From positions 124,001 to 188,000 of the forward strand of contig NZ_CANLGU010000007.1 of assembly GCF_947490405.1 (NCBI RefSeq): DNA of 64,000 nt, written 5' to 3'. Numbering within the stretch: position 1 is the stretch's first letter; each line of letters begins with the position of its first letter. This stretch comes from an uncultured Algibacter sp. (lineage in GTDB: Bacteria > Bacteroidota > Bacteroidia > Flavobacteriales > Flavobacteriaceae). Shown piece by piece: positions 1 through 64,000 of this stretch. The translations under genes and the position numbers were made by a program. The notes under the pieces were generated by a model. It ran no database searches and was not told the origin of the DNA. It worked only from the letters and a program-made list of their open reading frames with translations.

Positions 1-20
1 TTAACTTATAGTTGTCTTTT

Positions 21-53
21 AAAAAAAGGATGCCGTTGCAATCCCTAACGCGG
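21..53 (+). repeat. Fragment of the GCGTTA-ended dispersed repeat (copy 1)
   Basis: Right-hand end of the modular repeat family described at 7050-7150 and elsewhere. It holds the conserved AAAGGATGCCG segment followed by AATCCCTAACGCGG. The left half is not visible here. The rest of positions 1-211 shows no gene I can support. Confidence 0.6.
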
Positions 54-211
54 TCTAGTTTGCTAGCTGTCAGATTAAGTTATAGATTGAATTTCGTTTT
101 TGAAATGGCCGTTTTAACAATGTCGTGTATCATTAGTGGTATTTTTAAACACTAGATTTAGTAAATAAAACCAAATAGAAATCCGTTAGTATATCATAAA
201 CTAGAAATAAA

Positions 212-850
212 TTATATACGGTATTCTGCATTCGTATTTAAATTTCCTGTTATTACATTGTATTCTTTCGGTATTTCTACGCCTTTAAATTCATTAGTCA
301 ACCCGTATAGTATAATCAAAGTAAAAATTATTCCTGTTATTAGAATTCCATATGATTGTTTAACAGGTTCTATACCAAGTATTTTTCTTTTCATTTTTTT
401 TGAATGAACAGCAGAAATATGTCCAAAAAATGAAATTATTGCAAGACTGTAATATGGAATGAAAAACAGACTCAATGGAAACGTATTTAATCCTGCAACA
501 CCAAAATAAAAATTAGTATCCAGATTTAAAATCATTCTTCCAGATAATACTGCACTTAAATGAATAAAAAAGAAAACTGCAAGATAAAGCCCCGTCCAAA
601 TTTGTAATTTTTCAAAAAAACCAGAAGCAATTTTTCTCTTTTTTAAAAATAACTTGACACCTGAAAAAATTTGGATTATAACAGCAAAAAGTAATATGCT
701 TTCTATAATTATATTTCTATAAACAACTCTTAAATCATTCATCATTTCAATATGAGCATTTACTCCCAATAGACTATATAAATGATTTAACAAATGTACT
801 CCAACAAAAAGGGAAATTACCACTCCAGAGAAATAATGTATGCGCTTCAT
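212..850 (-). CDS. Predicted heme-type integral membrane protein, function unknown
   Basis: A 212-residue protein with about five hydrophobic helices (roughly residues 7-28, 48-68, 84-106, 128-150 and 167-186). Histidines lie in or near several helices (H20, H24, H98, and others around 144-149). That pattern, with an Arg shortly after one helix (LSGR), resembles b-type cytochrome membrane anchors such as those of succinate dehydrogenase, but no catalytic partner is adjacent and I do not recognise the family with certainty. It lies 51 nt downstream of the Crp/Fnr regulator on the same strand and may be co-transcribed with it. Heme binding is inferred. Confidence 0.7.
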   Translation of the reverse strand: MKRIHYFSGVVISLFVGVHLLNHLYSLLGVNAHIEMMNDLRVVYRNIIIESILLFAVIIQIFSGVKLFLKKRKIASGFFEKLQIWTGLYLAVFFFIHLSAVLSGRMILNLDTNFYFGVAGLNTFPLSLFFIPYYSLAIISFFGHISAVHSKKMKRKILGIEPVKQSYGILITGIIFTLIILYGLTNEFKGVEIPKEYNVITGNLNTNAEYRI

Positions 851-901
851 TTTTTTTTAAGCAAAAGTCAACTTAAAAATTAAGTTGTCATTTGATTTAT
901 A

Positions 902-1504
902 TCAAATTCGGTTTTTTAAATTCCGAATTCTACTTAATGTTTCGAGTGTAATTCCAATATATGAAGCTATATGTGTTAATGGAACTCTTTGTGTAATATC
1001 TGGCCTAATGGATAAAATATTATCATACTTCTGTTCTGCAGTATGAAATTGCATAGACGAAATTCTTTCCTGTTGTTGTAGCATTGTTTTTGTTACTACT
1101 ATTTTACTTAAACGTTCAAAATCACGATACTCATCAGATAGTTTTTCTATATCTTTTCTTGATATCTCCAATAGTACGGTGTCTTCTAGTAATTCTATAA
1201 AATGTGGACTTGGAATATTGAGAAAAAAGCTATTTATAGAACTAATAAAATCATTATCAAAAGCAAACCAATCAGAAATATCTTTCCCGTCTTTTAAATA
1301 GAACGCTCTTGCACAACCAGAAAATATAAAAAATGTTTTATCAGAGTATTGTCCTTCTCTAACAAGTGTTTCGCCTTTTGATAATGTTAAAACTTTAGAG
1401 GTATTTGATAATTTCTGTTGACATTCAAAAGTCAATTTAGAATATGTCTCGCTAATTCGATTTATTATTTCTTCTTTACTTACTACCATTTCGTAATGAC
1501 GCAT
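902..1504 (-). CDS. Crp/Fnr-family transcriptional regulator
   Basis: A 200-residue protein with the two-part Crp/Fnr layout. A cyclic-nucleotide-binding-like beta-roll spans roughly residues 30-120 (KGETLVREGQYSDKTFFIFSG). A long dimerisation helix follows, then a helix-turn-helix at about 174-193 (PLTHIASYIGITLETLSRI). No FNR-type cysteine cluster is visible, so it is probably not an oxygen-sensing FNR; the effector is unknown. The form is typical of the many Bacteroidota paralogues that regulate a neighbouring gene. The first Met is ATG; Met6 (MVVSKEE) is an equally good alternative start. It may control the membrane protein directly downstream. Confidence 0.88.
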   Translation of the reverse strand: MRHYEMVVSKEEIINRISETYSKLTFECQQKLSNTSKVLTLSKGETLVREGQYSDKTFFIFSGCARAFYLKDGKDISDWFAFDNDFISSINSFFLNIPSPHFIELLEDTVLLEISRKDIEKLSDEYRDFERLSKIVVTKTMLQQQERISSMQFHTAEQKYDNILSIRPDITQRVPLTHIASYIGITLETLSRIRNLKNRI

Positions 1505-1544
1505 AATATATAGGTTAGTTCCATTTTAATGAAACTTATTGTTT

Positions 1545-1579
1545 GTTAAACGAATTTAGCTGAAATGTTTTTCAAAGTC
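1545..1579 (+). repeat. 35-nt conserved block, copy 1 of 3
   Basis: Begins GTTAAACGAA, continues TAGCTGAAA and ends TTTT-CAAAG. The same block, with few changes, occurs at 3131-3165 and 9722-9756, always on the plus strand and next to accessory genes. The first seven bases fit the GTTRRRY core of integron attC sites, but no convincing left partner is seen for this copy. Confidence 0.5.
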
Positions 1580-1628
1580 AAATAATACAACAATTTCTAA
1601 GTATTACTCAAGTTATAAAAGCGTTTTT

Positions 1629-1735
1629 GGGCGTTACCCTAAGCGAGTTACTATTCATGCAATTTTATTTAATTATTTAATTCATGAACATAAATGTTTC
1701 GCTATATCTTTTTGAGAAGCGGTCCTGAACTAGTT
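1629..1735 (+). repeat. Dispersed GCGTTA-ended repeat (copy 2, chimeric)
   Basis: The left end GGGCGTTACCCT is intact, and CGCTATATCTTTTTGAGAAGC is recognisable further right. The expected right end is replaced by GGTCCTGAAC-TAGTTT-AGAAATCTC, which matches the right half of the GTCATCNTGAAC...ATCTC palindrome family (compare 58172-58200). An internal AT-rich inverted repeat (TTCATG near 1654, matching arm near 1680) sits in the middle. Confidence 0.5.
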
Positions 1736-1862
1736 TAGAAATCTCTTTGAAAAATAGCAGCAACTCAAAAAAAATATATTTAGCGTACTTAGTTAATACA
1801 CATAGAATTCTCGGTTTAGCACAAACGCACTATGCTTTTTATACCTTGTTAGCTGGTGTAAT

Positions 1863-2207
1863 TTATTTCAAGTTTTGATTACTCCATTCCATTATCGAAG
1901 TCAAATTTTCTTTCAAAGATTTTCCTTTATTAGTCAATCGATATTCAACTTTTGGCGGAATTATTGGGTAAGATTTTCTATTAATGATATCTAATTTTTC
2001 CAAATCTTTTAATTGTTGAGATAACATTTTTTGACTAATTCCATCAATAGCTTTATCTAATTCATTAAATCGCATTACTTCGTTTAAAAGTAAAAGCCAG
2101 ATAATTACAGGTTTCCATTTTCCTCCAATTTGTTCCATAAATATGGTTATTGGACATTCCTTAGCTTGTTGGTATTTTTTTTGAATTATTTTTTCTCCTG
2201 TTTTCAT
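1863..2207 (-). CDS. HxlR-family winged-helix transcriptional regulator
   Basis: A 114-residue single-domain regulator. It has the signature of the family: CPI near residue 18, GGKWKPVIIWLL at about 28-39, the recognition region SQKMLSQQLKDLEK, and the wing PPKVEYRLTNKGKSL. Family members usually sense redox or electrophiles and regulate a divergently transcribed oxidoreductase. Here the SDR gene starts 101 bp away on the opposite strand with a perfect palindrome between them, so control of that gene is a reasonable inference. The ATG start is well placed at the domain's N-terminus. Confidence 0.9.
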   Translation of the reverse strand: MKTGEKIIQKKYQQAKECPITIFMEQIGGKWKPVIIWLLLLNEVMRFNELDKAIDGISQKMLSQQLKDLEKLDIINRKSYPIIPPKVEYRLTNKGKSLKENLTSIMEWSNQNLK

Positions 2208-2240
2208 AATAATTTAGGTTTTCCAACTTTATGGTTAGTT

Positions 2241-2258
2241 ACTTACTAAAAAGTAAGT
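2241..2258. promoter_or_regulatory. Candidate HxlR operator
   Basis: Perfect inverted repeat ACTTACT-AAAA-AGTAAGT in the HxlR/SDR divergent intergenic region. It lies directly upstream of a possible SDR promoter (TTG at 2261-2263, then after 20 nt CAAATTTG at 2284-2291, close to the Bacteroidota -7 box TAnnTTTG). Symmetry and position fit the binding site of a dimeric winged-helix regulator; binding itself is inferred. Confidence 0.5.
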
Positions 2259-2308
2259 ACTTGTTAAATATATAGTTATTTGTCAAATTTGCAAAAAGGA
2301 ATCGTAAT

Positions 2309-3046
2309 ATGAATAAACAAATAATTGTAATTACAGGAGGAACAACAGGAATTGGGTTTGCTTGTGCTGAATATCTATTAAGTTTAAATTATACAGTAGT
2401 GATAACAGGAAGAACTAAAGAAAATTTAGATACCGCTGTTCTTAAATTAGGTAAAAACTGTGTTGGAATTTTATCCGATACGTCTTCGTTAAGTGATATT
2501 GATGAATTAGTGTTAAAGGTTAAAAGTCAGTTTGGGAAAATTGATGGGTTATTTATAAATGCAGGAATTTTTAAAGCATCTAATTTTGAAGAAACTTCTG
2601 AAGAATTGTTTGATGAAACAATGAATACTAATTTTAAAGGTGCATTTTTTACAATCCAAAAGTTTATATCAATCTTGAAAAACCCATCAAGCATTGTTTT
2701 AAATACTTCAATTGTTGTTTTTAAATCTTTTGTAAACACAAGTGTTTATACGGCAAGTAAATCAGCTTTGGAAAGTATAGCGAAAGTTTTAAATTTAGAA
2801 CTAGCTGATAGAGGTATTAGAATCAATATTGTTAGTCCTGGGGTAACTGAAAGTCCAATTCAGAAAAAGTCAGGAATGAGTGATGAAGCAATTAATAATT
2901 TATTAGAGCATTTTTCGTCAACATCTCCGATTGGAAGAATTGTTCAACCAACAGATATAGCTCCAATTGTCGAATTTCTAATTTCAAATAAGTCTCAAGT
3001 CTTAAGAAATGAGAAAATTATTGTTGATGGAGGAACAACACTTTAA
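2309..3046 (+). CDS. Short-chain dehydrogenase/reductase (SDR)
   Basis: A 245-residue classical SDR. The NAD(P)-binding motif TGGTTGIG spans residues 9-16, the strand motif NAG is at 84-86, and the catalytic set Ser134, Tyr147 and Lys151 (VYTASKSA) is complete. The C-terminal GG motif of FabG-like enzymes is present (IVDGGTTL). An Arg (GRT, residue 35) after the second strand suggests NADP(H) preference, and the substrate is unknown. It is transcribed away from the HxlR regulator and is probably its target, a common arrangement for quinone or aldehyde reductases. Confidence 0.9.
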   Translation: MNKQIIVITGGTTGIGFACAEYLLSLNYTVVITGRTKENLDTAVLKLGKNCVGILSDTSSLSDIDELVLKVKSQFGKIDGLFINAGIFKASNFEETSEELFDETMNTNFKGAFFTIQKFISILKNPSSIVLNTSIVVFKSFVNTSVYTASKSALESIAKVLNLELADRGIRINIVSPGVTESPIQKKSGMSDEAINNLLEHFSSTSPIGRIVQPTDIAPIVEFLISNKSQVLRNEKIIVDGGTTL

Positions 3047-3080
3047 CAATTAAAAGGTAATGATTTTTCGGGTGGGTTAT

Positions 3081-3137
3081 GCTCTAACCAATGCATAGAT
3101 AAGTATCCGTTTCAATGAAACTTATCTATTGTTGAAC
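3081..3137. repeat. Imperfect long hairpin resembling an integron attC site
   Basis: Starts GCTCTAAC and ends GTTGAAC (a match to the attC core GTTRRRY). The arms pair as CAAT-(gc)-ATAGATAAG with CTTATCTATTG, plus an inner GTTTC/GAAAC stem, leaving extra unpaired bases on one arm as in attC sites. It lies 35 nt after the SDR stop codon. The left core matches the RYYYAAC consensus only in CTAAC, and no integrase is present, so the identification is tentative. Confidence 0.35.
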
Positions 3138-3165
3138 GAAATTAGCTGAAATTTTTTACAAAGTT
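3131..3165 (+). repeat. 35-nt conserved block, copy 2 of 3
   Basis: Begins GTTGAACGAA and continues TAGCTGAAA-TTTTTTACAAAG. Together with the copy at 1545 it brackets the HxlR/SDR gene pair in direct orientation. Confidence 0.5.
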
Positions 3166-3218
3166 AAATCATAATTTAAGCTATACTTACTAGTCTAAAT
3201 GGAAGATGTTGCATATAA

Positions 3219-3665
3219 TTACCGCATAGGGCGTTTCAATTGTTCCTTAACCCGATCAAACGATTTTTTACTGGCACGTTCCCAACGGTAAATGGTGTAT
3301 TTCTTATCCTTGTTTGCTTCTTGTTTGGCTTCTTTATCTCTTAATTCCTTTACCCAATTAAAGCGTTTTTTAGTAATAGAAATCACCAAATCATCACCAC
3401 AACCTAAAGCCTCTAAGGCATTTAAAGCAGCTATAGATACATTTTGTACACTATCATTTATAGCATGTAATAATACAGGAACAGAAGAACATTGTCCTGC
3501 ATGCTCTAAAGCCTCTGCAGCTAATTTTCTAGTATTGTAGTTACCATGTTTTAATGCATACTCTAATTTAAGTACATCCTTAGTATCCATCCAAAGAGCA
3601 ATGTCGTTTTCAGATGGCTGACGTACTTTTAATTTAAAGAGTAAATATGTAATGTTGTGTAACAT
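3219..3665 (-). CDS. Small HEAT-repeat-like protein
   Basis: 148 residues, no signal peptide. The central part (about residues 35-95) contains two or three helical repeats of HEAT/PBS-lyase type (TRKLAAEALEHAG..., NVSIAALNALEALG). A basic, lysine/arginine-rich C-terminus follows (KKRFNWVKELRDKEAKQ and similar). HEAT-type repeats act as protein-binding scaffolds; no enzymatic motif is seen. It has its own position between an accessory region and the phospholipase-D gene, and there is no operon evidence. Confidence 0.7.
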   Translation of the reverse strand: MLHNITYLLFKLKVRQPSENDIALWMDTKDVLKLEYALKHGNYNTRKLAAEALEHAGQCSSVPVLLHAINDSVQNVSIAALNALEALGCGDDLVISITKKRFNWVKELRDKEAKQEANKDKKYTIYRWERASKKSFDRVKEQLKRPMR

Positions 3666-3856
3666 GGATTATGGTTGTTAACTATTATATATGTATATAA
3701 TATTATTAAATTGTTACACACTAAATTATGACGTGGATTACTCTTAAAAACTTAAACAAAGTAAATTGTGTTTTAGTTTAAGTTGTAAAAGCTAAAATTT
3801 AATCGTTGTATTTATGTTGAGAGGTTGCCACGTTTTATTAGTTATTTTAAGGGAAC

Positions 3857-5395
3857 TTATAAAATAGCTTTAGGAATTACTTTTCTTGTCCACGTTTTTA
3901 AACGTTTATAGTTGCTTACTTCAGAATCCGGATTAAAGTCTAAGGTGGTTTCCCATGAGTTTTCAGGTTTAAACTCAATTTCCATAATTTTTAAAACACT
4001 TTTAGAAATTTTTTCAGAATCAACTACCACAATACATTCTGTATTTAAGTTTGCACTTCTAGGGTCTAGATTAAAGGTTCCAATTACAGTTGTTTCTCCG
4101 TCAATAACCATAGATTTTGCATGAAGTCCAAAAATAGGTGTATACTCCAACTCTTCCTGTAGTTCTCCAGTCATTATTTTTTTTCGTGCTTCAGCATCGG
4201 GTTTAAATTCAAAAATTCTAACGCCCGTTCTTAGTAATGTTTCCCTATCCGATTGGTAACTACTAAAAGCCTCAACATTATCTGTAGAAGCTAAACTATT
4301 AGTAAGTATTCTGATTTTAACACCACGATTTACAGCGTTCTCAAATAAATCTTGACTAGCTTTTGAAGTAATTAAATAAGGCGTTTGTATATCAATAGAC
4401 GATTTGGCATTATTAACTAAATCTACCAAAGCAGAAGTAGAAATACCACCTCCAAATAGACTAGATGGGTTATCGTTTTTTCCAGGTAAATCAGAAATAA
4501 AATAAATGTCGTCTAGCCAAACTAAACCACCAGAATTTTTAATGGCATTAAATGTTTCTGGTAAATTCTCAATACGCTTTCTTACTTGAGGCCAGAAATT
4601 TTCTGGATTACAAGCATATTCATGGAGTTTGTTAAACCTATTTTTATCATTTAAGTTTTCAGGTTCATCTTTAATTACATCTGTAACATCTTCACTTAGT
4701 TCGCTATTCCAAAACGTTTCAAACGATGTTTTTACAGATTTAGATTCCTTACCTATTAAAAGAATGTCTCTATCTCTAAAATTATATTCATGGTCGTAAT
4801 CAAAATACTCATTTGCTATATTTCTTCCGCCGGTAATAACAACTTGGTCATCAACAATAAAAGTTTTATTATGCATGCGTTGGTTGGCTGATACAAAGTT
4901 TGTTGCAAATTTTCCGATTTTCTGGAAGATGTTTTTTCCTAGGTTAACTCCAGGATTATATATTTTAACCGAAATATTTTCATGAGAATTAAAGATTAGT
5001 ATATCTGAAGCTTTTGCATCCACCATAATATCGTCAACCAGGACACGAACTTTAACACCTCTGTTTGCTGCTCTTACCAAATAATCGCAAGCAATAAGAC
5101 CAACATTGTCTGTTGAAAATATAAAGTATTGAATATCTATAGTTTTTTCAGCATATTCCGTTAACCACGCTCTGGCAACCATAGAACCACTACCATCTTC
5201 AAGTACATAAACTCCAGTCTTATTTTCCAATACATCAGAGAACTCCTCTAGTTCTTTAGAAAGTGATACGCTATCGTCTCTTTTAATTTTTGAACAAAAA
5301 TCGGTTTCTTTCATTGAAGTTTTTTTATACTTACAAGATGTTAAAACAATAAATGAAACAAGAAGGATACTATTAAATTTTAATAGAGCATTCAT
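3857..5395 (-). CDS. Phospholipase-D-superfamily lipoprotein (cardiolipin-synthase-like)
   Basis: 512 residues. The N-terminus is a lipoprotein signal with lipobox VLTS-C (Cys21). Two complete HKD motifs of the PLD superfamily are present: H175-K177-D182 (MHNKTFIVDD) and H425-K427-D432 (LHAKSMVIDG), each followed by the usual G-x-x-N and N-x-D segments. Family members make or hydrolyse phosphodiester bonds in phospholipids. The protein resembles YmdC/ClsC-type cardiolipin synthases, but the lipid anchor places it at an envelope membrane facing the periplasm. It starts 5 nt after coaD on the same strand, so it is probably co-transcribed with ddl and coaD. Confidence 0.85.
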   Translation of the reverse strand: MNALLKFNSILLVSFIVLTSCKYKKTSMKETDFCSKIKRDDSVSLSKELEEFSDVLENKTGVYVLEDGSGSMVARAWLTEYAEKTIDIQYFIFSTDNVGLIACDYLVRAANRGVKVRVLVDDIMVDAKASDILIFNSHENISVKIYNPGVNLGKNIFQKIGKFATNFVSANQRMHNKTFIVDDQVVITGGRNIANEYFDYDHEYNFRDRDILLIGKESKSVKTSFETFWNSELSEDVTDVIKDEPENLNDKNRFNKLHEYACNPENFWPQVRKRIENLPETFNAIKNSGGLVWLDDIYFISDLPGKNDNPSSLFGGGISTSALVDLVNNAKSSIDIQTPYLITSKASQDLFENAVNRGVKIRILTNSLASTDNVEAFSSYQSDRETLLRTGVRIFEFKPDAEARKKIMTGELQEELEYTPIFGLHAKSMVIDGETTVIGTFNLDPRSANLNTECIVVVDSEKISKSVLKIMEIEFKPENSWETTLDFNPDSEVSNYKRLKTWTRKVIPKAIL

Positions 5396-5400
5396 GAAAA

Positions 5401-5859
5401 TTATGGTTTCACTCTAACGCTATCCGGAACCAACTTAGTATAATCGCCATTATTTCTAATCACATCACGCACAATTGAAGAGGCGATGTATGACGTATCT
5501 GCTGAAGTTAGAAGGAATATAGTTTCAATTGGCGCTAAATCTCTGTTAGTGTGCGCAATAGCCTTTTCAAATTCAAAATCTGCTGGATTTCTTAAGCCTC
5601 TTAATATGAATTCTACGTTGTTTTTTTGGCAAAAGTCAACAGTAAGTCCTTTATAGGTTACCACTTTTACTTTGGGCTCATCTTTAAAAGCATCAATAAT
5701 AAATTGCTGACGCTCATCTAATGAAAACATGTATTTTTTGGATGCGTTTATACCAATTGCTACGATAATTTCATCAAAAAGTGTAATACCACGTTTAATG
5801 ATATCGTAATGGCCTAATGTTAGTGGGTCGAAAGACCCTGGGAAAATAGCACGTTTCAT
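5401..5859 (-). CDS. coaD: Pantetheine-phosphate adenylyltransferase
   Basis: A 152-residue enzyme of coenzyme A synthesis (4'-phosphopantetheine plus ATP to dephospho-CoA). The nucleotidyltransferase motif GSFDPLTLGH (H17) and the second ATP-contact region (ASSIVRDVIR near residues 128-137) are present, as is the substrate-binding FILRGLRNPADFEFE. The length is slightly below that of E. coli CoaD. It is followed 5 nt later by the PLD lipoprotein and preceded by ddl with about 95 nt between. That gap contains a short repeat-like segment (CCCTCTTAATCTCC, then GGGGAGAAG). Confidence 0.95.
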   Translation of the reverse strand: MKRAIFPGSFDPLTLGHYDIIKRGITLFDEIIVAIGINASKKYMFSLDERQQFIIDAFKDEPKVKVVTYKGLTVDFCQKNNVEFILRGLRNPADFEFEKAIAHTNRDLAPIETIFLLTSADTSYIASSIVRDVIRNNGDYTKLVPDSVRVKP

Positions 5860-5953
5860 AAAAAATCCCTCTTAATCTCCTTTAAGGGGAGAAGTTTAGT
5901 ACTCAAATATACAAATCTTTAATTAGGTATTTTGTTATCTTTTGTTGTAGGGA

Positions 5954-6934
5954 TTAAGTGAGGCTTCTCAAAGCCTCCTCAATAGCATTATCAAACAAAT
6001 CAGCTAATGAAATACCAGCTACAGCAGCCTGTTGCGGCAAAATACTTGCTTTGGTTAACCCCGGAACAGTATTCATTTCTAGTAAATGAGGATCACCATC
6101 TTTAAAAATAAATTCGCTTCTACTAAAGCCTTTCATTTTTAAAACTTCGTATACTTTTTTAGCTTCTTTGTTTACCTTATTTTCTTGTTCTTTGGTAAGT
6201 CTTGCTGGTGTAATTTCTTGAGATTTACCTTCGTATTTAGCTTCATAATCAAAGAAATCGTTTTCTGAAACAATTTCTGTGATGGGTAATACTTTGGTTT
6301 TGCCTTTATAAGTTATTACACCAACCGATACTTCTATACCATCTAAAAACGATTCGATAATAATCTCATCATCTTCTTTGAAAGCCACTTTAATGGCATT
6401 TTGTAAGTCTTCTTGTTTATGTACTTTGCTAACTCCAAAACTACTTCCAGCTTTATTGGCTTTTACAAAACATGGTAAACCTACTTTGGCAACAATATCG
6501 GTTTCATTAATAGTATCACCTAGGTTTAAGAAATATGATTCGGCAGTTTTTATACCGTAAGGTTTTAAAACACTTAAACAGTCTCTTTTGTTGAAGGTTA
6601 TTGCCGCTTGATACATGTTACAACTTGTATGCGGAATCTCTAATAGTTCTAAATAACTTTGCATAAAACCATCTTCTCCTGGGGAGCCATGAATGGCATT
6701 AAATACACAATCAAAAGTAATTTTAAAACTATCAATGTTTATTGAAAAATCGTTTTTATCAATAGGGAATTCATCGGCTTCATCGTTTACATATACCCAC
6801 TTATTTTTAAAAATATGAATGCGATATGGTGTGTATTTTGAGCGGTCTAGGGTTTCGTAAACCACGTTTCCGCTGGTTAATGAGATTTTGTATTCGCTGG
6901 AATACCCACCCATGATGATGGCAATATTTTTCAT
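5954..6934 (-). CDS. ddl: D-alanine--D-alanine ligase
   Basis: ATP-grasp ligase that makes the D-Ala-D-Ala dipeptide for peptidoglycan. Visible features are the N-terminal IIMGGYSSEYKISL, HGSPGEDG, the ATP-grasp lysine region (VKANKAGSSFGV), EVSVGV, and the Mg-binding end SRSEFIFKDG...LLEMNTVPG. I place the start at the ATG at 6934 (MKNIAIIMGG). A GTG at 6958 would add eight residues upstream of the conserved beta strand, with no support. This gives 326 residues, normal for the family. Confidence 0.94.
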   Translation of the reverse strand: MKNIAIIMGGYSSEYKISLTSGNVVYETLDRSKYTPYRIHIFKNKWVYVNDEADEFPIDKNDFSINIDSFKITFDCVFNAIHGSPGEDGFMQSYLELLEIPHTSCNMYQAAITFNKRDCLSVLKPYGIKTAESYFLNLGDTINETDIVAKVGLPCFVKANKAGSSFGVSKVHKQEDLQNAIKVAFKEDDEIIIESFLDGIEVSVGVITYKGKTKVLPITEIVSENDFFDYEAKYEGKSQEITPARLTKEQENKVNKEAKKVYEVLKMKGFSRSEFIFKDGDPHLLEMNTVPGLTKASILPQQAAVAGISLADLFDNAIEEALRSLT

Positions 6935-7049
6935 TAATTTTATTTTTGTTATTCCCACGCAGTAGGGAATCTTTTTTTATTTATAATAGCTTTTTTAAAG
7001 GTTATAAACACGAATTTTTGTGTGATAAGTTTAATTTTATTTCTGCACC

Positions 7050-7150
7050 GCGTTAGGGATTGCAGAGGAAAGCCCACAGCCCGATACCGATAATTATCGG
7101 GAGAGGTGCGAGGACTTGTAACGTAAAGCCCGACCCTTGTGGTAACGCCC
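7050..7150 (-). repeat. Dispersed GCGTTA-ended repeat (copy 3, subtype B)
   Basis: In its own orientation it runs from GGGCGTTACC, through GGGTCGGGCTTT, CAAGTCCTCGC, an internal hairpin (CCCGATAATTATCGG) and TGTGGGCTTTCCTCTGC, to AATCCCTAACGCGG. The copy at 58259-58353 shares the CAAGTCCTCGC and TGTGGGCTTTCCTCTGC modules but has a different central hairpin. Confidence 0.75.
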
Positions 7151-7304
7151 AAAATATTAAAACCTAAAACAAATTACCGTTTGTTTGCAATCTAAAAGGC
7201 AACAATAAAACGTATGTATTTATAGTTAAGCTAAAATATCATATATCTTGCAAAAGAAAAAACAGTTCGGTTTTTATATATTTGCCTAATTCAAAATTCT
7301 TTAA

Positions 7305-7862
7305 ATGAGTATTGTAAAATTTCTAACCAGTAAGACCTTTTTAAAACAAATTTTATTGGCTGTAGTGAGTGTAGTTGTTTTGTGTTTTTTAGCATTGCAG
7401 TGGTTAAGTAGTACAACCAATCATGGCGATTTTGAGACGGTACCAGATTTAAAAGGAAAATCGATAAGCGTTGCCGAGGTGGAATTGAAAGACAATAATC
7501 TGATAATGAAAATTCAAGATTCGGCTAATTATAACCCTGATTATCCTAAATTCTCGGTAATTGAGCAAGAGCCATTGGCTGGATCAAAGGTTAAGGAAGA
7601 TAGGAAAATATATATTACGCTTAACCCTTCTGGTTACCGAAAAATGAATATTCCTGCGGGCCTTATAGACCAAACGTTTAGGCAAGTAAAACCCACTTTA
7701 GAGGCTTTAGGTTTTAAAGTTGGTAAGGTTACTTATGTAGACAATATTGGTAAGGACATGGTTTTAAAACTCACCCACAAAGGAAAAACACTTAATGCTG
7801 GCGATAAACTTGCCAAAACTTCTGTGATAGATTTAGTACTTGGTAATGGTAACAGACCATAA
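7305..7862 (+). CDS. PASTA-domain membrane protein
   Basis: 185 residues: a short cytoplasmic N-terminus, one transmembrane helix (about 15-35), then PASTA-type repeats (VPDLKGKSISVAEVELKDNNL at about 46-66, and a second at about 115-183). PASTA domains bind peptidoglycan fragments or serve as periplasmic interaction modules. Unlike the Gram-positive versions there is no kinase or transpeptidase domain. It sits 2 nt before rluD on the same strand; in Flavobacteriaceae such a gene is commonly found near ddl, coaD and rluD, consistent with a cell-wall role. The exact function is unknown. Confidence 0.88.
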   Translation: MSIVKFLTSKTFLKQILLAVVSVVVLCFLALQWLSSTTNHGDFETVPDLKGKSISVAEVELKDNNLIMKIQDSANYNPDYPKFSVIEQEPLAGSKVKEDRKIYITLNPSGYRKMNIPAGLIDQTFRQVKPTLEALGFKVGKVTYVDNIGKDMVLKLTHKGKTLNAGDKLAKTSVIDLVLGNGNRP

Positions 7863-7864
7863 TT

Positions 7865-8899
7865 ATGGACGATTATACCCCGAAATTACCAGACGAAAAC
7901 GACTTGTACGAACACCACGCATTTACCGTAGATAAAGGGCAAGCCCCTTTGCGTATAGACAAATATTTAATGAATTTTGTTGAAAACGCTACCCGAAACA
8001 AAATACAAGCGGCTGCAAAAGAAGGCAGTATTTTTGTTAATGATGTGGCTGTAAAATCCAACTACAAAGTAAAACCCTTTGATAAAATAAGAGTGCTATT
8101 TTCGCATCCGCCATTTGAAAATTTATTGGTAGGCGAGGATATCCCGATTGATGTGGTTTATGAGGACGATGACCTTCTGGTAGTTAATAAAGAAGCCGGC
8201 ATTGTGGTGCATCCTGGACATGGCAATTATTCGGGTACACTTATAAACGCCTTAATTTACAGGTTCGATAATTTACCAAATAACTCTAGCGAACGCCCAG
8301 GATTGGTGCACCGTATAGATAAAGATACCAGCGGACTTTTAGTGGTTGCTAAAACCGAAGAAGCTATGGCGCATTTATCGGCACAATTTGCTAATAAAAC
8401 CAGTGAGCGCGAATATGTGGCGTTGGTTTGGGGGAATATTGAAGAAGAAAACGGTACCATTGAAGGTAATATTGGCCGTCATCCAAAAAACAGACTCCAA
8501 AACACCGTATTTCTTGACGATGAAGCTGAAAAAGGCAAACCTGCAGTAACGCATTACAAAGTACTAGAGCGTTTGGGCTACGTTACTTTGGTGTCTTGCA
8601 AGCTCGAAACGGGGCGCACACACCAAATTCGCGTGCACATGAAACACATTGGGCATACCTTGTTTAACGATGCCCGTTACGGTGGCGAAAAAATACTAAA
8701 AGGTACCACATTTACAAAGTACAAGCAGTTTGTTGAAAACTGTTTTAAAGTACTCCCAAGGCAAGCACTACATGCAAAAACACTTGGGTTCGAGCATCCT
8801 ACAACAGGCAAGTTTATGCAGTTTAATACTGAAATTCCAGACGATATGCAGCAATGCATCGAAAAGTGGCGTGCATATGCAAAGCATCAAGAGATGTAA
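7865..8899 (+). CDS. rluD: 23S rRNA pseudouridine synthase, RluD family
   Basis: 344 residues. An S4 RNA-binding domain occupies about residues 26-85, and the catalytic domain carries the RluA-family motif GLVHRIDKDTSG with catalytic Asp152. LETGRTHQIRVH and the C-terminal QALHAKTLGFEHP complete the fold. The family converts uridines of 23S rRNA to pseudouridine (helix 69 for RluD). The start follows the PASTA gene stop by 2 nt, so the two are almost certainly co-transcribed. Confidence 0.93.
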   Translation: MDDYTPKLPDENDLYEHHAFTVDKGQAPLRIDKYLMNFVENATRNKIQAAAKEGSIFVNDVAVKSNYKVKPFDKIRVLFSHPPFENLLVGEDIPIDVVYEDDDLLVVNKEAGIVVHPGHGNYSGTLINALIYRFDNLPNNSSERPGLVHRIDKDTSGLLVVAKTEEAMAHLSAQFANKTSEREYVALVWGNIEEENGTIEGNIGRHPKNRLQNTVFLDDEAEKGKPAVTHYKVLERLGYVTLVSCKLETGRTHQIRVHMKHIGHTLFNDARYGGEKILKGTTFTKYKQFVENCFKVLPRQALHAKTLGFEHPTTGKFMQFNTEIPDDMQQCIEKWRAYAKHQEM

Positions 8900-8907
8900 A
8901 TATGTCT

Positions 8908-8934
8908 GTCATTCCTGCGAAGGCAGGAATCTCA
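8908..8934. repeat. Short palindromic repeat, GTCATTCC...GGAATCTC type
   Basis: GTCATTCCTGC-GAA-GGCAGGAATCTC. The stem ATTCCTGC/GCAGGAAT has a tight GAAG-type loop, flanked by an unpaired GTC and CTC. Related copies occur at 11603, 24034, 24381 (inverted) and 53231. Confidence 0.8.
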
Positions 8935-8961
8935 TAAATAAAAGTTCTATTTTTTTCTTTA

Positions 8962-9119
8962 AGCGTTACCCCGAAAAGGGGTCAGGCTTTCCACTATATC
9001 TTTCTGCGAAGCAGTCCCGAACCTGTTTCGGGATCTCATTAGTTAATCAGTACCGTTTTTTAAATAAAATTTTAGTCTTTAAGCTCCGCACAAAGGATGC
9101 CGCTTCAATCCTTAACGCA
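8962..9119 (+). repeat. Dispersed GCGTTA-ended repeat (copy 4, with inserted segment)
   Basis: The left end AGCGTTACCCCGAAAAGGGG and the CTATATCTTTCTGCGAAGC module are followed by CCCGAACCTGTTTCGGGATCTC, a member of the GTCA...ATCTC palindrome set. After about 60 nt comes the normal right end (AAAGGATGCCGCTTCAATCC-TTAACGC). It looks like a full element interrupted by, or recombined with, another repeat. Confidence 0.65.
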
Positions 9120-9175
9120 ATTGTTAACTAACTGAAGTTGTTAATTGTAACGTTGTTTTCTTTTTGGAGAGGTAC

Positions 9176-9224
9176 GTTTAACGTATTTGTATAAGCTAGC
9201 AATAAAACTTATACGTTGTTAGGT
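9176..9224 (-). repeat. Candidate attC-like site at the 3' end of the DUF1330 gene
   Basis: On the minus strand it reads ACCTAAC, AAC, GTATAAG, a 12-nt loop, CTTATAC, AAATAC, GTTAAAC. The outer boxes fit the integron cores RYYYAAC and GTTRRRY exactly, the inner 7-bp stem is perfect, and the unequal spacers would give extrahelical bases. The TAA stop of the DUF1330 gene lies inside the first box, a hallmark of integron gene cassettes. It is short for an attC, and no integrase is in the window. Confidence 0.4.
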
Positions 9225-9647
9225 GTAGTTTTTTATTTCAGTTGAAGGCAACAATCGAGAATCTTCCAATCCAGCAGTTCTATGTCCAGCATTTTTTAAA
9301 TAATCTTCACTTTGCGCAAATTCCATAAATTTCATGACAGATTCGTGCTCAACTATCAAGATTGCATCCCATTTTTCGGACTCAGGACCGATTAAAAAAT
9401 CGTTGCTTTTTCCGTAATAGATTATTCGGCTACCTGCTTTTTTTAATTCAGGCAAAGTGTTTTTCATATACAGTTTATAAGCTTCTTCTCCGCTAATTGT
9501 TTCGTCAGGCTGTATTTGTTCCAAATTTTTATAGTCGGCTTTTTCTCGAAACTTCAATAAGTTAAGCATAACTATTTTTCCTTTGTTGTGAAAGTCCTGA
9601 TAAAATTTCTTTCCAGATTCAGGAGTTGCATCTATATATTTCTGCAT
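9219..9647 (-). CDS. DUF1330-like dimeric alpha-beta barrel protein
   Basis: 142 residues without signal peptide. The motifs (GKIVMLNLLKFREKADY, SGEEAYKLYMKNTLPELKKAG, and a C-terminal SEKWDAILIVEHESVMKFMEFAQS) match the ferredoxin-like DUF1330/EthD-type fold, small dimeric proteins of unclear function. It is a single gene flanked on both sides by attC-like hairpins, so it could be a captured gene cassette. Its stop codon lies inside one of these sites. Confidence 0.8.
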   Translation of the reverse strand: MQKYIDATPESGKKFYQDFHNKGKIVMLNLLKFREKADYKNLEQIQPDETISGEEAYKLYMKNTLPELKKAGSRIIYYGKSNDFLIGPESEKWDAILIVEHESVMKFMEFAQSEDYLKNAGHRTAGLEDSRLLPSTEIKNYT

Positions 9648-9679
9648 ATTGTTTTCGTTTACTCAAATTATACCTAATG

Positions 9680-9728
9680 GTTTTAACGCATATACGTCGT
9701 TTTTACTGACTAGTATCCGACGTTAAAC
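9680..9728 (-). repeat. Candidate attC-like site upstream of the DUF1330 gene
   Basis: On the minus strand GTTTAAC (an RYYYAAC match), then GTCGG...CGACGT, then CGTTAAAAC. The paired segments are GTCG/CGAC plus the outer AAC/GTT. The right box deviates from GTTRRRY at its last base. It would be the boundary opposite to the one at 9176-9224. Confidence 0.3.
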
Positions 9729-9756
9729 GAAGGTAGCTGAAAATTTTTACAAAATC
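9722..9756 (+). repeat. 35-nt conserved block, copy 3 of 3
   Basis: GTTAAACGAA, then TAGCTGAAA, then TTTTTACAAA. Same block and same strand as at 1545 and 3131; here it overlaps the right core of the attC-like hairpin. Confidence 0.5.
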
Positions 9757-9859
9757 AATAGCATCAATTTCATTTATAACCAAATCACAAATAATTCTCA
9801 TCTTAAATTTCTTAAATAAAATAGTAGTTGTAAATTTGAGTTGAAAAATAGCTTGATTC

Positions 9860-10618
9860 ATGAAATTAGTATTATCACCAGCAAAATCTTTAGATTTTGA
9901 AACCGCACTACCAACGGCAATACATACCGAACCTCAATTTTTAAAACAATCTGAGCGTTTAAATAAGTTGTTGAAAAAGAAATCAGCTAAGAGTTTATCC
10001 AAGTTAATGAGTATTTCTGATGCCTTGGGGCAACTTAATTACGAGCGTAACCAATCTTGGGAACTACCATTTACAACAGATAATGCTAGACCCGCTGTTT
10101 ATGCTTTTAATGGTGATGTGTATAGAGGTTTAGATGCATATACAATTCCAGAAAATAAACTGGAAACGCTTCAAAATACAGTGCGTATCCTCTCAGGGTT
10201 ATATGGTGTTTTAAAACCTACTGATTTAATGCAACCTTACCGTTTAGAAATGGGAACAAAAATGCCAGTTGGTGTTAAAAAGAATCTTTATGAATTCTGG
10301 AAAAAAGATATAACGAAAGCTTTAAACGAAGAGCTTAAAGATGATGAGTTATTCTTAAACCTAGCCAGTAACGAGTATTTTAAGGCTATTGATGCCAAAG
10401 CTTTAAAAGTCCCTGTAGTAACGGCCAATTTTAAAGATTTTAAAAACGGTGAGTATAAAATGATTTCGTTTTTTGCAAAAGCTGCGCGTGGTATGATGGC
10501 ACGTTACATCGTGGATACTAATGCAAAAACTATTGATGATTTAAAGGGATTTAACTATGATGGCTATAATTTTAGTGAGCCAATGTCAAAAGCTAACGAT
10601 TTAGTTTTTATTCGATAG
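9860..10618 (+). CDS. yaaA: Peroxide-stress protein YaaA (DUF328/UPF0246)
   Basis: A 252-residue protein starting with the family signature MKLVLSPAKSLDFE. NYERNQSWELPFT, RILSGLYGVLKPTDLMQPYRLEMGTKM and the C-terminal NFKDFKNGEYKMISFFAKAARGMMARY are also conserved. In E. coli YaaA lowers free iron during peroxide stress and has a DNA-binding helix-hairpin-helix fold. It is monocistronic here as far as can be seen. Confidence 0.93.
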   Translation: MKLVLSPAKSLDFETALPTAIHTEPQFLKQSERLNKLLKKKSAKSLSKLMSISDALGQLNYERNQSWELPFTTDNARPAVYAFNGDVYRGLDAYTIPENKLETLQNTVRILSGLYGVLKPTDLMQPYRLEMGTKMPVGVKKNLYEFWKKDITKALNEELKDDELFLNLASNEYFKAIDAKALKVPVVTANFKDFKNGEYKMISFFAKAARGMMARYIVDTNAKTIDDLKGFNYDGYNFSEPMSKANDLVFIR

Positions 10619-10668
10619 TTTAGTGATTTTTACACAGGCAGGAATCCACTTTTAACAGTCTATTTTAA

Positions 10669-11397
10669 ATGTATTTTTACTTAATAATCGCACTTCAGGG
10701 CTACTGTATTTATCACATGTACCAAAATAGAAATTCTTATTATTGGGCATTGTTAATTATGTTTTTACCTGTAGTGGGTTCGCTTATATACTTAATTACG
10801 CAGGTTTATAACAAACGTGATGCAGAAAAAATAACCAATGAGATAGCACATGTAATCAATCCTAGTAAGAAAGTTAAAGATTTAGAAAAGCGATTAGAGT
10901 TTTCAGAATCTTATCAAAACCGTTTAAATCTTGCTGATGCATATTTAGAAATAAAAGATTATAATAATGCTATCACGCATTATCTAGAAGCTTTAAAAGA
11001 TAACTCTCAGAATAATTTTTATGCGATTAAGCAACTCATTGAAGTTTATTTTAATATTGAAGATTGCGAGAAGGTTATTCATTATGTTGAGAAGATAAAA
11101 GACCATCCACAATTCAAAAAATCAAGAACGCAATTTGTATACGGGTTAGCTTTAGAAAGAGAAGGTAAAATAGAAGCAGCAGAATCTAATTTAAGACAAA
11201 TTGATATTCGATATTCCTTTTATGAAGAGCGACTTATATTAGCCAAATTTCTATTAAGTATAAATAAGAATGAAGATGCAAAAGAAATTTTAAAAGACGT
11301 TCAAACTGAGTCTAGTCATATGACAAAACCCAATAAACGATTATATAGAGCAACAATACTTGAAGTCGATAAACTTTTAAAAGAGCTAGATAATTAA
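10669..11397 (+). CDS. Membrane-anchored TPR protein
   Basis: 242 residues. Two closely spaced hydrophobic segments at the N-terminus (about 1-18 and 25-45, resembling the small phospholipase-D N-terminal domain, ending VGSLIYLI) are followed by helical tetratricopeptide-like repeats from about residue 78 (YQNRLNLADAYLEIKDYNNAITHYLEAL and further copies to 230). It is probably an inner-membrane scaffold facing the cytoplasm. The specific partner is unknown. A fragment of a palindromic repeat (CAGGCAGGAATCC) lies in the gap before it. Confidence 0.75.
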   Translation: MYFYLIIALQGYCIYHMYQNRNSYYWALLIMFLPVVGSLIYLITQVYNKRDAEKITNEIAHVINPSKKVKDLEKRLEFSESYQNRLNLADAYLEIKDYNNAITHYLEALKDNSQNNFYAIKQLIEVYFNIEDCEKVIHYVEKIKDHPQFKKSRTQFVYGLALEREGKIEAAESNLRQIDIRYSFYEERLILAKFLLSINKNEDAKEILKDVQTESSHMTKPNKRLYRATILEVDKLLKELDN

Positions 11398-11404
11398 TCA
11401 TATA

Positions 11405-11431
11405 TGTCAGGTTGAACGCAGTCGAAACCTC
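11405..11431. repeat. Short repeat, GTCAGGTTGA...TCGAAACCTC type
   Basis: TGTCAGGTTGAACGCAGTCG followed by AAACCTC. The arms AGGTT and AACCT pair imperfectly across a CGCAGTCG core. A near-identical copy is inside the coding sequence at 12231-12258. Confidence 0.8.
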
Positions 11432-11452
11432 TTTTAAAATATATCGAAATTA

Positions 11453-11587
11453 CTATTTAGGTTTCGCTTTACTTCCAACATTAATTTGTTGTTCAACTGA
11501 AGGTTTCTTTTTAATTCGTGGTCGTCTTGCTCCAAACGTGCCTCTGTTTATTTTACCGCGTTTTGTTTTTTTGTCACCTTTTCCCAT
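11453..11587 (-). CDS. 30S ribosomal protein THX
   Basis: A 44-residue, strongly basic protein: MGKGDKKTKRGKINRG at the N-terminus, FGARRPRIKKK in the middle, a lysine-rich tail ending KAKPK. The MGKGDKKTKRGKI start is the hallmark of the Bacteroidota THX protein, which binds the 30S head in Thermus and is encoded by many Bacteroidota as a very short gene. The opposite strand has an open frame across it, but its composition is non-protein-like. The start is ATG at 11587 and the stop TAG at 11453-11455. Confidence 0.9.
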   Translation of the reverse strand: MGKGDKKTKRGKINRGTFGARRPRIKKKPSVEQQINVGSKAKPK

Positions 11588-11602
11588 TGAATTATAGTAT
11601 TT

Positions 11603-11627
11603 GTCATTTCCGTGAAGACGGGAATCT
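11603..11627. repeat. Short palindromic repeat, GTCATTTCC...GGAATCT type
   Basis: GTCATTTCCGTGAAGACGGGAATCT, a diverged member of the 8908 family, placed just upstream of the THX gene start. Confidence 0.7.
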
Positions 11628-11731
11628 TAATTAATTTTAAATTCTTTTTTTAACCTACAAAAAAATAATTCTTAGAACAAATTATTAACAAGTGATTAAC
11701 TGTTAAATTTGTTATTTCAAGAATAACAGAA

Positions 11732-12421
11732 ATGTTTAAACACAAGCATCCATACAAACCATTTATTCAAAAAGACACCACAAAATTAATTGTGGGCACA
11801 TTACCGCCACCACGATTTTCGACAGGAGAATTATTAGAAAAGGATGTTAATTTTTGCTACGGAAGTTATTACAATTCATTGTGGTTATTCATAGATAAAA
11901 TACATGATCTGAATTTGCATTATGATAATTCAAATGAAGCTATTGCACAACGGAAAGCATTTCTAATAAAACACAAAATAGGTGTTTGCGATATTGTTGA
12001 AAGTGCAGAACGTGATAAAATTGATGCTTCAGATTTGGGGATGAAAAATATTAAACTTCGGGATATTGTTAGTTATTTAAAGCAATACCCAAATATTAAT
12101 ACTTTATTGTTTACTGGCGGCAATAGTAAAAACGGACCAGAATATTTCTTTAGAAAGCATCTAAGAGATTATAATTTAAAGTTGGAAATCGTTTCAAATG
12201 AAGTACCTCGAATTCATAAATTTGAGTTACCTGTCAGGTTGAGTGCAGTCGAAACCTCAATTAAAACTATAAAAACTGTTTCATTAACCTCAGGTTCTGG
12301 CGCTGCAAACATTTCAATAAGCAGAATGCCACTTTATAAACAACTTAAAGCTAAAAACCCAGAATTTAATACCTTCGATTTTCGAGTGATGCAGTATCAG
12401 GAGTTTTTTGGTATAGATTGA
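11732..12421 (+). CDS. Uracil-DNA glycosylase superfamily protein with embedded repeat
   Basis: 229 residues. The N-terminal half has the UDG-fold start (LIVGTLPPPRFSTG at about 19-32, GSYYNSLW near 44-51), GVCDIVESAERDKIDASD near 84-101, and a C-terminal SLTSGSGAAN motif. It is probably a DNA repair or related enzyme; the substrate is not identifiable. Unusually, residues about 167-177 (PVRLSAVETSI) are the translation of a short dispersed repeat (12231-12258) inserted in frame between KFEL and KTIKTVSLTSG. The insert lies in what should be a surface loop just before a conserved strand, so the protein may still fold. Confidence 0.8.
   Translation: MFKHKHPYKPFIQKDTTKLIVGTLPPPRFSTGELLEKDVNFCYGSYYNSLWLFIDKIHDLNLHYDNSNEAIAQRKAFLIKHKIGVCDIVESAERDKIDASDLGMKNIKLRDIVSYLKQYPNINTLLFTGGNSKNGPEYFFRKHLRDYNLKLEIVSNEVPRIHKFELPVRLSAVETSIKTIKTVSLTSGSGAANISISRMPLYKQLKAKNPEFNTFDFRVMQYQEFFGID
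12231..12258. repeat. Short repeat inserted within a coding sequence
   Basis: CTGTCAGGTTGAGTGCAGTC followed by GAAACCTC. It differs from the intergenic copy at 11405-11431 by a couple of bases and is translated in frame as PVRLSAVETS. Confidence 0.85.
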
Positions 12422-12519
12422 TTTGATAAATTTTCAAAAGAGTAGTAATCTTAAGTTAATATACATTAACGCGACTAGAAAAACTTAATATAAAAACAAA
12501 TCAATTTATAACATAAAAT

Positions 12520-13350
12520 CTATAATTTATTTTTTTCAATTAATATTTGAGTAAACTGGTATATTCCGTCAATTGGTCTGTCTGAACTTTTTGTGTTACT
12601 CAGATTGGTTTCTAACTTTGTTAATGGGTAAAACGTGAAATGTTTAAAACCATCAAAATAGCCTAAAGGTGTGTTTTTGGAGTTTGCAATTATCAATTTA
12701 ACTCCTCCTATCTCAGGTTTTTCTATGTAGCCATAACCAATTAGAGTTTTACTTGCTTCATCTGTGCCTTGAAAGATTTCATATTTGGTTTGAACAATAC
12801 TTAAACCATTTAGAATACTACCCGTAGTACTGGTCTTTATTTCGTTAACAAATAAAGGATTTGATGTGTCTCTATTCACTACATAAGATACATTTTCAAT
12901 ATAGTTCAAATCAATTTCATACTTTTCTCGAGCGTAGCTAGGTTTTGATTCAGTCTCAGACAGTTTAGTATCAACTTTAGAAGTGTTAAAACCAGTTGAA
13001 GTTAATATACCATTATTAACTAAATATTTTACAACTTGTTTTTCTCCAAGGTAAAATCCTAATTTTTCAATGCCAATACTATCCTTTTGCTCAAGGCATT
13101 CAATAATAAAATAGCTGCTTATTTTTTGGTTTCCAAAAAAGGGAGATTCTTCACTAACTAACTTAGCATTAAATAGATGCTTATTATCATTATCAAATAC
13201 TTTTAAAAAGTTATTGGCACCTTTAATTTTTTGTTTCTCAATTATAGCAACTTTATTGTCATCCAAAAATACTTCGCCTCTTTTTACCTTTATTTTTTGC
13301 GCATGTAAAAACGTTGATACTATAATAAATAATAATGTAATGTGTCTCAT
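12520..13350 (-). CDS. Secreted protein of unknown function
   Basis: 276 residues with a Sec signal peptide (about residues 1-17, LLFIIVSTFLHAQ, cleavage after HAQ). The mature part is rich in beta-strand-like segments (KIKVKRGEVFLDDNKVAIIE...) with no catalytic motif I recognise and no C-terminal sorting domain. Flavobacteria encode many similar periplasmic or outer-membrane-associated hypothetical proteins. It is isolated between convergent and divergent neighbours. Confidence 0.75.
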   Translation of the reverse strand: MRHITLLFIIVSTFLHAQKIKVKRGEVFLDDNKVAIIEKQKIKGANNFLKVFDNDNKHLFNAKLVSEESPFFGNQKISSYFIIECLEQKDSIGIEKLGFYLGEKQVVKYLVNNGILTSTGFNTSKVDTKLSETESKPSYAREKYEIDLNYIENVSYVVNRDTSNPLFVNEIKTSTTGSILNGLSIVQTKYEIFQGTDEASKTLIGYGYIEKPEIGGVKLIIANSKNTPLGYFDGFKHFTFYPLTKLETNLSNTKSSDRPIDGIYQFTQILIEKNKL

Positions 13351-13560
13351 TTTAAAGTTTGTTAAGTTTATATTTTAATAGTTTTGGGCAAGCTTTTAAT
13401 AAAAAGCTGAGCTAAAGTAGTAGAAATTTATAACAAGTACAAGTGTGTAAAATATATTCTAAAATTAGATGTACCTTTGTGTCTTTAATTAGAAGGGGAT
13501 TGAATTGATAAACGGTTTGTAATCTCAAAAATCCAGCACGGATCTTCATAAACACTATGT

Positions 13561-14847
13561 ATGCCATTTCAATCTTTAGGCTTATCCGAAGCCTTGCTAA
13601 AAGCAATTAGCAAAAAAGGATACACTACCCCGAGTCCCATTCAGCAAAAAGCAATTCCACCAGTTTTAGAAGGAAAAGATGTGCTAGCGTCTGCACAGAC
13701 AGGAACAGGGAAAACCGCAGGGTTTACATTACCTCTTTTACATATTCTTTCTGAAAACCCAAAAGAAAAATACAGACCCATTCGAGCGTTAATATTAACT
13801 CCAACACGAGAGTTGGCAGCACAAGTTTATGCTAATGTTAGAGAATATAGCGAGTTTTTAAACTTACGAAGTGCCGTAATATTTGGAGGTGTTAATCAAA
13901 AGCCGCAAGTAGCAACTATAAGACGAGGTGTAGACGTTCTAGTGGCTACTCCTGGACGTTTATTAGATTTACAAAGTCAAGGTTTATTATCATTAAAACG
14001 TGTAGAGATTTTTGTTTTAGATGAAGCCGATAGAATGTTGGATATGGGTTTTTTGAGAGATATTCAAAAGGTTATTAATTTGATGCCAGATAAACGCCAA
14101 AATTTGATGTTTTCAGCAACCTTTTCAAAAGATATTAAGAAGTTAGCACATGGTATTTTAAATCATCCTGTTCAAGTTGAAGCAACTCCAGAAAACACAA
14201 CAGTTGAAGCGATTACTCAAAAAGTATATCGTGTAGCCAAAGGGAAGAAGACTGGCTTGATTATAAAGTTGATTTCTGATGGTAACTGGAAACAAGTTTT
14301 AGTGTTTACTAGAACAAAACATGGTGCCAATAGGCTTTGTGAGAAAATGGTAAAGTCTGGCATTACGGCAGCAGCTATTCATGGTAATAAAAGCCAAGGC
14401 GCTAGAACAAAAGCCTTATCTGGTTTTAAAAGCGGTAAAATTAGAGTGTTAGTAGCTACTGATATTGCAGCACGCGGATTGGATATTCCCTTATTACCTC
14501 ATGTTATCAATTTCGAATTACCTAATATTTCAGAAGATTATGTACATAGAATAGGTAGAACAGGTAGAGCAGGAGCTAATGGGCAAGCATTATCTTTAGT
14601 AAGTGCAGATGAAACGTCTTTTTTAAAAGGTATTGAAAAATTGATAGGTGAAACTATTGAAGTAGAAATTATTGAAGGTTTTGAGCCTGATCCAAATGCC
14701 TCTACAGAGCCAATTAAACTAGGACAAAATAGACAACGAAGAAACAAACCTAGAAATTCTAATTCGAATAATTCAGGCGGAAATAGAAATAGCCGAAACA
14801 GAAACAATAAGAATAATTCTAGACGACGAAACGATAGGCGTAATTAA
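13561..14847 (+). CDS. DEAD-box ATP-dependent RNA helicase (RhlE-like)
   Basis: 428 residues. All helicase motifs are present in order: Q motif ([13 protein letters not shown]), Walker A AQTGTGKT (about 45-52), [29 protein letters not shown] (about 154-157), [18 protein letters not shown]. The C-terminal tail from about 380 is low-complexity and rich in Arg and Asn ([17 protein letters not shown]), typical of RhlE-type cold-adaptation and ribosome-assembly helicases. The two short genes that follow begin only 6 nt downstream and may be co-transcribed. Confidence 0.93.
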
Positions 14848-14853
14848 TTTTTT

Positions 14854-15069
14854 ATGCAACAGATTTTAAAAGCTAAAATTATTGAAGTTTGTAATAAAAA
14901 GATAGCCATAAAAGGAGAAAACGTGGGTATCTCTTTTTATGCATTTTTCAAAAACAAAAATGACAATCCAGAATTACTAATGGAAGCTGCTACTTGGTGG
15001 ATTCAAACTCATAAGTTAGATCATTTTGAAAAGGCAGTAAAAATTAAAAAATTAGTCGGAAAGTTATAA
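14854..15069 (+). CDS. Small conserved protein of unknown function
   Basis: 71 residues, soluble, with no motif of known function. The core ([24 protein letters not shown], then [22 protein letters not shown]) looks well conserved in character and starts from ATG 6 nt after the helicase gene. The stop codon overlaps the start of the next gene by one base, implying translational coupling. Confidence 0.75.
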
Positions 15070-15296
15070 TGGAATCTCAACCAAATAATCCACTTCATGG
15101 TATAAAATTAGAACAAATTATTAATGATTTGGTGGCGCATTATGGATGGGAATATATGGGCTACACGATTAAAATCAGATGTTTTACTGATCATCCTTCT
15201 GTTAAATCCAGTTTAAAATTTTTACGACGTACACCTTGGGCGAGAACTAAAGTAGAAGCTATGTATTTAAAGATGTTAGAAAATAAAAAACGTTAA
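15069..15296 (+). CDS. VF530-like (DUF2132) DNA-binding protein
   Basis: 75 residues matching the VF530 family: [61 protein letters not shown]. The family is a small helical fold proposed to bind DNA. It is translationally coupled to the gene before it (one-base overlap) and ends overlapping the convergent DUF1080 gene by 4 nt. Confidence 0.9.
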
Positions 15297-16096
15297 TCCA
15301 AAACTTTAATTTTTAAGTCTTTGAAGTTTATACCCTGACCTTCGGCTTGAAGCCCAATATAGCCTTCTTTAAGAAGTTTTCCATCAATTTTAATAGCACT
15401 ATCAAAATCTCGAATTAAAATATCGCCACCAATTTGTGGCTTACTATACTCTAGTACTTTATTGCCATTCACAAAATGCTGAACTAAAGAATCTTTATAA
15501 ACAATAAGTTCGCCATGAACCCATTCATCCCACTTATAAGTTTTAGATGAGGATCTTACACAATGTGAATCACTTATTTTATTATCAATTACAATATCAG
15601 TACCAGGAGAACACATATTACCAGTAGGCCTAGGTTCATTTTTATTAGCTTCAGCTAGTATTTGATATTCTACTGAAATGGGCCAATTTTGATTCTTTAA
15701 AATCGTTTTAGGATCTTGGGTATGAAACATAATACCACTATTTCTATAGGTAAAATGTGGCGCATCCTCCATCCATTGATTGGTAAATTGGTATTTGAAT
15801 TTTAAATGATACGATGAAAATAGAGCGTTGTAAAATAAATGTCCATAGCGTTCATCAAAACTAGTATAATCATCATAATTAACCTGAATAACACCATTGG
15901 AAACTCTAAAAGTATTTAGATAGTTTACACCAGTATCTTCTTTGTAGAATTTGGGAGTCCAACCGTCAAGATTTTCCCCATTAAATAAATTTATCCATTC
16001 TTTTTCTATTGCAATAGTATCATTTGATACTTTATTTTTACAATTGAAAATAATGAGAGAAAGACATGCTAGGGTTAAAAATTGTTTTAGTGTCAT
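15293..16096 (-). CDS. DUF1080 (3-keto-disaccharide hydrolase) lipoprotein
   Basis: 267 residues. The signal peptide ends in a lipobox (SLIIFN-C, Cys20). The mature domain is a concanavalin-like jelly roll with the DUF1080 marks: [60 protein letters not shown], and the end [19 protein letters not shown]. Members of this family hydrolyse 3-keto-glycosides in carbohydrate use. As a lipoprotein it would act in the periplasm or at the outer membrane. There is no sugar-utilisation partner beside it. Confidence 0.88.
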
Positions 16097-16213
16097 GATA
16101 ATATTTATAAGGATTTTGCATTTTTAACTAAAATTATCCCAATGCTTTTAGGATGGTTTCATTTTATAAGTTCTTTTAAAAAAAGGTAAAAGTCAAATAA
16201 TTGATATCATAAT

Positions 16214-16666
16214 TTAAATAATGTTTTTTAAACCTTCATAAACAACTATACTAACAGCATTTGCTAAATTTAAACTTCTAACATGCTCACTGTACAGAGG
16301 GATTTTGAAAAGAGAATTTTGATGTTCTTCAATTAAAGGTTTAGGTAAACCAACGGATTCTTTACCAAAAACTAAAAACATATTATCTTCAAAAGGAATA
16401 TCCCAATGTTTTTTTGAACCATGACTGGAAAGAAAAGCCATAGTTTTATCTTTATTAATACTGAAAAACTCATCAATATTGTCGTAATAGGTAACCAATA
16501 GATGTGGCCAATAATCTAGACCAGCGCGTTTTAGTCGAGTGTCATCAATTTCAAAACCAAAAGGCTTTACAAGATGTAAATGCGAACCTGAAGCTAAAGC
16601 TAAACGTCCAATATTTCCTGTGTTATTGGGTATTTCGGGTTCTATTAAAACAATGTTTAAAGGCAT
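16214..16666 (-). CDS. trmL: tRNA (cytidine/uridine-34-2'-O)-methyltransferase TrmL
   Basis: A 150-residue SPOUT methyltransferase containing only the catalytic trefoil-knot domain, as usual for TrmL. Visible are MPLNIVLIEPEIPNNTGNIG at the start, the knot motifs VFGKESVGLP and KIPLYSEHVRSLNLANAVSI. It methylates the wobble base of tRNA-Leu isoacceptors. Its ATG overlaps the trpA stop (TAATG), so it is translationally coupled to the last gene of the tryptophan operon. Confidence 0.94.
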   Translation of the reverse strand: MPLNIVLIEPEIPNNTGNIGRLALASGSHLHLVKPFGFEIDDTRLKRAGLDYWPHLLVTYYDNIDEFFSINKDKTMAFLSSHGSKKHWDIPFEDNMFLVFGKESVGLPKPLIEEHQNSLFKIPLYSEHVRSLNLANAVSIVVYEGLKNII

Positions 16667-17430
16667 TAGTTTAATATAGATTTTGTAAAACTATCTATGG
16701 TTTTTACCCCATGCTTAGTTACATGCTTTACAAAAGCACTACCAATAATAGCACCTTTCGCATATTTTGTAGCCTGGGTAAACGTCTCGTTATTACTAAT
16801 ACCAAAACCAATTACTTGCGGGTTGTTTAAGTTCATTTTACCAATACGCTCAAAATACGCCGTTTGTTCATCACCAAAACCAGATTTTGCGCCAGTAGTA
16901 CTCGCACTACTCACCATATAAATAAATCCGTTCGAAATAGAATCAATGTAGCGTATACGTGCATCACTAGTTTGTGGCGTAATTAAAAATACATTAATTA
17001 GGCCGTATTTTTCAAAAATAGCTTGGTATTCATTATGGTACACATCCACCGGCAAATCAGGAATTATCAATCCGTCAACACCTAACTCTTGGCATTTTTT
17101 ACAAAACGCCTCCACACCATATTGAAACATCGGGTTAAAATACCCCATAATTATCAACGGAATAGAAACCGTATCACGAATACCTTCCAGTTGCTTAAAA
17201 AGCACCTCGGTAGTCATCCCATTTTTTAAAGCCGCCGTAGAGCTATCCTGTATGGTTGGACCATCGGCCAATGGGTCGCTAAACGGCAAACCAATTTCAA
17301 TCATATCCACACCGTTTTTTTCTAGATCTTGGATTATCGAAACCGTATCATTAATCTCTGGATAACCAGCAGTGAAATATATCGACAATAATTTTTTGTC
17401 CTCGTTAAGTTTACTAACAATTCTATTCAT
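16666..17430 (-). CDS. trpA: Tryptophan synthase alpha chain
   Basis: Cleaves indole-3-glycerol phosphate to indole in the tryptophan synthase complex. Motifs: YFTAGYPE, VDMIEIGLPFSDPLADGP (catalytic Glu), DGLIIPDLP (catalytic Asp), GFIYMVSSASTTGA, VIGFGISNNE, GAIIGSAFVK. I choose the ATG at 17430 (MNRIVSKL), giving 254 residues. An in-frame start at 17466 would add 12 residues that lie inside the dispersed repeat at 17446-17570. It ends overlapping trmL by one base. Confidence 0.95.
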   Translation of the reverse strand: MNRIVSKLNEDKKLLSIYFTAGYPEINDTVSIIQDLEKNGVDMIEIGLPFSDPLADGPTIQDSSTAALKNGMTTEVLFKQLEGIRDTVSIPLIIMGYFNPMFQYGVEAFCKKCQELGVDGLIIPDLPVDVYHNEYQAIFEKYGLINVFLITPQTSDARIRYIDSISNGFIYMVSSASTTGAKSGFGDEQTAYFERIGKMNLNNPQVIGFGISNNETFTQATKYAKGAIIGSAFVKHVTKHGVKTIDSFTKSILN

Positions 17431-17445
17431 TTTTTTCTGTTTAAT

Positions 17446-17570
17446 GGCGTTTCCCCTCGCTGGCACCTACAAGGTTAGAAAAAAACCTTGCAGGTTTGCT
17501 CACGGTCGGGCTATCCGCTATATCTTTTTTTCATGCTTCAAAAAAGGATGCCGCTTCTATCCCTAACGCG
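17446..17570 (+). repeat. Dispersed GCGTTA-ended repeat (copy 5) in the trpFB-trpA spacer
   Basis: Ends GGCGTTTCCC and ATCCCTAACGCG. Internal modules are GGTCGGGCT, CCGCTATATCTTTTTTTC and AAAAAAGGATGCCGCTTC. It also contains ACCTACAAGGTT...AACCTTGCAGGT, a hairpin related to the perfect palindrome at 17596-17642. It is transcribed within the trp operon. Confidence 0.75.
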
Positions 17571-17595
17571 CCACTGTTATGTGCTTACGCTTATG

Positions 17596-17642
17596 TTTTA
17601 CTTGACCTCACAGGTTTTTAAAACCTGTGAGGTCAAGTAAAA
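17596..17642. repeat. Perfect 23-bp inverted repeat between trpFB and trpA
   Basis: The left arm TTTTACTTGACCTCACAGGT plus TTT is exactly complementary to the right arm, with a single central base. It begins 7 nt past the trpFB stop. In RNA it would form a very stable hairpin and, with its terminal T residues, could act as a partial terminator or RNA-stability element before trpA. Confidence 0.85.
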
Positions 17643-17648
17643 CCATAT

Positions 17649-19532
17649 TTAAATTTTAAAATAATCTATATAATTCTGTAAATCCTTATCACCGCGCCCC
17701 GATAAACTCATCACCACAACATCGTCTGGTTTAAAAGTTTTATGCTTAAAAATAGCAAAGGCGTGCGAGGTTTCTATAGCCGGAATAATACCTTCAAGCT
17801 TAGATAATTCTAGGCCAGCTTCCATGGCATCACTATCGGTTATAGACAAAAATTCGGCACGACCTGTTTTAGATAAATGCGCATGCATAGGGCCAACTCC
17901 AGGATAATCTAACCCTGCCGAAATAGAGTAGGGCTCAGTAATTTGTCCGTCTTTGGTTTGCATCAACAAGGTTTTACAACCGTGAATAATACCGGCTTTA
18001 CCAAGTACCGATGTGGCAGCACTCTCACCAGAATCTATACCTAAACCAGCAGCTTCTACAGCAATAATACCAACATCTGGCTCGTGTAAATAATGGTAAT
18101 ACGTACCAGCCGCGTTACTACCGCCACCAATACACGCTACCACGTAATCTGGATTTTCGCGCCCTTCTTGTTCCTTTAATTGCCATTTTATTTCTTCTGA
18201 AATTACGGCCTGAAAACGCGTTACCATATCTGGATACGGGTGTGGCCCAATAGCAGATCCTATAATATAATGTGTATCTACAGGGTTGTTAATCCAATCT
18301 CTAATAGCCTCGTTAGTGGCATCTTTAAGCGTTCGGCTTCCAGATAATGCAGGCACAACTTTAGCGCCCAACATTTTCATTCTAGCTACATTTGGTGCTT
18401 GTCTTGCAATGTCTATTTCGCCCATGTAAACAATACATTCCATACCCATTAAGGCACAAACTGTAGCAGTAGCAACACCGTGTTGTCCTGCGCCAGTTTC
18501 AGCAATAATTCTAGTTTTTCCTAAACGCTGCGCCATTAAAATTTGTCCAATGGTATTATTAATTTTATGTGCACCAGTATGGTTTAAATCTTCACGCTTT
18601 AGGTAAATTTTAGTGTTGTATTTTTTCGAAAGGCGTTTTGCGTAATACAAAGGCGAAGGCCTACCAACATAATCTTTTAAAAGCTTATCAAATTCCTTTT
18701 GAAAATCGGGTTCTGCCATAACCTTTAAGTAGTTTTGGCGCAACTCTTCTACATTTGGATGCAGCATTTCAGGGATAAATGCGCCACCAAATTCGCCATA
18801 ATAGCCTTTGTCGTCTACATTATAATTCATTGTTTTTTTATTATGCAATTTATTAATGAATTCTCTTAAAATGGATTTGTTTTTCAATCCAGGTTCCGTT
18901 TCAAATTTACTATTTACATCAATAGCATAACAGTATTTTGATGCCTTACTTACTATAAAATTTTTAATGTCGTCTATTTGGTCTATACCAATACCACCAC
19001 TTAAAAAGAAAGGTTTTGTAGATGGGTAATCGTTTAAAACGCTCCAATCAAATCTGTAACCATTGCCACCAGGTAATTTGCCTTTGGTATCAAATAAAAA
19101 GTAATCGCAAACATTTTCGAATGCCTCTAAAACCTCAAAATTAAATTCGTCTTTTATAGAGAATACTTTAATAATTTCTATAGGTTTAGAGAGTAGGTTA
19201 GTAGAGCGTAAAATGCTGCAATAATAAGGTGCTTCTTCACCGTGTAATTGTACCGCATCTAGCTTAAATTCGTTTATCTTTTCAATAACCGTACTCACAT
19301 CTTCATTCACAAAAACCCCTACTTTTTTTATGCCTTCAGGAATTTCAGGAATTTTAGTGTCAAAATGGCGAGGCGTTTCTTTATAAAAAATAAATCCCAG
19401 ATAATCAGGTTGTAACGCTGCAACACTTTCAATATTATCTTGGTATTTCATACCACAAACTTTAATTTTAAGCTTACTTTTTTCTAAAGGGGAAAGTACT
19501 TGTTGCGGTGTATGTTTTGTATCTCTTTTCAT
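17649..19532 (-). CDS. trpF-trpB: Fused phosphoribosylanthranilate isomerase - tryptophan synthase beta chain
   Basis: One 627-residue frame covering two enzymes. Residues about 20-230 are TrpF (catalytic Cys in KVCGM near 26-28, LGFIFY, VGVFVNE, DAVQLHGEE, LFDTKG, FFLSGGIG, AIDVNSKFE). Residues 235-627 are a full TrpB starting MNYNVDDKGYYGEFGG, with the PLP lysine in NHTGAHKINNT, GAGQHGVATAT, the phosphate-binding CIGGGSNAAGT and the C-terminal SLSGRGDKD. Between them is only a short Asn/Lys linker (LHNKKT), encoded by an A-rich run, and the TrpB Met codon (18828-18830) is retained. TAATAA occurs in another frame at the junction, so a one-base change may have fused two formerly separate genes. 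A sequencing indel is also possible. Confidence 0.9.
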   Translation of the reverse strand: MKRDTKHTPQQVLSPLEKSKLKIKVCGMKYQDNIESVAALQPDYLGFIFYKETPRHFDTKIPEIPEGIKKVGVFVNEDVSTVIEKINEFKLDAVQLHGEEAPYYCSILRSTNLLSKPIEIIKVFSIKDEFNFEVLEAFENVCDYFLFDTKGKLPGGNGYRFDWSVLNDYPSTKPFFLSGGIGIDQIDDIKNFIVSKASKYCYAIDVNSKFETEPGLKNKSILREFINKLHNKKTMNYNVDDKGYYGEFGGAFIPEMLHPNVEELRQNYLKVMAEPDFQKEFDKLLKDYVGRPSPLYYAKRLSKKYNTKIYLKREDLNHTGAHKINNTIGQILMAQRLGKTRIIAETGAGQHGVATATVCALMGMECIVYMGEIDIARQAPNVARMKMLGAKVVPALSGSRTLKDATNEAIRDWINNPVDTHYIIGSAIGPHPYPDMVTRFQAVISEEIKWQLKEQEGRENPDYVVACIGGGSNAAGTYYHYLHEPDVGIIAVEAAGLGIDSGESAATSVLGKAGIIHGCKTLLMQTKDGQITEPYSISAGLDYPGVGPMHAHLSKTGRAEFLSITDSDAMEAGLELSKLEGIIPAIETSHAFAIFKHKTFKPDDVVVMSLSGRGDKDLQNYIDYFKI

Positions 19533-19584
19533 AGTATTTTTCTTTTTCCATTTAAGATAGCAATCTCCTCATCCGTTGGGGAAG

Positions 19585-19600
19585 CCTGCCGTTTGGCAGG
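19585..19600. repeat. Short palindrome after trpC
   Basis: CCTGCC-GTTT-GGCAGG, directly adjoining the trpC stop codon. It is part of the set of different palindromes found in the trp intergenic gaps. Confidence 0.6.
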
Positions 19601-20383
19601 TTAGAGCAGGTTTTTTATAAATGCTGTTGCACTTGCTCCAGGATTATCGGTTTTCATAAAATTTTCACCTATTAAAAATCCTTGATATCCATAAGGTTGT
19701 AATGCTTTTATTGCTTCAATATTACTAATGCCACTTTCTGATACTTTTACAAAATCGTCTGGAATACGCTCGCTTAAACCTTTACTGGTTTCTAAACTTA
19801 CCTCAAACGTTTTTAAATTTCTATTATTAACACCAAGCATATCTAAACTTGGCATTACAGATTTATGTAGTTCTTCTTCGTTATGTACTTCTAAAAGTAC
19901 ATCCAAATGTAAACGTTTAGCAAATTCTGAAAATTGTTTAATTTCATCTCTCGATAATATGGCTGCAATAAGCAGAATTACATCTGCACCGTACGCTTTT
20001 GCTTCTAAAATTTGATACTCGTCTATTATAAACTCTTTTCTTAAAAGCGGCAAATTACAACTGGCTCTTGCGGTTAATAAATCGTCTAACGATCCTCCAA
20101 AATACTTGCCATCGGTTAAAACAGACATACCGCAAACGCCTGCATCTTCATAGCCTTTTGCTACATCTTGAACATTGAGACTGTTGTTTATGACTGATTT
20201 TGATGGCGAACGTCTTTTATGTTCTGCAATAATGCCAGATGTACTATTGCGTAGGTTATTGGCAAGCGAAACCGTTTGTCTTTCAAATAAAACTGATTGT
20301 TCTAACTGAGAGGTTGGGATTAACGCTTTCCTCAATGCGACTTCTTTTCGTTTATCAACTACTATTTTTTCTAGTATATCCAT
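19601..20383 (-). CDS. trpC: Indole-3-glycerol phosphate synthase
   Basis: 260 residues, the standalone TrpC form. It closes the indole ring from CdRP. Motifs: MDILEKIVVDKRKEV start, IIAEHKRRSPSKS (catalytic Lys), GMSVLTDGKYFGGS, LLRKEFIIDEYQI, ADVILLIAAIL, LLEVHNEEEL, LGVNNRNLKTFEV, SESGI and GFLIGENFMKT. It lies fourth of the biosynthetic genes, after trpD, separated from trpD by 315 bases of repeats. Confidence 0.95.
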   Translation of the reverse strand: MDILEKIVVDKRKEVALRKALIPTSQLEQSVLFERQTVSLANNLRNSTSGIIAEHKRRSPSKSVINNSLNVQDVAKGYEDAGVCGMSVLTDGKYFGGSLDDLLTARASCNLPLLRKEFIIDEYQILEAKAYGADVILLIAAILSRDEIKQFSEFAKRLHLDVLLEVHNEEELHKSVMPSLDMLGVNNRNLKTFEVSLETSKGLSERIPDDFVKVSESGISNIEAIKALQPYGYQGFLIGENFMKTDNPGASATAFIKNLL

Positions 20384-20698
20384 TATAATTTTTATTTCTG
20401 TTCATTTTGCCTTGATGCAAAACGAACCAAAAAATCAAGATCAAGTCAAGGAATTTTTCTTCTGATTTACAGAAGAAAACCGATACGAAAACTCCGCGTC
20501 GAACTGCGTTCTCCTGTTCTCGGAGCTTTTCTTTATCTATTCTGCGCCTTGACAATCAATTCTTTTGAATTGACTTGGGACTTGACTTTTCTACAAATTT
20601 TCTTTTTGTTTCTAACGTTATTTTAATCTTAACAACTAACAACTAACAACTAACAACTAACAACTAACAACTAACAACTAACAACTAACAACTAACAA
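20384..20698. repeat. trpD-trpC spacer made of repeats
   Basis: About 315 bases without a gene. Positions about 20395-20580 hold a segment that looks like a dispersed element: CATTTTGCCTTGATGCAAAA, then AAATCAAGATCAAGTCAAGG, a hairpin GAAAACTCCG...CGGAGCTTTTC, and TCAATTCTTTTGAATTGA. Only one copy is in this window. A heptamer array follows. A minus-strand frame exists across part of it but its composition does not look like a protein. Confidence 0.55.
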
Positions 20699-20707
20699 CT
20701 AACAACT
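20631..20707. repeat. Heptanucleotide tandem repeat, AACAACT x 11
   Basis: Eleven consecutive copies of AACAACT (77 bp) in the trpD-trpC gap. The last copy runs into trpD, so the trpD stop codon and the last two residues (Ser, Cys) are encoded by the repeat. A pure array of this length is prone to length change by slippage. Confidence 0.92.
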
Positions 20708-21691
20708 CAATTCAATCAACCTATCTAAACTTGCTTTTGCTTTTCCAGAAAACAATGATGTTCTCGCTATTTCAAAACCTTCTTGATGCGAAATTTGCTT
20801 ACTAGTTGCAATGGCTAATCCTGCATTGGCGCAAACCACATTATTTTGTGCCTCTGTACCTTTTCCACTTATAATATCTACAAATATTTTTGAAGCATCT
20901 TGTACAGTGTTCCCTCCAAAAATAGCATCTTGTGGTATGCGTTTTAATCCTAAATCTTCTGGTGCAAATAGCTTTTCGGAATGATTGGAGACTATTTTAG
21001 CTTTTCCAGTTAATGAAATTTCATCGTAACCATCTAAGGCATAAACAATATTGTAATTATGTCCAGAATTTTGATGTAAAAAACTGTAAAGTCTTAACAC
21101 TTCTAAATTAAAAACCCCAAGCACATGGTTTTTTGGAAACGATGGGTTTACTAACGGGCCCAACATATTAAAAAAGGTTTTAACGCCTAATGCTCTTCTA
21201 ATTGGTGCTACGTTTTTCATGGCTGGGTGAAACAATGGTGCGTGCAAAATGCAAATGCCTGCTTTATCTAAACAGCGTTTTAAAAAATCTTCATCATTCG
21301 AAAATTTAACGCCTAAGTTTTCCATAACGTTAGACGATCCTGATGTTGATGATACGCCATAATTGCCGTGTTTAGACACATGAACTCCAGCGCCTGCTGT
21401 TATAAATGATGATAAGGTTGATATGTTGAACGTGTTTTTACCATCACCACCTGTACCTACAATATCTATGGTATTAAAATCTTTTAAATCTACTGCTACG
21501 CATAGTTCTAAAAGTGCATTTCGAAAGCCTTGTAATTCTTCTATGGTTATGCTACGCATCATAAAAACAGACAGAAAACACGTTATTTGACTTGGGTTGT
21601 ACATATCGTTTGATATGTTTACAATAACCTGTTTTGCCTCTTCTGTTGAAATGGTTTCGTGGTTTATTAATCTGTTTAAAATGTCTTTCAT
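20699..21691 (-). CDS. trpD: Anthranilate phosphoribosyltransferase
   Basis: 330 residues. Transfers the phosphoribosyl group of PRPP to anthranilate. The N-terminal helical domain (LINHETISTEEAKQVI) is followed by the PRPP loop DIVGTGGDGKNTFNIST, KHGNYGVSSTSGSSNVMENLG, LHAPLFHPAMKNVAPIRRALG, FNMLGPLVNP and VYALDGYDEISLTG. The C-terminal end lies inside the AACAACT tandem array, so its last residues would vary in sequence if the array slips. Confidence 0.95.
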   Translation of the reverse strand: MKDILNRLINHETISTEEAKQVIVNISNDMYNPSQITCFLSVFMMRSITIEELQGFRNALLELCVAVDLKDFNTIDIVGTGGDGKNTFNISTLSSFITAGAGVHVSKHGNYGVSSTSGSSNVMENLGVKFSNDEDFLKRCLDKAGICILHAPLFHPAMKNVAPIRRALGVKTFFNMLGPLVNPSFPKNHVLGVFNLEVLRLYSFLHQNSGHNYNIVYALDGYDEISLTGKAKIVSNHSEKLFAPEDLGLKRIPQDAIFGGNTVQDASKIFVDIISGKGTEAQNNVVCANAGLAIATSKQISHQEGFEIARTSLFSGKAKASLDRLIELSC

Positions 21692-21761
21692 GGCCTCTCC
21701 CTAGCCCTCTCCGAAGGAGAGGGAATTAGATTCGTTATTTAATTTTATGTTTCATTTTTTT

Positions 21762-21790
21762 AAGCCCCCTGCGGGGGTTTGGGGGCTTTT
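21762..21790. repeat. GC-rich hairpin in the trpG-trpD spacer
   Basis: AAGCCCCCTGCGGGGGTTTG followed by GGGGCTT: two overlapping ways to pair C5 with G5 runs. The T run lies only on the plus-strand side, so it is not a good terminator for the minus-strand operon. CTCTCC-GAA-GGAGAG (about 21707-21722) is a second palindrome in the same spacer. Confidence 0.6.
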
Positions 21791-22356
21791 TAATTATTAA
21801 CCCAATTCTCCAATATTTTCTTTCCGTCTGGTGTTAGTACCGATTCTGGGTGGTATTGCACGCCTCTAACATCATAAGTTTTGTGTCTTAAAGACATCAC
21901 TTGTCCGTTAGCATCAAAAGAGGTTGCTTCTAAGCTGTCTGGTAAATCAGAATTTACAACCCAGGAATGGTAACGTCCCACTTCAATATTTTTATCTAAA
22001 CCTTTAAAAATGTATTCATCATCAACGTTAATGGTTACATTGGTTGCAACACCATGGTAAACATCTTCTAAATTTACTAACGAACCGCCAAATACTTCGC
22101 CAATGGCTTGCTGGCCTAAACACACACCAAAAATACTTTTGGTGGCTGCATATTTTTCGATAATTGGTTTAAGTAAACCTGCTTCGTCTGGAATGCCAGG
22201 ACCTGGTGACAATACAATTTTATCGAAAGGTTCTACATCTTCTAAAGTTAATTTATCGTTTCTTACTACGGTAACGTCGCAGTTTAAATCTTCTAAATAA
22301 TGTACAAGATTGTATGTGAAACTGTCGTAATTATCTATAACTAATACTTTTTTCAT
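21790..22356 (-). CDS. trpG: Anthranilate synthase component II (glutamine amidotransferase)
   Basis: A 188-residue class I glutamine amidotransferase that supplies ammonia to TrpE. The start MKKVLVIDNYDSFTYNLVHY, oxyanion loop LSPGPGIP, nucleophile Cys79 in GVCLGQQAIGE, and the catalytic His169/Glu171 in VQYHPESVLTPDG are all present. It lies downstream of trpE, separated by about 258 bases that carry a heptamer array and a dispersed repeat. Confidence 0.95.
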   Translation of the reverse strand: MKKVLVIDNYDSFTYNLVHYLEDLNCDVTVVRNDKLTLEDVEPFDKIVLSPGPGIPDEAGLLKPIIEKYAATKSIFGVCLGQQAIGEVFGGSLVNLEDVYHGVATNVTINVDDEYIFKGLDKNIEVGRYHSWVVNSDLPDSLEATSFDANGQVMSLRHKTYDVRGVQYHPESVLTPDGKKILENWVNN

Positions 22357-22433
22357 AATAAGCCCCTGTTAGTCTCTCTAAAGTGGAGAAACTTTTATTT
22401 AAATTTTGGTTTATTTACTACTATATTCAACTT

Positions 22434-22468
22434 TCTAATCTCTAATCTCTAATCTCTAATCTCTAATC
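22434..22468. repeat. Heptanucleotide tandem repeat, TCTAATC x 5
   Basis: Five perfect copies (35 bp) in the trpE-trpG spacer. The unit length equals that of the trpD-trpC array but the sequence is unrelated. Confidence 0.9.
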
Positions 22469-22530
22469 TCTCCAGCTCTTGCGGACACGTTTTTTGTTTG
22501 GTTTTACAACGCCGTTGGCAGGTATACCCC

Positions 22531-22610
22531 GCGTTAGGGATTGAGGCATTTGTTGAAGCTCCTCGCAGAGAGCGACTGCCGAAAGCCCGACCCCTTTGGG
22601 GTAACGCCCT
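22531..22610 (-). repeat. Dispersed GCGTTA-ended repeat (copy 6, subtype C)
   Basis: In its own orientation: GGGCGTTACCCC, GGGGTCGGGCTTTC, GGCAGTCGCTCTCTGCGAGG, AGCTTCAACAAATGCC, TCAATCCCTAACGCGG. The copy at 32752-32830 shares the CTCGC...GCGAGGAGCT hairpin module. It ends 5 nt from the trpE stop. Confidence 0.75.
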
Positions 22611-22614
22611 TATT

Positions 22615-24021
22615 TTAAATATCTTCTGCTAATGTAATAGCTTTAGTTAACGCGCCTAGTTTATTGTACACTTCTTGCAACTCGTTTTCTTGGTTTGATT
22701 TTGATACCAATCCTGCACCTGCTTGCCAGAATAATTTATAGTCTTTACTTAAAAATGTACGAATCATAATCGCGTGGTTAAAATTACCATGAAAGTCCAT
22801 AAACCCAATGGCGCCACCGTAAAATGCGCGACTTGTTTTTTCGTAATCTTCTATAAGTTGCATGGCGCGATGTTTTGGTGCGCCGCTTAATGTTCCTGCG
22901 GGAAACGTATCTGCCACAACTTGCATGGTTGAGGTGGTATCGTGCTTTTGCCCTGTTACTTTGCTTACCAAATGTATAACATGAGAAAAGAACTGTACTT
23001 CACGATACGTACCAACGTTTACTTGGCTACCGTGGCGACTTAAATCGTTTCTGGCCAAATCTACTAGCATAACGTGTTCTGCATTTTCTTTATCGTCGTT
23101 TTTTAAATTTTCGGCTAAAATTTCATCTTTTTCATAATCTCCAGTTCTTTTATAGGTTCCTGCAATAGGGTGAATTTCGGCTAAACCATCTTCTACAATT
23201 AATTGTGCTTCGGGCGAGCTTCCAAATATTTTAAAATCGCCATAATCAAAATAAAATAGGTACGGCGATGGGTTTATACTTCTAAGAGCGCGGTAAATAT
23301 TAAATTCGTCGCCAGTAAATTCTTGAGTAAAACGTCTAGATAATACCAATTGAAATACATCTCCACGTTGGCAATGTTTTCTGGCTACTTCTACGTGAGC
23401 TCTGAATTCATCATCAGTTAAATTAGAGGTTATATCGCCTTTAGCGTTAAACTTATAGGAAGCAAAATTTTGAACATTGATGAGTGTATCAATCTCATCA
23501 ATATTATTTTCTACACCTTCATAACAATGCGCAAAAATATAGGCTTCGTTTTTAAAGTGATTAATGGCAATAATGTTTTGATACACCGCATAATACATAT
23601 CTGGAATAACTACAGAATTGTCTTTTTTACTTATTTGTATATCTTCAAAATAGCGTACCGCATCATAAGCCGTATACCCAAAAATACCGTTGTTAATGAA
23701 CTTGAAATTTTCTTCGGATTTGGTATCGAACTTTTTTGTGAAGTTATAAATCTCATCAACTACGTTTACGTCTTCTGTTATTTCTATAGATGTAGCACTG
23801 CCATCAGGGAACGTTTCTGAAATCACTTCGTTTTCAACCTTTATTGTAGCAATTGGATTGAAACAGATGTACGAGAAGTTTTTTTGACTTTTATGATAAT
23901 CACCACTTTCTAAAAGTATACTATTGGGGTATTTGTCTCGTATTTTGTAATATACGGTAACAGGTGTAATGGTATCTGTTAAGATGCGCTTGTGGTGCGT
24001 GTATAAGCTGTATTTATTCAT
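22615..24021 (-). CDS. trpE: Anthranilate synthase component I
   Basis: 468 residues. Converts chorismate and ammonia to anthranilate. The tryptophan feedback-binding motif LLES (SILLESGDYH near residue 35) is intact. The chorismate-binding domain shows FQLVLSRRF, NPSPYLFYFD, GSSPEAQL, PIAGTYKRTGD, LVDLARNDLSRHG, PAGTLSGAPKHRAMQLI and YGGAIGFMD. The sense start ATG at 24021 is only 12 nt from the left arm of the palindrome that brackets the GIY-YIG gene, so trpE has lost its original upstream context and sits about 400 nt from the attenuator. Confidence 0.96.
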   Translation of the reverse strand: MNKYSLYTHHKRILTDTITPVTVYYKIRDKYPNSILLESGDYHKSQKNFSYICFNPIATIKVENEVISETFPDGSATSIEITEDVNVVDEIYNFTKKFDTKSEENFKFINNGIFGYTAYDAVRYFEDIQISKKDNSVVIPDMYYAVYQNIIAINHFKNEAYIFAHCYEGVENNIDEIDTLINVQNFASYKFNAKGDITSNLTDDEFRAHVEVARKHCQRGDVFQLVLSRRFTQEFTGDEFNIYRALRSINPSPYLFYFDYGDFKIFGSSPEAQLIVEDGLAEIHPIAGTYKRTGDYEKDEILAENLKNDDKENAEHVMLVDLARNDLSRHGSQVNVGTYREVQFFSHVIHLVSKVTGQKHDTTSTMQVVADTFPAGTLSGAPKHRAMQLIEDYEKTSRAFYGGAIGFMDFHGNFNHAIMIRTFLSKDYKLFWQAGAGLVSKSNQENELQEVYNKLGALTKAITLAEDI

Positions 24022-24032
24022 AAATTAGTTAC

Positions 24033-24056
24033 TGTCTTTTCCGCGAAGGCGGAAAT
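24033..24056 (+). repeat. Palindromic repeat, left boundary of the GIY-YIG unit
   Basis: TGTCTTTTCCGCGAAGGCGG plus AAAT: stem TTCCGC/GCGGAA with a GAAG-type loop. It is the same family as 8908 and 53231, in forward orientation. Confidence 0.85.
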
Positions 24057-24068
24057 TTTTTTATTTAA

Positions 24069-24365
24069 TTATATAAAGAAATGTGATAAATCGTTCCAAT
24101 CTGGATTTAAATCCTTAATAAGGTTTATTTTCCATTGCCTATTCCATTTCTTTATTTGCTTTTCTCTTTTTATTGCTTCTCCCGCAGTTTCAAAATTTTC
24201 ATAATAAACTAATATATCTAGTCTATGTTTATTTGCAAACCCTCTGGTGTGTTTCTTTTTATATTGAGTTATTCTCTGTTTTATATTTCCTGTCATTCCT
24301 ATATACAAAATTCCATCTTTTTTATTTGTTATAATGTATATGTAATATGTTTTGTCATTAAACAT
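24069..24365 (-). CDS. Single-domain GIY-YIG endonuclease
   Basis: 98 residues, essentially one GIY-YIG nuclease domain. The GIY-equivalent is YIY (8-10) and the second strand is LYIGMTG (YIG at 21-23). The helix arginine is Arg31 (KQRITQY) and the metal-binding Glu is Glu68 in IKREKQIKKWNR; the family end LIKDLNPDWNDL is present. Known GIY-YIG enzymes cut DNA in homing, repair or restriction; here the target is unknown. It is bracketed by inverted copies of a palindromic repeat (24033-24056 and 24381-24404) and sits between the trp attenuator and trpE in the same direction. It would therefore be transcribed only when the attenuator is read through, unless it has its own promoter. Confidence 0.9.
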   Translation of the reverse strand: MFNDKTYYIYIITNKKDGILYIGMTGNIKQRITQYKKKHTRGFANKHRLDILVYYENFETAGEAIKREKQIKKWNRQWKINLIKDLNPDWNDLSHFFI

Positions 24366-24380
24366 TAATCAAACCATATG

Positions 24381-24404
24381 GTTTCCGCCTTCGCGGAAAT
24401 GACA
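24381..24404 (-). repeat. Palindromic repeat, right boundary of the GIY-YIG unit
   Basis: On the minus strand it reads GTGTCATTTCCGCGAAGGCG plus GAAA, the inverted counterpart of 24033-24056. Confidence 0.85.
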
Positions 24405-24416
24405 CTATTTTTACAC

Positions 24417-24450
24417 AAAAAAGGCTTGTCGTGAATGACAAGCCTTTTGG
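24417..24450 (-). terminator. trp attenuator (intrinsic terminator)
   Basis: On the minus strand AAAAGGCTTGTC, loop ATTCAC, GACAAGCCTTTT, then a T run (12-bp stem). It lies 44 nt after the leader-peptide stop. The leader contains TTCGTGAA (24484-24491 region), seven bases of which can pair with TTCACGA in the loop and right arm of this hairpin. That would give a possible antiterminator, as in classical attenuation. Confidence 0.8.
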
Positions 24451-24493
24451 ATATTTTAAGTTTTAAATATACTAGGATTTTACTTCACGAATG

Positions 24494-24541
24494 TTAGTTT
24501 CGAAAGCACCACCACCAAGTATTATTTAAAATAAATTTCAT
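24494..24541 (-). CDS. trpL: trp operon leader peptide with three tandem Trp codons
   Basis: A 15-residue open frame, MKFILNNTWWWCFRN, with three consecutive TGG codons (24509-24517) followed by Cys, Phe, Arg, Asn and TAA. It starts about 21 nt downstream of a promoter-like TATATTTG and is followed by a terminator hairpin, then the trp genes. Ribosome stalling at the Trp codons when charged tRNA-Trp is scarce would favour antitermination. This is the classical attenuation logic known from enteric trp operons. The gene is far too short for automatic gene calling. Confidence 0.85.
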   Translation of the reverse strand: MKFILNNTWWWCFRN

Positions 24542-24561
24542 TTTCAATTCTTAAATCTGTT

Positions 24562-24592
24562 CAAATATAGAAATGAAAATAGTTATACACAA
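24562..24592 (-). promoter_or_regulatory. trp operon promoter, Bacteroidota type
   Basis: On the minus strand TTG (24592-24590), a 20-nt spacer, then TATATTTG (24569-24562), a full match to the TTG/TAnnTTTG consensus of the phylum. Transcription would start around 24555, some 14 nt before the trpL start codon, leaving no room for a Shine-Dalgarno site. Confidence 0.65.
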
Positions 24593-24668
24593 AACTTTAA
24601 AACACTTTTTACATAAAAGTTTGTTAAACTATAAGAAATGCAAAGAACTATTAATTAAATTTATACTT

Positions 24669-25217
24669 ATGAAGTTAAATGTATTAATTATTGTTTTTCT
24701 TTTAATGATAGTTAGTTGTCAGGAAAAAAAGAAAACTGCCGAAGTCTCAAATCAACCTGTAGGGCAAGTAGTTGAAAAAGAAGTATCTGTAAATAATTTT
24801 CAACTTGAAGTTTATGATTATAAAGGGTTTGAGAAGTTTTTAAACAAAAAGGATGATAAAATTCATGTTATAAATTTTTGGGCTACATGGTGTGCACCTT
24901 GTGTTAAAGAGTTACCATACTTTGAAAAATTAAACTCAACTTATAACAATCAAAATGTGGAAGTACTTTTGGTTAGTTTAGATTTTCCACATCTTTATGA
25001 TAAAAAACTAAAACCGTTTATTAAAGAAAAAAAATTGACTTCAAAAGTTATTGCTTTAGATGATATTGATATGAATACGTGGATTCCTAAAATTAGCAAA
25101 GATTGGTCTGGATCAATACCTGCAACAATAATCTATAAAAACGATACAAGTAAGTTTTTTGAACAATCATTTACTTATGAAGAATTAGAAAAAGAAGTTG
25201 AACAATTTTTAAATTAA
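24669..25217 (+). CDS. TlpA/ResA-like thioredoxin-fold lipoprotein
   Basis: I start the gene at the ATG at 24669 (MKLNVLIIVFLLMIVSC). That gives a proper lipoprotein signal with Cys17; an upstream in-frame ATG at 24573 overlaps the trp promoter region and would add a non-signal extension. The 182-residue product has the redox motif W-C-A-P-C (Cys75, Cys78) in FWATWCAPCVKELP and the cis-Pro region SGSIPATIIY. It probably reduces or oxidises periplasmic disulfides. It is followed 7 nt later by a second thioredoxin-fold gene. Confidence 0.9.
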   Translation: MKLNVLIIVFLLMIVSCQEKKKTAEVSNQPVGQVVEKEVSVNNFQLEVYDYKGFEKFLNKKDDKIHVINFWATWCAPCVKELPYFEKLNSTYNNQNVEVLLVSLDFPHLYDKKLKPFIKEKKLTSKVIALDDIDMNTWIPKISKDWSGSIPATIIYKNDTSKFFEQSFTYEELEKEVEQFLN

Positions 25218-25224
25218 ATACATT

Positions 25225-25866
25225 ATGAAAAAGTCTATTAAATTAATTTCAGCACTACTTTTATTGATGCTGGTTAGTGCATTTACTGTAAATAACACAA
25301 GCCATAAGGGGTATAAAGTAGGTGACGTTGCTGAAGATTTTTCGTTAAAAAATATTGATGGCAATATGGTTTCTATGTCAGATTACAGTGATGCTAAAGG
25401 GTTCATTATTACCTTTACTTGCAATACATGCCCGTTTGCTGTTATGTATGAAGATAGAATTCAAGCATTAAACGAAAAATATGAGTCAAAAGGCTATCCA
25501 GTTATAGCAATTATGCCAAATGATATTAATGTTAAACCGGGAGATGCTTTACCAGAAATGAAGAAAAGAGCTAAAGAAAAAGGTTTTACATTTCCTTATT
25601 TAATGGATGAAGGGCAAAAGATATATCCAAAATTTGGTGCTACTAAAACGCCTCATATTTATGTGCTTGAAAAAACAAATAAAGGAAACGTAGTACAATA
25701 CATTGGTGCTATAGATGATAATCATAGAGACGCTTCTGCAGTAAAAGTAAAGTATGTTGAAAATGCTGTAGATGCTTTATTAGATGGAAAAGAAGTGGAG
25801 CAAAAAGAAACAAAAGCAATTGGATGTTCTATAAAAGTAGCAAAAGCCTCAAGTAATGCTCACTAA
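25225..25866 (+). CDS. Exported AhpC/TSA-type thioredoxin-like protein
   Basis: 213 residues with an N-terminal signal sequence (LISALLLLMLVSAF). The domain begins KVGDVAEDFSLKNIDG, has the redox motif C-N-T-C (Cys66, Cys69) in FTCNTCPFAVMYEDR, and the cis-Pro KTPHIYVLE. The TCNTCP form is typical of a Bacteroidota redoxin subfamily that also includes peroxiredoxin-like proteins. It is likely co-transcribed with the lipoprotein gene before it and ends at a strong terminator. Confidence 0.9.
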   Translation: MKKSIKLISALLLLMLVSAFTVNNTSHKGYKVGDVAEDFSLKNIDGNMVSMSDYSDAKGFIITFTCNTCPFAVMYEDRIQALNEKYESKGYPVIAIMPNDINVKPGDALPEMKKRAKEKGFTFPYLMDEGQKIYPKFGATKTPHIYVLEKTNKGNVVQYIGAIDDNHRDASAVKVKYVENAVDALLDGKEVEQKETKAIGCSIKVAKASSNAH

Positions 25867-25889
25867 GAATTATTAAACGAGTATAATCT

Positions 25890-25922
25890 AAAACCGAAGT
25901 GTAATAACTTCGGTTTTTTTTC
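25890..25922 (+). terminator. Intrinsic terminator
   Basis: AAACCGAAGT-GTAATA-ACTTCGGTTTTTTTTC: a 10-bp stem and eight T residues, 24 nt after the redoxin stop codon. Confidence 0.9.
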
Positions 25923-25972
25923 GTCTATAATTATAGTTATGTTAATTTTGCATAACGATTTATTTCAAAATT

Positions 25973-26287
25973 ATGGAAGACTTAACACAAGAAGAATGGT
26001 CAGAACAGCTTGCTAATGACAAAAATGCTGTAGTACTGGATGTTAGAACAGATGCTGAAGTTGCAGATGGAATTATCCCCAATGCCATCCATATTGACAT
26101 TTATAAAGGACAAGAATTCATAAACGAAATTGAAGATCTTGATAAAAGTAAGAGTTATTATGTCTATTGTCGTTCAGGTAATAGAAGTGGGCAAGCATGT
26201 CAAATTATGGAGCAATTAGGTTTTGAAAACGCCTATAATCTTGAAGGAGGGATGTTAGAATGGACCGGAGATGTTGTTGATTTATAA
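25973..26287 (+). CDS. Cytoplasmic rhodanese-domain protein
   Basis: 104 residues, a single rhodanese domain. Active-site Cys66 lies in the loop YCRSGNRSGQA, and VVLDVRTDAEVADGIIPNAIHID is the N-terminal strand-loop. No signal peptide is present. Such proteins carry persulfide sulfur. It overlaps the start of the next rhodanese gene by 17 nt. Confidence 0.92.
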   Translation: MEDLTQEEWSEQLANDKNAVVLDVRTDAEVADGIIPNAIHIDIYKGQEFINEIEDLDKSKSYYVYCRSGNRSGQACQIMEQLGFENAYNLEGGMLEWTGDVVDL

Positions 26288-26690
26288 TCATAGTATTTCC
26301 ATCAAGAATAAGTTTCTACTTTTAATAATCACTTTACTATTAACAGCTTGTATGTCATCTGAAGATGATGTTATGACTTTGAAACCTGAAACTTTTAAAA
26401 CAAAAGTTCATAGCAGTATAGCTCTACAATTGATAGATGTAAGAACGCCAGAAGAATTCAATTCTGGACACATTGAAAATGCTATAAATTTCAATTACTT
26501 TTCAGAACATTTTAAAGATAGTATTAGTTTACTTCAAACTAATGTGCCTGTTTATATTTACTGTCGTTCTGGTAAACGTAGTTCAAAAAGTGTAGAGGCA
26601 TTTAAGGCTATTGGTTTCGATTCTATTTATCAGTTAAAGGGAGGTCTTTTAAATTGGAAGAAGTTAGGATTTGAAATAATTTCAAATTAG
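26271..26690 (+). CDS. Rhodanese-domain lipoprotein
   Basis: 139 residues. The N-terminal hydrophobic segment ends in a lipobox (LLTA-C, Cys27), followed by a rhodanese domain with active-site Cys98 in IYCRSGKRSSKSV and IDVRTPEEFNSGHIENAINF. It is a periplasmic, lipid-anchored partner of the cytoplasmic rhodanese encoded just before it. Start codon overlap (17 nt) suggests translational coupling. The first ten residues before the hydrophobic stretch may be dispensable, but no better start is seen. Confidence 0.88.
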   Translation: MLLIYNHSISIKNKFLLLIITLLLTACMSSEDDVMTLKPETFKTKVHSSIALQLIDVRTPEEFNSGHIENAINFNYFSEHFKDSISLLQTNVPVYIYCRSGKRSSKSVEAFKAIGFDSIYQLKGGLLNWKKLGFEIISN

Positions 26691-26892
26691 TTGTATTTGT
26701 TTATGTAAGCATGCTGTTTGTCGTTATTTTGCTCTTTCAACTACTTTTTTAGTACTTTACCTTTTTTATTTTTTGTAGCAATAGGGTTTTGCTTTCTTTG
26801 ATTAAAGATTTGCCATTTTTTTACAAATTTGTTAACTTAATGGCTAAATTTTAAGTTTTTAACAATTAATAGCATTTAAAATAATTAATCTA

Positions 26893-27162
26893 ATGGAGAA
26901 TGGTTTCGTCATATTAGGAATTATAGCCCTCTTATTTTTAAGTATGTATGGGTTTTCATATCTTTCTGTAGCTAGAGAACGAATGGCACAGAAAAGAGAC
27001 CAACAAAAAGAGTTGGAAAAAGCAGAACTTAGACGTCAAGCTCGGATTAAAAACCAAGAGTTAATCGATGAAAGAGTTAGGAAATTCAATCAAAGGAAAG
27101 AAGAAATACAGCATGAACTTATGTTGCTGAAAAAAATGAAAGAAAAGCAAAAGGTTAGCTAA
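26893..27162 (+). CDS. Small membrane protein with coiled coil
   Basis: 89 residues: one transmembrane helix at about 5-25 (VILGIIALLFLSMYGFSYL), then a highly charged helix rich in Lys, Arg, Glu and Gln (about 30-85) predicted to form a coiled coil. No known motif. It is followed by a terminator and stands alone. Confidence 0.65.
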   Translation: MENGFVILGIIALLFLSMYGFSYLSVARERMAQKRDQQKELEKAELRRQARIKNQELIDERVRKFNQRKEEIQHELMLLKKMKEKQKVS

Positions 27163-27207
27163 AGCTTAGTATTATACGATGTTGTAAAGCAACATTGAAA
27201 AATAATT

Positions 27208-27241
27208 AAAACTCCTGTTAGAAATAGCGGGAGTTTTTTTA
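27208..27241 (+). terminator. Intrinsic terminator
   Basis: AAACTCC-loop-GGAGTTTTTTT, a 7-bp stem followed by seven T residues, 46 nt after the small membrane protein gene. Confidence 0.8.
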
Positions 27242-27292
27242 TTTTATCTTCTAATTAAGAAAGTAATAAATTTTTGTTACCTTGAATTTAGT

Positions 27293-28324
27293 ATGATTCA
27301 TGAATTTAGACATATAGTTCAAGAAGCTTTTAATAATCAGGCACTAGGAGTTACAAGTGTATTAGCTACAGTGGTAGATTTAGATGGCTCTTCTTATAGG
27401 CATCCAGGTGTACGTATGTTACTTTCGAGTGAAGGAAAAATGACCGGTGCTGTAAGTGGCGGTTGTGTTGAAAAAGAAGTATTGCGAAGAGCACAATCTG
27501 TCTTTGAAACGGGGAAATCTAAAATAATGACTTATGATGGGCGCTATCGCTTAGGTTGTGAGGGTGTCCTCTATATTTTATTAGAGCCTTTTAAAGTTTC
27601 TAATGAGTTTAAATCATTGTTTTTTAATGCTATAGAAAAAAGAATCACCATATCAATTCAGTCCTATTACAAAAAAGAAGATGAATGTGAAGGTGACTTT
27701 TATTCGCAAGTCGCATTCTGCCAAAATAAATCTTTTACTTTCTCAAAAGTTGTTGAAAGAAATATTACTTCAAAAAAAGGTATCAAAGTATTCAAACAGG
27801 AGTTGCCACCATGCTTTAAATTACTTATTGTAGGAGGTGAGCATGATGCTGTTAAGTTATGTAAATCAGCAGTGCTTTTAGGTTGGGAAATAGATGTTAT
27901 TACATCAATAAAGGATCCAAAACAATTATCTGATTTCCCGGGAGCTAAATCAGTATCAGCAAATACACCCGAAGGTTTCAATGCTGATATTATAGATTCC
28001 GAAAGTGCTGTGGTTTTAATGACACACAATTATGCGCAAGATTTAAGATACCTACTTAAATTTAAAGATAGTAATTTGCAATATATAGGTGTTTTAGGCT
28101 CAGCAAAACGAAGAGAACAACTCCAAAACGATTTATTTGATTATCATCCAGATTTAGATGAAAGTTTCATAGATAGGATATATAGTCCTGCGGGGTTAAA
28201 TATTGGCGCGATAACTCCAGAAGAGATAGCTATATCTATCCTATCCGAGATTTTGGCAACTACTAGACGTAAAAAACCTATAAATCTTAAAACCATTTCT
28301 GGCAAAATTCGCACACAATCCTAA
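27293..28324 (+). CDS. XdhC/CoxI-family molybdenum-enzyme maturation protein
   Basis: 343 residues. The N-terminal XdhC domain has VLATVVDLDGSSYRHPGVRML and TGAVSGGCVEKEV. The C-terminal Rossmann domain has LLIVGGEHDAVKLCK, VVLMTHNYAQDLRYL and YIGVLGSAKRREQL, with SPAGLNIGA near the end. XdhC proteins help load the sulfurated molybdenum cofactor into xanthine-dehydrogenase-type enzymes. It is coupled to the nucleotidyltransferase gene by a one-base stop/start overlap. No molybdo-enzyme gene is in the window. Confidence 0.92.
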   Translation: MIHEFRHIVQEAFNNQALGVTSVLATVVDLDGSSYRHPGVRMLLSSEGKMTGAVSGGCVEKEVLRRAQSVFETGKSKIMTYDGRYRLGCEGVLYILLEPFKVSNEFKSLFFNAIEKRITISIQSYYKKEDECEGDFYSQVAFCQNKSFTFSKVVERNITSKKGIKVFKQELPPCFKLLIVGGEHDAVKLCKSAVLLGWEIDVITSIKDPKQLSDFPGAKSVSANTPEGFNADIIDSESAVVLMTHNYAQDLRYLLKFKDSNLQYIGVLGSAKRREQLQNDLFDYHPDLDESFIDRIYSPAGLNIGAITPEEIAISILSEILATTRRKKPINLKTISGKIRTQS

Positions 28325-28923
28325 TGACTATTTCTGTTGTCATATTAGCAGCAGGGAAATCCTCAAGAATGGGTAGCGTTAAACAATTACTTCCTTTTAA
28401 TAATTCTACGTTTTTACAAGCAGCTATAAATCATGCTTTAAAGTCAAAAGCTGAAAATGTATACGTGGTTTTGGGAGCAAATTCAGAAATAATTAGGAAG
28501 AAAATTTCTGATGATTATGTAAGTATTGTGCAAAATATTAATTGGCATGAAGGCTTAAGTTCTAGTATTATTTCTATTATTAATCATTTAGAAAATTTGA
28601 AAGAAGAGCCAGATGCACTTTTAATTATGTTAGCAGATCAGCCTAAAGTAGATTCAAATTACATAAACCAACTTATCGCTCTTTCTAAAGATAATCAGCA
28701 AGCAATTATAGCTTCTACCTATAGAGAGATTAATGGGGTTCCTGCAATATTTCCTAGAAAGTATTTTAAGATGTTATCCAATTTAAAAGGTGATAAAGGT
28801 GCTAAAAAGTTGCTTAATGAAAGATTAGCAGATGTTATAAGTTACAAACCAAAATCTGCCGAAATTTTAATTGATATTGATTTTCCTGAAGATTATAAAA
28901 ACTTAATAAAAAAGACCTTATAA
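28324..28923 (+). CDS. MocA/MobA-like nucleotidyltransferase
   Basis: 199 residues. The N-terminal VVILAAGKSSRMGSVKQLLP is the GTP/CTP-binding loop of molybdopterin nucleotidyltransferases. LLIMLADQPKV and GVPAIFPRKYF are the metal and substrate regions, and GDKGAKKLL lies in the C-terminal part. The KQ (not KP) after MGS suggests a MocA-like cytidylyltransferase rather than MobA. It acts with XdhC in forming or delivering the molybdenum cofactor. Confidence 0.9.
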   Translation: MTISVVILAAGKSSRMGSVKQLLPFNNSTFLQAAINHALKSKAENVYVVLGANSEIIRKKISDDYVSIVQNINWHEGLSSSIISIINHLENLKEEPDALLIMLADQPKVDSNYINQLIALSKDNQQAIIASTYREINGVPAIFPRKYFKMLSNLKGDKGAKKLLNERLADVISYKPKSAEILIDIDFPEDYKNLIKKTL

Positions 28924-28945
28924 TTTCTATAAGGTCTTTTTTTTT
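28910..28945. terminator. Intrinsic terminator (possibly bidirectional)
   Basis: AAAAGACCTTATA, loop ATTTC, TATAAGGTCTTTT and more T residues: a 13-bp perfect stem that overlaps the stop codon of the nucleotidyltransferase gene. The A run on the other side could also serve the convergent gene on the minus strand. Confidence 0.9.
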
Positions 28946-28968
28946 GTTTTTAATGTCGAACAACAAAA

Positions 28969-31900
28969 CTACTCTAAAATTGTTGGTACTCCAGCCTTTT
29001 TCAATATGTCTTCAATTTTAGGAATATCGTCATTAATAAATTCATTAAGACGTGGTTGTATTCTATTAAAAAGCATTTTTGCTTTGTCAAAACTTTCCAT
29101 ATGTGTCTTGGTAGGTCCGTAAGTAGTACTAAAACCACGACTAGCTACAGATAACCTTGATGATATTGATTGCAAGTCTTTTTCCCGAATTTCTTTTTTT
29201 GATGTATTGCCATTAAGTTGTTGTTTTAGAGCTTGCATTTCTTTTTTCAATCTGTTTATCTGCTTCTCTATAGGTCCGGGATTAACTTTAGCATAAATAG
29301 CAGCCTTACTGTAAGATTCTAATTTTTCACTAGCATTGTTGAAGTTATTGATACATGCCTCATATTCAGATTTAAATGTCTTAAAGCTTTCAATATAATT
29401 TTCAATGGTATTATTTAAAGGATTTTGTAAAACATTTTCTCTTATTCTTTCTACTTCAAATACTTGAGTTTTGGATAAAGACTTTATATTCCCGTTTATG
29501 TTTGAAAACATAGAAACTTCATATAACCCTTCATCAGCGAATAAATTATAGTAGTAATTAGTAGTGTTAGTATTAATATTTTCCATGTTTAGGGATGTTC
29601 TATTAGGAACCTTTAAGTTCCAAGCAATACGATTAAACCCTTTTTTATAAGGCGCATTAATTCTTGTTATAAAGTTACCATCACTATCTTTAATTACTAG
29701 GATTATGGAAGCACCTTGCTCATTTTTTTCTTCATCTAAAGCGTCCCATCCTGGGAAAGGTATATTTTTATTTTCTTTGTTTAATTGCTTTTCAGCTTTT
29801 CTGCGTTTAGATTTTAGGCTTTTAAAGCTTTCAGGAAGATAGTAGGTGAAAATTGCTCCATAATCTGGATTTTTAGCTGCAAAATAAGATGCGCCTTGGC
29901 TTGATGTTCCTCCACTTACAGGTTTATATTGTAATGCTTTTTTGGGTTTAAATAGAGTAGGGTTAGCAAGCGTGTTTGTTGTAACGTCTCTTAACGGGCT
30001 ATAATCATCTAAAATATAAAATCCACGACCAAAGGAAGCAGCTACAAGATCGCTTTCATGTTTTTGGATAGCCAAATCTCTAAATGAAATTGTTGGTAGT
30101 CCTTCTGAAAATTTTATCCATTTTTCACCTTGGTTAAGAGTTACATAAATTCCGTATTCTGTAGCTAGAAACATCAAATTTGGGTTTAAATGGTCTTGCA
30201 CAATACGCCAAATAAGCTCATTTTTTGGTATGCCGTTAGTTATAGATTTCCAAGATTTTCCACCATTAGTGCTTTTTAGTAAGTAAGGCTTATAGTCGCC
30301 AAATTTATGATTATCTAAAGCAACATAAACAGTGTTTATATCATGTAAGTCTGCTTTAATATCATTAACAAAGGCGGAAGATGGAATATTAGGTAATTCG
30401 TTAACTAATTTTTTTGTCCAAGATGCTCCTCCGTTTTTAGTGAATTGAATAATACCATCGTCAGTTCCAATGTATAAAACGTTTTCATCTAGTGGCGATT
30501 CAGAAAGCGATGTTATGGTGTTGTAAGTGGACATGGCATATACATCCCAAACGGCATCCCAACTTTGTTGTTTACCCATTATGGGTAGTGTTAAGCGTTC
30601 TTGGTTTTTTGTTAAATCTTTAGAAATTGGTTTCCAGCTATCACCTCTGTCATCCGATTTCCAAACGCGTTGTGTTCCAAAATAAATACGCTTCGGATTA
30701 TGATTACTAACCAGAATAGGTGAGTCCCAGTTATTACGTTCATAGGGTTCGTCAATACCTTCTTGTGGTCTAATAAAAACAGCTTCACCAGTAGTTCTGT
30801 CAACCCTATTTAAGTATCCCTGTTGAGATTGTGCATAAACAATATTTGGATTGCCAGGTTCTGTAGCGGGTGATGGCCATCACCTCCTAAAAGTACAAAC
30901 CAATCAGAGTTAACAATACCATTTGTCCTAAAAGTTCTTGATGGTCCTCCTTGCGAGTTGTTATCTTGAGTACCTCCATATATGTTGTAGAACGGTTGTG
31001 CATCATCAACAGCTAATTTATAAAACTGAGTTATTGGTAAATTATTTACAAACTTCCAGTTTTCTGAACCATCAAAAGATTCATAAATACCACCATCAGT
31101 ACCAATAAGCATATAGTTTGGGTCATCTGGTCTGAAAGTTAAGCTATGGTCATCACCATGCTTGTTTTTCTTTTTCATGGTTTTAAATGTTTTTCCTCCA
31201 TCTTCAGAATAAAGCGTGCTATTATTCATCAAATAAAGTTTATCAAAAACATGAGGAGAAGCAATGAGTTCCTGATAATAATGAGGACCTGTGCCACCTG
31301 AAACGGTATTAGACATTTTAGTCCAGCTAGCACCTTTATTACTCGACTTGTAAATGCCTCCAGTACGCCTTTCAAGTTCTATAGCTGCATAAATAACATC
31401 TGGATTTATTGGAGAAATAGCTAAACCAATTTTACCCATATCTTCGTTTGGTAAACCGGTTTTCAATTTATCCCAAGTTTCACCACTATCCGTACTTTTA
31501 TAAATGGCAGTTCCGGGCCCTCCACCCATATAAGCTGCTACATTTCTATGGCGTTGCCATGTTGCTGCATAGAGAATTTTTTCATCTCTTGGGTCAATAA
31601 CAATATCGGTAACTCCAGTCCATTTATTATCACTTAAAACAAGTTTCCAAGTATTGCCTCCATCGGTAGTTTTATAAAGTCCACGTTCTCCACCAGAACT
31701 CCATAAAGGACCTTGAGCAGCAACCCATATTTCATTTGAGTTTTTCGGATTTACAATAATTTTAGAAATGTGTTCAGAATTTTTTAAACCTTTATTTTTC
31801 CATGTTTTACCGCCATCATAACTGGCATAAATTCCATGACCTATACCTACATGCCTACCTCCAACATTTTCTCCGGTTCCAACCCAAATCGTATTTGAGT

Positions 31901-32210
31901 TATTAGGGTCTAATGTTAAGCATCCTGTTGAGTAAAATGGTTGTTTGTCTGTAAGGGGTTTCCATGTAGTACCAGAGTTTAATGTTTTCCAAACACCTCC
32001 AGAACCAACAGCTACGTACCATATGTTTTGGTTATTTGGGTCTATGGCAATATCTGCAATTCTTCCAGACATGAAAGCGGGACCAATACTTCTAAATTTT
32101 AACCCAGACAAGGTTGAATCTTTTTCTTTAAGCAATTTCTCCTGAGCGTTAATGCTAAAAAAAATAGTAAAAAGAAAGTAGACAATTAAGGTGGTTTTTG
32201 AGTTAGTCAT
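28969..32210 (-). pseudogene. Sortilin/BNR-repeat (VPS10-like) secreted protein, frameshifted
   Basis: Two frames that together make one protein of about 1,080 residues. The upstream part (32210 to about 30868) has a signal peptide (LIVYFLFTIFFSINAQ) and many Asp-box/BNR repeats (SGGVWKTLNSGTTWKPL, YASYDGGKTW, YKTTDGGNTW, YKSTDSGETW). It then runs out of frame after GGDGHHP. In the other frame the sequence continues sensibly (ATEPGNPNIVYAQSQQGYLN...) into the downstream part, which adds more repeats, a beta domain and a C-terminal coiled coil. One missing base next to the GGG at 30868-30870 explains it. Family members are exported beta-propeller proteins often annotated as glycosyl hydrolases, usually without proven activity. 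It may be a true pseudogene or a sequencing error. Confidence 0.85.
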
Positions 32211-32287
32211 AACAGTTTTTTATCAAATTTAACTATAGACTTAAAAGATAAATAGATTTTTAATAAAAAAATAACATTTTGAAATAA

Positions 32288-32325
32288 GAAAACCCATTAA
32301 CATTTAAAAGTGTTAATAGGTTTTT
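32288..32325 (-). terminator. tmRNA terminator
   Basis: On the minus strand AAAACCTATTAACA, loop, TGTTAATGGGTTTT: a long stem with one A-C mismatch, directly downstream of the tmRNA 3' end. Confidence 0.75.
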
Positions 32326-32331
32326 AGAATG

Positions 32332-32723
32332 TGGAGTCGGAGAGAATCGAACTCTCGTCCAAACAAGTAACCAAAGAGCTTTCTACACGTTTAGTCTATT
32401 CTTAGGTTTTCGATTGTAAACTGGTTAAAGACAACCTACTTACAACTTATCTTCTTTAGTTTCAAAAGAGCATCAAAGCGCTACCCAATCTATATTGACA
32501 TTTACGATGCCTCAAAATAGAACGCCGTCAATCAAGGCTTTCCGGAGACATAAAGCTTGCTCACCTTGTGAGCCTAGGCTAATTCTACTATAATTCGAAT
32601 TATGCAGCTAAAGCGTAGTTATTCTCGCCGTTTAAAATTTGGTCTAGCCTTTTACGTGTTTCAATGCCATTACACGACGTGCTTACCGTTCAATTAATCT
32701 CGCTGTCAAAACCAGTCGACCCC
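32332..32723 (-). ncRNA. ssrA: tmRNA
   Basis: Transfer-messenger RNA of about 392 nt. The 5' end GGGGTCG pairs with CGACTCC at the 3' end to form the acceptor stem, and the T arm GAGAG-TTCGATT-CTCTC is clear. The tag frame GGC GAG AAT AAC TAC GCT TTA GCT GCA TAA encodes GENNYALAA, the tag typical of Bacteroidota. Several hairpins between tag and T arm fit the pseudoknots. The terminal CCA appears not to be encoded. The 5' end is placed by the acceptor pairing. Confidence 0.95.
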
Positions 32724-32751
32724 GTTGTCAATAAAATAGTAATATACATTA

Positions 32752-32830
32752 GGGCGTTACCCACAAGAGGTCGGGCTTTCACTACTCGCTCTCGGCGAGG
32801 AGCTCAAACATGCCGTTTAATCCCTAACGC
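32752..32830 (+). repeat. Dispersed GCGTTA-ended repeat (copy 7, subtype C)
   Basis: GGGCGTTACCC, GGTCGGGCTTTC, CTCGCTCTCGGCGAGGAGCT, ATGCCGTT, TAATCCCTAACGC. It lies 29 nt upstream of the tmRNA 5' end. Confidence 0.75.
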
Positions 32831-32969
32831 AAGCGGCAAATTTACCAAAATCTTTGTAAATCATGCCAAATCCAACTAATTTAGAGCAAAAATTATTCCA
32901 ATAGTTTCAGTTGGCAGTTTACACTAGCAGTAAAAACAGCTAAACGAATACACAAATCAACACATCACC

Positions 32970-34175
32970 ATGAAATTCGCCATCATCAAAGAACGCAAAA
33001 ACCCACCAGACCGTCGTGTAGTATTTTCACCATCAAAATTAGCAAAAGCAAGAGAAAAATATCCAGAAGCTACTTTCAAAGTTGAAGCTTCTGATATTCG
33101 CGTATTTTCAGATGAAGAATATATCGATGCTGGATTTGAAGTTACAAATAATGTTTCAGATTGTGATGTGATGATTGGTGTAAAAGAAGTCCCCATTGAC
33201 GCTCTTATTCCCAATAAAAAATACTTTTTCTTTTCGCACACCATTAAAAAGCAATCCTATAATAGAAAATTGTTACAAGCTATTTTAGAAAAGAACATTG
33301 AGTTGTATGACCATGAGACTATAGTAAGTGATAAGGGATTTAGATTGATAGGTTTTGGTCGTTATGCAGGTATTGTAGGTGCTTACAACGGTTTTAGAGC
33401 TTGGGGACTAAAATATAATTCATGGAATTTACCCAAGGCGGGTCCATTGCCAAATCAAGCAGCATTAATAAAAGAATTAAACAACATAGAATTGCCAAAT
33501 ATTAAAATATTGCTTACTGGTAGTGGTAAAGTATCTAACGGCTCTAAAGAAATGCTAGATGCTATGAACATCAAATCAGTTTCTGTTGAAAATTATTTAA
33601 ACAATACTTTTGATGAACCAGTGTATTGTAAAATTGATGTATTAGATTATAATAAAAGGTTGGATGGAACAGAAGCAACTGATGTATTTGATTTTTTCAA
33701 TTACCCTGAAAAATATGAGTCAGACTTTATGCGTTTTGCTAAAGTAACAAATTATTACATTGCTGGACATTTCTACGGAGATGGTGCACCATACTTATAC
33801 ACCAGAAACGACGTGAAATCTTCAGATTTTAATATTAAAGTAGTTGCAGACATAAGTTGTGATGTAGATGGGCCAGTAGCAACAACGTTAAGAGCTTCAA
33901 CCATTGCAGACCCTATTTATGGTTACGACCCACAAACAGAATCTGAAGTTGATTATAAAAATGAAAAAGCTATAACCGTTATGGCTGTAGATAATCTCCC
34001 TTGCGAACTTCCACAAGATGCTAGCGAAGGTTTTGGAGATATGTTTTTAAAACACGTAATACCTGCTTTTTTTAATAATGATAAGGATGGTATTTTAAAA
34101 CGCGCTAAAATTACGGGAAATGGAAAACTTACTGAGCGTTTTAGTTATTTACAAGACTATATAGAAGAAAAGTAA
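32970..34175 (+). CDS. NAD(P)-dependent oxidoreductase of the alanine/saccharopine dehydrogenase type
   Basis: 401 residues with the AlaDH/PNT layout. The N-terminal domain begins FAIIKERKNPPDRRVVFSP and has DVMIGVKEVPIDALIPNKKYFFFSHTIKKQ. The Rossmann domain contains LLTGSGKVSNGSKEML, and the C-terminal part has ADISCDVDGPVATTLRASTI. The order and spacing are closest to NAD-dependent saccharopine dehydrogenase (lysine-forming, LYS1-like), but the physiological substrate in bacteria of this group is uncertain. The nucleotide-binding glycine motif reads GSGKVSNG. It is followed 30 nt later by an SDR gene. Confidence 0.85.
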   Translation: MKFAIIKERKNPPDRRVVFSPSKLAKAREKYPEATFKVEASDIRVFSDEEYIDAGFEVTNNVSDCDVMIGVKEVPIDALIPNKKYFFFSHTIKKQSYNRKLLQAILEKNIELYDHETIVSDKGFRLIGFGRYAGIVGAYNGFRAWGLKYNSWNLPKAGPLPNQAALIKELNNIELPNIKILLTGSGKVSNGSKEMLDAMNIKSVSVENYLNNTFDEPVYCKIDVLDYNKRLDGTEATDVFDFFNYPEKYESDFMRFAKVTNYYIAGHFYGDGAPYLYTRNDVKSSDFNIKVVADISCDVDGPVATTLRASTIADPIYGYDPQTESEVDYKNEKAITVMAVDNLPCELPQDASEGFGDMFLKHVIPAFFNNDKDGILKRAKITGNGKLTERFSYLQDYIEEK

Positions 34176-34205
34176 TACTTTTACCATCTTGTAAATAAGT
34201 ACATC

Positions 34206-34985
34206 ATGAAAACAGCTTTGGTTACAGGTGCAGCATCTGGATTAGGTCTTGAGTTATCATTTTTGTTAGCAAAAGATCAATATAAGCTTGTGTTAATTGA
34301 TGTAGATGCTGCAAACCTTTTAAAAGCGAAAGAATCTATTTTGAAAGTGTTTGATGTTGAAGTGGAAACTTTGATTAAAGATCTAAGTCTCCCTGATATC
34401 TCCAAAAGCATCATGGAGGATATTAAAAACCAACACATAGATATACTTGTAAATAATGCAGGGTTTGGTTTATTCGGTTCATTTACAGAAACTGATTGGG
34501 AACGTGAATCAGAAATGTTACACCTACATGTATTAACTACTACACATCTAACAAAATTAGTGTTAGATGGTATGATAAAGCGCGGTTCGGGAAAAATTTT
34601 GAATATGTCATCTTTGGCAGCATTTCAACCAGGTCCTCTAATGTCAATTTATTATGCATCAAAAGGTTATATGCTATCATTTTCTGAGGCTATAGCAAAT
34701 GAATTAAAAGGTACTGGAGTAAGTGTAACAGCTTTATGCCCTGGCCCAACAAAAACGGCATTTCAACAAACTGTTTCTCAAAATACTTGTGATAATAAAA
34801 TAAAATTTAACATGGCAAATGCTAAGGAGGTTGCTCTTTATGGATATAAAGCCATGCATAAAGGAAAAGTGTATGCTATTCCAGGGGGCTTTAATAAGTT
34901 CTTGTCGATTTTACCAAGGTTAGTTCCAAGGAGGACTGCTACACATATTGTTAGAACAATCCAAAAGAAAAATAGACGAGATTAA
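34206..34985 (+). CDS. Short-chain dehydrogenase/reductase
   Basis: 259 residues. The coenzyme motif TGAASGLG (7-14) is followed by Asp at the end of the second strand (VLIDVDA), favouring NAD(H). NNAG and the active-site SS...YYASKGY (Ser, Tyr, Lys) are present, followed by CPGPTKTAF. The C-terminal extension with RLVPRR and IQKKNRR is typical of DltE/YqjQ-like SDRs, some of which have a membrane-associated tail. It is probably co-transcribed with the preceding dehydrogenase. Confidence 0.9.
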   Translation: MKTALVTGAASGLGLELSFLLAKDQYKLVLIDVDAANLLKAKESILKVFDVEVETLIKDLSLPDISKSIMEDIKNQHIDILVNNAGFGLFGSFTETDWERESEMLHLHVLTTTHLTKLVLDGMIKRGSGKILNMSSLAAFQPGPLMSIYYASKGYMLSFSEAIANELKGTGVSVTALCPGPTKTAFQQTVSQNTCDNKIKFNMANAKEVALYGYKAMHKGKVYAIPGGFNKFLSILPRLVPRRTATHIVRTIQKKNRRD

Positions 34986-35299
34986 GTTTTTAATGAATTA
35001 AATACACCCTATTAATCCTCTTAATTTAAAATATAAAAGTCTTTGCTAGGTTCTTAAAACATGGCTTATACTAGATATGTTTCAATTTCATAATTCATTC
35101 ATGCGATTTATGATTGATATGAACAGATTGAACTATCTCAAAGCCTAAATTTAAGAAAAACCAAATAATATAGTGAAAAACCAAGTTTTCAGAGTTTTAT
35201 GATGGATTAAAGGTAATCTGTAGTATATCATCAAAAAGAGCCTTTGGATTTCTGATGATTTCAAAAGTTTTTAAACGATAAAACATGAGGTGTTTTGTA
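34986..35299. other. Gene-poor spacer
   Basis: 314 bases of AT-rich sequence between the SDR gene and the convergent DUF2809 gene. I see no credible ORF, RNA gene, repeat from the families listed, or strong terminator. Confidence 0.5.
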
Positions 35300-35671
35300 T
35301 TATTCATGTGATATAAATTTTAAATCGATAATTAAAAAACATATAATTCCTAAGCCATAGGCTATCAAATCTGAAATTTGAAAAGTACTACCCAAAAGAA
35401 GTATAGCTGTTTTATTGTTTTCCATACCAAGTAGGCTAAGTATATTAATTAGTTGGAGTAACTCAATAGATAGGGCAAAAAGAAATACGGCAATTGCTAG
35501 GTTTGTAGAGTTTATTTTAAAGAAACTCTTAAAAAGGCAATAGATTAAAATTACTACTAGAAAATCACCAACGGTATGACGAATAAAACCAGTTTTAAGG
35601 AAAAATGCTATGAGTGCTTCTATTGTAAAAAGAGCTATTGTTAATATTAAGTATGTTTTGTTTATTTTCAT
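35300..35671 (-). CDS. DUF2809 membrane protein
   Basis: 123 residues, four hydrophobic segments. Residues such as RHTVGDFLVVILIYCLFKSFF, ALSIELLQL and DLIAYGLGI match the DUF2809 family of small integral membrane proteins of unknown function. Its ATG overlaps the stop of the preceding gene by 4 nt, so it is the last gene of a translationally coupled membrane-protein cluster. Confidence 0.85.
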   Translation of the reverse strand: MKINKTYLILTIALFTIEALIAFFLKTGFIRHTVGDFLVVILIYCLFKSFFKINSTNLAIAVFLFALSIELLQLINILSLLGMENNKTAILLLGSTFQISDLIAYGLGIICFLIIDLKFISHE

Positions 35672-36297
35672 ACAATGTCAATTTTTTTACCTAAATATTT
35701 AGGTTTTACATTAAACAGAATATCAATTGCGGCTTTTGTTCTTGCTAGATATTCTCGGAGCTTGGTTTTAAACCCATATTTCCCTTTAATGTCTTTTGCA
35801 TTAAAAGCAATTGCATTTATATTATAATGTTGTGCTAGGTATAAAGCACGTTCGTTATGAAACTTTTGAGAAATTAAAGTGAATTGAGATAGTCCAAAAA
35901 TTTCTTTTGCTCTTACAACTGAATCTAGAGTCCTAAATCCGGCATAATCTAGATAGATTTTATCTTCAGGAATACCCCGTTTTATAAGATCGTTTTTAAA
36001 ATTAGTTGGTTCGTCATAGCCTTTTCTACCGTTATCTCCACTCACTAAAATAAATTCAATCTTACCTGTTTTATATAATTTAACGGCCGCTTCTAAACGG
36101 TATTTGTAGTATAAATTGGTATTTCCATTCGAAGTATATTTACTAGCGCCCAGAACAAGGCCTACTTTATTTTTATTTAGTGTTTCTATATTGTCAAAAA
36201 CAAAATGTTTCGTTTTATGTGTTATTGCGAAATCGATCAATAATACAAGGATAATTACTATGATAGATAGATTAATTAGTCTTTTAAAATATGTCAT
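35668..36297 (-). CDS. ElyC/SanA/YdcF-family membrane protein
   Basis: 209 residues with one N-terminal transmembrane helix (about 6-26) and a DUF218 domain. VGLVLGASKYTSNGNTNLYYKYRLEAAVKLY, ILVSGDNGRKGYDE, YLDYAGFRTLDSVVRAKEIF and ISQKFHNERALYLA are the conserved blocks. It is closest to SanA (vancomycin sensitivity at high temperature), a protein linked to envelope integrity in E. coli. Four-base overlaps with both neighbours indicate coupling. Confidence 0.88.
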   Translation of the reverse strand: MTYFKRLINLSIIVIILVLLIDFAITHKTKHFVFDNIETLNKNKVGLVLGASKYTSNGNTNLYYKYRLEAAVKLYKTGKIEFILVSGDNGRKGYDEPTNFKNDLIKRGIPEDKIYLDYAGFRTLDSVVRAKEIFGLSQFTLISQKFHNERALYLAQHYNINAIAFNAKDIKGKYGFKTKLREYLARTKAAIDILFNVKPKYLGKKIDIV

Positions 36298-36677
36298 GCT
36301 TTTTTGTTTTTATGAGATTTTGCTAACCAAGTCCAAGATTTTAATAAAGTAAAAAAGGCTGAGATTATAAAAGCTACGGAAAAAATATTAAGGTTGGATG
36401 TAATAAGCCCATAACTACAAAGCGTAAAAAGTATTATGGCATAAAAAGGAAAATAGGTTTTTAAAATAGTATCTGAATCTTTAGATTCATTCTTAGCCCA
36501 AAAAAACGGACATATAGTCAAGCATATAACTATTAAGCAGCAAAAGCCAATTGGTATAAACGAAAGGAAAACATAAGGAAACATATCTAGCATAAACTTT
36601 TCTTCAGAAAAAATTATAGCCCAAAAAATGATGAATGATAGTCCTGTAGCTTTTAGTATAGTTAAAGATGTATTCAC
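36294..36677 (-). CDS. Small integral membrane protein, unknown
   Basis: 127 residues with four hydrophobic stretches (about 8-25, 32-55, 72-90 and 92-112). A charged loop (WAKNESKDSD) lies between the second and third. There is no recognisable motif. It overlaps the SanA-like gene by 4 nt and follows the DUF4153-like gene by 6 nt. Confidence 0.7.
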   Translation of the reverse strand: MNTSLTILKATGLSFIIFWAIIFSEEKFMLDMFPYVFLSFIPIGFCCLIVICLTICPFFWAKNESKDSDTILKTYFPFYAIILFTLCSYGLITSNLNIFSVAFIISAFFTLLKSWTWLAKSHKNKKA

Positions 36678-36683
36678 AATATT

Positions 36684-38063
36684 TTATTTGAGTTTAAAAT
36701 TGTCAAATTGTGATTCTTGCCAAGATTTATTCTTGAGTTCGCGCAAGTAGTTTTTAAATTTTCGGTTGATGGTTAGAGTCTTTTTATCATTTAAATTGTT
36801 TTTATCTAAATAATTTTTGAGAATAAAAGCATTGTTGTTTGAAAGTTCTATCAAGTAATTAAAATCCATAGATTTTGCATAATTTAAATTATAAATAGTG
36901 ATATAACTATCCCAGTTTATTGTAGAGGATACTATCAAAATAGTAAAAGCAGTTACAGTATTAATTCTAAATAAATACCAAAAGTTTTTTAGGTCTTTTA
37001 CTTTTATAAAAGTGGTTACCAAACCAATAACCGTTAATAGTAAATAAACTAAAACACCGATGCGTTTATATGTTAAACCGAAGTAATAAATATATTGGGC
37101 ATCTTTAATAATTATATTTATTACAAGAATGGCGTTAAGTATAATCCAAGTGTAAGCAACGAGTTTTAGGTTTTTATTTTTTTTGTAAAAATTAAGATCT
37201 CCTCTAAAGAAGTATAGAATAATAATGATAGCAATTATTATTGAAGCAATTAAAGCATTTATACCACTATGAACTTGATTAGAAAACACTGATGCTCTTA
37301 AATCGTTTGAAGATAATAGATAAGTAATATCAGTTATAAGAAAAATAATTATTAACGCATTTAAAGCTGTAATTAAAATAAAACCAAATTGATGTTCTTT
37401 TTTAAGATTATCCGTTTCTATGCTTTCTTGATAAGGAAGTATGTTACCAGTTTGAACATCATTTATTGTTGCAGGATCGACAATTACTGGGTTTGAAATA
37501 TTACTTAGTAAATAGTAACCGCATAAAGCCACCAAAATCCACTGAAAATTGATAATTGAAAAATCAATATCATTTATTAAACCATTAAACATTGGATTAC
37601 CATTTTTATAAAGACTTATAAAAATGGTAAGAATAATTAAGGGAATACCAATGATTTTTGCGAGATGTAAATAATCAATTTCTTTTTTTGATTCAACTTT
37701 TTGTTCATTTTCGTTGACACCAAAATTTCTATGAAATAATCCAGCAATGCATGTATATAAACCGTTTAACCAATTAACATAAATTGAAGAGTTTTGTTCC
37801 GAAACTTGACCAATTAATGTTATAAAAGCTATGGTATTGGCAATTATTGATAAGGAGTTATTGTAAATAAATATTGAAGCAGCAGTGATAAGATAAAGTA
37901 CTGCATAAGCAATGGTGCTTTTTTGTTTAAAAGCATTTTTATTGTAGATAATTAGAACAATTAAGGTTAAAATATTGAAAATAGAAAGGTTTAAGCCTAT
38001 TCCTTGTTTATGAAACAAGGTGCTAAATAATAAGGCGCCGATAATTAATGGAATGTTTTTCAT
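36684..38063 (-). CDS. DUF4153/DUF4173-like polytopic membrane protein
   Basis: 459 residues with about ten to twelve predicted transmembrane helices and a soluble C-terminal tail after residue 415 (LDKNNLNDKKTLTINRKF...). The family (YVYLLLT-type segments TYKRIGVLVYLLLTVIGLVTTF, and INWDSYITIYNLNYAK) is described as DUF4153/4173, with unknown role. It stands in a same-strand run with the SanA-like and Coq4-like genes. Confidence 0.8.
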   Translation of the reverse strand: MKNIPLIIGALLFSTLFHKQGIGLNLSIFNILTLIVLIIYNKNAFKQKSTIAYAVLYLITAASIFIYNNSLSIIANTIAFITLIGQVSEQNSSIYVNWLNGLYTCIAGLFHRNFGVNENEQKVESKKEIDYLHLAKIIGIPLIILTIFISLYKNGNPMFNGLINDIDFSIINFQWILVALCGYYLLSNISNPVIVDPATINDVQTGNILPYQESIETDNLKKEHQFGFILITALNALIIIFLITDITYLLSSNDLRASVFSNQVHSGINALIASIIIAIIIILYFFRGDLNFYKKNKNLKLVAYTWIILNAILVINIIIKDAQYIYYFGLTYKRIGVLVYLLLTVIGLVTTFIKVKDLKNFWYLFRINTVTAFTILIVSSTINWDSYITIYNLNYAKSMDFNYLIELSNNNAFILKNYLDKNNLNDKKTLTINRKFKNYLRELKNKSWQESQFDNFKLK

Positions 38064-38075
38064 TTTTGACTAATT

Positions 38076-38576
38076 TTAAATAGTTTTATATTGATACATT
38101 GATTTAATTTGATGTTTTAAGAAAATGGCTGACCTTAAGTCATTCATAGAAACCAATAGAAGGTTCTTATAATTAAAATGATAGAATGCGTTTGCTGTTT
38201 TACCTAAGCAAAAAGATTTATAATAGTAATTGAAATATTCAGGAAGCACTATACCACCAAAAACAGCAGCTCCTATTGCATATAAACTTCTTTTTCCATT
38301 TCCAATGCATAAGTATTGTAAAGCTATTTCGTCTTCAACTTTAGTTTTATAACCAGTTAATGTATGGTATGCATCATGACGTTCTCCTTTTGGGATCAAT
38401 TCAAAATTGTTTTCATTAAGAAAGATGCCTAAGTGCTTACCAAATGAGTCTTCAGGATAATTTAAAAGGTCCCCTTTTTTAATACCCCAAGGTTTACGAT
38501 TTATAAATAAATCACCATAAATCTTTTGAGATTTTTTAAACAACCATGCTATTAGTTTTTTTCTATGTTTCATCAC
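38076..38576 (-). CDS. Coq4-family-like protein
   Basis: 166 residues without signal peptide. The core GERHDAYHTLTGYKTKVEDEIALQYLCIGNG contains an HDxxH-type motif like the metal-binding motif of the ubiquinone-biosynthesis protein Coq4. GIVLPEYFNYYYKSFCLGK and a later F-x-x-N pattern are also consistent. Flavobacteriaceae use menaquinone, so a role in ubiquinone synthesis is unlikely and this is presumably a paralogue with another substrate. It lies 12 nt upstream of the DUF4153-like gene. Confidence 0.7.
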   Translation of the reverse strand: MMKHRKKLIAWLFKKSQKIYGDLFINRKPWGIKKGDLLNYPEDSFGKHLGIFLNENNFELIPKGERHDAYHTLTGYKTKVEDEIALQYLCIGNGKRSLYAIGAAVFGGIVLPEYFNYYYKSFCLGKTANAFYHFNYKNLLLVSMNDLRSAIFLKHQIKSMYQYKTI

Positions 38577-38657
38577 TTATAGTAAAGTACTTTGGATTAC
38601 AAAGTAAATTGATAAAAAAATTTGTTTTCTATTTTGTATTCTTGCAAAGGCAAGGGG

Positions 38658-38951
38658 TTATTGTTTGTTAATTAATTTTTCAAGGGCGTCAATATGTTTT
38701 TTAAATGCTTCTCTTCCTAGTTTTGTGGTAGAGTAACGAGTGTTTGGTTTTCGGCCTATAAATTGCTTTTCTACTTTTATATATTCTTCTTTTTCAAGGG
38801 CTTTGGTATGGCTAGCTAAATTGCCATCTGTAGCTCCTAAAAGTTCTTTTAGCATATTAAAATCGGCATACTCATTTACCATTAGAATGGACATGATGCC
38901 TAATCTAATGCGATGATCGAATGCTTTATTTATGTTGGTTATTATACTCAT
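38658..38951 (-). CDS. Winged-helix transcriptional regulator (MarR/ArsR-like)
   Basis: 97 residues with an N-terminal helix-turn-helix (DHRIRLGIMSILMVNEYADFNMLKELLGATDGNLASHTKALE) and a wing (YIKVEKQFIGRKPNTRYS). This is the small DUF/HTH_34-type regulator common in Bacteroidota, usually encoded just upstream of membrane genes it may regulate. The two genes preceding it on the same strand (36-aa protein and 4-TM protein) are probably in one transcript with it. Confidence 0.85.
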   Translation of the reverse strand: MSIITNINKAFDHRIRLGIMSILMVNEYADFNMLKELLGATDGNLASHTKALEKEEYIKVEKQFIGRKPNTRYSTTKLGREAFKKHIDALEKLINKQ

Positions 38952-38957
38952 TATAAC

Positions 38958-39068
38958 TTAACTTCCTGCCCAAGGTGTTCCAAAAATACCAACACCTAAT
39001 TCTATCCATACTAGAATCAAAACTATGATAATTAATAATATTATAACTAGTTTTTTTCTTTTACTCAT
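38958..39068 (-). CDS. 36-residue single-helix membrane protein
   Basis: Sequence MSKRKKLVIILLIIIVLILV followed by WIELGVGIFGTPWAGS. It has a basic N-terminus, one hydrophobic helix and a short C-terminal tail. Its ATG overlaps the stop codon of the upstream four-helix protein (TAATG), which is strong support for translation. It is shorter than most gene-finding cut-offs. It sits between the four-helix protein and the winged-helix regulator. Confidence 0.75.
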   Translation of the reverse strand: MSKRKKLVIILLIIIVLILVWIELGVGIFGTPWAGS

Positions 39069-39676
39069 TATGATTTATCATATTTAAAATGCATCCAAGT
39101 ACCATAAATAATATGCATAATTCCAAAACCTATTACCCATAGCCAAAATCCGTAACCAGGTTCATAGGCTCCAATTAAACCTAATCCAATTTGAATGTAT
39201 CCTAAATACTGAATATCTCCAATACTATACTTAGATGCATTTACTAATGCTAAACCATAAAAAATTAACATTAAACCACCCGATTGACCATACTTTCCTT
39301 GACTTAAAATAATTAAGATATAGAGACCACCAACTATTAAGGGTATTAAGAAGTTAATTACTAAACGTCTGGAAGTAGTATCCCAAATTTTGGCTCCATC
39401 TTTTTTAGCTTTTCGGGTAGTTAATAGTATTCCAGTACTAATGCTTAAAAGTGCTATAATGGCTAAGGTTAACAAGCAGGATTCAAAAACCCAACCATTA
39501 AGTGTTAAAACACCACTACTGTATGTTATTACTAACCAATAGGCTATAGCTGCACCTATTAAAGCATAAATACCTGCCAAAATTCCAGATAGTCCACTAA
39601 GCGAAATAAAGCGTGATGATTTATTCATCATATCTTTAATATCACTTATGTCTTTTAAATAATCTTTTGATTCCAT
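39068..39676 (-). CDS. Four- to six-helix membrane protein, unknown
   Basis: I start the gene at the ATG at 39676 (MESKDYLKDISDIKDMMNKS). The longer frame to 39850 has no conserved character and overlaps the divergent DUF1801 gene. The 202-residue product has an amphipathic N-terminus and about six transmembrane segments (FISLSGLSGILAGIYALIGA and so on, ending YGTWMHFKYDKS). Such proteins are commonly encoded with a small winged-helix regulator in Bacteroidota. Function unknown. Confidence 0.75.
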   Translation of the reverse strand: MESKDYLKDISDIKDMMNKSSRFISLSGLSGILAGIYALIGAAIAYWLVITYSSGVLTLNGWVFESCLLTLAIIALLSISTGILLTTRKAKKDGAKIWDTTSRRLVINFLIPLIVGGLYILIILSQGKYGQSGGLMLIFYGLALVNASKYSIGDIQYLGYIQIGLGLIGAYEPGYGFWLWVIGFGIMHIIYGTWMHFKYDKS

Positions 39677-39766
39677 TTTAAAGTACTTTGAATTGCAAAG
39701 TAAATAAATATTTTTGAATTTTGCTTTATAAATTTTTGTTAATTTAATAATTATTAAAGTTTGAAA

Positions 39767-40135
39767 ATGAATCCAGCTGAAGAATATATATTGAATCAAC
39801 CCGAACCATACCGTTCTATTTTGATGCATATTCAAGTTATTATAGAGCACACTATTCCTGAGGTTGAATTAAAATACAAATGGCGAATTCCTTGTTATTA
39901 CATAGGAGAGACGCCAATGTGCTACCTTAATGCTAGTCATAAAAAACAATTTGTGGATATTGGATTTTGGCATTCTGCTTATCTGGATAAGTTTGATGCG
40001 TATTTGGTTAGCGAAAATCGTAAGGTTGTTAAATCGTTACGCTATAAATCTGTAGAAGAGATTGATGATGCTATTTTTATTGCTATCCTAGAGGAGGCAA
40101 AAAAGCAAAAAGGAAAATCGTTTTATAATAAGTAA
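39767..40135 (+). CDS. DUF1801 (YdhG-like) protein
   Basis: About 122 residues from the ATG at 39767 (MNPAEEYILNQPEPYR). A TTG two codons earlier is less likely. It matches DUF1801/YdhG: LMHIQVIIEHTIPEVELKYKWRIPCYYIGETPMCYLNASHKKQFVDIGFWHS. Members bind iron-scavenging or small-molecule ligands in a few studied cases; the role here is unknown. It stands alone. Confidence 0.88.
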   Translation: MNPAEEYILNQPEPYRSILMHIQVIIEHTIPEVELKYKWRIPCYYIGETPMCYLNASHKKQFVDIGFWHSAYLDKFDAYLVSENRKVVKSLRYKSVEEIDDAIFIAILEEAKKQKGKSFYNK

Positions 40136-40156
40136 ATTGGTTTTGTAAGCTAAATT

Positions 40157-40393
40157 CTAGTTATGAGAACCATCACAGTATGGTGGATTTTTAGTTTGTT
40201 TGCAAGTGCACAGGTAAGCTGTTTTATTTTCTTCAACAGTAAATACCATCGAAGGTGTTGCTTTTTCGGCTCTGTGAGATCCGTTGCAGAAGGGTTGCTC
40301 GTTACTATGTCCGCAGGTACACCATGCATAGTTTTTATTAGCTTCTAGTTCACATTGTATTGGAGCATCTCCTCCTCGTTTATTGTTTTCCAT
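40157..40393 (-). CDS. Double CDGSH iron-sulfur protein
   Basis: 78 residues containing two CDGSH motifs: C-T-C-GHSNEQPF-C-NGSH and C-T-C-KQTKNPPY-C-DGSH. Each supplies three cysteines and one histidine, so each can hold one [2Fe-2S] cluster. No transmembrane helix is present, so it is a soluble mitoNEET-type protein. Double-motif forms are known in bacteria; their function is not settled. Confidence 0.93.
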   Translation of the reverse strand: MENNKRGGDAPIQCELEANKNYAWCTCGHSNEQPFCNGSHRAEKATPSMVFTVEENKTAYLCTCKQTKNPPYCDGSHN

Positions 40394-40433
40394 AGTATTT
40401 TTTTAAGACAATTTTTATCTAAGATACTATTTA

Positions 40434-41252
40434 TTATAAACTGTTTATAGTTTTTCTGATGGTAACTAGGTTAGTTAATAACGATTCTAAATTATCGAGG
40501 TGTAGCATATTGGCTCCATCACTTTTTGCATTAGCAGGATCAAAATGTGTCTCTATAAATAAACCATCTACATGATTTACTACACCTGCTCTGGCAATAG
40601 TTTCAATCATATCTGGTCGTCCACCAGTGACTCCAGCAGATTGGTTAGGTTGTTGTAAAGAGTGGGTAACATCTAAAACCGTTGGTGCATATTGACGCAT
40701 GGTTGGGATACCTCGAAAATCTACAATCATATCTTGATAACCAAACATGGTGCCTCTATCTGTTATCCAAGCTTTGTTGCTACCAGTATCTTTTACTTTT
40801 TGTACGGCGTGTTTCATGGCTTCGGGGCTCATGAATTGTCCTTTTTTTAAGTTTACTACTTTACCGGTTTCTGCAGCGGCAACTACCAAATCGGTTTGGC
40901 GTACTAAGAACGCTGGAATTTGCAATACATCAACATATTCTGCTGCTTTTATAGCATCAGAAATTTCATGAATATCGGTTACGGTTGGTACATCAAACGT
41001 TTCTGAAACTTTTCGAAGAATTTTTAGTGCTTTTTCATCGCCTATTCCAGTAAAACTATCAATTCTACTTCGGTTAGCTTTTTTGAAGCTGCCTTTAAAT
41101 ACATAAGGGATTTCTAATTTATCTGTGATTGATATTACCTTTTCGGCTATGCGTAGTGCCATATCTTCGCCTTCGATGGCACATGGGCCGCATAATAGAA
41201 AAAAGTTATTAGAATTTGTATGCTTTATTTTTGGAATGTCCGTCAGCTTCAT
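40434..41252 (-). CDS. kdsA: 3-deoxy-8-phosphooctulonate (KDO-8-P) synthase
   Basis: 272 residues. Condenses phosphoenolpyruvate with arabinose 5-phosphate to KDO-8-phosphate for lipid A core. Motifs: LLCGPCAIEGED, YVFKGSFKKANRSR, VDVLQIPAFLVRQTDL, VNLKKGQFMSPEAM, LDVTHSLQQPNQSAGVTGGRP and LFIETHFDPANAKSDGANM. It is a lipopolysaccharide precursor enzyme, located a few kb from the surface-glycan locus. The direct neighbours are unrelated. Confidence 0.96.
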   Translation of the reverse strand: MKLTDIPKIKHTNSNNFFLLCGPCAIEGEDMALRIAEKVISITDKLEIPYVFKGSFKKANRSRIDSFTGIGDEKALKILRKVSETFDVPTVTDIHEISDAIKAAEYVDVLQIPAFLVRQTDLVVAAAETGKVVNLKKGQFMSPEAMKHAVQKVKDTGSNKAWITDRGTMFGYQDMIVDFRGIPTMRQYAPTVLDVTHSLQQPNQSAGVTGGRPDMIETIARAGVVNHVDGLFIETHFDPANAKSDGANMLHLDNLESLLTNLVTIRKTINSL

Positions 41253-41355
41253 TTATGTAAAATTTAAGCCGTAAAGTTACAAAAAGGAGTTTTAACGTTT
41301 TTGATAAATTAGCACTGGCTTTACTAAAATATATTTGGTGTTGGCAGATTTACCC

Positions 41356-41435
41356 GCGTTAGGGATTGAAGCGGCATCCTTTTTTGTTTTTCTCAAAAAA
41401 GATATAGCGTAAAGCCCGACCCTAAGGGTAACGCC
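41356..41435 (-). repeat. Dispersed GCGTTA-ended repeat (copy 8, subtype A, compact)
   Basis: In its own orientation: GGGCGTTACCCTTAGGGTCG, GGCTTTACGCTATATCTTTT, AAAAAGGATGCCGCTTC, AATCCCTAACGCGGG. At 80 bp it is the most compact and complete subtype A copy and best defines the core. Confidence 0.8.
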
Positions 41436-41443
41436 CAAAGGTT

Positions 41444-41803
41444 TTACAACGTTTTGTTGAGACTGTTTTTTATAATCCAAAGCGCCATAACGAGGCTTCC
41501 GAAAACAAATAATCCACCATACATCATGAGTTGTTTTACAGGTTGAGAAAGAGATACTATTTGCAAAATATCTGATAGATAGGCTAGTATAAGGTACGAT
41601 GAGATACATACAAATGAGATGCCTAATGTTAAATTTAGATTTTTATTAGGCTTGATGATTTGCCATAAAAACGGAATTCCAAATAATAAAATGGGGTAGG
41701 CTGTTATGTCTTCACTTTTATTTAAAATGGTAAACCAATATGCAGAAATGGCAATAAAATAAAGGTATGGGATAAACTTTGTATATCGAGAGACTAGGGA
41801 CAT
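41444..41803 (-). CDS. Small integral membrane protein, unknown
   Basis: 119 residues with four hydrophobic helices (about 10-25, 35-50, 56-75 and 88-110). No family recognised. The dispersed repeat at 41356-41435 ends only 8 nt beyond its stop codon. Confidence 0.65.
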   Translation of the reverse strand: MSLVSRYTKFIPYLYFIAISAYWFTILNKSEDITAYPILLFGIPFLWQIIKPNKNLNLTLGISFVCISSYLILAYLSDILQIVSLSQPVKQLMMYGGLFVFGSLVMALWIIKNSLNKTL

Positions 41804-41945
41804 GTTGAGAGATTTACTATTAGTTAGAGTGGTTAAACATTAAAATTAACGAAAACGTAGCTTAAAAAATTATAATAGCTTTTAATTATAACATATTTTT
41901 AACTAAATAACACGTACATTTGCACGCTTAAAATAAGGCACTATT

Positions 41946-43745
41946 ATGGCTAATATTAAAAACATTGCAATTATTGCGCACGTAGATCATGGTAAAACGA
42001 CTTTGGTTGATAAAATTATGTACCACTGTCAGTTATTTCGTGAAAATGAAAATACAGGTGATTTAATTCTAGATAATAATGATTTAGAGCGTGAAAGAGG
42101 TATAACCATTACATCTAAAAACGTTTCTGTAATTTATAAAGACACAAAAATTAATATTATTGATACCCCTGGTCACGCCGATTTTGGTGGAGAAGTGGAG
42201 CGTGTGCTTAATATGGCTGATGGTGTTTTGTTATTAGTTGATGCTTTTGAAGGCCCAATGCCACAGACACGTTTTGTTTTACAGAAAGCCATTGATTTAG
42301 GTTTAAAGCCTTGTGTGGTTGTAAATAAAGTGGATAAAGAAAATTGCACACCAGATGAGGTACATGAAAAGGTGTTTGATTTAATGTTTGAATTGGGTGC
42401 TGAAGAGTGGCAATTAGATTTTCCAACGGTTTATGGTTCTGCGAAAAACAATTGGATGAGTGATGATTGGCAGAATGAAACTGAAAATATAGAGCCTTTA
42501 TTGGATATGGTTATTGAGCATATTCCAGAACCTAAAATTGAAGAAGGCACTACACAAATGTTAATTACCTCGTTAGACTTTTCTTCTTTTACAGGACGAA
42601 TAGCAATTGGACGTTTAACACGAGGTGAGCTTAAAGTTGGTCAAAATATTTCTTTAGTAAAGCGCGATGGAAGTATTGTTAAGTCTAAAATTAAGGAGTT
42701 GCATACTTTTGAAGGTTTAGGTAGAAAAAAAGTAGAAGAGGTACAGGCAGGCGATATTTGTGCCATTGTTGGTTTAGAAGGTTTTGAAATTGGAGATACT
42801 GTTGCTGATTGGGAAGCCCCAGAAGGTTTAAAAACAATAGCTATTGATGAGCCTACTATGAGTATGTTGTTTACTATTAACGATTCGCCTTTCTTTGGGA
42901 AGGATGGTAAATACGTTACCTCTAGACATATTAAAGATAGATTAACTAAGGAGTTAGAAAAAAACTTAGCACTTAAAGTTGAAGAAACAGATAGTGCTGA
43001 TAAGTTTATGGTTTTTGGGCGTGGTGTATTACACTTATCTGTTTTAATAGAAACGATGCGTCGTGAAGGCTATGAATTGCAAATTGGACAGCCTCAAGTT
43101 ATCATCAAAGAAGTTGATGGTGTAAAATGCGAGCCAGTTGAAGAAATGACAATTGATTTACCAGAAACTGTTTCTGGTAAAGCTATTGAAATGGTAACGA
43201 TGCGAAAAGGTGAAATGCTTAGTATGGAAGCCAAAGGTGAGCGAATGGTTTGTGAATTTATTATCCCATCAAGAGGAATTATAGGTTTGCGTAACCAATT
43301 ACTAACTGCTACTGCTGGTGAAGCTATTATGGCACACCGTTTTAAAGAATATCAACCATTAAAAGGTGGTATTCCTGAACGTCAGAATGGATCTTTAGTA
43401 TCTATGGAAAAAGGGCAAGCTATTCCTTATTCTATTGATAAATTACAAGATAGAGGTAAGTTTTTTGTAGACCCAGGTGAAGATATTTATGAAGGACAGG
43501 TTATTGGTGAAAATTCTCGTGGTGATGATATGACGGTTAACGTTACAAAAACTAAAAAGTTAAGTAACGTACGTTCTTCTGGTGCTGATGATAAAGCTAA
43601 AATTGTTCCTGCAATTAAATTCTCTTTGGAAGAAGCGCTAGAATATATTCAAAAAGATGAGTATGTTGAGGTGACGCCAAACCACTTACGTTTGCGTAAA
43701 ATCTACTTAACAGAAGTAGAGCGTAAGCGAAATAAATCAATATAA
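41946..43745 (+). CDS. typA: Ribosome-associated GTPase TypA/BipA
   Basis: 599 residues of a translational GTPase. G1 AHVDHGKTT (about 11-19), switch I RERGITITSKN, G3 DTPGHADFGGEV, G4 NKVDKE and G5 SAK are intact, followed by EF-G-like domains II, III and V, and the TypA-specific C-terminal domain (ARLTK-type end HLRLRKIYLTEVERKR). It helps late 50S assembly and stress adaptation. It is followed after 1 nt by a small membrane protein gene. Confidence 0.96.
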   Translation: MANIKNIAIIAHVDHGKTTLVDKIMYHCQLFRENENTGDLILDNNDLERERGITITSKNVSVIYKDTKINIIDTPGHADFGGEVERVLNMADGVLLLVDAFEGPMPQTRFVLQKAIDLGLKPCVVVNKVDKENCTPDEVHEKVFDLMFELGAEEWQLDFPTVYGSAKNNWMSDDWQNETENIEPLLDMVIEHIPEPKIEEGTTQMLITSLDFSSFTGRIAIGRLTRGELKVGQNISLVKRDGSIVKSKIKELHTFEGLGRKKVEEVQAGDICAIVGLEGFEIGDTVADWEAPEGLKTIAIDEPTMSMLFTINDSPFFGKDGKYVTSRHIKDRLTKELEKNLALKVEETDSADKFMVFGRGVLHLSVLIETMRREGYELQIGQPQVIIKEVDGVKCEPVEEMTIDLPETVSGKAIEMVTMRKGEMLSMEAKGERMVCEFIIPSRGIIGLRNQLLTATAGEAIMAHRFKEYQPLKGGIPERQNGSLVSMEKGQAIPYSIDKLQDRGKFFVDPGEDIYEGQVIGENSRGDDMTVNVTKTKKLSNVRSSGADDKAKIVPAIKFSLEEALEYIQKDEYVEVTPNHLRLRKIYLTEVERKRNKSI

Positions 43746-43746
43746 A

Positions 43747-43977
43747 TTGGAGTTTTTAGGAATTTCATGGATAGAATGGACTGGGTATGCTGCTATGGCA
43801 ACAGTTCTTATCTCATTCCTAATGAAATCTGTAAATAAGTTACGAATAGTCAATGCTTTTGGGTGTTTATTATTTGTGGTTTATGGTATAGTACTTGAGC
43901 CTATTTCTAAGCCAATAATTATAACCAACGTTGCTATATTAGTAATAAACGTGTATTATATTTTAAAAAACAAATAA
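43747..43977 (+). CDS. YgjV-like small membrane protein
   Basis: 76 residues beginning with a TTG start. Three hydrophobic segments (WTGYAAMATVLISFLMKSV, INAFGCLLFVVYGIVL and ITNVAILVINVYYIL) match the small inner-membrane YgjV/PQ-loop-like family. It lies 1 nt after typA, so it is co-transcribed with it. Function unknown. Confidence 0.75.
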   Translation: MEFLGISWIEWTGYAAMATVLISFLMKSVNKLRIVNAFGCLLFVVYGIVLEPISKPIIITNVAILVINVYYILKNK

Positions 43978-44161
43978 ACGTATACTGATTTTAATCGGTG
44001 TAATTTCTTATAATTTTTGAAGCCAAATTAAGTGAGACATAAATCATTTTGTATATTTGAATGATTAGGCAGAATGTAATAAAATAAATAAATTCTTTTC
44101 AGCGTTTAAAGAAACAAATTAGTGTTACGAGGGAATAGTAGCCAATGGAAATTTATATTAA

Positions 44162-45463
44162 TTGAAAAAATTAATAAACTATATAAATAGTAAGGTTTTA
44201 GTTAAAATTACTTCTTTGCAAACCGCTTCCGTGTTAACCAGAGTACTAGCTGGTATACTAACATCCAAAGCTATCGCTATATTTATTGGGGCCGAGGGTT
44301 TAGCATTAATTGGTAATTTAAGAAACTTCGTTGGCTCTTTCCAAACTGTTGCCACCTTAGGATTGTATAAGGGTGTTGTTAAGTATGTTTCAGAATTCAA
44401 GGAAAACACAGTAAAGCTCAGTAAAACCTTATCTACAGTTTATTATGTAGGTTTTATTGCCACTATCACAGTGTCATTTTTTTGTTATTTCAAGTCCGAA
44501 TGGATTAACAATATCATTTTTCCAACATACAACGATTATGCTTATGTGATACGAATTTTTGCTATAGTATTGCCCTTTTATGCTTTAAATATGTTCACTT
44601 TCTCTATAATGAATGGGTTTTCAAAGTATAAAATTCTCATAATCATTAATATTATCGGTCAGATATTAAGTGTCGCTATTGCTCTACTTTTAATATATCA
44701 AAATAAGATTGATGGCGCTTTAATCTCTGTAGTAATAGCAGAATCATTAATATTCTTAATTACACTGGTTGGAATTATTAATAGAAAGAGTTTAATAAAG
44801 CATATAAAAGTTAGTCATGTTAGTTTAGAAATTTTGAAAAAACTAAGTCCATATTCATTAATGGCTTTTTTTTCGGCAGTTTTGTTACCTTTAGTTGCAA
44901 TAATAATAAGATCTTATATAATTGAAAATATAGGTTATAAGGATGCTGGTTTTTGGGAAGCTATGACAAGAATATCAAATTACTATTTGATGTTTGTAAG
45001 TTCTTTAATTGCTTTATATTTATTGCCACGATTTTCTGAAATAAGCAGTACCCGAGCATTTAAGAAAGAAGTTGTTAGTTTCTACAAAACAATAATTCCT
45101 GTTTTGTCAGTTGGATTATTGTTGATTTACTTGTTAAAGCACTACATTGTAGTTACCGTTTTTTCGAAAGAGTTTGAGCCTGTTGAAGATCTATTCTTGT
45201 TTCAGCTACTAGGGGATTTTATAAAAATATTATCTATTATTATTGCTTATCAGTTTTTGGCAAAAAAAATGTTTTGGCATTATATATTAACAGAGGCTTT
45301 TTTAATTATTATACTTTATACAACTAGTATCTATTTCATTGATATGTTAAATAATATCAAAGGTGCAGTTATAGCTCATTTTATAAGTTATGTGATGTAT
45401 TATGGGATTATTTTGCTAATTTTTAGCAGTTCTCTTTTTGGTGTAGAAAGTGAAGGGAATTAA
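44162..45463 (+). CDS. O-antigen/oligosaccharide flippase, Wzx-like (first of two)
   Basis: 433 residues, about 12-14 transmembrane helices, MATE/polysaccharide-transport superfamily. Conserved blocks include IFIGAEGLALIGNLRNF, LGLYKGVVKYVSEFK, FWEAMTRISNYYLMF and ALYLLPRFSEI. It flips undecaprenyl-linked oligosaccharides across the inner membrane. The frame opens with TTG. The gene has the same architecture and blocks as the next gene, and tandem duplication followed by divergence is likely. Confidence 0.9.
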   Translation: MKKLINYINSKVLVKITSLQTASVLTRVLAGILTSKAIAIFIGAEGLALIGNLRNFVGSFQTVATLGLYKGVVKYVSEFKENTVKLSKTLSTVYYVGFIATITVSFFCYFKSEWINNIIFPTYNDYAYVIRIFAIVLPFYALNMFTFSIMNGFSKYKILIIINIIGQILSVAIALLLIYQNKIDGALISVVIAESLIFLITLVGIINRKSLIKHIKVSHVSLEILKKLSPYSLMAFFSAVLLPLVAIIIRSYIIENIGYKDAGFWEAMTRISNYYLMFVSSLIALYLLPRFSEISSTRAFKKEVVSFYKTIIPVLSVGLLLIYLLKHYIVVTVFSKEFEPVEDLFLFQLLGDFIKILSIIIAYQFLAKKMFWHYILTEAFLIIILYTTSIYFIDMLNNIKGAVIAHFISYVMYYGIILLIFSSSLFGVESEGN

Positions 45464-45525
45464 AGTCCTTCTTCTTTTTTATATCTTGTGACATAGCCAA
45501 GACATTAATTAATTTTGAATTATTC

Positions 45526-46812
45526 TTGAAAACCCCAAATTTTATAAAAAATAATTTATTGCTCAAGGTAACATCTGTAAACACTGTTTTGGTAGTTGTT
45601 AGAATGTTCTTTTCATTAATCTCTCAGAAAGTTTTGGCTATTTTAATTGGTGCAGAAGGCATTGCCTTAATTGGTAACTTAAAGAATGTTAATCGCTTTT
45701 TTGAGCAATTTTCTATTTTAGGTACTTCAAATGGCTTAGTAAAGTACATTTCAGAGTGTAAGGACGACAAAAGGCAATTAAATAATTTATTCTCCACCGT
45801 TTTTGTTTTTTCAGCGATAGCTTCAATAGTATCGTTCATTACTTTATTTTTTTGGTCTAACACCTTAAGCGAAGCTATTTTTGGAATAGGTAAACAGTAT
45901 GGTTTTGTTTTTAAAATCTTAGCATTTACTATCCCTTTTATAGCTATTAACGGTATTTTATACGCTTTGCTAAATGGCTTGTCGGCATATAAGTTATTTT
46001 CTAAAATGGGTTTGATAATTATAGTATTAAGTACTTTTTTAATTGTTTTTCTTACCTATAAATTTGGTATAATAGGAAGTTTAATTGCTATAAGTAGCGT
46101 TCCTTTACTACAATTTATAATTTACATTATTTTTAGTAAAGGAATCTATAATAATTTTATTGACTTAAAACGAATAAAACTCAATTTAAGTTTTAAAAAC
46201 CAACTGTTGTCCTATAGTTTAATGACTATTATTGTTATATTTTTTAGTAATGTAATAGATATTGCGATAAGACACTTAATTGAAGAAAAACAAAGTATTG
46301 TTGAAGCAGGTAATTGGACAGCTATGACTTCTATTTCAAGAATATATATGCAGTTCACAGCAGCAATTTTTCCATTATACATATTGCCTATGTATTCAAA
46401 AATTTCAAATACACTTGATTTTAGAAAAGAAATTATCAAAATTTATAAAATGTTATTACCGCTTCTTGTGGTAGGCATGCTTATAGTTTTTGTTTTTAGA
46501 GTATATATCATTAAAGCACTATATACGAATGAGTTTTTGGGGATGTCTAGCCTATTTAAATGGCAGTTATTGGGTGATTTAGTAAAATTTATAGCTATTG
46601 TTCTATCTTATCAGTTTATAGCAAAAAGGCAAATAGGGTATTTTATTTCTACTGAGTTATTATCTGTTTTATTGTTTTATTGTTTTTCAGTTTATTTTAT
46701 AGATATTTACGGAACAGATGGTGTTGTTCTAGCTCATTTTATTAGGTATGTTGTGTTTTTTATTGTGGTGCTTATTATCTTGAGGGATAAATTATTTGCT
46801 AAGATTTTGTAG
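45526..46812 (+). CDS. O-antigen/oligosaccharide flippase, Wzx-like (second of two)
   Basis: 428 residues, again with 12-14 helices. It shares blocks with the preceding gene: ILIGAEGIALIGNLKNV, LGTSNGLVKYISECK, WTAMTSISRIYMQF, PLYILPMYSKI, LFKWQLLGDLVKFIAIVLSYQF. TTG start. Two flippases in a row suggest two distinct lipid-linked substrates, or one degenerate copy; both frames are intact. Confidence 0.9.
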   Translation: MKTPNFIKNNLLLKVTSVNTVLVVVRMFFSLISQKVLAILIGAEGIALIGNLKNVNRFFEQFSILGTSNGLVKYISECKDDKRQLNNLFSTVFVFSAIASIVSFITLFFWSNTLSEAIFGIGKQYGFVFKILAFTIPFIAINGILYALLNGLSAYKLFSKMGLIIIVLSTFLIVFLTYKFGIIGSLIAISSVPLLQFIIYIIFSKGIYNNFIDLKRIKLNLSFKNQLLSYSLMTIIVIFFSNVIDIAIRHLIEEKQSIVEAGNWTAMTSISRIYMQFTAAIFPLYILPMYSKISNTLDFRKEIIKIYKMLLPLLVVGMLIVFVFRVYIIKALYTNEFLGMSSLFKWQLLGDLVKFIAIVLSYQFIAKRQIGYFISTELLSVLLFYCFSVYFIDIYGTDGVVLAHFIRYVVFFIVVLIILRDKLFAKIL

Positions 46813-46841
46813 ACTGATATTGGACAAGTCAAAATATTAAT

Positions 46842-48437
46842 ATGAAAGTTTTTAATAATGTTTTATCTAAATATCTCTTAGTTTTATCTCTAGCATTTCT
46901 ATTTGATCTTTTTTTTAATGAAATATCAAAAAGTATTTTTTTAAACTTAATTGAGAATATCCTATTCACTATAATTTTTATTAGTATTCATTATTTCATT
47001 GCTAGTAAGGCTATAAATAAAAGAATATTTGTTCCCTTCTTTTTGGTGTTTTGTTTAATAATTTTTATTGAAACCGTATATTATTATTTGTTTCAAACAA
47101 CTTTCAATTCGTCTACTGTCTTTGTAATTTTAGATTCAAATTCTAGTGAAAGTATAGAATTTATAGATTTTTATATAGATAGATCAATAATAGTATTTGG
47201 AGTAATTGTTTTATTGATAATTATCCATACATATTTCAATTTAAAGCAGGTTGCTTTTTCAAAATTTAAAATCAATAAAATAAAGATATTTGGTCTAATT
47301 GTAGTGATTTTTTCGTTTTTGAAATTTTCTGAATTAATAATCTATAATTTGCCCTACATGGTAGTAAGAGCAAGTATTCAATATTATAAAGAAGGAAAGA
47401 AGTTAGGTGAATATGCAAATGATAAGTATGGAAATTTTAAAAACGTTCATAGAAAATGGTCAAGTAACGATCAAGAAATTTATATCATTATCATTGGAGA
47501 AGCTACATCACGTTTGCATTTTGGATTATATGATTATTACAGGGATACAACACCTTTACTAGGAGAAATAGAGGATGAATTACTAATATATAATGACGTT
47601 ATAAGTCCAGAAACATATACTATTGCTAGTTTAACAAAAGCTTTAACTTTAGGTAATTATGAAAATCCAAATGCTAAGTATGATGGCTCTATTTTACAAC
47701 TCTTAAATCAGGCAAATTTTAAAACCTATTGGATTTCAAATCAAAAGCCCATAGGAGTTAATGACTCGCATATTACAAAAATAGGGCTAGGTGCTAAAAA
47801 AGCAATTTTTTTGAATATAAAGCATTCAAAAGAAAAAACTCTTTTTGATGGAAGCTTAGTTGAAAAAATGAACGAAGTTTTATTAGAAGAGGGGGACAAA
47901 AAAATTATTTTTTTACATACATTAGGAGCACATGTTAATTATGCTTATAGATATCCAGATAATTTTAAGTTTTTTAATAATCAAATCCCAAGAAGTAAAT
48001 TCAATGAGGATTATATTTATGAACAGATAAATGCTTACGATAATGCCATTAGGTATTCAGATTATATTATTAGAACTGTTATTGAAACAATTAGAAAACA
48101 TAATGTTATTAGTTTCGTATTATATTTTTCAGACCATGGTGAAGAGGTATATGATGAAATAGCATTTTCAGGACATTTTAGGGATGAAAACTTGACTAAA
48201 AATATTTATGAGATTCCTATGGTTTTATGGTGTTCTAAAAAGTATCAAAATAAAAGCGAAGTATCTCTAAATTTAGATTCTAAGTTTATGATTGATGATA
48301 TTTTTCATGGAATTGCAGATTTAACAGGGGTAAATGCGAATAGGGTTGATTCTACTCGGAGTATTTTTAATAAATATTTTAAAGATAGAAAGCGAATTAT
48401 AAGAGACACTATAGATTACGACAACTTTTTAAATTAA
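46842..48437 (+). CDS. EptA-like phosphoethanolamine transferase (sulfatase superfamily)
   Basis: 531 residues. Five N-terminal transmembrane helices (to about residue 175) precede an alkaline-phosphatase-fold domain with IIIIGEATSRLHFGLYDYYR, the Thr nucleophile in SPETYTIASLTKAL, IIFLHTLGAHVNYAYRYPDN and the metal-site ending YFSDHGEEVYDE. Relatives transfer phosphoethanolamine to lipid A or core sugars. In this glycan locus it probably decorates the surface glycan. Confidence 0.88.
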   Translation: MKVFNNVLSKYLLVLSLAFLFDLFFNEISKSIFLNLIENILFTIIFISIHYFIASKAINKRIFVPFFLVFCLIIFIETVYYYLFQTTFNSSTVFVILDSNSSESIEFIDFYIDRSIIVFGVIVLLIIIHTYFNLKQVAFSKFKINKIKIFGLIVVIFSFLKFSELIIYNLPYMVVRASIQYYKEGKKLGEYANDKYGNFKNVHRKWSSNDQEIYIIIIGEATSRLHFGLYDYYRDTTPLLGEIEDELLIYNDVISPETYTIASLTKALTLGNYENPNAKYDGSILQLLNQANFKTYWISNQKPIGVNDSHITKIGLGAKKAIFLNIKHSKEKTLFDGSLVEKMNEVLLEEGDKKIIFLHTLGAHVNYAYRYPDNFKFFNNQIPRSKFNEDYIYEQINAYDNAIRYSDYIIRTVIETIRKHNVISFVLYFSDHGEEVYDEIAFSGHFRDENLTKNIYEIPMVLWCSKKYQNKSEVSLNLDSKFMIDDIFHGIADLTGVNANRVDSTRSIFNKYFKDRKRIIRDTIDYDNFLN

Positions 48438-48446
48438 TATTTAAGT

Positions 48447-49517
48447 ATGAAAAAGGTTTGTGTAGTTGGTACTTCGTTGGGTAAAGGAGGAGCAGAAAGG
48501 TCAACTGCAATGCTCTCGAAAATACTTTTTGATCTTCGTTATGAAGTATACATAGTAATTACTAAAAGCGATATAGATTATAAATATGCGGGCAATTTAT
48601 TTGATTTAGAGAGAGAATATGGTGGAGGTTTAACAAGTTTTAAGAAATTTAAAATATTAAGATCTTTTTTCAAACATCATAATTTCGATATAATTATTGA
48701 TAATCGAACTAGACCTAGTTTTCTTAAAGAGTATATTTTATATAATTATATTTTTCTTGCAAAAAGGAAAATTTCATTAGTAAGAAGCTTTTATTTAAAA
48801 AGATACTTTCCTAGTAGTAAGATACTATCTAAATTAATTTATAATAGAAATACTACTCTAGTTGCTGTCAGTAAAGAGATTATGAGATCAATAAAGATAA
48901 ATTATAATTTACAAAATGTTAGGCAAATATATAATCCAGTTGATATCAATATAACAGAAGCCAGAACAACTGAACATTTTGACATTGATGGTAAATTTAT
49001 TTTGTGGTATGGACGAATAGAAAACAATGTTAAGAATTTTGACCTTTTACTAAATGCATATAAGAAATCTATTTTACTCACTAAAAATATTAAGCTTTGT
49101 ATAATTGGTCAAGGCAAAGATGTTGAATTATTACATGAAAAAATAAATAGTTTAGAACTAAAAGACAGAGTCTATTATGTACCATTTTTAAAAAACCCAT
49201 TTCCTTATGTTAAAAGAGCAATTTATACAACATTAACTAGTTACTATGAGGGGTTTCCAAGAGTTTTAATTGAGTCCTTAAGTTATGGCACTCCTGTTAT
49301 TTCGGTAAATTGTAAATCAGGGCCAAATGAGATTATCCAGAATGAATACAACGGGCTTTTAGTTGAAAACCATAATGTATCTGCATTAGCAAATGCTTTT
49401 GATAGAATGATTGAAGATAATATCCTTTATTTAAAATGTAAAAATAATGCTAAAACTAGTGTAGAAAAATTTTCTATAGAAAATATTACCAAAGATTGGC
49501 GTGAGTTATTGATTTAA
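48447..49517 (+). CDS. Glycosyltransferase family 4 protein
   Basis: 356 residues, GT-B fold. The N-terminal domain starts VCVVGTSLGKGGAERSTAML. The C-terminal donor domain has KFILWYGRIENNVKNFDLLL, LCIIGQGKDVELL, and the nucleotide-sugar motif SYYEGFPRVLIESLSYGTPVI with CKSGPNEII. It follows the EptA-like gene by 9 nt. The sugar is not predictable. Confidence 0.92.
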   Translation: MKKVCVVGTSLGKGGAERSTAMLSKILFDLRYEVYIVITKSDIDYKYAGNLFDLEREYGGGLTSFKKFKILRSFFKHHNFDIIIDNRTRPSFLKEYILYNYIFLAKRKISLVRSFYLKRYFPSSKILSKLIYNRNTTLVAVSKEIMRSIKINYNLQNVRQIYNPVDINITEARTTEHFDIDGKFILWYGRIENNVKNFDLLLNAYKKSILLTKNIKLCIIGQGKDVELLHEKINSLELKDRVYYVPFLKNPFPYVKRAIYTTLTSYYEGFPRVLIESLSYGTPVISVNCKSGPNEIIQNEYNGLLVENHNVSALANAFDRMIEDNILYLKCKNNAKTSVEKFSIENITKDWRELLI

Positions 49518-49583
49518 TGGATTCACTTAGTCTTTTTTAAACCCATCCATTAAGTTTCATTTGGTATAAGAAAAAGTTACACT

Positions 49584-50522
49584 CTATTTATAAGCACTCA
49601 AATAAAACCCTGTTTTTTTTAGTATATTGTGTAATCCTTTTGCTATAAGTAATAAGAATTTTGGTGAATTTATGAGTAACTTTTGTTTGAAATTTAAATT
49701 ACCATAATTAATTTCCTTTTTTACCTTATTATAAATTTGGTTTTCATCGTTCAATAAACATCTAATAGCAAGTGCATATCTGTTAACATCCAAATAGACT
49801 TTTAATGATGAGTTATTTTTTTCATCTTCTTTATAGCTGTTAATAAATTCGTAACGAATGTCATTATACTCATTTTTAGATAGACTCTCTTCAACATACA
49901 ATTTATAAGACATAGTTATGCAAGGGTTAAATGAAACAGGATATTTTAAAGCCATTTTAATCCACAAGTCTAAATCTTGAGCTGTTTTTAATGATGTATT
50001 AAAACTACCAACACTTTTAAATTTCTCTTTTTCAAATGCAACTGCCGAAGTCCATGCGACAGATTGTGTTATACTAGCCATAAAAAAGTCTTTAACAATC
50101 AAGCATTCTTTATTAAAACGGAAGTTCAAATTAGCAGGCCGTGTAAGGCTTTTAGAATAAAAAATCTCATAATTATTACAATAAAGTCCGGCATTAGGGA
50201 AAAATAATATCTGTCTTTTGAGCTCAAATAAGTGGTTTTTAGACCATAAATCATCAGCATCTAATAATGCAATATAATTTCCTTTTGAGTTTTCAATACC
50301 ATTATTTCTAGCTACAGAAACTCCTTGGTTTAACTGTTTTAGAATTCTTATTTTAGAATTTTTATAGTTTGATACAATTTTAAAACTATTGTCCGTACTT
50401 CCATCATCGACAATTATAAGTTCGAAGTCTTGTAAATCTTGGTTAAGAACACTTTTTATGGTCTTTTCTATAAAAGCTTCCTTATTATAAAGTGGTATTA
50501 CAACAGAAAAGAAAGGAGTCAT
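49584..50522 (-). CDS. Glycosyltransferase family 2 protein
   Basis: 312 residues, GT-A fold. VVIPLYNKEAFIEKTIKSVL and IIVDDGSTDNS begin the nucleotide-binding domain, RNNGIENSKGNYIALLDADDLW supplies the DxD motif, and WTSAVAFEKEKF and QDLDLWIKMAL follow. It overlaps the other GT2 gene by 4 nt (ATGA) and is transcribed against the GT4 gene. Confidence 0.93.
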   Translation of the reverse strand: MTPFFSVVIPLYNKEAFIEKTIKSVLNQDLQDFELIIVDDGSTDNSFKIVSNYKNSKIRILKQLNQGVSVARNNGIENSKGNYIALLDADDLWSKNHLFELKRQILFFPNAGLYCNNYEIFYSKSLTRPANLNFRFNKECLIVKDFFMASITQSVAWTSAVAFEKEKFKSVGSFNTSLKTAQDLDLWIKMALKYPVSFNPCITMSYKLYVEESLSKNEYNDIRYEFINSYKEDEKNNSSLKVYLDVNRYALAIRCLLNDENQIYNKVKKEINYGNLNFKQKLLINSPKFLLLIAKGLHNILKKTGFYLSAYK

Positions 50523-51373
50523 TGTTTTGTTTTAATTAGACAAAAATAACCTAATCTATAAAAATCATAAAGAAAAATAGAAGGGTATGATGAATTAAAA
50601 TTCTTTAATAATGCTGGTTTAAAAAAAACAAAAATTTTAGCCACTAAAAAACTCAATCTCAATTTGTGCAATACTGAATAAATTTCCGAAATAATATATT
50701 TATTTGAATTTATTTTTTTGTCTTGAATTAAAACAATTAGGTTTCTTATTGCATCTTCAGTTTTTTTTATGAATCTATTAGCATCATCATCTGCATTATG
50801 TGTAACAGGATTGTTAATGAATAGAATTTCTGTTTTTTTATCAGCTAATTCTGAAAAAAAAAGAACATCTTCACATCCATATTTTTTTAGTGTTTCATCA
50901 AATGGATTTGAAAAGAAAATATCTTTATTTATCATAAAATTAGAAGAACACAAAGTTTTAAACTCTCGTTTTTTTGTATATAACCATCTTAATTTATAAG
51001 GTTTTTTGGGAGGGTTTTCAAGTTGCGTCATGCCTCCACAAACTACATTTTTGTTTTTAAAAGTCAGATATCTATTGATTAGATTGTTATGTTTTGGAAA
51101 CGTACCGGCATCAATAAAAATAAGGAGGTTGTACTGTGCTTTTTTAGCCAATAAATTTCTTATTGCACTTCTGCCAATATTAGTTTTTAAGGATTCAAAA
51201 GTGCAATTATTTAAGTTATTGATAGATTTATTTTTGCTATTACTTGCTGATAATGATCCATCATCAATGACCAAAATCTCATAGGTTATACCGCAATCAA
51301 TTACTTGTTTGGAAAGTTCTTCTACTAGAGGTGTAACATTGTAGTTGAAAGTGGGAATTAAAATAGAAAGCAT
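50519..51373 (-). CDS. Glycosyltransferase family 2 protein
   Basis: 284 residues. LSILIPTFNYNVTPLVEELS, ILVIDDGS, NIGRSAIRNLLAKKAQYNLLIFIDAG and the acceptor region FDETLKKYGCEDVLFF (ED motif) mark an inverting GT2 enzyme. The stop overlaps the start of the next GT2 gene, so both are translationally coupled. Base composition is very AT-rich, as in much of this locus. Confidence 0.92.
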   Translation of the reverse strand: MLSILIPTFNYNVTPLVEELSKQVIDCGITYEILVIDDGSLSASNSKNKSINNLNNCTFESLKTNIGRSAIRNLLAKKAQYNLLIFIDAGTFPKHNNLINRYLTFKNKNVVCGGMTQLENPPKKPYKLRWLYTKKREFKTLCSSNFMINKDIFFSNPFDETLKKYGCEDVLFFSELADKKTEILFINNPVTHNADDDANRFIKKTEDAIRNLIVLIQDKKINSNKYIISEIYSVLHKLRLSFLVAKIFVFFKPALLKNFNSSYPSIFLYDFYRLGYFCLIKTKQ

Positions 51374-51473
51374 TACAGGCTTAAATAAAACTCAAAAATA
51401 CAGTTTTAAGTTGAATATTTCCTTTTTATTTAAATAGATAAAGTTTAAATTGCATTAACTATATCTAGTACTC

Positions 51474-52301
51474 ATGAGAAAAATATCAAGAATTGAAATA
51501 GCAAATTTGATTTTAGATAGATTAGTTTATGAAAAGTCGCGTTTAAAGGGGGGGTATTTTGAAACCAAGCCAGATATAGGTCATTTTTATATTGATAATT
51601 TGCTTCCTGAAGAATTAGCCGTTGCTTGTTTTGAATCATTTCCTCAAATGGAAGAAATGAGATGCCTAAAAAGTATACGAGAATATAAATATATCTCAGC
51701 TCAAATGAATCGGCATAATCCATTATTAGAGGAAGTACTTTATGCTTTTCAAGATAAGCGTATAATAGATTTAATTGGGGAGATATGTGATATAGAATCT
51801 CTATATGCTGATGAATCTCTATATGCTGGGGGATTGTCTTTAATGGCTAAAAATAATTTTTTAAATCCCCACTTAGATAATTCTCATGATTCAGAACGTG
51901 AAAGATGGAGGGTATTGAACTTACTTTATTATGTTACTCCTAATTGGAAAAAAGAGAATGGAGGTCATTTAGAGCTTTGGCCTAATGGTCCTAAAAAAGA
52001 GCCAATATTGATTGAAAGTAGTTTTAATCGACTAGTAATAATGGCTACTCATCAAACTTCATGGCATTCTGTAAATAAAGTTGAAGTTGATGAATATAGA
52101 CGTTGTATATCCAATTACTATTTTAGTGATAACCCCTTAAAGGAAACAGATAAATTTCATGTGACGAAGTACAGAGGAAGACCAGATGAAACATTGAAAA
52201 ATTTAGTATTAGATTGTGATTCTGGATTAAGAATGTTTGTTAGGCAAGTATTTAAAAAGGGCATTAGAAAAAACCCTCACGTTTACAAAAAGCATAATTG
52301 A
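51474..52301 (+). CDS. 2-oxoglutarate/Fe(II)-dependent oxygenase (prolyl-hydroxylase-like)
   Basis: 275 residues with the jelly-roll iron site HxD...H: His133-x-Asp135 (NPHLDNS) and His198 (TSWHSV), then an Arg pair at 209-210 for 2-oxoglutarate (YRRCISNYYF). The region YYVTPNWKKENGGHLELWPNG is typical of P4Hc-type oxygenases. It lies at the end of the surface-glycan locus, so it may hydroxylate a sugar, lipid or protein there. A small internal tandem duplication (ESLYAD then ESLYAG, from an 18-bp repeat near 51796-51830) is visible. Its stop codon abuts the stop of the convergent ftsE-like gene with no bases between. Confidence 0.88.
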   Translation: MRKISRIEIANLILDRLVYEKSRLKGGYFETKPDIGHFYIDNLLPEELAVACFESFPQMEEMRCLKSIREYKYISAQMNRHNPLLEEVLYAFQDKRIIDLIGEICDIESLYADESLYAGGLSLMAKNNFLNPHLDNSHDSERERWRVLNLLYYVTPNWKKENGGHLELWPNGPKKEPILIESSFNRLVIMATHQTSWHSVNKVEVDEYRRCISNYYFSDNPLKETDKFHVTKYRGRPDETLKNLVLDCDSGLRMFVRQVFKKGIRKNPHVYKKHN

Positions 52302-52985
52302 TTATCCTTTACGCTGCACTACTTCATAAACCTGATTGTCGTCACATTTTAAAGTTTTGCTTGGGTATTTTAGTAGCAAAGCATAGTCATGTGTAGCCAT
52401 TAAAATGGTATTACCATTTTTGTTTATGTCTTGCAAAACTTCCATAACTTCTACACTTGTTTGTGGGTCTAAGTTTCCTGTAGGTTCGTCTGCTAAAATT
52501 AACTCAGGATCATTTAATAAAGCTCTTGCAATGGCCACACGCTGTTGTTCGCCACCAGAAAGTTCGTGTGGAAATTTAAAGCCTTTGGTTTTCATATCTA
52601 CTTTATTCAAAACCTCTTCTATTCTTGCGTTCATTTTATCTTTGTCTTTCCAGCCTGTAGCTTTTAAAACAAAACGTAGATTATCATTAATCGTTCTATC
52701 ACTTAATAATTTAAAATCTTGGAAAACAACTCCTAATTTTCGTCTTAAAAAAGGAATGTCTTTTTCTTTTAATGTTTTTAAATCGAAATCAACAATATGG
52801 CCTTCTCCTTCTGTAAGCGGTAAATCGGCATAAAGTGTTTTCATAAAACTACTTTTTCCAGTTCCTGTTTTTCCAATTAAATACACGAAATCTCCTTTGT
52901 TAATTTCTACATTAACATCAGAGAGGACTAAATTTTCGCCCTGAAAAATAGAAGCATCTTTTAATTGTAAAATAGGAGTTGACAT
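52302..52985 (-). CDS. ftsE: FtsE-like ABC transporter ATP-binding protein
   Basis: 227 residues. Walker A GKTGTGKSS (38-46), Q-loop VVFQDFKLL, signature LSGGEQQRVAIARALL, Walker B LILADEPTG, and H-loop MATHD are all present. The segment FQDFKLLSDRTINDNLRFVL is characteristic of FtsE, which with FtsX regulates septal peptidoglycan hydrolysis. No ftsX is adjacent here, so the assignment rests on this protein alone. Confidence 0.85.
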   Translation of the reverse strand: MSTPILQLKDASIFQGENLVLSDVNVEINKGDFVYLIGKTGTGKSSFMKTLYADLPLTEGEGHIVDFDLKTLKEKDIPFLRRKLGVVFQDFKLLSDRTINDNLRFVLKATGWKDKDKMNARIEEVLNKVDMKTKGFKFPHELSGGEQQRVAIARALLNDPELILADEPTGNLDPQTSVEVMEVLQDINKNGNTILMATHDYALLLKYPSKTLKCDDNQVYEVVQRKG

Positions 52986-53341
52986 AAACTAAACAAGGTT
53001 CTTTTTGTTGACTGTGGTAAATGTATTATTTAAAACTTGAAAGTAAAAACTAAACGTAAAAAGTTTGGAATAGTTGTGATTGAAAAATTTAATTTTCTAT
53101 CTGCTGTTTTCTGGATTTTTTTAACATTTAATAAGTTGGTTTATAATTATGGCACGATTATTACGTTATAGGATTTAGTTTAAATAAAAACTAACTCCGA
53201 GATAATTTTATCGAGGTTTCAGTTGAATTTGTCATTCCCGTGAAAACGGGAATCTAAAATAAAAGATTTTTGTTTTTTACTTATAACAAAAACAAAGAGC
53301 CTTTATTTATCTTTGATTCTAAATTTAAAATTAATCCAAGA
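52986..53341. other. Gene-poor spacer upstream of the TPR gene
   Basis: 356 bases of AT-rich sequence between divergent genes. It holds the palindromic repeat at 53231-53256 and an imperfect hairpin (CTCCGAGATAATTTTATCGAGG near 53194-53215). No ORF is credible. Confidence 0.5.
53231..53256. repeat. Short palindromic repeat, GTCATTCCC...GGGAATCT type
   Basis: GTCATTCCCG-TGAAAA-CGGGAATCTA: an 8-bp stem of the same family as 8908 and 24033. Confidence 0.8.
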
Positions 53342-56300
53342 ATGACTAAAAGAAGTTTTCTTTCACTAATAATTGTAGTAAGTTTTAGTTTTCAAATATT
53401 TGCGCAGCAATCTGCGGCATATACAAGTAGTTTGGTGGATTATCAAAAAGCTTTGTCGCTTTATAACAATCAGCAATATCGAGCAGCCCAATCTATGTTT
53501 AGTGATGTAAAAAAGACTGCTAATGAAGCCATTTTACAGTCTAATTGCACCTATTATATAGCAAATTGCGCTGTGCGTTTAAATCAGCAAAATGCAGACC
53601 AGTTAATAGAGAATTTTGTAAAAGAATATCCAACTAGCACAAAACGAAATACAGCATTTATAGACGTTGCTGATTACTACTTCGAGAACTCGAAATATGC
53701 TTATGCTAGTAAATGGTATAAGAAAGTAGATGAAAACGCTTTGGCCAGAAAAGAGCGTGAAAATTTTTACTTCAATTATGGTTACACAGCGTTTACAACT
53801 AAAAATTATAAAACAGCAAAAAAGTATTTAAGTCGCGTAGAAAGCTCTCAAGAATTTGGCTCACAAGCTAAATATTATATTGGCTTTATGGCTTATGAAG
53901 GTGATGATTACGACAAGGCTAATGAATACTTTGAGCAAGTTAACGATCAAGAACGTTACAAAGAAAAACTATCGTATTATCAAGCTGATTTAAATTTTAA
54001 ATTAGGAAAGTTTGAAAACGCTATTCAGCTTGCAAAGGAAAGATTAGAATCTAGTGATGAAGCTGAAGTTTCAGAGCTTTCAAAAATCATTGGAGAAAGT
54101 TATTTTAATCTAGAACAGTATGCTGAAGCTATTCCTTTTTTAAAAGCATATAAAGGTAAAAGAGGTAAATGGAATAATACAGATTTTTACCAATTAGGTT
54201 ACGCGTATTACAAACAAAAAGATTTTGAAAATGCGATTTCAGAATTTAATAAAATAGTAGGAGGGACCAATGCTATTGCCCAAAATGCCTATTATCATTT
54301 AGGAGAGAGTTATATTAATTTAGAAAAAAAGCAGGAAGCCCTAAATGCTTTTAGAAATGCTTCTCAAATGGATTTTGATTTAAAAATTCAAGAAGATGCA
54401 TGGTTAAATTATGCAAAGATTAGTTATGAAATAGGAAACCCGTATCAATCAGCGCCACAGGTATTAGCGGGTTACCTTGAAAAATATCCTGAAACACCGT
54501 ATCAAGAAGAAATCGAAACTCTTTTAATAGATTCATACATAACTTCAAAAAATTATAAAGAAGCTTTAAACCTGTTGGGAAATAAAAAGAGTTTTGAAAA
54601 TAAAGTAGCTTATCAAAAAGTAGCTTTTTATAGAGGTTTAGAATTATATAATGAAGGTAATTATCAAGAAGCAGAAGCGCTTTTTGATGCTTCATTAAAA
54701 GAAGCATTAGAACCCAAATATACATCGAGAGCAACCTTTTGGAAAGCAGAAGCCGATTATAACTTAACCAATTATGATGATGCCTTGGTTGGTTTTAAAC
54801 AATTTCAGCAACAATCAGAAGCATCATCAACTCCAGAGATAGAAAATATAGATTACAATTTAGCCTACACTTATTTCAAAATAAAAAATTATGGAAAAGC
54901 TACAGAGTATTTTAATCGATTTATTTCAAATAAAAAAGAAGATAAAGTTAGACTTAATGATACCTACCTGCGTTTAGGCGATGCTCATTTCGTTTCAAGT
55001 CAATACCAAAGAGCTATTTCAGCTTATGAAAACGCAATTAGATTGAATGAAATCGATTCTGATTATCCAGCATTTCAGAAGGCAATTAGTGTAGGTTACG
55101 CTGGTAATACTTCAAAGAAGATAAAAGAGTTAGAGCAATTTATAAACCAGTATTCAAAATCAAAATTAAGAGATGATGCTTTATATGAACTTGGTAATTC
55201 ATTTGTAAAAGCAAATGAAACAGATAAAGCTATGAAAGCTTACAATCAGTTGAATAGCGAGTATAGAATGAGTTCTTTCGTACCAAAATCACTGTTACGT
55301 CAAGGTTTGGTGTATTACAATGGAAGTAAAAACGAAAGCGCTTTAACTAAATTTAAAAAAGTGGCAGGTGATTACCCAGGAACACCAGAAGCGGTTCAGG
55401 CAGTTTCAACAGCACGATTAATATATATTGATTTAGGTAAAGTGGACGAGTATGCTAATTGGGTGAAGCAATTGGATTATGTTGAGGTAACTGATGCCGA
55501 TTTAGATAATACCACATACGAAGCTGCAGAGAAGCAGTATTTAGAAAACAATACAGATAAGGCAATAAGGCAATTTAATGGATATTTAAATCAATTCCCT
55601 AATGGAATTCATGCATTGCAATCACATTTTTACTTGGCTCAAATGTATTACAAGAAAGATCTGTTGGAAAATGCAGCACCGCATTACAAGTATGTTGTAG
55701 ATGCAAGCCAAAGCGAGTTTACAGAAGAGGCTTTATCACGTCTATCTCAGTTTTATTTAGAAAGTAAAAGCTGGAATAAAGCCATCCCAATTTTGCAACG
55801 TTTAGAAGAAGAAGCAAACTATCCGCAGAATATTGTATTTGCACAGTCTAACTTGATGAAGGCTAATTATCAATTAGAGAGTTATGATAATGCTGTAGCT
55901 TACGCTGAAAAAGTACTAAACAGTTCAAAAATTGATAATAAAATTAAAAGTGATGCCCATATTATTATTGCACGTTCTGCAATGAAAACAGGAGATGAAA
56001 CTAAAGCAAAGTCTGCTTATGCAAAAGTTGAGCGTGTTGCTACAGGCGAAACAGCAGCTGAAGCTTTATACTTTAATGCCTATTTTAAAAATAAGGAAGG
56101 AAATTATAAAGGTTCTAATGCATCAGTACAGAAATTAGCAAAAGATTTTTCTGGATATAAGTACTATAGTGCAAAAGGGTTGGTGCTAATGGCTAAGAAT
56201 TATTATGCTTTAGATGATGCATTTCAAGCCACATATATTTTAGAAAGTGTTATTCAAAATTTTCCAGAATTTGAAGATGTGGTTTCCGAAGCAAAAACAG

Positions 56301-56362
56301 AACTTAGGAAAATCAAAAGAGAAGAAGCTAAAACAAATTCATCAATAGTTTCAGAAGATTAA
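53342..56362 (+). CDS. Large secreted TPR-repeat protein
   Basis: From the ATG at 53342 (MTKRSFLSLIIVVSFSFQIFAQ) it has a clear signal peptide; the upstream extension is not signal-like. The roughly 1,006-residue product is built almost wholly of tetratricopeptide repeats (LYNNQQYRAAQSMFSDVKKT, YYKQKDFENAISEFNKIV, YNEGNYQEAEALFDASLKEA and many more). It is a periplasmic interaction scaffold. In Flavobacteriaceae this gene is typically paired with an outer-membrane beta-barrel gene, as here (74 nt gap). The partner may depend on it for assembly or regulation; this is inferred. Confidence 0.9.
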   Translation: MTKRSFLSLIIVVSFSFQIFAQQSAAYTSSLVDYQKALSLYNNQQYRAAQSMFSDVKKTANEAILQSNCTYYIANCAVRLNQQNADQLIENFVKEYPTSTKRNTAFIDVADYYFENSKYAYASKWYKKVDENALARKERENFYFNYGYTAFTTKNYKTAKKYLSRVESSQEFGSQAKYYIGFMAYEGDDYDKANEYFEQVNDQERYKEKLSYYQADLNFKLGKFENAIQLAKERLESSDEAEVSELSKIIGESYFNLEQYAEAIPFLKAYKGKRGKWNNTDFYQLGYAYYKQKDFENAISEFNKIVGGTNAIAQNAYYHLGESYINLEKKQEALNAFRNASQMDFDLKIQEDAWLNYAKISYEIGNPYQSAPQVLAGYLEKYPETPYQEEIETLLIDSYITSKNYKEALNLLGNKKSFENKVAYQKVAFYRGLELYNEGNYQEAEALFDASLKEALEPKYTSRATFWKAEADYNLTNYDDALVGFKQFQQQSEASSTPEIENIDYNLAYTYFKIKNYGKATEYFNRFISNKKEDKVRLNDTYLRLGDAHFVSSQYQRAISAYENAIRLNEIDSDYPAFQKAISVGYAGNTSKKIKELEQFINQYSKSKLRDDALYELGNSFVKANETDKAMKAYNQLNSEYRMSSFVPKSLLRQGLVYYNGSKNESALTKFKKVAGDYPGTPEAVQAVSTARLIYIDLGKVDEYANWVKQLDYVEVTDADLDNTTYEAAEKQYLENNTDKAIRQFNGYLNQFPNGIHALQSHFYLAQMYYKKDLLENAAPHYKYVVDASQSEFTEEALSRLSQFYLESKSWNKAIPILQRLEEEANYPQNIVFAQSNLMKANYQLESYDNAVAYAEKVLNSSKIDNKIKSDAHIIIARSAMKTGDETKAKSAYAKVERVATGETAAEALYFNAYFKNKEGNYKGSNASVQKLAKDFSGYKYYSAKGLVLMAKNYYALDDAFQATYILESVIQNFPEFEDVVSEAKTELRKIKREEAKTNSSIVSED

Positions 56363-56435
56363 ATACAAGTTATATGGTCATGCTCAGCAAAGTCTAGGCA
56401 TATCATCATCAATCGTAAATCAAAAAAATATAAGA

Positions 56436-58163
56436 ATGCGTAAGCAAATCAAAATCATATCAACAGGAATTCTTTTATTAAGTATAACATTAAGTTTCGC
56501 TCAAAGAACCGAAAACGATACAATAAATACAGGTGTTATAGATGTTGTTAAGCCATACACACCAACAATTTCTGATGCATTTAAAGTAAAGGAAGTTCCT
56601 GCTTTAGATGATGAAACTACAGAAACAAAAAAAGAGATTAAGTATAATATTTTTTCTTTTCCTGTAGCATCAACATTTACACCAGCAAAAGGAAAAGCTG
56701 CTGTAGTAGAAAAGCGTCCGCCAGCTAAACTATTTGATAATTATGCTACATTAGGAGTGGGCAGTTATACTACTATTTTAGGTGAAGTGTATTTAAATCA
56801 TGCCATTTCAAGAAATGAAAGTGTTGGAGGCTATGTTAGCCATCATTCATCAGCAGGAGGTATAGAAGGAGTGTCTTTTGATGATAACTTTTCTAACTCG
56901 AAAATCAACTTGAATTATTCCAGTAGATTAAGAGATTTAGCATGGAATGTAGAGGCGGGTTTTCAGCATCAAATGTATAATTGGTACGGTGTGGATGAAA
57001 CACAATTAGCTCAGGCACAAGCTAATAATATTGAAGTTGGACATTCTTTTTTTAATGCCCATTTTGGAGGTGATATTGAATTTGAAGATACTTATATCAA
57101 CTCTGGAAGTTTCTTTTTCAGACGATTTAGTGATAACCAAGGCTCTGGAGAAAATAGGTTCGTAGCAAAAGCAAAAGTGGATGTGCCTATTAATGATGTT
57201 GAAATTTCAACGGATATAAAAATTGATTACATAGGCGGAACTTTCGATAGAAATTATGCGACTAATAATGCGCTAAATTATGGGAATTTTCAAGTTGGTT
57301 TATCGCCAACCTACCAAATGAAACAGGACGATTTAACGCTAGATTTAGGAGCTTCAATCTATTATCTAAGAGACCGAGAAGCAGGTGAAAACAAAATATT
57401 TATTTACCCAAACATAACAGCAACGTACAGGTTGGTTAATGATGTATTGATTGCTTACGGTGGTATTCAAGGGGATTTAATTCAAAATTCCTATTATGGT
57501 TTTGCTACAGAGAATCCGTTTGTCTCTCCAACATTATTCATCACTCCAACCGATCAGCTATACAATGCTTTTGTTGGATTAAAGGGAAAACTATCCAGTA
57601 ACATGAGCTATAACATTAGCGGACGCTATTTAGCTGATAGAAACAAAGCCTTATTTAGAAATAACGAGATTACCTTAACTAATCAAGACTATACCTACGG
57701 GAACTCTTTTGGTATTGTTTATGACGATGTGGATACTTTTGGCGTAGCCGGAGAGATTAATGTAGATGTGAATAGAAATTTTAAGCTTGGTATTAAAGCA
57801 GAATATTTTACATATAACACAGATGATGAGGCAGAAGCTTGGAACTTGCCAGATTTAAGAGGTTCTCTTTTTCTGGATTATCAAATGGATGAACATTGGT
57901 TTATGGGAGCAAATCTATTTTACGTAGGTGAGCGTAAAGACCAATTTTTCTTAAATGATGGAGTAACTGTAACATCACCATTTACAGTAGCTTTAGATAG
58001 TTATTTTGATGCCAATGCGCATCTTGGATACCATATAAACGACCAATTTTCTGTGTTTGCAAAAGCAAATAATATGGTAAATAAAGCTTATGAGAAATGG
58101 CAGAATTTCCCAGTGCAAAGCATTCAGTTTTTAGCAGGCGCTACGTATAAGTTTGATTTTTGA
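56436..58163 (+). CDS. TonB-dependent-receptor-like outer membrane beta-barrel
   Basis: 575 residues with a signal peptide (GILLLSITLSFAQ). A short N-terminal segment (NTGVIDVVKPYTPTISDAFK) precedes a series of alternating-polarity strands rich in Tyr, Asn and aromatic ends, finishing in QFLAGATYKFDF, whose last residue Phe is typical of BAM-inserted barrels. There is no plug domain and no TonB box that I can recognise, so it may be a porin-like barrel. It follows the TPR gene and probably shares its transcript. Confidence 0.85.
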   Translation: MRKQIKIISTGILLLSITLSFAQRTENDTINTGVIDVVKPYTPTISDAFKVKEVPALDDETTETKKEIKYNIFSFPVASTFTPAKGKAAVVEKRPPAKLFDNYATLGVGSYTTILGEVYLNHAISRNESVGGYVSHHSSAGGIEGVSFDDNFSNSKINLNYSSRLRDLAWNVEAGFQHQMYNWYGVDETQLAQAQANNIEVGHSFFNAHFGGDIEFEDTYINSGSFFFRRFSDNQGSGENRFVAKAKVDVPINDVEISTDIKIDYIGGTFDRNYATNNALNYGNFQVGLSPTYQMKQDDLTLDLGASIYYLRDREAGENKIFIYPNITATYRLVNDVLIAYGGIQGDLIQNSYYGFATENPFVSPTLFITPTDQLYNAFVGLKGKLSSNMSYNISGRYLADRNKALFRNNEITLTNQDYTYGNSFGIVYDDVDTFGVAGEINVDVNRNFKLGIKAEYFTYNTDDEAEAWNLPDLRGSLFLDYQMDEHWFMGANLFYVGERKDQFFLNDGVTVTSPFTVALDSYFDANAHLGYHINDQFSVFAKANNMVNKAYEKWQNFPVQSIQFLAGATYKFDF

Positions 58164-58171
58164 CACGAAGT

Positions 58172-58200
58172 GTCATCTTGAACTCGTTTCAGGATCTCAT
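58172..58200. repeat. Short palindromic repeat, GTCATC-TTGAAC...GATCTC type
   Basis: GTCATCTTGAACTCGTTTCA followed by GGATCTCAT: arms TTGAA/TTCA-like within ends GTCAT...ATCTC. Partial copies of its right half are built into the dispersed repeats at 1629 and 8962. Confidence 0.7.
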
Positions 58201-58258
58201 AGTATCACTCCCACGGAGGTAGGAATTTCATGAAGATTTCATAGAATTTAATTTTTTA

Positions 58259-58353
58259 GGGCGTTACCCTGTCGGGTCAGGCTTTCCGTTCCAAGTCCTC
58301 GCTTTTGCGCTAAGGCGCAAAACCTGTGGGCTTTCCTCTGCAATCCTTAACGC
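58259..58353 (+). repeat. Dispersed GCGTTA-ended repeat (copy 9, subtype B)
   Basis: GGGCGTTACCCTGTCGGGTC, AGGCTTTCCGTTCCAAGTCC, hairpin TTTTGCGCTAAGGCGCAAAA, TGTGGGCTTTCCTCTGC, AATCCTTAACGCAG. Shares its modules with the copy at 7050-7150. Confidence 0.75.
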
Positions 58354-58452
58354 AGATTGTGCTAAAATCAGCTTCATAAATAGCATTTATATTTTGTATG
58401 CTTTTAGTTAACTAACATAATTGATAAATTTGTAATCGTTAAAATCTAATGA

Positions 58453-58869
58453 ATGAAAAGATTGTTTTGTGCTATATTTTTGCTATCCTTTTTTAATAGT
58501 TTATCTCAGAACTTAACATGTTGTAAAACTATTTCTGAGGTAAAATCTCTAGTTGAAGGCGATTGGAAGTTAGAAGGGGATTCTAAGAATGTAGTTTACA
58601 GATTTAGTTTTTCTGGAGATAAAGGCTTTATTGAAGTCTTGAAGGAAATGAATTTACCTCCAAAAGCTGAAAAAACTAGAGAAGATGACATTATTATTAA
58701 TGATCATGAGATTTTTAAAATATCATTAAAAAAACAGACTTATTTTATTGAAATACAAAGTTTAACTTATACTGTAATTGAACAAATTTTGGTTTTAAAT
58801 GAATCAAACTTCATTTATGGTAATAAAAATTCTAAAAGAATCTTTACAAGAGATAGAATTAAGAAGTGA
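58453..58869 (+). CDS. Secreted protein of unknown function
   Basis: 138 residues with a signal peptide (FCAIFLLSFFNSLSQ). The mature part (LTCCKTISEVKSLVEGDWKLEGDSKNVVYRFSFSG...) reads like a small lipocalin-type or beta-sheet domain with two adjacent cysteines near the new N-terminus. No family is assigned. It overlaps the convergent methyltransferase gene by 11 nt. Confidence 0.75.
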   Translation: MKRLFCAIFLLSFFNSLSQNLTCCKTISEVKSLVEGDWKLEGDSKNVVYRFSFSGDKGFIEVLKEMNLPPKAEKTREDDIIINDHEIFKISLKKQTYFIEIQSLTYTVIEQILVLNESNFIYGNKNSKRIFTRDRIKK

Positions 58870-59557
58870 TTCGCGCCAAATAATCAAAATACTCACCTTC
58901 TAAGGCCAGCTCACATTGTAACCCAACACTTTCGCAAGCTAATTTTAAAGTTTCAAAATCTAAATACAACCACTTTATAGGGGTTTCTTCTTTGCCTTTA
59001 TACGATAAAAAGTAGTCCAGTTCGCCGTAGTATCCAGCATTCATATCCATCCAGTAACCACCATCATCATCTTCGTACATATATTTAATGTCAGACGAAT
59101 CAATTAATATTTGGCCACCAGATTTCAAAAGACTTTTCATATGCGATAAATATTTAGATACCTGAATAATTTCTTGAAAAATACCAGTCCCATTCATTAA
59201 TAGTAAAATGGTATCAAAAGTATCCGTTTCATCTAAAAGCGATTTTATTTCAGTATGTCTAACACCACGTTCTTTAGCAACTTTAATAGCACCCTCAGAG
59301 ATATCAATAGCTTTTACTGCAAAACTATGTTCTTGTAAATACAAACTATGGCTGCCAGAGCCGCAACCAACATCTAATATTGAACCTTTACAAAATTTTA
59401 AAGCCATCTTTTCAATCTTCGGCATGTCTTTATAATCTCGAAACAAATAGGGAAGTGGTAAAACATCTTCATCTGAAATATTTGTTGAGGTAACGATATC
59501 TTCAGTATAGTTTCCGTTGTGGTAATCCAATAAAGCCTTTCCAAAAATATCTTTCAT
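58859..59557 (-). CDS. Class I SAM-dependent methyltransferase
   Basis: 232 residues. Motif I GSILDVGCGSGSHSLYL (59-75), the acidic strand-end IDISEGAI, TFDTILLLMNGTGIF and KSGGQILIDSSDIKYM are all visible. The N- and C-terminal extensions (about 55 residues before motif I) may bind the substrate. Substrate unknown. It stands alone on this strand. Confidence 0.88.
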   Translation of the reverse strand: MKDIFGKALLDYHNGNYTEDIVTSTNISDEDVLPLPYLFRDYKDMPKIEKMALKFCKGSILDVGCGSGSHSLYLQEHSFAVKAIDISEGAIKVAKERGVRHTEIKSLLDETDTFDTILLLMNGTGIFQEIIQVSKYLSHMKSLLKSGGQILIDSSDIKYMYEDDDGGYWMDMNAGYYGELDYFLSYKGKEETPIKWLYLDFETLKLACESVGLQCELALEGEYFDYLARITS

Positions 59558-59562
59558 AGTAT

Positions 59563-59597
59563 GTCATTGCGAGACTTTTTAAGTCGTGGCAATCTTC
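59563..59597. repeat. Short palindromic repeat, GTCATTGCGAGAC...GGCAATCT type
   Basis: GTCATTGCGAGACTTTTTAA followed by GTCGTGGCAATCTT: inner stem GACTT/AAGTC and outer ATTGC/GGCAAT around it. The ends match the other short families (GTCATT...AATCT). Confidence 0.7.
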
Positions 59598-59673
59598 TAG
59601 TTTAAAGTTTCAATTTTAAAGATTACTTTGTTTATTCATCTCTAGTAATTACGAAAGTTACTATTTTTACACC

Positions 59674-60165
59674 ATGCAAGACATCATAAATAATCTCCCA
59701 AAGCTCGCCAAAGATAAACATAACGAGAACAAAAAGTTCTTTGCAAAGCTTAAAAAAAAGCCGCCTAAAAATTTGGATTATACGATGCAGGAATTGCATG
59801 ATCAAGAATTTGAAAAAACAGATTGTTTAGAGTGTGCCAACTGTTGTAAAACTACTGGGCCTCTGTTTACAGATAAAGATGTAGATAGAATTGCGAAGCA
59901 TTTTAGAATGAAAACGCAAAAATTTATTGAGACCTATTTAAGAATTGATGAGGAAAATGATTTTGTTTTAAAAAGCGTGCCATGTACATTTTTAGGAGCC
60001 GATAATTACTGTTCTATTTATGATGTGAGACCAAAAGCATGTAGGGAGTTTCCGCATACTGATAGAAAAAAGTTTCAGCAAATATCTAATCTTACACTCA
60101 AGAATGTTGCCATTTGTCCTGCTGCTTTTAATATAGTTGAGGATATGAAGAAAAGAATAAAATAG
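59674..60165 (+). CDS. YkgJ-family cysteine-cluster protein
   Basis: 163 residues. The cysteine pattern of the family is complete: DCLECANCCKTTGPL, PCTFLGADNYCSIYDVRPKACREFPH and ICPAAF. These may bind zinc or an iron-sulfur cluster; members include C-x8-C-x-x-C proteins of unknown activity. The length is normal for the family. It lies 23 nt before the sterol-desaturase-like gene. Confidence 0.93.
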   Translation: MQDIINNLPKLAKDKHNENKKFFAKLKKKPPKNLDYTMQELHDQEFEKTDCLECANCCKTTGPLFTDKDVDRIAKHFRMKTQKFIETYLRIDEENDFVLKSVPCTFLGADNYCSIYDVRPKACREFPHTDRKKFQQISNLTLKNVAICPAAFNIVEDMKKRIK

Positions 60166-60188
60166 TATCTTTAAAACAAAAATTAATT

Positions 60189-61034
60189 TTGGAAACTATT
60201 TTAAACTACTTTGAAACTATCCCTTCACACCATCGTGCTTTTATTATTGTTGGTGGTTTAACATTCTTTTGGATAATAGAAGGTATTATTCCGTTAATAG
60301 GATTTAATTATAAAAAATGGAAACATGCCATTCCAAATATTTTCTTCACCTTAACCACTATTTTAGTTAACTTACCTTTGGCGTTCTTATTTCTAAAATC
60401 TTCGGATTGGGTTATGGCAAACAATTTTGGTATTCTAAATTGGTTGCCAGAAATGCCAGTTTGGTTATATGCCATAGTTGGTGTTTTTTTAATTGATTGT
60501 ATTGGTGCGTACTTACCACATCTTATAGAACATAAAGTAAAACCACTTTGGATGGTACATTTAGTACATCATTCCGACCATAAGGTTGATACTACTACAG
60601 CAAACAGACACCATCCTTTAGAGAGTTTAATACGTTATGTGTTTACACTAATGGGTATTTTTGTTGTAGGTACGCCCATAGCCCTTGTTTTATTATATCA
60701 ATCATTATCAGTAGTAGCCACACAATTTAATCATGCAAATATTAAACTACCTAAAAAAGTAGATAAGCTGCTGAGTTATGTTATAGTTTCTCCAGATATG
60801 CATAAAGTACATCACCATTATAAAATGCCATATACAGATTCTAATTACGGAAATATATTTTCAGTTTGGGATAGGCTTTTTGGAACTTATATGGAGTTAG
60901 ATACTGATAAAATTGTGTATGGAGTTGATGTTTTTCCCGATGAAGCAAAGAACAGTAATATCAAAGATTTACTTAAACAACCTTTTCAGAAATATCAAAA
61001 GCCAACGTCTTCTGAAGATATTCCAAAAGGTTAA
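60189..61034 (+). CDS. Sterol desaturase/fatty acid hydroxylase-family membrane enzyme
   Basis: 281 residues with a TTG start, about four transmembrane helices and the di-iron histidine boxes of the family: HLIEHK, HLVHHSDHKVDTT, and HKVHHHYKMP with NRHHPLE. In bacteria the family oxidises lipids (ceramide, carotenoid, fatty acid or sterol); the substrate here is unknown. It follows the YkgJ gene and ends 3 nt from the convergent DUF2721 gene. Confidence 0.92.
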   Translation: METILNYFETIPSHHRAFIIVGGLTFFWIIEGIIPLIGFNYKKWKHAIPNIFFTLTTILVNLPLAFLFLKSSDWVMANNFGILNWLPEMPVWLYAIVGVFLIDCIGAYLPHLIEHKVKPLWMVHLVHHSDHKVDTTTANRHHPLESLIRYVFTLMGIFVVGTPIALVLLYQSLSVVATQFNHANIKLPKKVDKLLSYVIVSPDMHKVHHHYKMPYTDSNYGNIFSVWDRLFGTYMELDTDKIVYGVDVFPDEAKNSNIKDLLKQPFQKYQKPTSSEDIPKG

Positions 61035-61037
61035 AAA

Positions 61038-61433
61038 TTAACTCTTCTCAATATCACTAATATGATGCTCCCAAGCTTTAGCAGAAATTTGTATTTCAAT
61101 AATTAAAAGTGCTAATGATGCTATAAGTAAAATTAGTGCTAATCCAAAAATCCAAACTGCAATAGTATTTTGTTTTATGTAAATTAAAAACATAGTCAGT
61201 ACACAAAAAAGTAAACTAGTAATTCCCAAAATTTGCATATATCTGGTAAGATACAAGCGATGTTTTATATTTTTAATTTGTTTAAAAAAACGCTCATCAT
61301 GATTCTTTTGGTATTTATCATACAAATCCCTAATTGCAGATGTGTATGCTATAAACCTGTTAGTATAGGCTAACATAATTAATGAAATTGCAGAAAATAA
61401 AAGTGCAGGCGTCGTTAATGTAAGCTGTTCCAT
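61038..61433 (-). CDS. DUF2721 membrane protein
   Basis: I choose the ATG at 61433 (MEQLTLTTPALLFSAISLIMLAYTNRF). A longer frame to 61514 adds a non-conserved N-terminus. The 131-residue protein has three transmembrane helices and a conserved cytoplasmic loop (SAIRDLYDKYQKN...IKHRLYLTRYMQ). This matches the DUF2721 family (unknown function). Confidence 0.88.
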   Translation of the reverse strand: MEQLTLTTPALLFSAISLIMLAYTNRFIAYTSAIRDLYDKYQKNHDERFFKQIKNIKHRLYLTRYMQILGITSLLFCVLTMFLIYIKQNTIAVWIFGLALILLIASLALLIIEIQISAKAWEHHISDIEKS

Positions 61434-61581
61434 GAAAACAATTTTATACAAAGTTATTGATTTATAAACGAATAATTTTGATGATTGATAACTAACGCAT
61501 TCTGGGTATTTCACATATCCTAATTGTGTGATGTTAGAAGTCTATCTAGTACCAATGTTTTATATTTGTATAATTGCTTGA

Positions 61582-64000
61582 ATGAAGATTTATTTTACTA
61601 ACATATCACTATTGCTAATCTTTTTATGGAGTAGCGTAAACATAACCAATGGACAAACATTCCAAAGGGTTGAAGATGTTGTTGGTGTTGGTGTTTTAGA
61701 GAGGAATAATGGTGTTGCAGTAGCAGATTATGATGGTGATAACGATTTAGATGTTTTTGTTGTTGCCAATGCTGTTGAAAATAATACCTCAGAAGCATCA
61801 AAAAGCAAGTTATTCAGAAATAATAATAATGGTACGTTTACTGATGTTACAGAAAGCTCTGGCTTAACCAATTTATTAACTTCAGAAGATGTAACGAGTA
61901 CTACTCTGGCACAAGCGGGACACAAATTAGGTGTGTTTTGGGGAGATATAAATAATGATGGTTTCCCAGATATACTGTTTACACATGTTTTTAAAATCCA
62001 GCTGTTTTTAAATCAAGGCAATGGTACGTTTCTAGATATAACGGAAATTTCAGGTCTACCAGAAGTAAACGGTTGTGTGAATACAGGAGCCTCATGGTTT
62101 GATTATAATAATGATGGGTTTTTAGATGTATACATTAGCGATTGGAATAGATGTACAGGCAATACATTTTACAGGAATAATGGTAATAATACATTTACAA
62201 ATGTTACTGAAGCAAGTGGATTGATAGAACCAGTAAGTAGATTTGGATACACACCTTTTCCTTTTGATATCAATGAAGACGGTTGGATGGATCTTATTGT
62301 AGCTAACGATTTAGATCGATCTAATTATTTATATATAAACCAGAGTGGAATGTCCTTTACAGATCAAGCATCAACCTATGGTTTGGATAATGGAATAGAC
62401 GATATGGCTATTGTTATTAATGATTTTGATAATGATAATGATTTTGATTTTTTTATTACCGGTATAGATGAAAATTCACTTTTAGTAAATAACGGAAATA
62501 ATAACTTTGAAGATAAAGCCTCAGAGTTTGATTTAATAGGATTAGGTTGGGCTTGGGGTGCTCGTTTTGCGGATTTTGATTTAGATGGTGATGAAGATTT
62601 ATATATATTAAATGGCTATAGTTTTGAAGGTAGAGGTGATGAACAAAATAGATATTATAAAAATTTAATTCAGGAAGGTCAAAATACTTTTCAAGATGAA
62701 TCCAATACATCGGGATTAGCAGAAATTACCAAAAGTGTTGAAGCTCTTGATTTTGATTATGATAATGATGGAGATTTGGATTTATTTGTTACAAATGGAG
62801 AGTCTAAATCGTTTTTTTATGAAAATAAACTTTTAAATTTTGATGAAACTTCAACTTTAAAATGGTTTAAAGTAAGCTTAGAAGGAACCACTTCAAACAG
62901 AAGTGCTATTGGAACTAAACTAGAACTCTCTACTTCAGAAGGTAACATCATCCGTTACTTTAATGGTGTTGGTTTTCTAAGTCAAAGTATGCAACCGGTT
63001 CATTTCGGGTTGCCTTCAAATGCTATTATTAATCAACTAAAAATAAGTTGGCCGTCTGGTTTAGTAGAAACACTTCAACTAATAGAGACTAATACTTTTA
63101 TAAAAGCGATTGAAGGAAATGGATATACGGTGTTAAATATTCAACCCAGCCAAAAAGCTTATGGATGTATTGATCCAGAGTCTTGTAATTATAACCCTTT
63201 AGCCATATTGGATGATGGTTCTTGTGAGTATTTAACCTCGAAAGTTATTAGCGGTTCAGATACATCATCTTTTTTCAAAACGGAAACATACATGTATCCT
63301 TTAGAAGATGAAGCAACCGCAATCTGGGAAATAACAGGAGGAGAATTATTGGATGGCCAAAATTCAGAAGCCATAACAGTAAGATGGCATATTGAAGCAG
63401 AAGGTAGGATTTCTGTGCGAGAATTTAATAATTCATGTTTTAGTGAACCTGTGGTTAAAACGGTAATATTAAATACTCAAAATATTCCAGAAAACACATC
63501 TATTGCTAGATTATGGAATGAGGCTTTGCTGGAAGCCATTCGAAACGATTTTGCGAGACCAACCGTTCATGCTAGAAACTTATTTCATGCCAGTATAGCG
63601 GTGTATGATGCTTGGGCTATTTATAGTAAAGAAGCACGACCCTATTTAATTGGAAATACTGTAAGAGGATTTACTAGCGAGCTTTTAAGTTTTACACCAT
63701 TAGAATCTGTAGAAGAGTCAAGAAAAAAAGCTATTAGTTATGCTGCTTATAGATTATTAAGTCATCGATTCAGGATTTCTCCTGGAGTAATAGAAACACA
63801 AGAACGATTAGATTTAATCATGGCACAATTAGGATACGATTTGAATTTCACTGATTCTGATTATATTTCTGGAGATGCTCGTGCATTAGGGAACTATATA
63901 GGTCAGACATTAATAGCTTATGGAAATCAAGATGGAGCTAGAGAGCAATCCGATTATAATAATGCATTTTATCAACCAATTAACTTTCCGTTAAACCCTA
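61582..64000 (+). CDS. FG-GAP/UnbV-repeat protein with haloperoxidase-like C-terminal part (partial, runs off the window)
   Basis: Open for 806 codons with no stop before the window end. The start ATG begins a signal peptide ending NITNGQ. Then come FG-GAP/VCBS repeats with calcium-type loops (VADYDGDNDLDVF, WGDINNDGFPDILF, WFDYNNDGFLDVYI, VINDFDNDNDFDFF, FADFDLDGDEDLYI, DFDYDNDGDLDLF) to about residue 405. An ASPIC/UnbV-like domain follows (SAIGTKLEL...FHFGLP-type end IINQLKISWPSGLVE). A short Cys-rich link (AYGCIDPESCNYNPLAILDDGSC) leads to a region from about 640 that resembles the start of a vanadium-dependent haloperoxidase/PAP2 fold (ARLWNEALLEAIRNDFARPTVHARNLFHASIAVYDAW). The catalytic His/Arg residues would lie beyond the window. 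Likely secreted, surface-associated. Confidence 0.85.
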   Translation, partial: MKIYFTNISLLLIFLWSSVNITNGQTFQRVEDVVGVGVLERNNGVAVADYDGDNDLDVFVVANAVENNTSEASKSKLFRNNNNGTFTDVTESSGLTNLLTSEDVTSTTLAQAGHKLGVFWGDINNDGFPDILFTHVFKIQLFLNQGNGTFLDITEISGLPEVNGCVNTGASWFDYNNDGFLDVYISDWNRCTGNTFYRNNGNNTFTNVTEASGLIEPVSRFGYTPFPFDINEDGWMDLIVANDLDRSNYLYINQSGMSFTDQASTYGLDNGIDDMAIVINDFDNDNDFDFFITGIDENSLLVNNGNNNFEDKASEFDLIGLGWAWGARFADFDLDGDEDLYILNGYSFEGRGDEQNRYYKNLIQEGQNTFQDESNTSGLAEITKSVEALDFDYDNDGDLDLFVTNGESKSFFYENKLLNFDETSTLKWFKVSLEGTTSNRSAIGTKLELSTSEGNIIRYFNGVGFLSQSMQPVHFGLPSNAIINQLKISWPSGLVETLQLIETNTFIKAIEGNGYTVLNIQPSQKAYGCIDPESCNYNPLAILDDGSCEYLTSKVISGSDTSSFFKTETYMYPLEDEATAIWEITGGELLDGQNSEAITVRWHIEAEGRISVREFNNSCFSEPVVKTVILNTQNIPENTSIARLWNEALLEAIRNDFARPTVHARNLFHASIAVYDAWAIYSKEARPYLIGNTVRGFTSELLSFTPLESVEESRKKAISYAAYRLLSHRFRISPGVIETQERLDLIMAQLGYDLNFTDSDYISGDARALGNYIGQTLIAYGNQDGAREQSDYNNAFYQPINFPLNP

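Follow-up and report, generated by a model that had tools for sequence, protein, structure and literature searches.

The 98-residue GIY-YIG nuclease gene that lies between the trp leader and trpE in an uncultured Algibacter sp. is probably the core of a minimal mobile element, in which a small nuclease gene is carried between outward-facing copies of its presumed recognition hairpin. This hairpin joins a GTCA head to a lineage-specific stem-loop, and the unit would be a counterpart of REP/RAYT elements with an enzyme most likely of the Ssn kind. The repeat class is tied to the nuclease family by position, covariation, and copy number, and empty sites show that the units come and go. The evidence comes from the window (the whole stretch of 64,000 nucleotides analyzed, positions 124,001 to 188,000 of contig NZ_CANLGU010000007.1), from the rest of the source genome (G000), and from near and distant relatives.

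A nuclease gene between inverted hairpins at the trp leader

Read along the minus strand, the order of features is trp leader, terminator hairpin, hairpin arm, GIY-YIG gene, inverted arm, and trpE. The Bacteroid-trp leader (RF01692; 24437 to 24564, minus strand) was recognized by Rfam at 59.7 bits, and the terminator hairpin (24419-24448) stands 14 nt from the inserted unit of 372 bp (24033 to 24404, minus strand). The upstream arm of the unit, TGTCATTTCCGCGAAGGCGGAAA (24382 to 24404, minus strand), has an outward TGTCA head followed by the stem-loop TTTCCGC-GAAG-GCGGAAA, and the downstream arm, TGTCTTTTCCGCGAAGGCGGAAA (24033 to 24055, plus strand), is an inverted copy with an outward TGTC head and the same stem. 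The two arms have 1 difference in 23 nt, and as single-stranded DNA they fold with z scores of -4.4 (upstream) and -3.3 (downstream). Between them lies the nuclease gene (24069 to 24365, minus strand), present in the list of open reading frames (ORFs) and matched by Pfam (PF01541, E value 7.3e-17); it is the only ORF of at least 60 amino acids inside the unit, where no DDE-type transposase was found. trpE (22615 to 24021, minus strand) follows 11 nt downstream. The first-pass annotation had described a nuclease of 98 residues bracketed by inverted palindromes and inserted close to both the trp attenuator and trpE; its coordinates were right, and the arms, the ORF, and the Rfam leader all agree with that description.

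The suggested tie of the nuclease to tryptophan starvation is one of position only. The terminator hairpin contains TGTCATTC (GGCTTGTCATTCACGACAAGCC), the letters of the repeat head, and also does so in relatives that have no unit, perhaps by coincidence. Other RNAs in the window are two Flavo-1 RNAs (17500-17582, minus strand, and 41348-41425, plus strand) and a tmRNA gene (32329-32723, minus strand).

The protein consists of a catalytic domain alone: Pfam gives only GIY-YIG and an overlapping T5orf172 match, and no separate DNA-binding domain or NUMOD was recognized in its 98 residues by Pfam or, apart from sub-threshold matches, by NCBIfam. In an alignment of 18 relatives, Y10, Y21, R31, E68, and N87 do not vary, and all five are intact in the window copy; H35, nearly invariant in the aligned relatives, is Y in the window copy and in its sister copy (genome G004). 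By analogy with I-TevI-type enzymes, these would be catalytic positions. The earlier description of an apparently intact active site holds for five of these residues and not for H35, where the replacement may lower the activity of the window copy. By sequence profile, on which the likeness is based, the top solved-structure matches were the UPF0213 proteins BH0048 and EF2693 (PDB 1zg2 and 1ywl; E values 3e-8 and 8e-7), which their entries name hypothetical.

Occupied and empty sites

trpE was found in 43 of 60 genomes, and the best 30 of these 43 loci were examined. A GIY-YIG sequence stood upstream of trpE in only 2 of the 30, the source genome and G004, which alone share the whole unit; eight other genomes of the genus have the trp site without it. 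The terminator was recognized at 26 of the 30 loci, and the distance from it to the trpE match was 13 to 71 nt in 24 of them and 401 nt in the same 2 genomes. The trp-site unit is an insertion, since only the source genome and G004 have it among the 30 trpE loci examined; the comparison of trp leaders proposed in the first-pass annotation yielded empty sites at 24 of the 26 readable loci. No target-site duplication was definable by eye at the trp site or at the second site described below (L006), and the occupied trp spacer is ~10 nt longer than the unit plus the nearest empty spacers.

The source genome has 11 GIY-YIG matches, 8 of which are small stand-alone genes. Besides the window gene, two of these, L005 (TGTCATTCCTGCGCAGGCAGGAATCCA) and L006 (TTGTCATTCCGCACTTGATGCGGAATCCA), are enclosed by exact inverted repeats that have other stems; the remaining five have no exact bracketing repeats, and other repeat sequences stand near several of them. 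Repeats make up the flanks of the L005 unit, which makes it unusable for empty-site comparison. G000 and G004 have the L006 unit; it is missing in G007, G009, and G003, where the matched flanks are 10, 13, and 26 nt apart, respectively, and hold no such hairpin; its site had no match in G001 and G006. At the same site, between AAGTTTGAAG/CTTCAAACTT-type repeats, G008 (L097) and G005 (L101) have a 23S_rRNA_IVP gene (PF05635; the G005 protein matches with an E value of 1e-30), and G002 has a remnant of it. The L006 site in these relatives is used by another kind of small gene-plus-repeat element.

Lone palindromes occur at the trp site of other relatives. In G002 (L025), TTTCGCCTAAGCGGAAA, close to the window hairpin, stands between the terminator and trpE with no nuclease, and G001, G006, and G026 have the palindrome TTCTGA..TTTCAGAA at this site. 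Such palindromes are what one would expect if a classical homing endonuclease had entered a hairpin copy already present there, and allele-to-allele copying would also fit the low synonymous divergence reported below. However, the empty trp sites of G007, G008, G009, G005, and G015, like the empty L006 sites, are free of such hairpins, and a separate DNA-binding domain was not recognized in the protein, so that we regard classical homing as quite unlikely and retain the reading of a unit that brings its hairpins with it.

Between the two trp-site copies of the nuclease gene, 9 differences fall in 51.8 synonymous sites, compared with 141 in 280.7 for the adjacent trpE (P = 8e-6). Because synonymous divergence between the nuclease copies is far below that of the adjacent gene, these sequences suggest that the unit was transferred after the species split. 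The low value is not general, since the GIY-YIG pair L002/L080 has a trpE-like dS of 0.83; several further pairs are low too. Nonsynonymous changes make up 6 of the 15 differences between the trp-site copies, fewer than neutral (P = 3e-4), and the nuclease is under purifying selection. In 60-nt blocks, the source genome and G004 are 92 to 98% identical over the unit, 87% in the block of the upstream arm, and 78 to 95% in trpE; the two blocks before the unit, which hold most of the leader, are 97 to 98% identical. Elsewhere, the GIY-YIG genes L008 (G000) and L086 (G008), from different species, are identical over 297 nt within a 944-nt match that is 94.7% identical as a whole, as if recently transferred.

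These patterns of descent could also arise if the nuclease and its hairpins formed a stationary regulator of, or barrier to, incoming single-stranded DNA, a role attributed to Neisseria Ssn, and spread passively by natural transformation and homologous recombination rather than by the enzyme's own cutting. Interspecies recombination would fit the low synonymous divergence of the trp-site copies relative to trpE, purifying selection would fit a host or self-maintenance function, and G007 keeps repeats without a close nuclease. However, passive transfer alone leaves unexplained both the insertion of whole units at repeat-free sites (L006 in G007, G009, and G003) and the outward-arm bracketing of the nuclease genes. 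We consider the stationary alternative unlikely and favor a unit that moves.

Bracketing across relatives and phyla

We sampled 131 intact GIY-YIG genes, 54 from the source and nearby genomes and 77 from other species, and counted an inverted repeat across a gene as strong at a score of 14 or more. The nearby set comprised 57 loci and took in part of the 90 matched places, those left out being mostly weak; 8 of its 62 hits were dropped as not intact. For the other-species set, 84,980 species genomes were scanned and at least 555 relatives confirmed, of which the best 80 were taken and 3 were not intact. Strong inverted repeats bracket 61 of the 131 genes, the remaining 70 having none, and the first-pass expectation that palindromes would flank homologues elsewhere is borne out. 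In the nearby set, 20 of 54 genes pass, versus 2.8% of 2,856 swapped flank pairs; in the other-species set (the best 80 of at least 555), 41 of 77 pass, versus 17.9% of 5,852 swaps. The latter control is high because hairpins are shared across phyla, and neighboring ORFs are therefore the better control. At the same loci, 5 of 268 neighboring ORFs pass, and all five are further GIY-YIG genes (screening for GIY-YIG covered the passing ORFs only); in two further neighbor sets, 0 of 31 and 0 of 60 are bracketed.

By record title, the passing loci include Flavobacteriia, Ignavibacteria, Nitrospirae, Omnitrophota, Chloroflexi, several Patescibacteria, Deltaproteobacteria, and Alpha- and Betaproteobacteria, although single phylum assignments may be wrong because many passing loci are metagenome bins. 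The architecture of hairpin, nuclease, and hairpin is general and occurs in several bacterial phyla.

The hairpin repeat

GTCA lies toward the outer end of the upstream arm in 49 of the 61 bracketed genes and at the inner end in none of the 61. Outward heads on both sides were found at 71 of 131 GIY-YIG genes versus 2 of 255 neighbors, and inward heads at 17 of 131 versus 5 of 255; among the 70 genes without a strong inverted repeat, the counts were 23 outward on both sides and 15 inward. The similarity of the arms tracks that of the nucleases (Mantel r = 0.57, 0 of 9,999 permutations, n = 44 after dereplication), a covariation that may come from shared ancestry of whole units in addition to recognition.

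Hairpins of this architecture are also dispersed away from nuclease genes. The pattern GTCATTCCN{4,26}GGAATC yielded 46 dispersed GTCATTCC-hairpin matches in the source genome (control, 0), and GTCATTCC-type repeats occur in 32 of 60 relatives searched. The inner triplet is self-complementary in 38 of the 46, and self-pairing is seen in 11 of 19 distinct inner sequences, versus 24 of 342 cross pairs. Since distinct inner triplets pair with themselves far above cross pairs, the hairpin persists through changes in its sequence.

In the window, hairpins with a TGTCA head number 4, including the upstream arm of the unit, compared with a mean of 1.1 (range, 0 to 3) in ten Markov controls and 0 to 2 for six control heads. 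This excess is modest alone, and the strong evidence comes from the genome-wide counts. Across the 3.69-Mb genome, the exact pattern TTCCGCN4GCGGAA occurs 3 times, twice at the trp-site unit (reversed control pattern, 0). With a single copy away from the gene, the exact TTCCGC hairpin was rejected as an abundant repeat. The first-pass annotation had the repeat family scattered through the window; this does not hold for the exact hairpin, and the scattered copies are three hairpins that share its architecture and have other stems. These are a dispersed repeat without nuclease, TGTCATTCCTGCGAAGGCAGGAAT (8907 to 8930, plus strand), found in the genome and window pattern counts; a degenerate one, TGTCATTTCCGTGAAGACGGGAAT (11602 to 11625, plus strand), from the window count; and the copy at 53230.

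Most repeat copies are singlets. Close pairs are mostly heads-out, with 13 heads-out and 2 heads-in in G000, G005, G006, G007, and G008; among the matches listed, G004 has two further heads-out pairs and G001, G002, and G009 have none. Both heads-in pairs have a spacing of 120 bp and lie ~1.5 kb from the L005 unit or its G008 counterpart. As single-stranded DNA, the heads-out pair L213 forms one long hairpin (z score, -11.8), and the pair L214, made of two different stems, folds more weakly (z score, -5.1). L212 and L214 are two-stem pairs, combining TGCGAA(G/A)GCA with GCACTTGATGC, and recur in several genomes of the genus.

The arms might simply be intrinsic terminators that insulate a small gene, and on the plus strand a run of T does stand after the arm at 24037-24054. 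Read in the sense direction, both arms lack such a run, and terminators would not predict the conserved outward GTCA head, the covariation of stem with lineage, or heads-out pairs without a gene. We rejected intrinsic terminators, a most improbable explanation, on the missing sense-strand T run and the conserved outward head. The hairpins are better read as the presumed recognition sites of a mobile unit.

Nuclease or Y1 transposase

REPINs have the same layout (PMC3116915, PMC3686654), so the hairpins could be ordinary REP/REPIN elements that a Y1 (RAYT) transposase moves, with nuclease genes fallen between them by chance. Y1 matches do occur in 25 of 60 relatives, with up to 14 in G015. Against such a mover, no intact Y1/RAYT transposase was found in the source genome, which has one partial match with a stop, and G007, G006, G014, and G017 have no Y1 match, yet carry 20, 7, 11, and 7 repeat copies, respectively. 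The head is GTCA rather than GT(A/G)G, and bracketing is found at GIY-YIG genes and absent at other neighboring ORFs. Y1/RAYT as the mover in the source genome is thus disfavored by its only, broken Y1 fragment, and the explanation as a whole is very unlikely.

The number of repeats correlates with how many matches a genome has to the window nuclease, at a Spearman coefficient of 0.62 across 60 genomes (0.54 when each genus is represented once, n = 41), and not clearly with Y1 matches, at 0.23 (0.16 with one per genus); these correlations are descriptive because the genomes are related. The association has exceptions in both directions. G007, with 20 repeats (three with the L006 stem), has only distant relatives of the nuclease (33 to 35% identity), and nuclease relatives without any GTCATTCC copy were found in G046 (four) and in G003, G012, and G018 (one each); the hairpins of G046 may have other stems.

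Apparent movement of dispersed copies

Dispersed copies appear, with caution, to move too. An insertion of ~121 bp in the window (53186 to 53306, plus strand), which holds the hairpin repeat at 53230-53253, is present in 3 of 10 genomes of the genus (G000, G004, and G009) and absent in the other seven. The flanks abut exactly at the empty sites of G007, G001, G006, and G008, the break is slightly shifted in G005 and G002, and G003 was read from the printed sequence. For the repeat pairs L211, L212, and L213, which lie in labile intergenic stretches, no clean empty site was found, in the case of L211 and L212 because unrelated sequence stands there in other genomes; the L213 pair is common to G000, G004, and G007 and is replaced in seven others with no clean junction. 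In L120 (G004), the orthologue of 53230-53253, ~50 nt are inserted in the hairpin loop, between the stem halves.

Proposed mechanism

We propose that the nuclease would bind the folded GTCA-headed hairpin in single-stranded DNA, either on the lagging strand or in DNA taken up, and would nick there. Host repair or recombination might then copy the unit, together with related hairpin singlets and pairs, to other places and other cells. Judging from the enzyme class, copying would have to use host functions because a hydrolytic nuclease alone cannot join DNA. Whether GIY-YIG nucleases drive a whole class of minimal elements parallel to RAYT/REPIN, with units that enter repeat-free sites and, in several phyla, mobilize in trans both singlets and heads-out pairs, is a more tentative proposition, which we hold to be possible rather than probable. 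The window nuclease's own hairpin, with its 3 genomic copies, and the repeats of G007 count against strict mobilization in trans, and the two-stem pairs L212 and L214 are not predicted by simple one-enzyme-one-stem action. Of the first-pass picture of a minimal homing-type element, the unit of nuclease plus palindrome with related dispersed repeats survives and is well supported, because empty sites exist and palindromes flank homologues elsewhere. Cutting of the palindrome, copying by homing, and movement of repeats in trans are more conjectural; the protein has no recognizable homing-type DNA-binding module, and its own hairpin has one further copy in the genome.

Relation to known systems

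REP/RAYT systems (PMC3116915, PMC3686654) resemble the GIY-YIG units in having a conserved 5′ head and a variable palindrome, inverted copies around an enzyme gene, inverted doublets (REPINs), enzyme-specific repeat classes, and repeats without their enzyme. In REP elements the tetranucleotide GT(A/G)G stands 5′ of the palindrome (PMC3686654), and the RAYT enzyme is an HUH/Y1 transposase, whereas units of the window type have a GIY-YIG hydrolytic nuclease and a GTCA head; because both enzyme and head differ, the GIY-YIG unit is not a member of REP/RAYT. With I-TevI-type homing endonucleases the trp-site unit shares the catalytic domain and the occurrence of occupied and empty sites; unlike them, it has no recognized NUMOD or DNA-binding module, no intron or intein, and has flanking hairpins. 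A 2006 survey of the GIY-YIG superfamily (PMC1564403) lists, in its accessible text, 12 "unorthodox" homing-type members without NUMODs, among which small genes like the window nuclease might have been assigned; the terms COG2827, UPF0213, single-domain, and stand-alone are absent from that text. Among the matches listed from the titles and abstract openings of open-licence literature, none linked GIY-YIG nucleases to REP-like repeats.

The association offers a testable origin for GTCATTCC-type repeats, which are unaccounted for by an intact transposase of the REP kind in the source genome, and points to two unrelated enzyme folds converging on the REP/REPIN design. If the nucleases are specific for single strands and for stems, the stem classes would amount to a catalogue of new cutting specificities.

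The window nuclease probably belongs to the Ssn family, site-specific single-strand GIY-YIG nucleases that were reportedly described from Neisseria in Nature Communications in 2025 and are said to modulate transformation. Ssn proteins resemble the window nuclease in being single-domain GIY-YIG enzymes of ~100 amino acids with a genome-wide repeat as presumed target. A cognate repeat both beside the gene and dispersed, as in Ssn, is found for the family as a whole; for the stem of the window nuclease, with its 3 exact copies, the finding is weak. Whereas Ssn is reportedly characterized as a modulator of transformation, the gene here lies within an inverted pair, with insertion and absence at its sites. 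On the repeat side, the comparison was through the Neisseria dRS3 pattern alone, published as ATTCCCN8GGGAAT (PMC2911385). This pattern matches an arm of 10 of the 61 bracketed units and 6 of the 46 repeats of the source genome, and the link to Ssn is supported by these matches.
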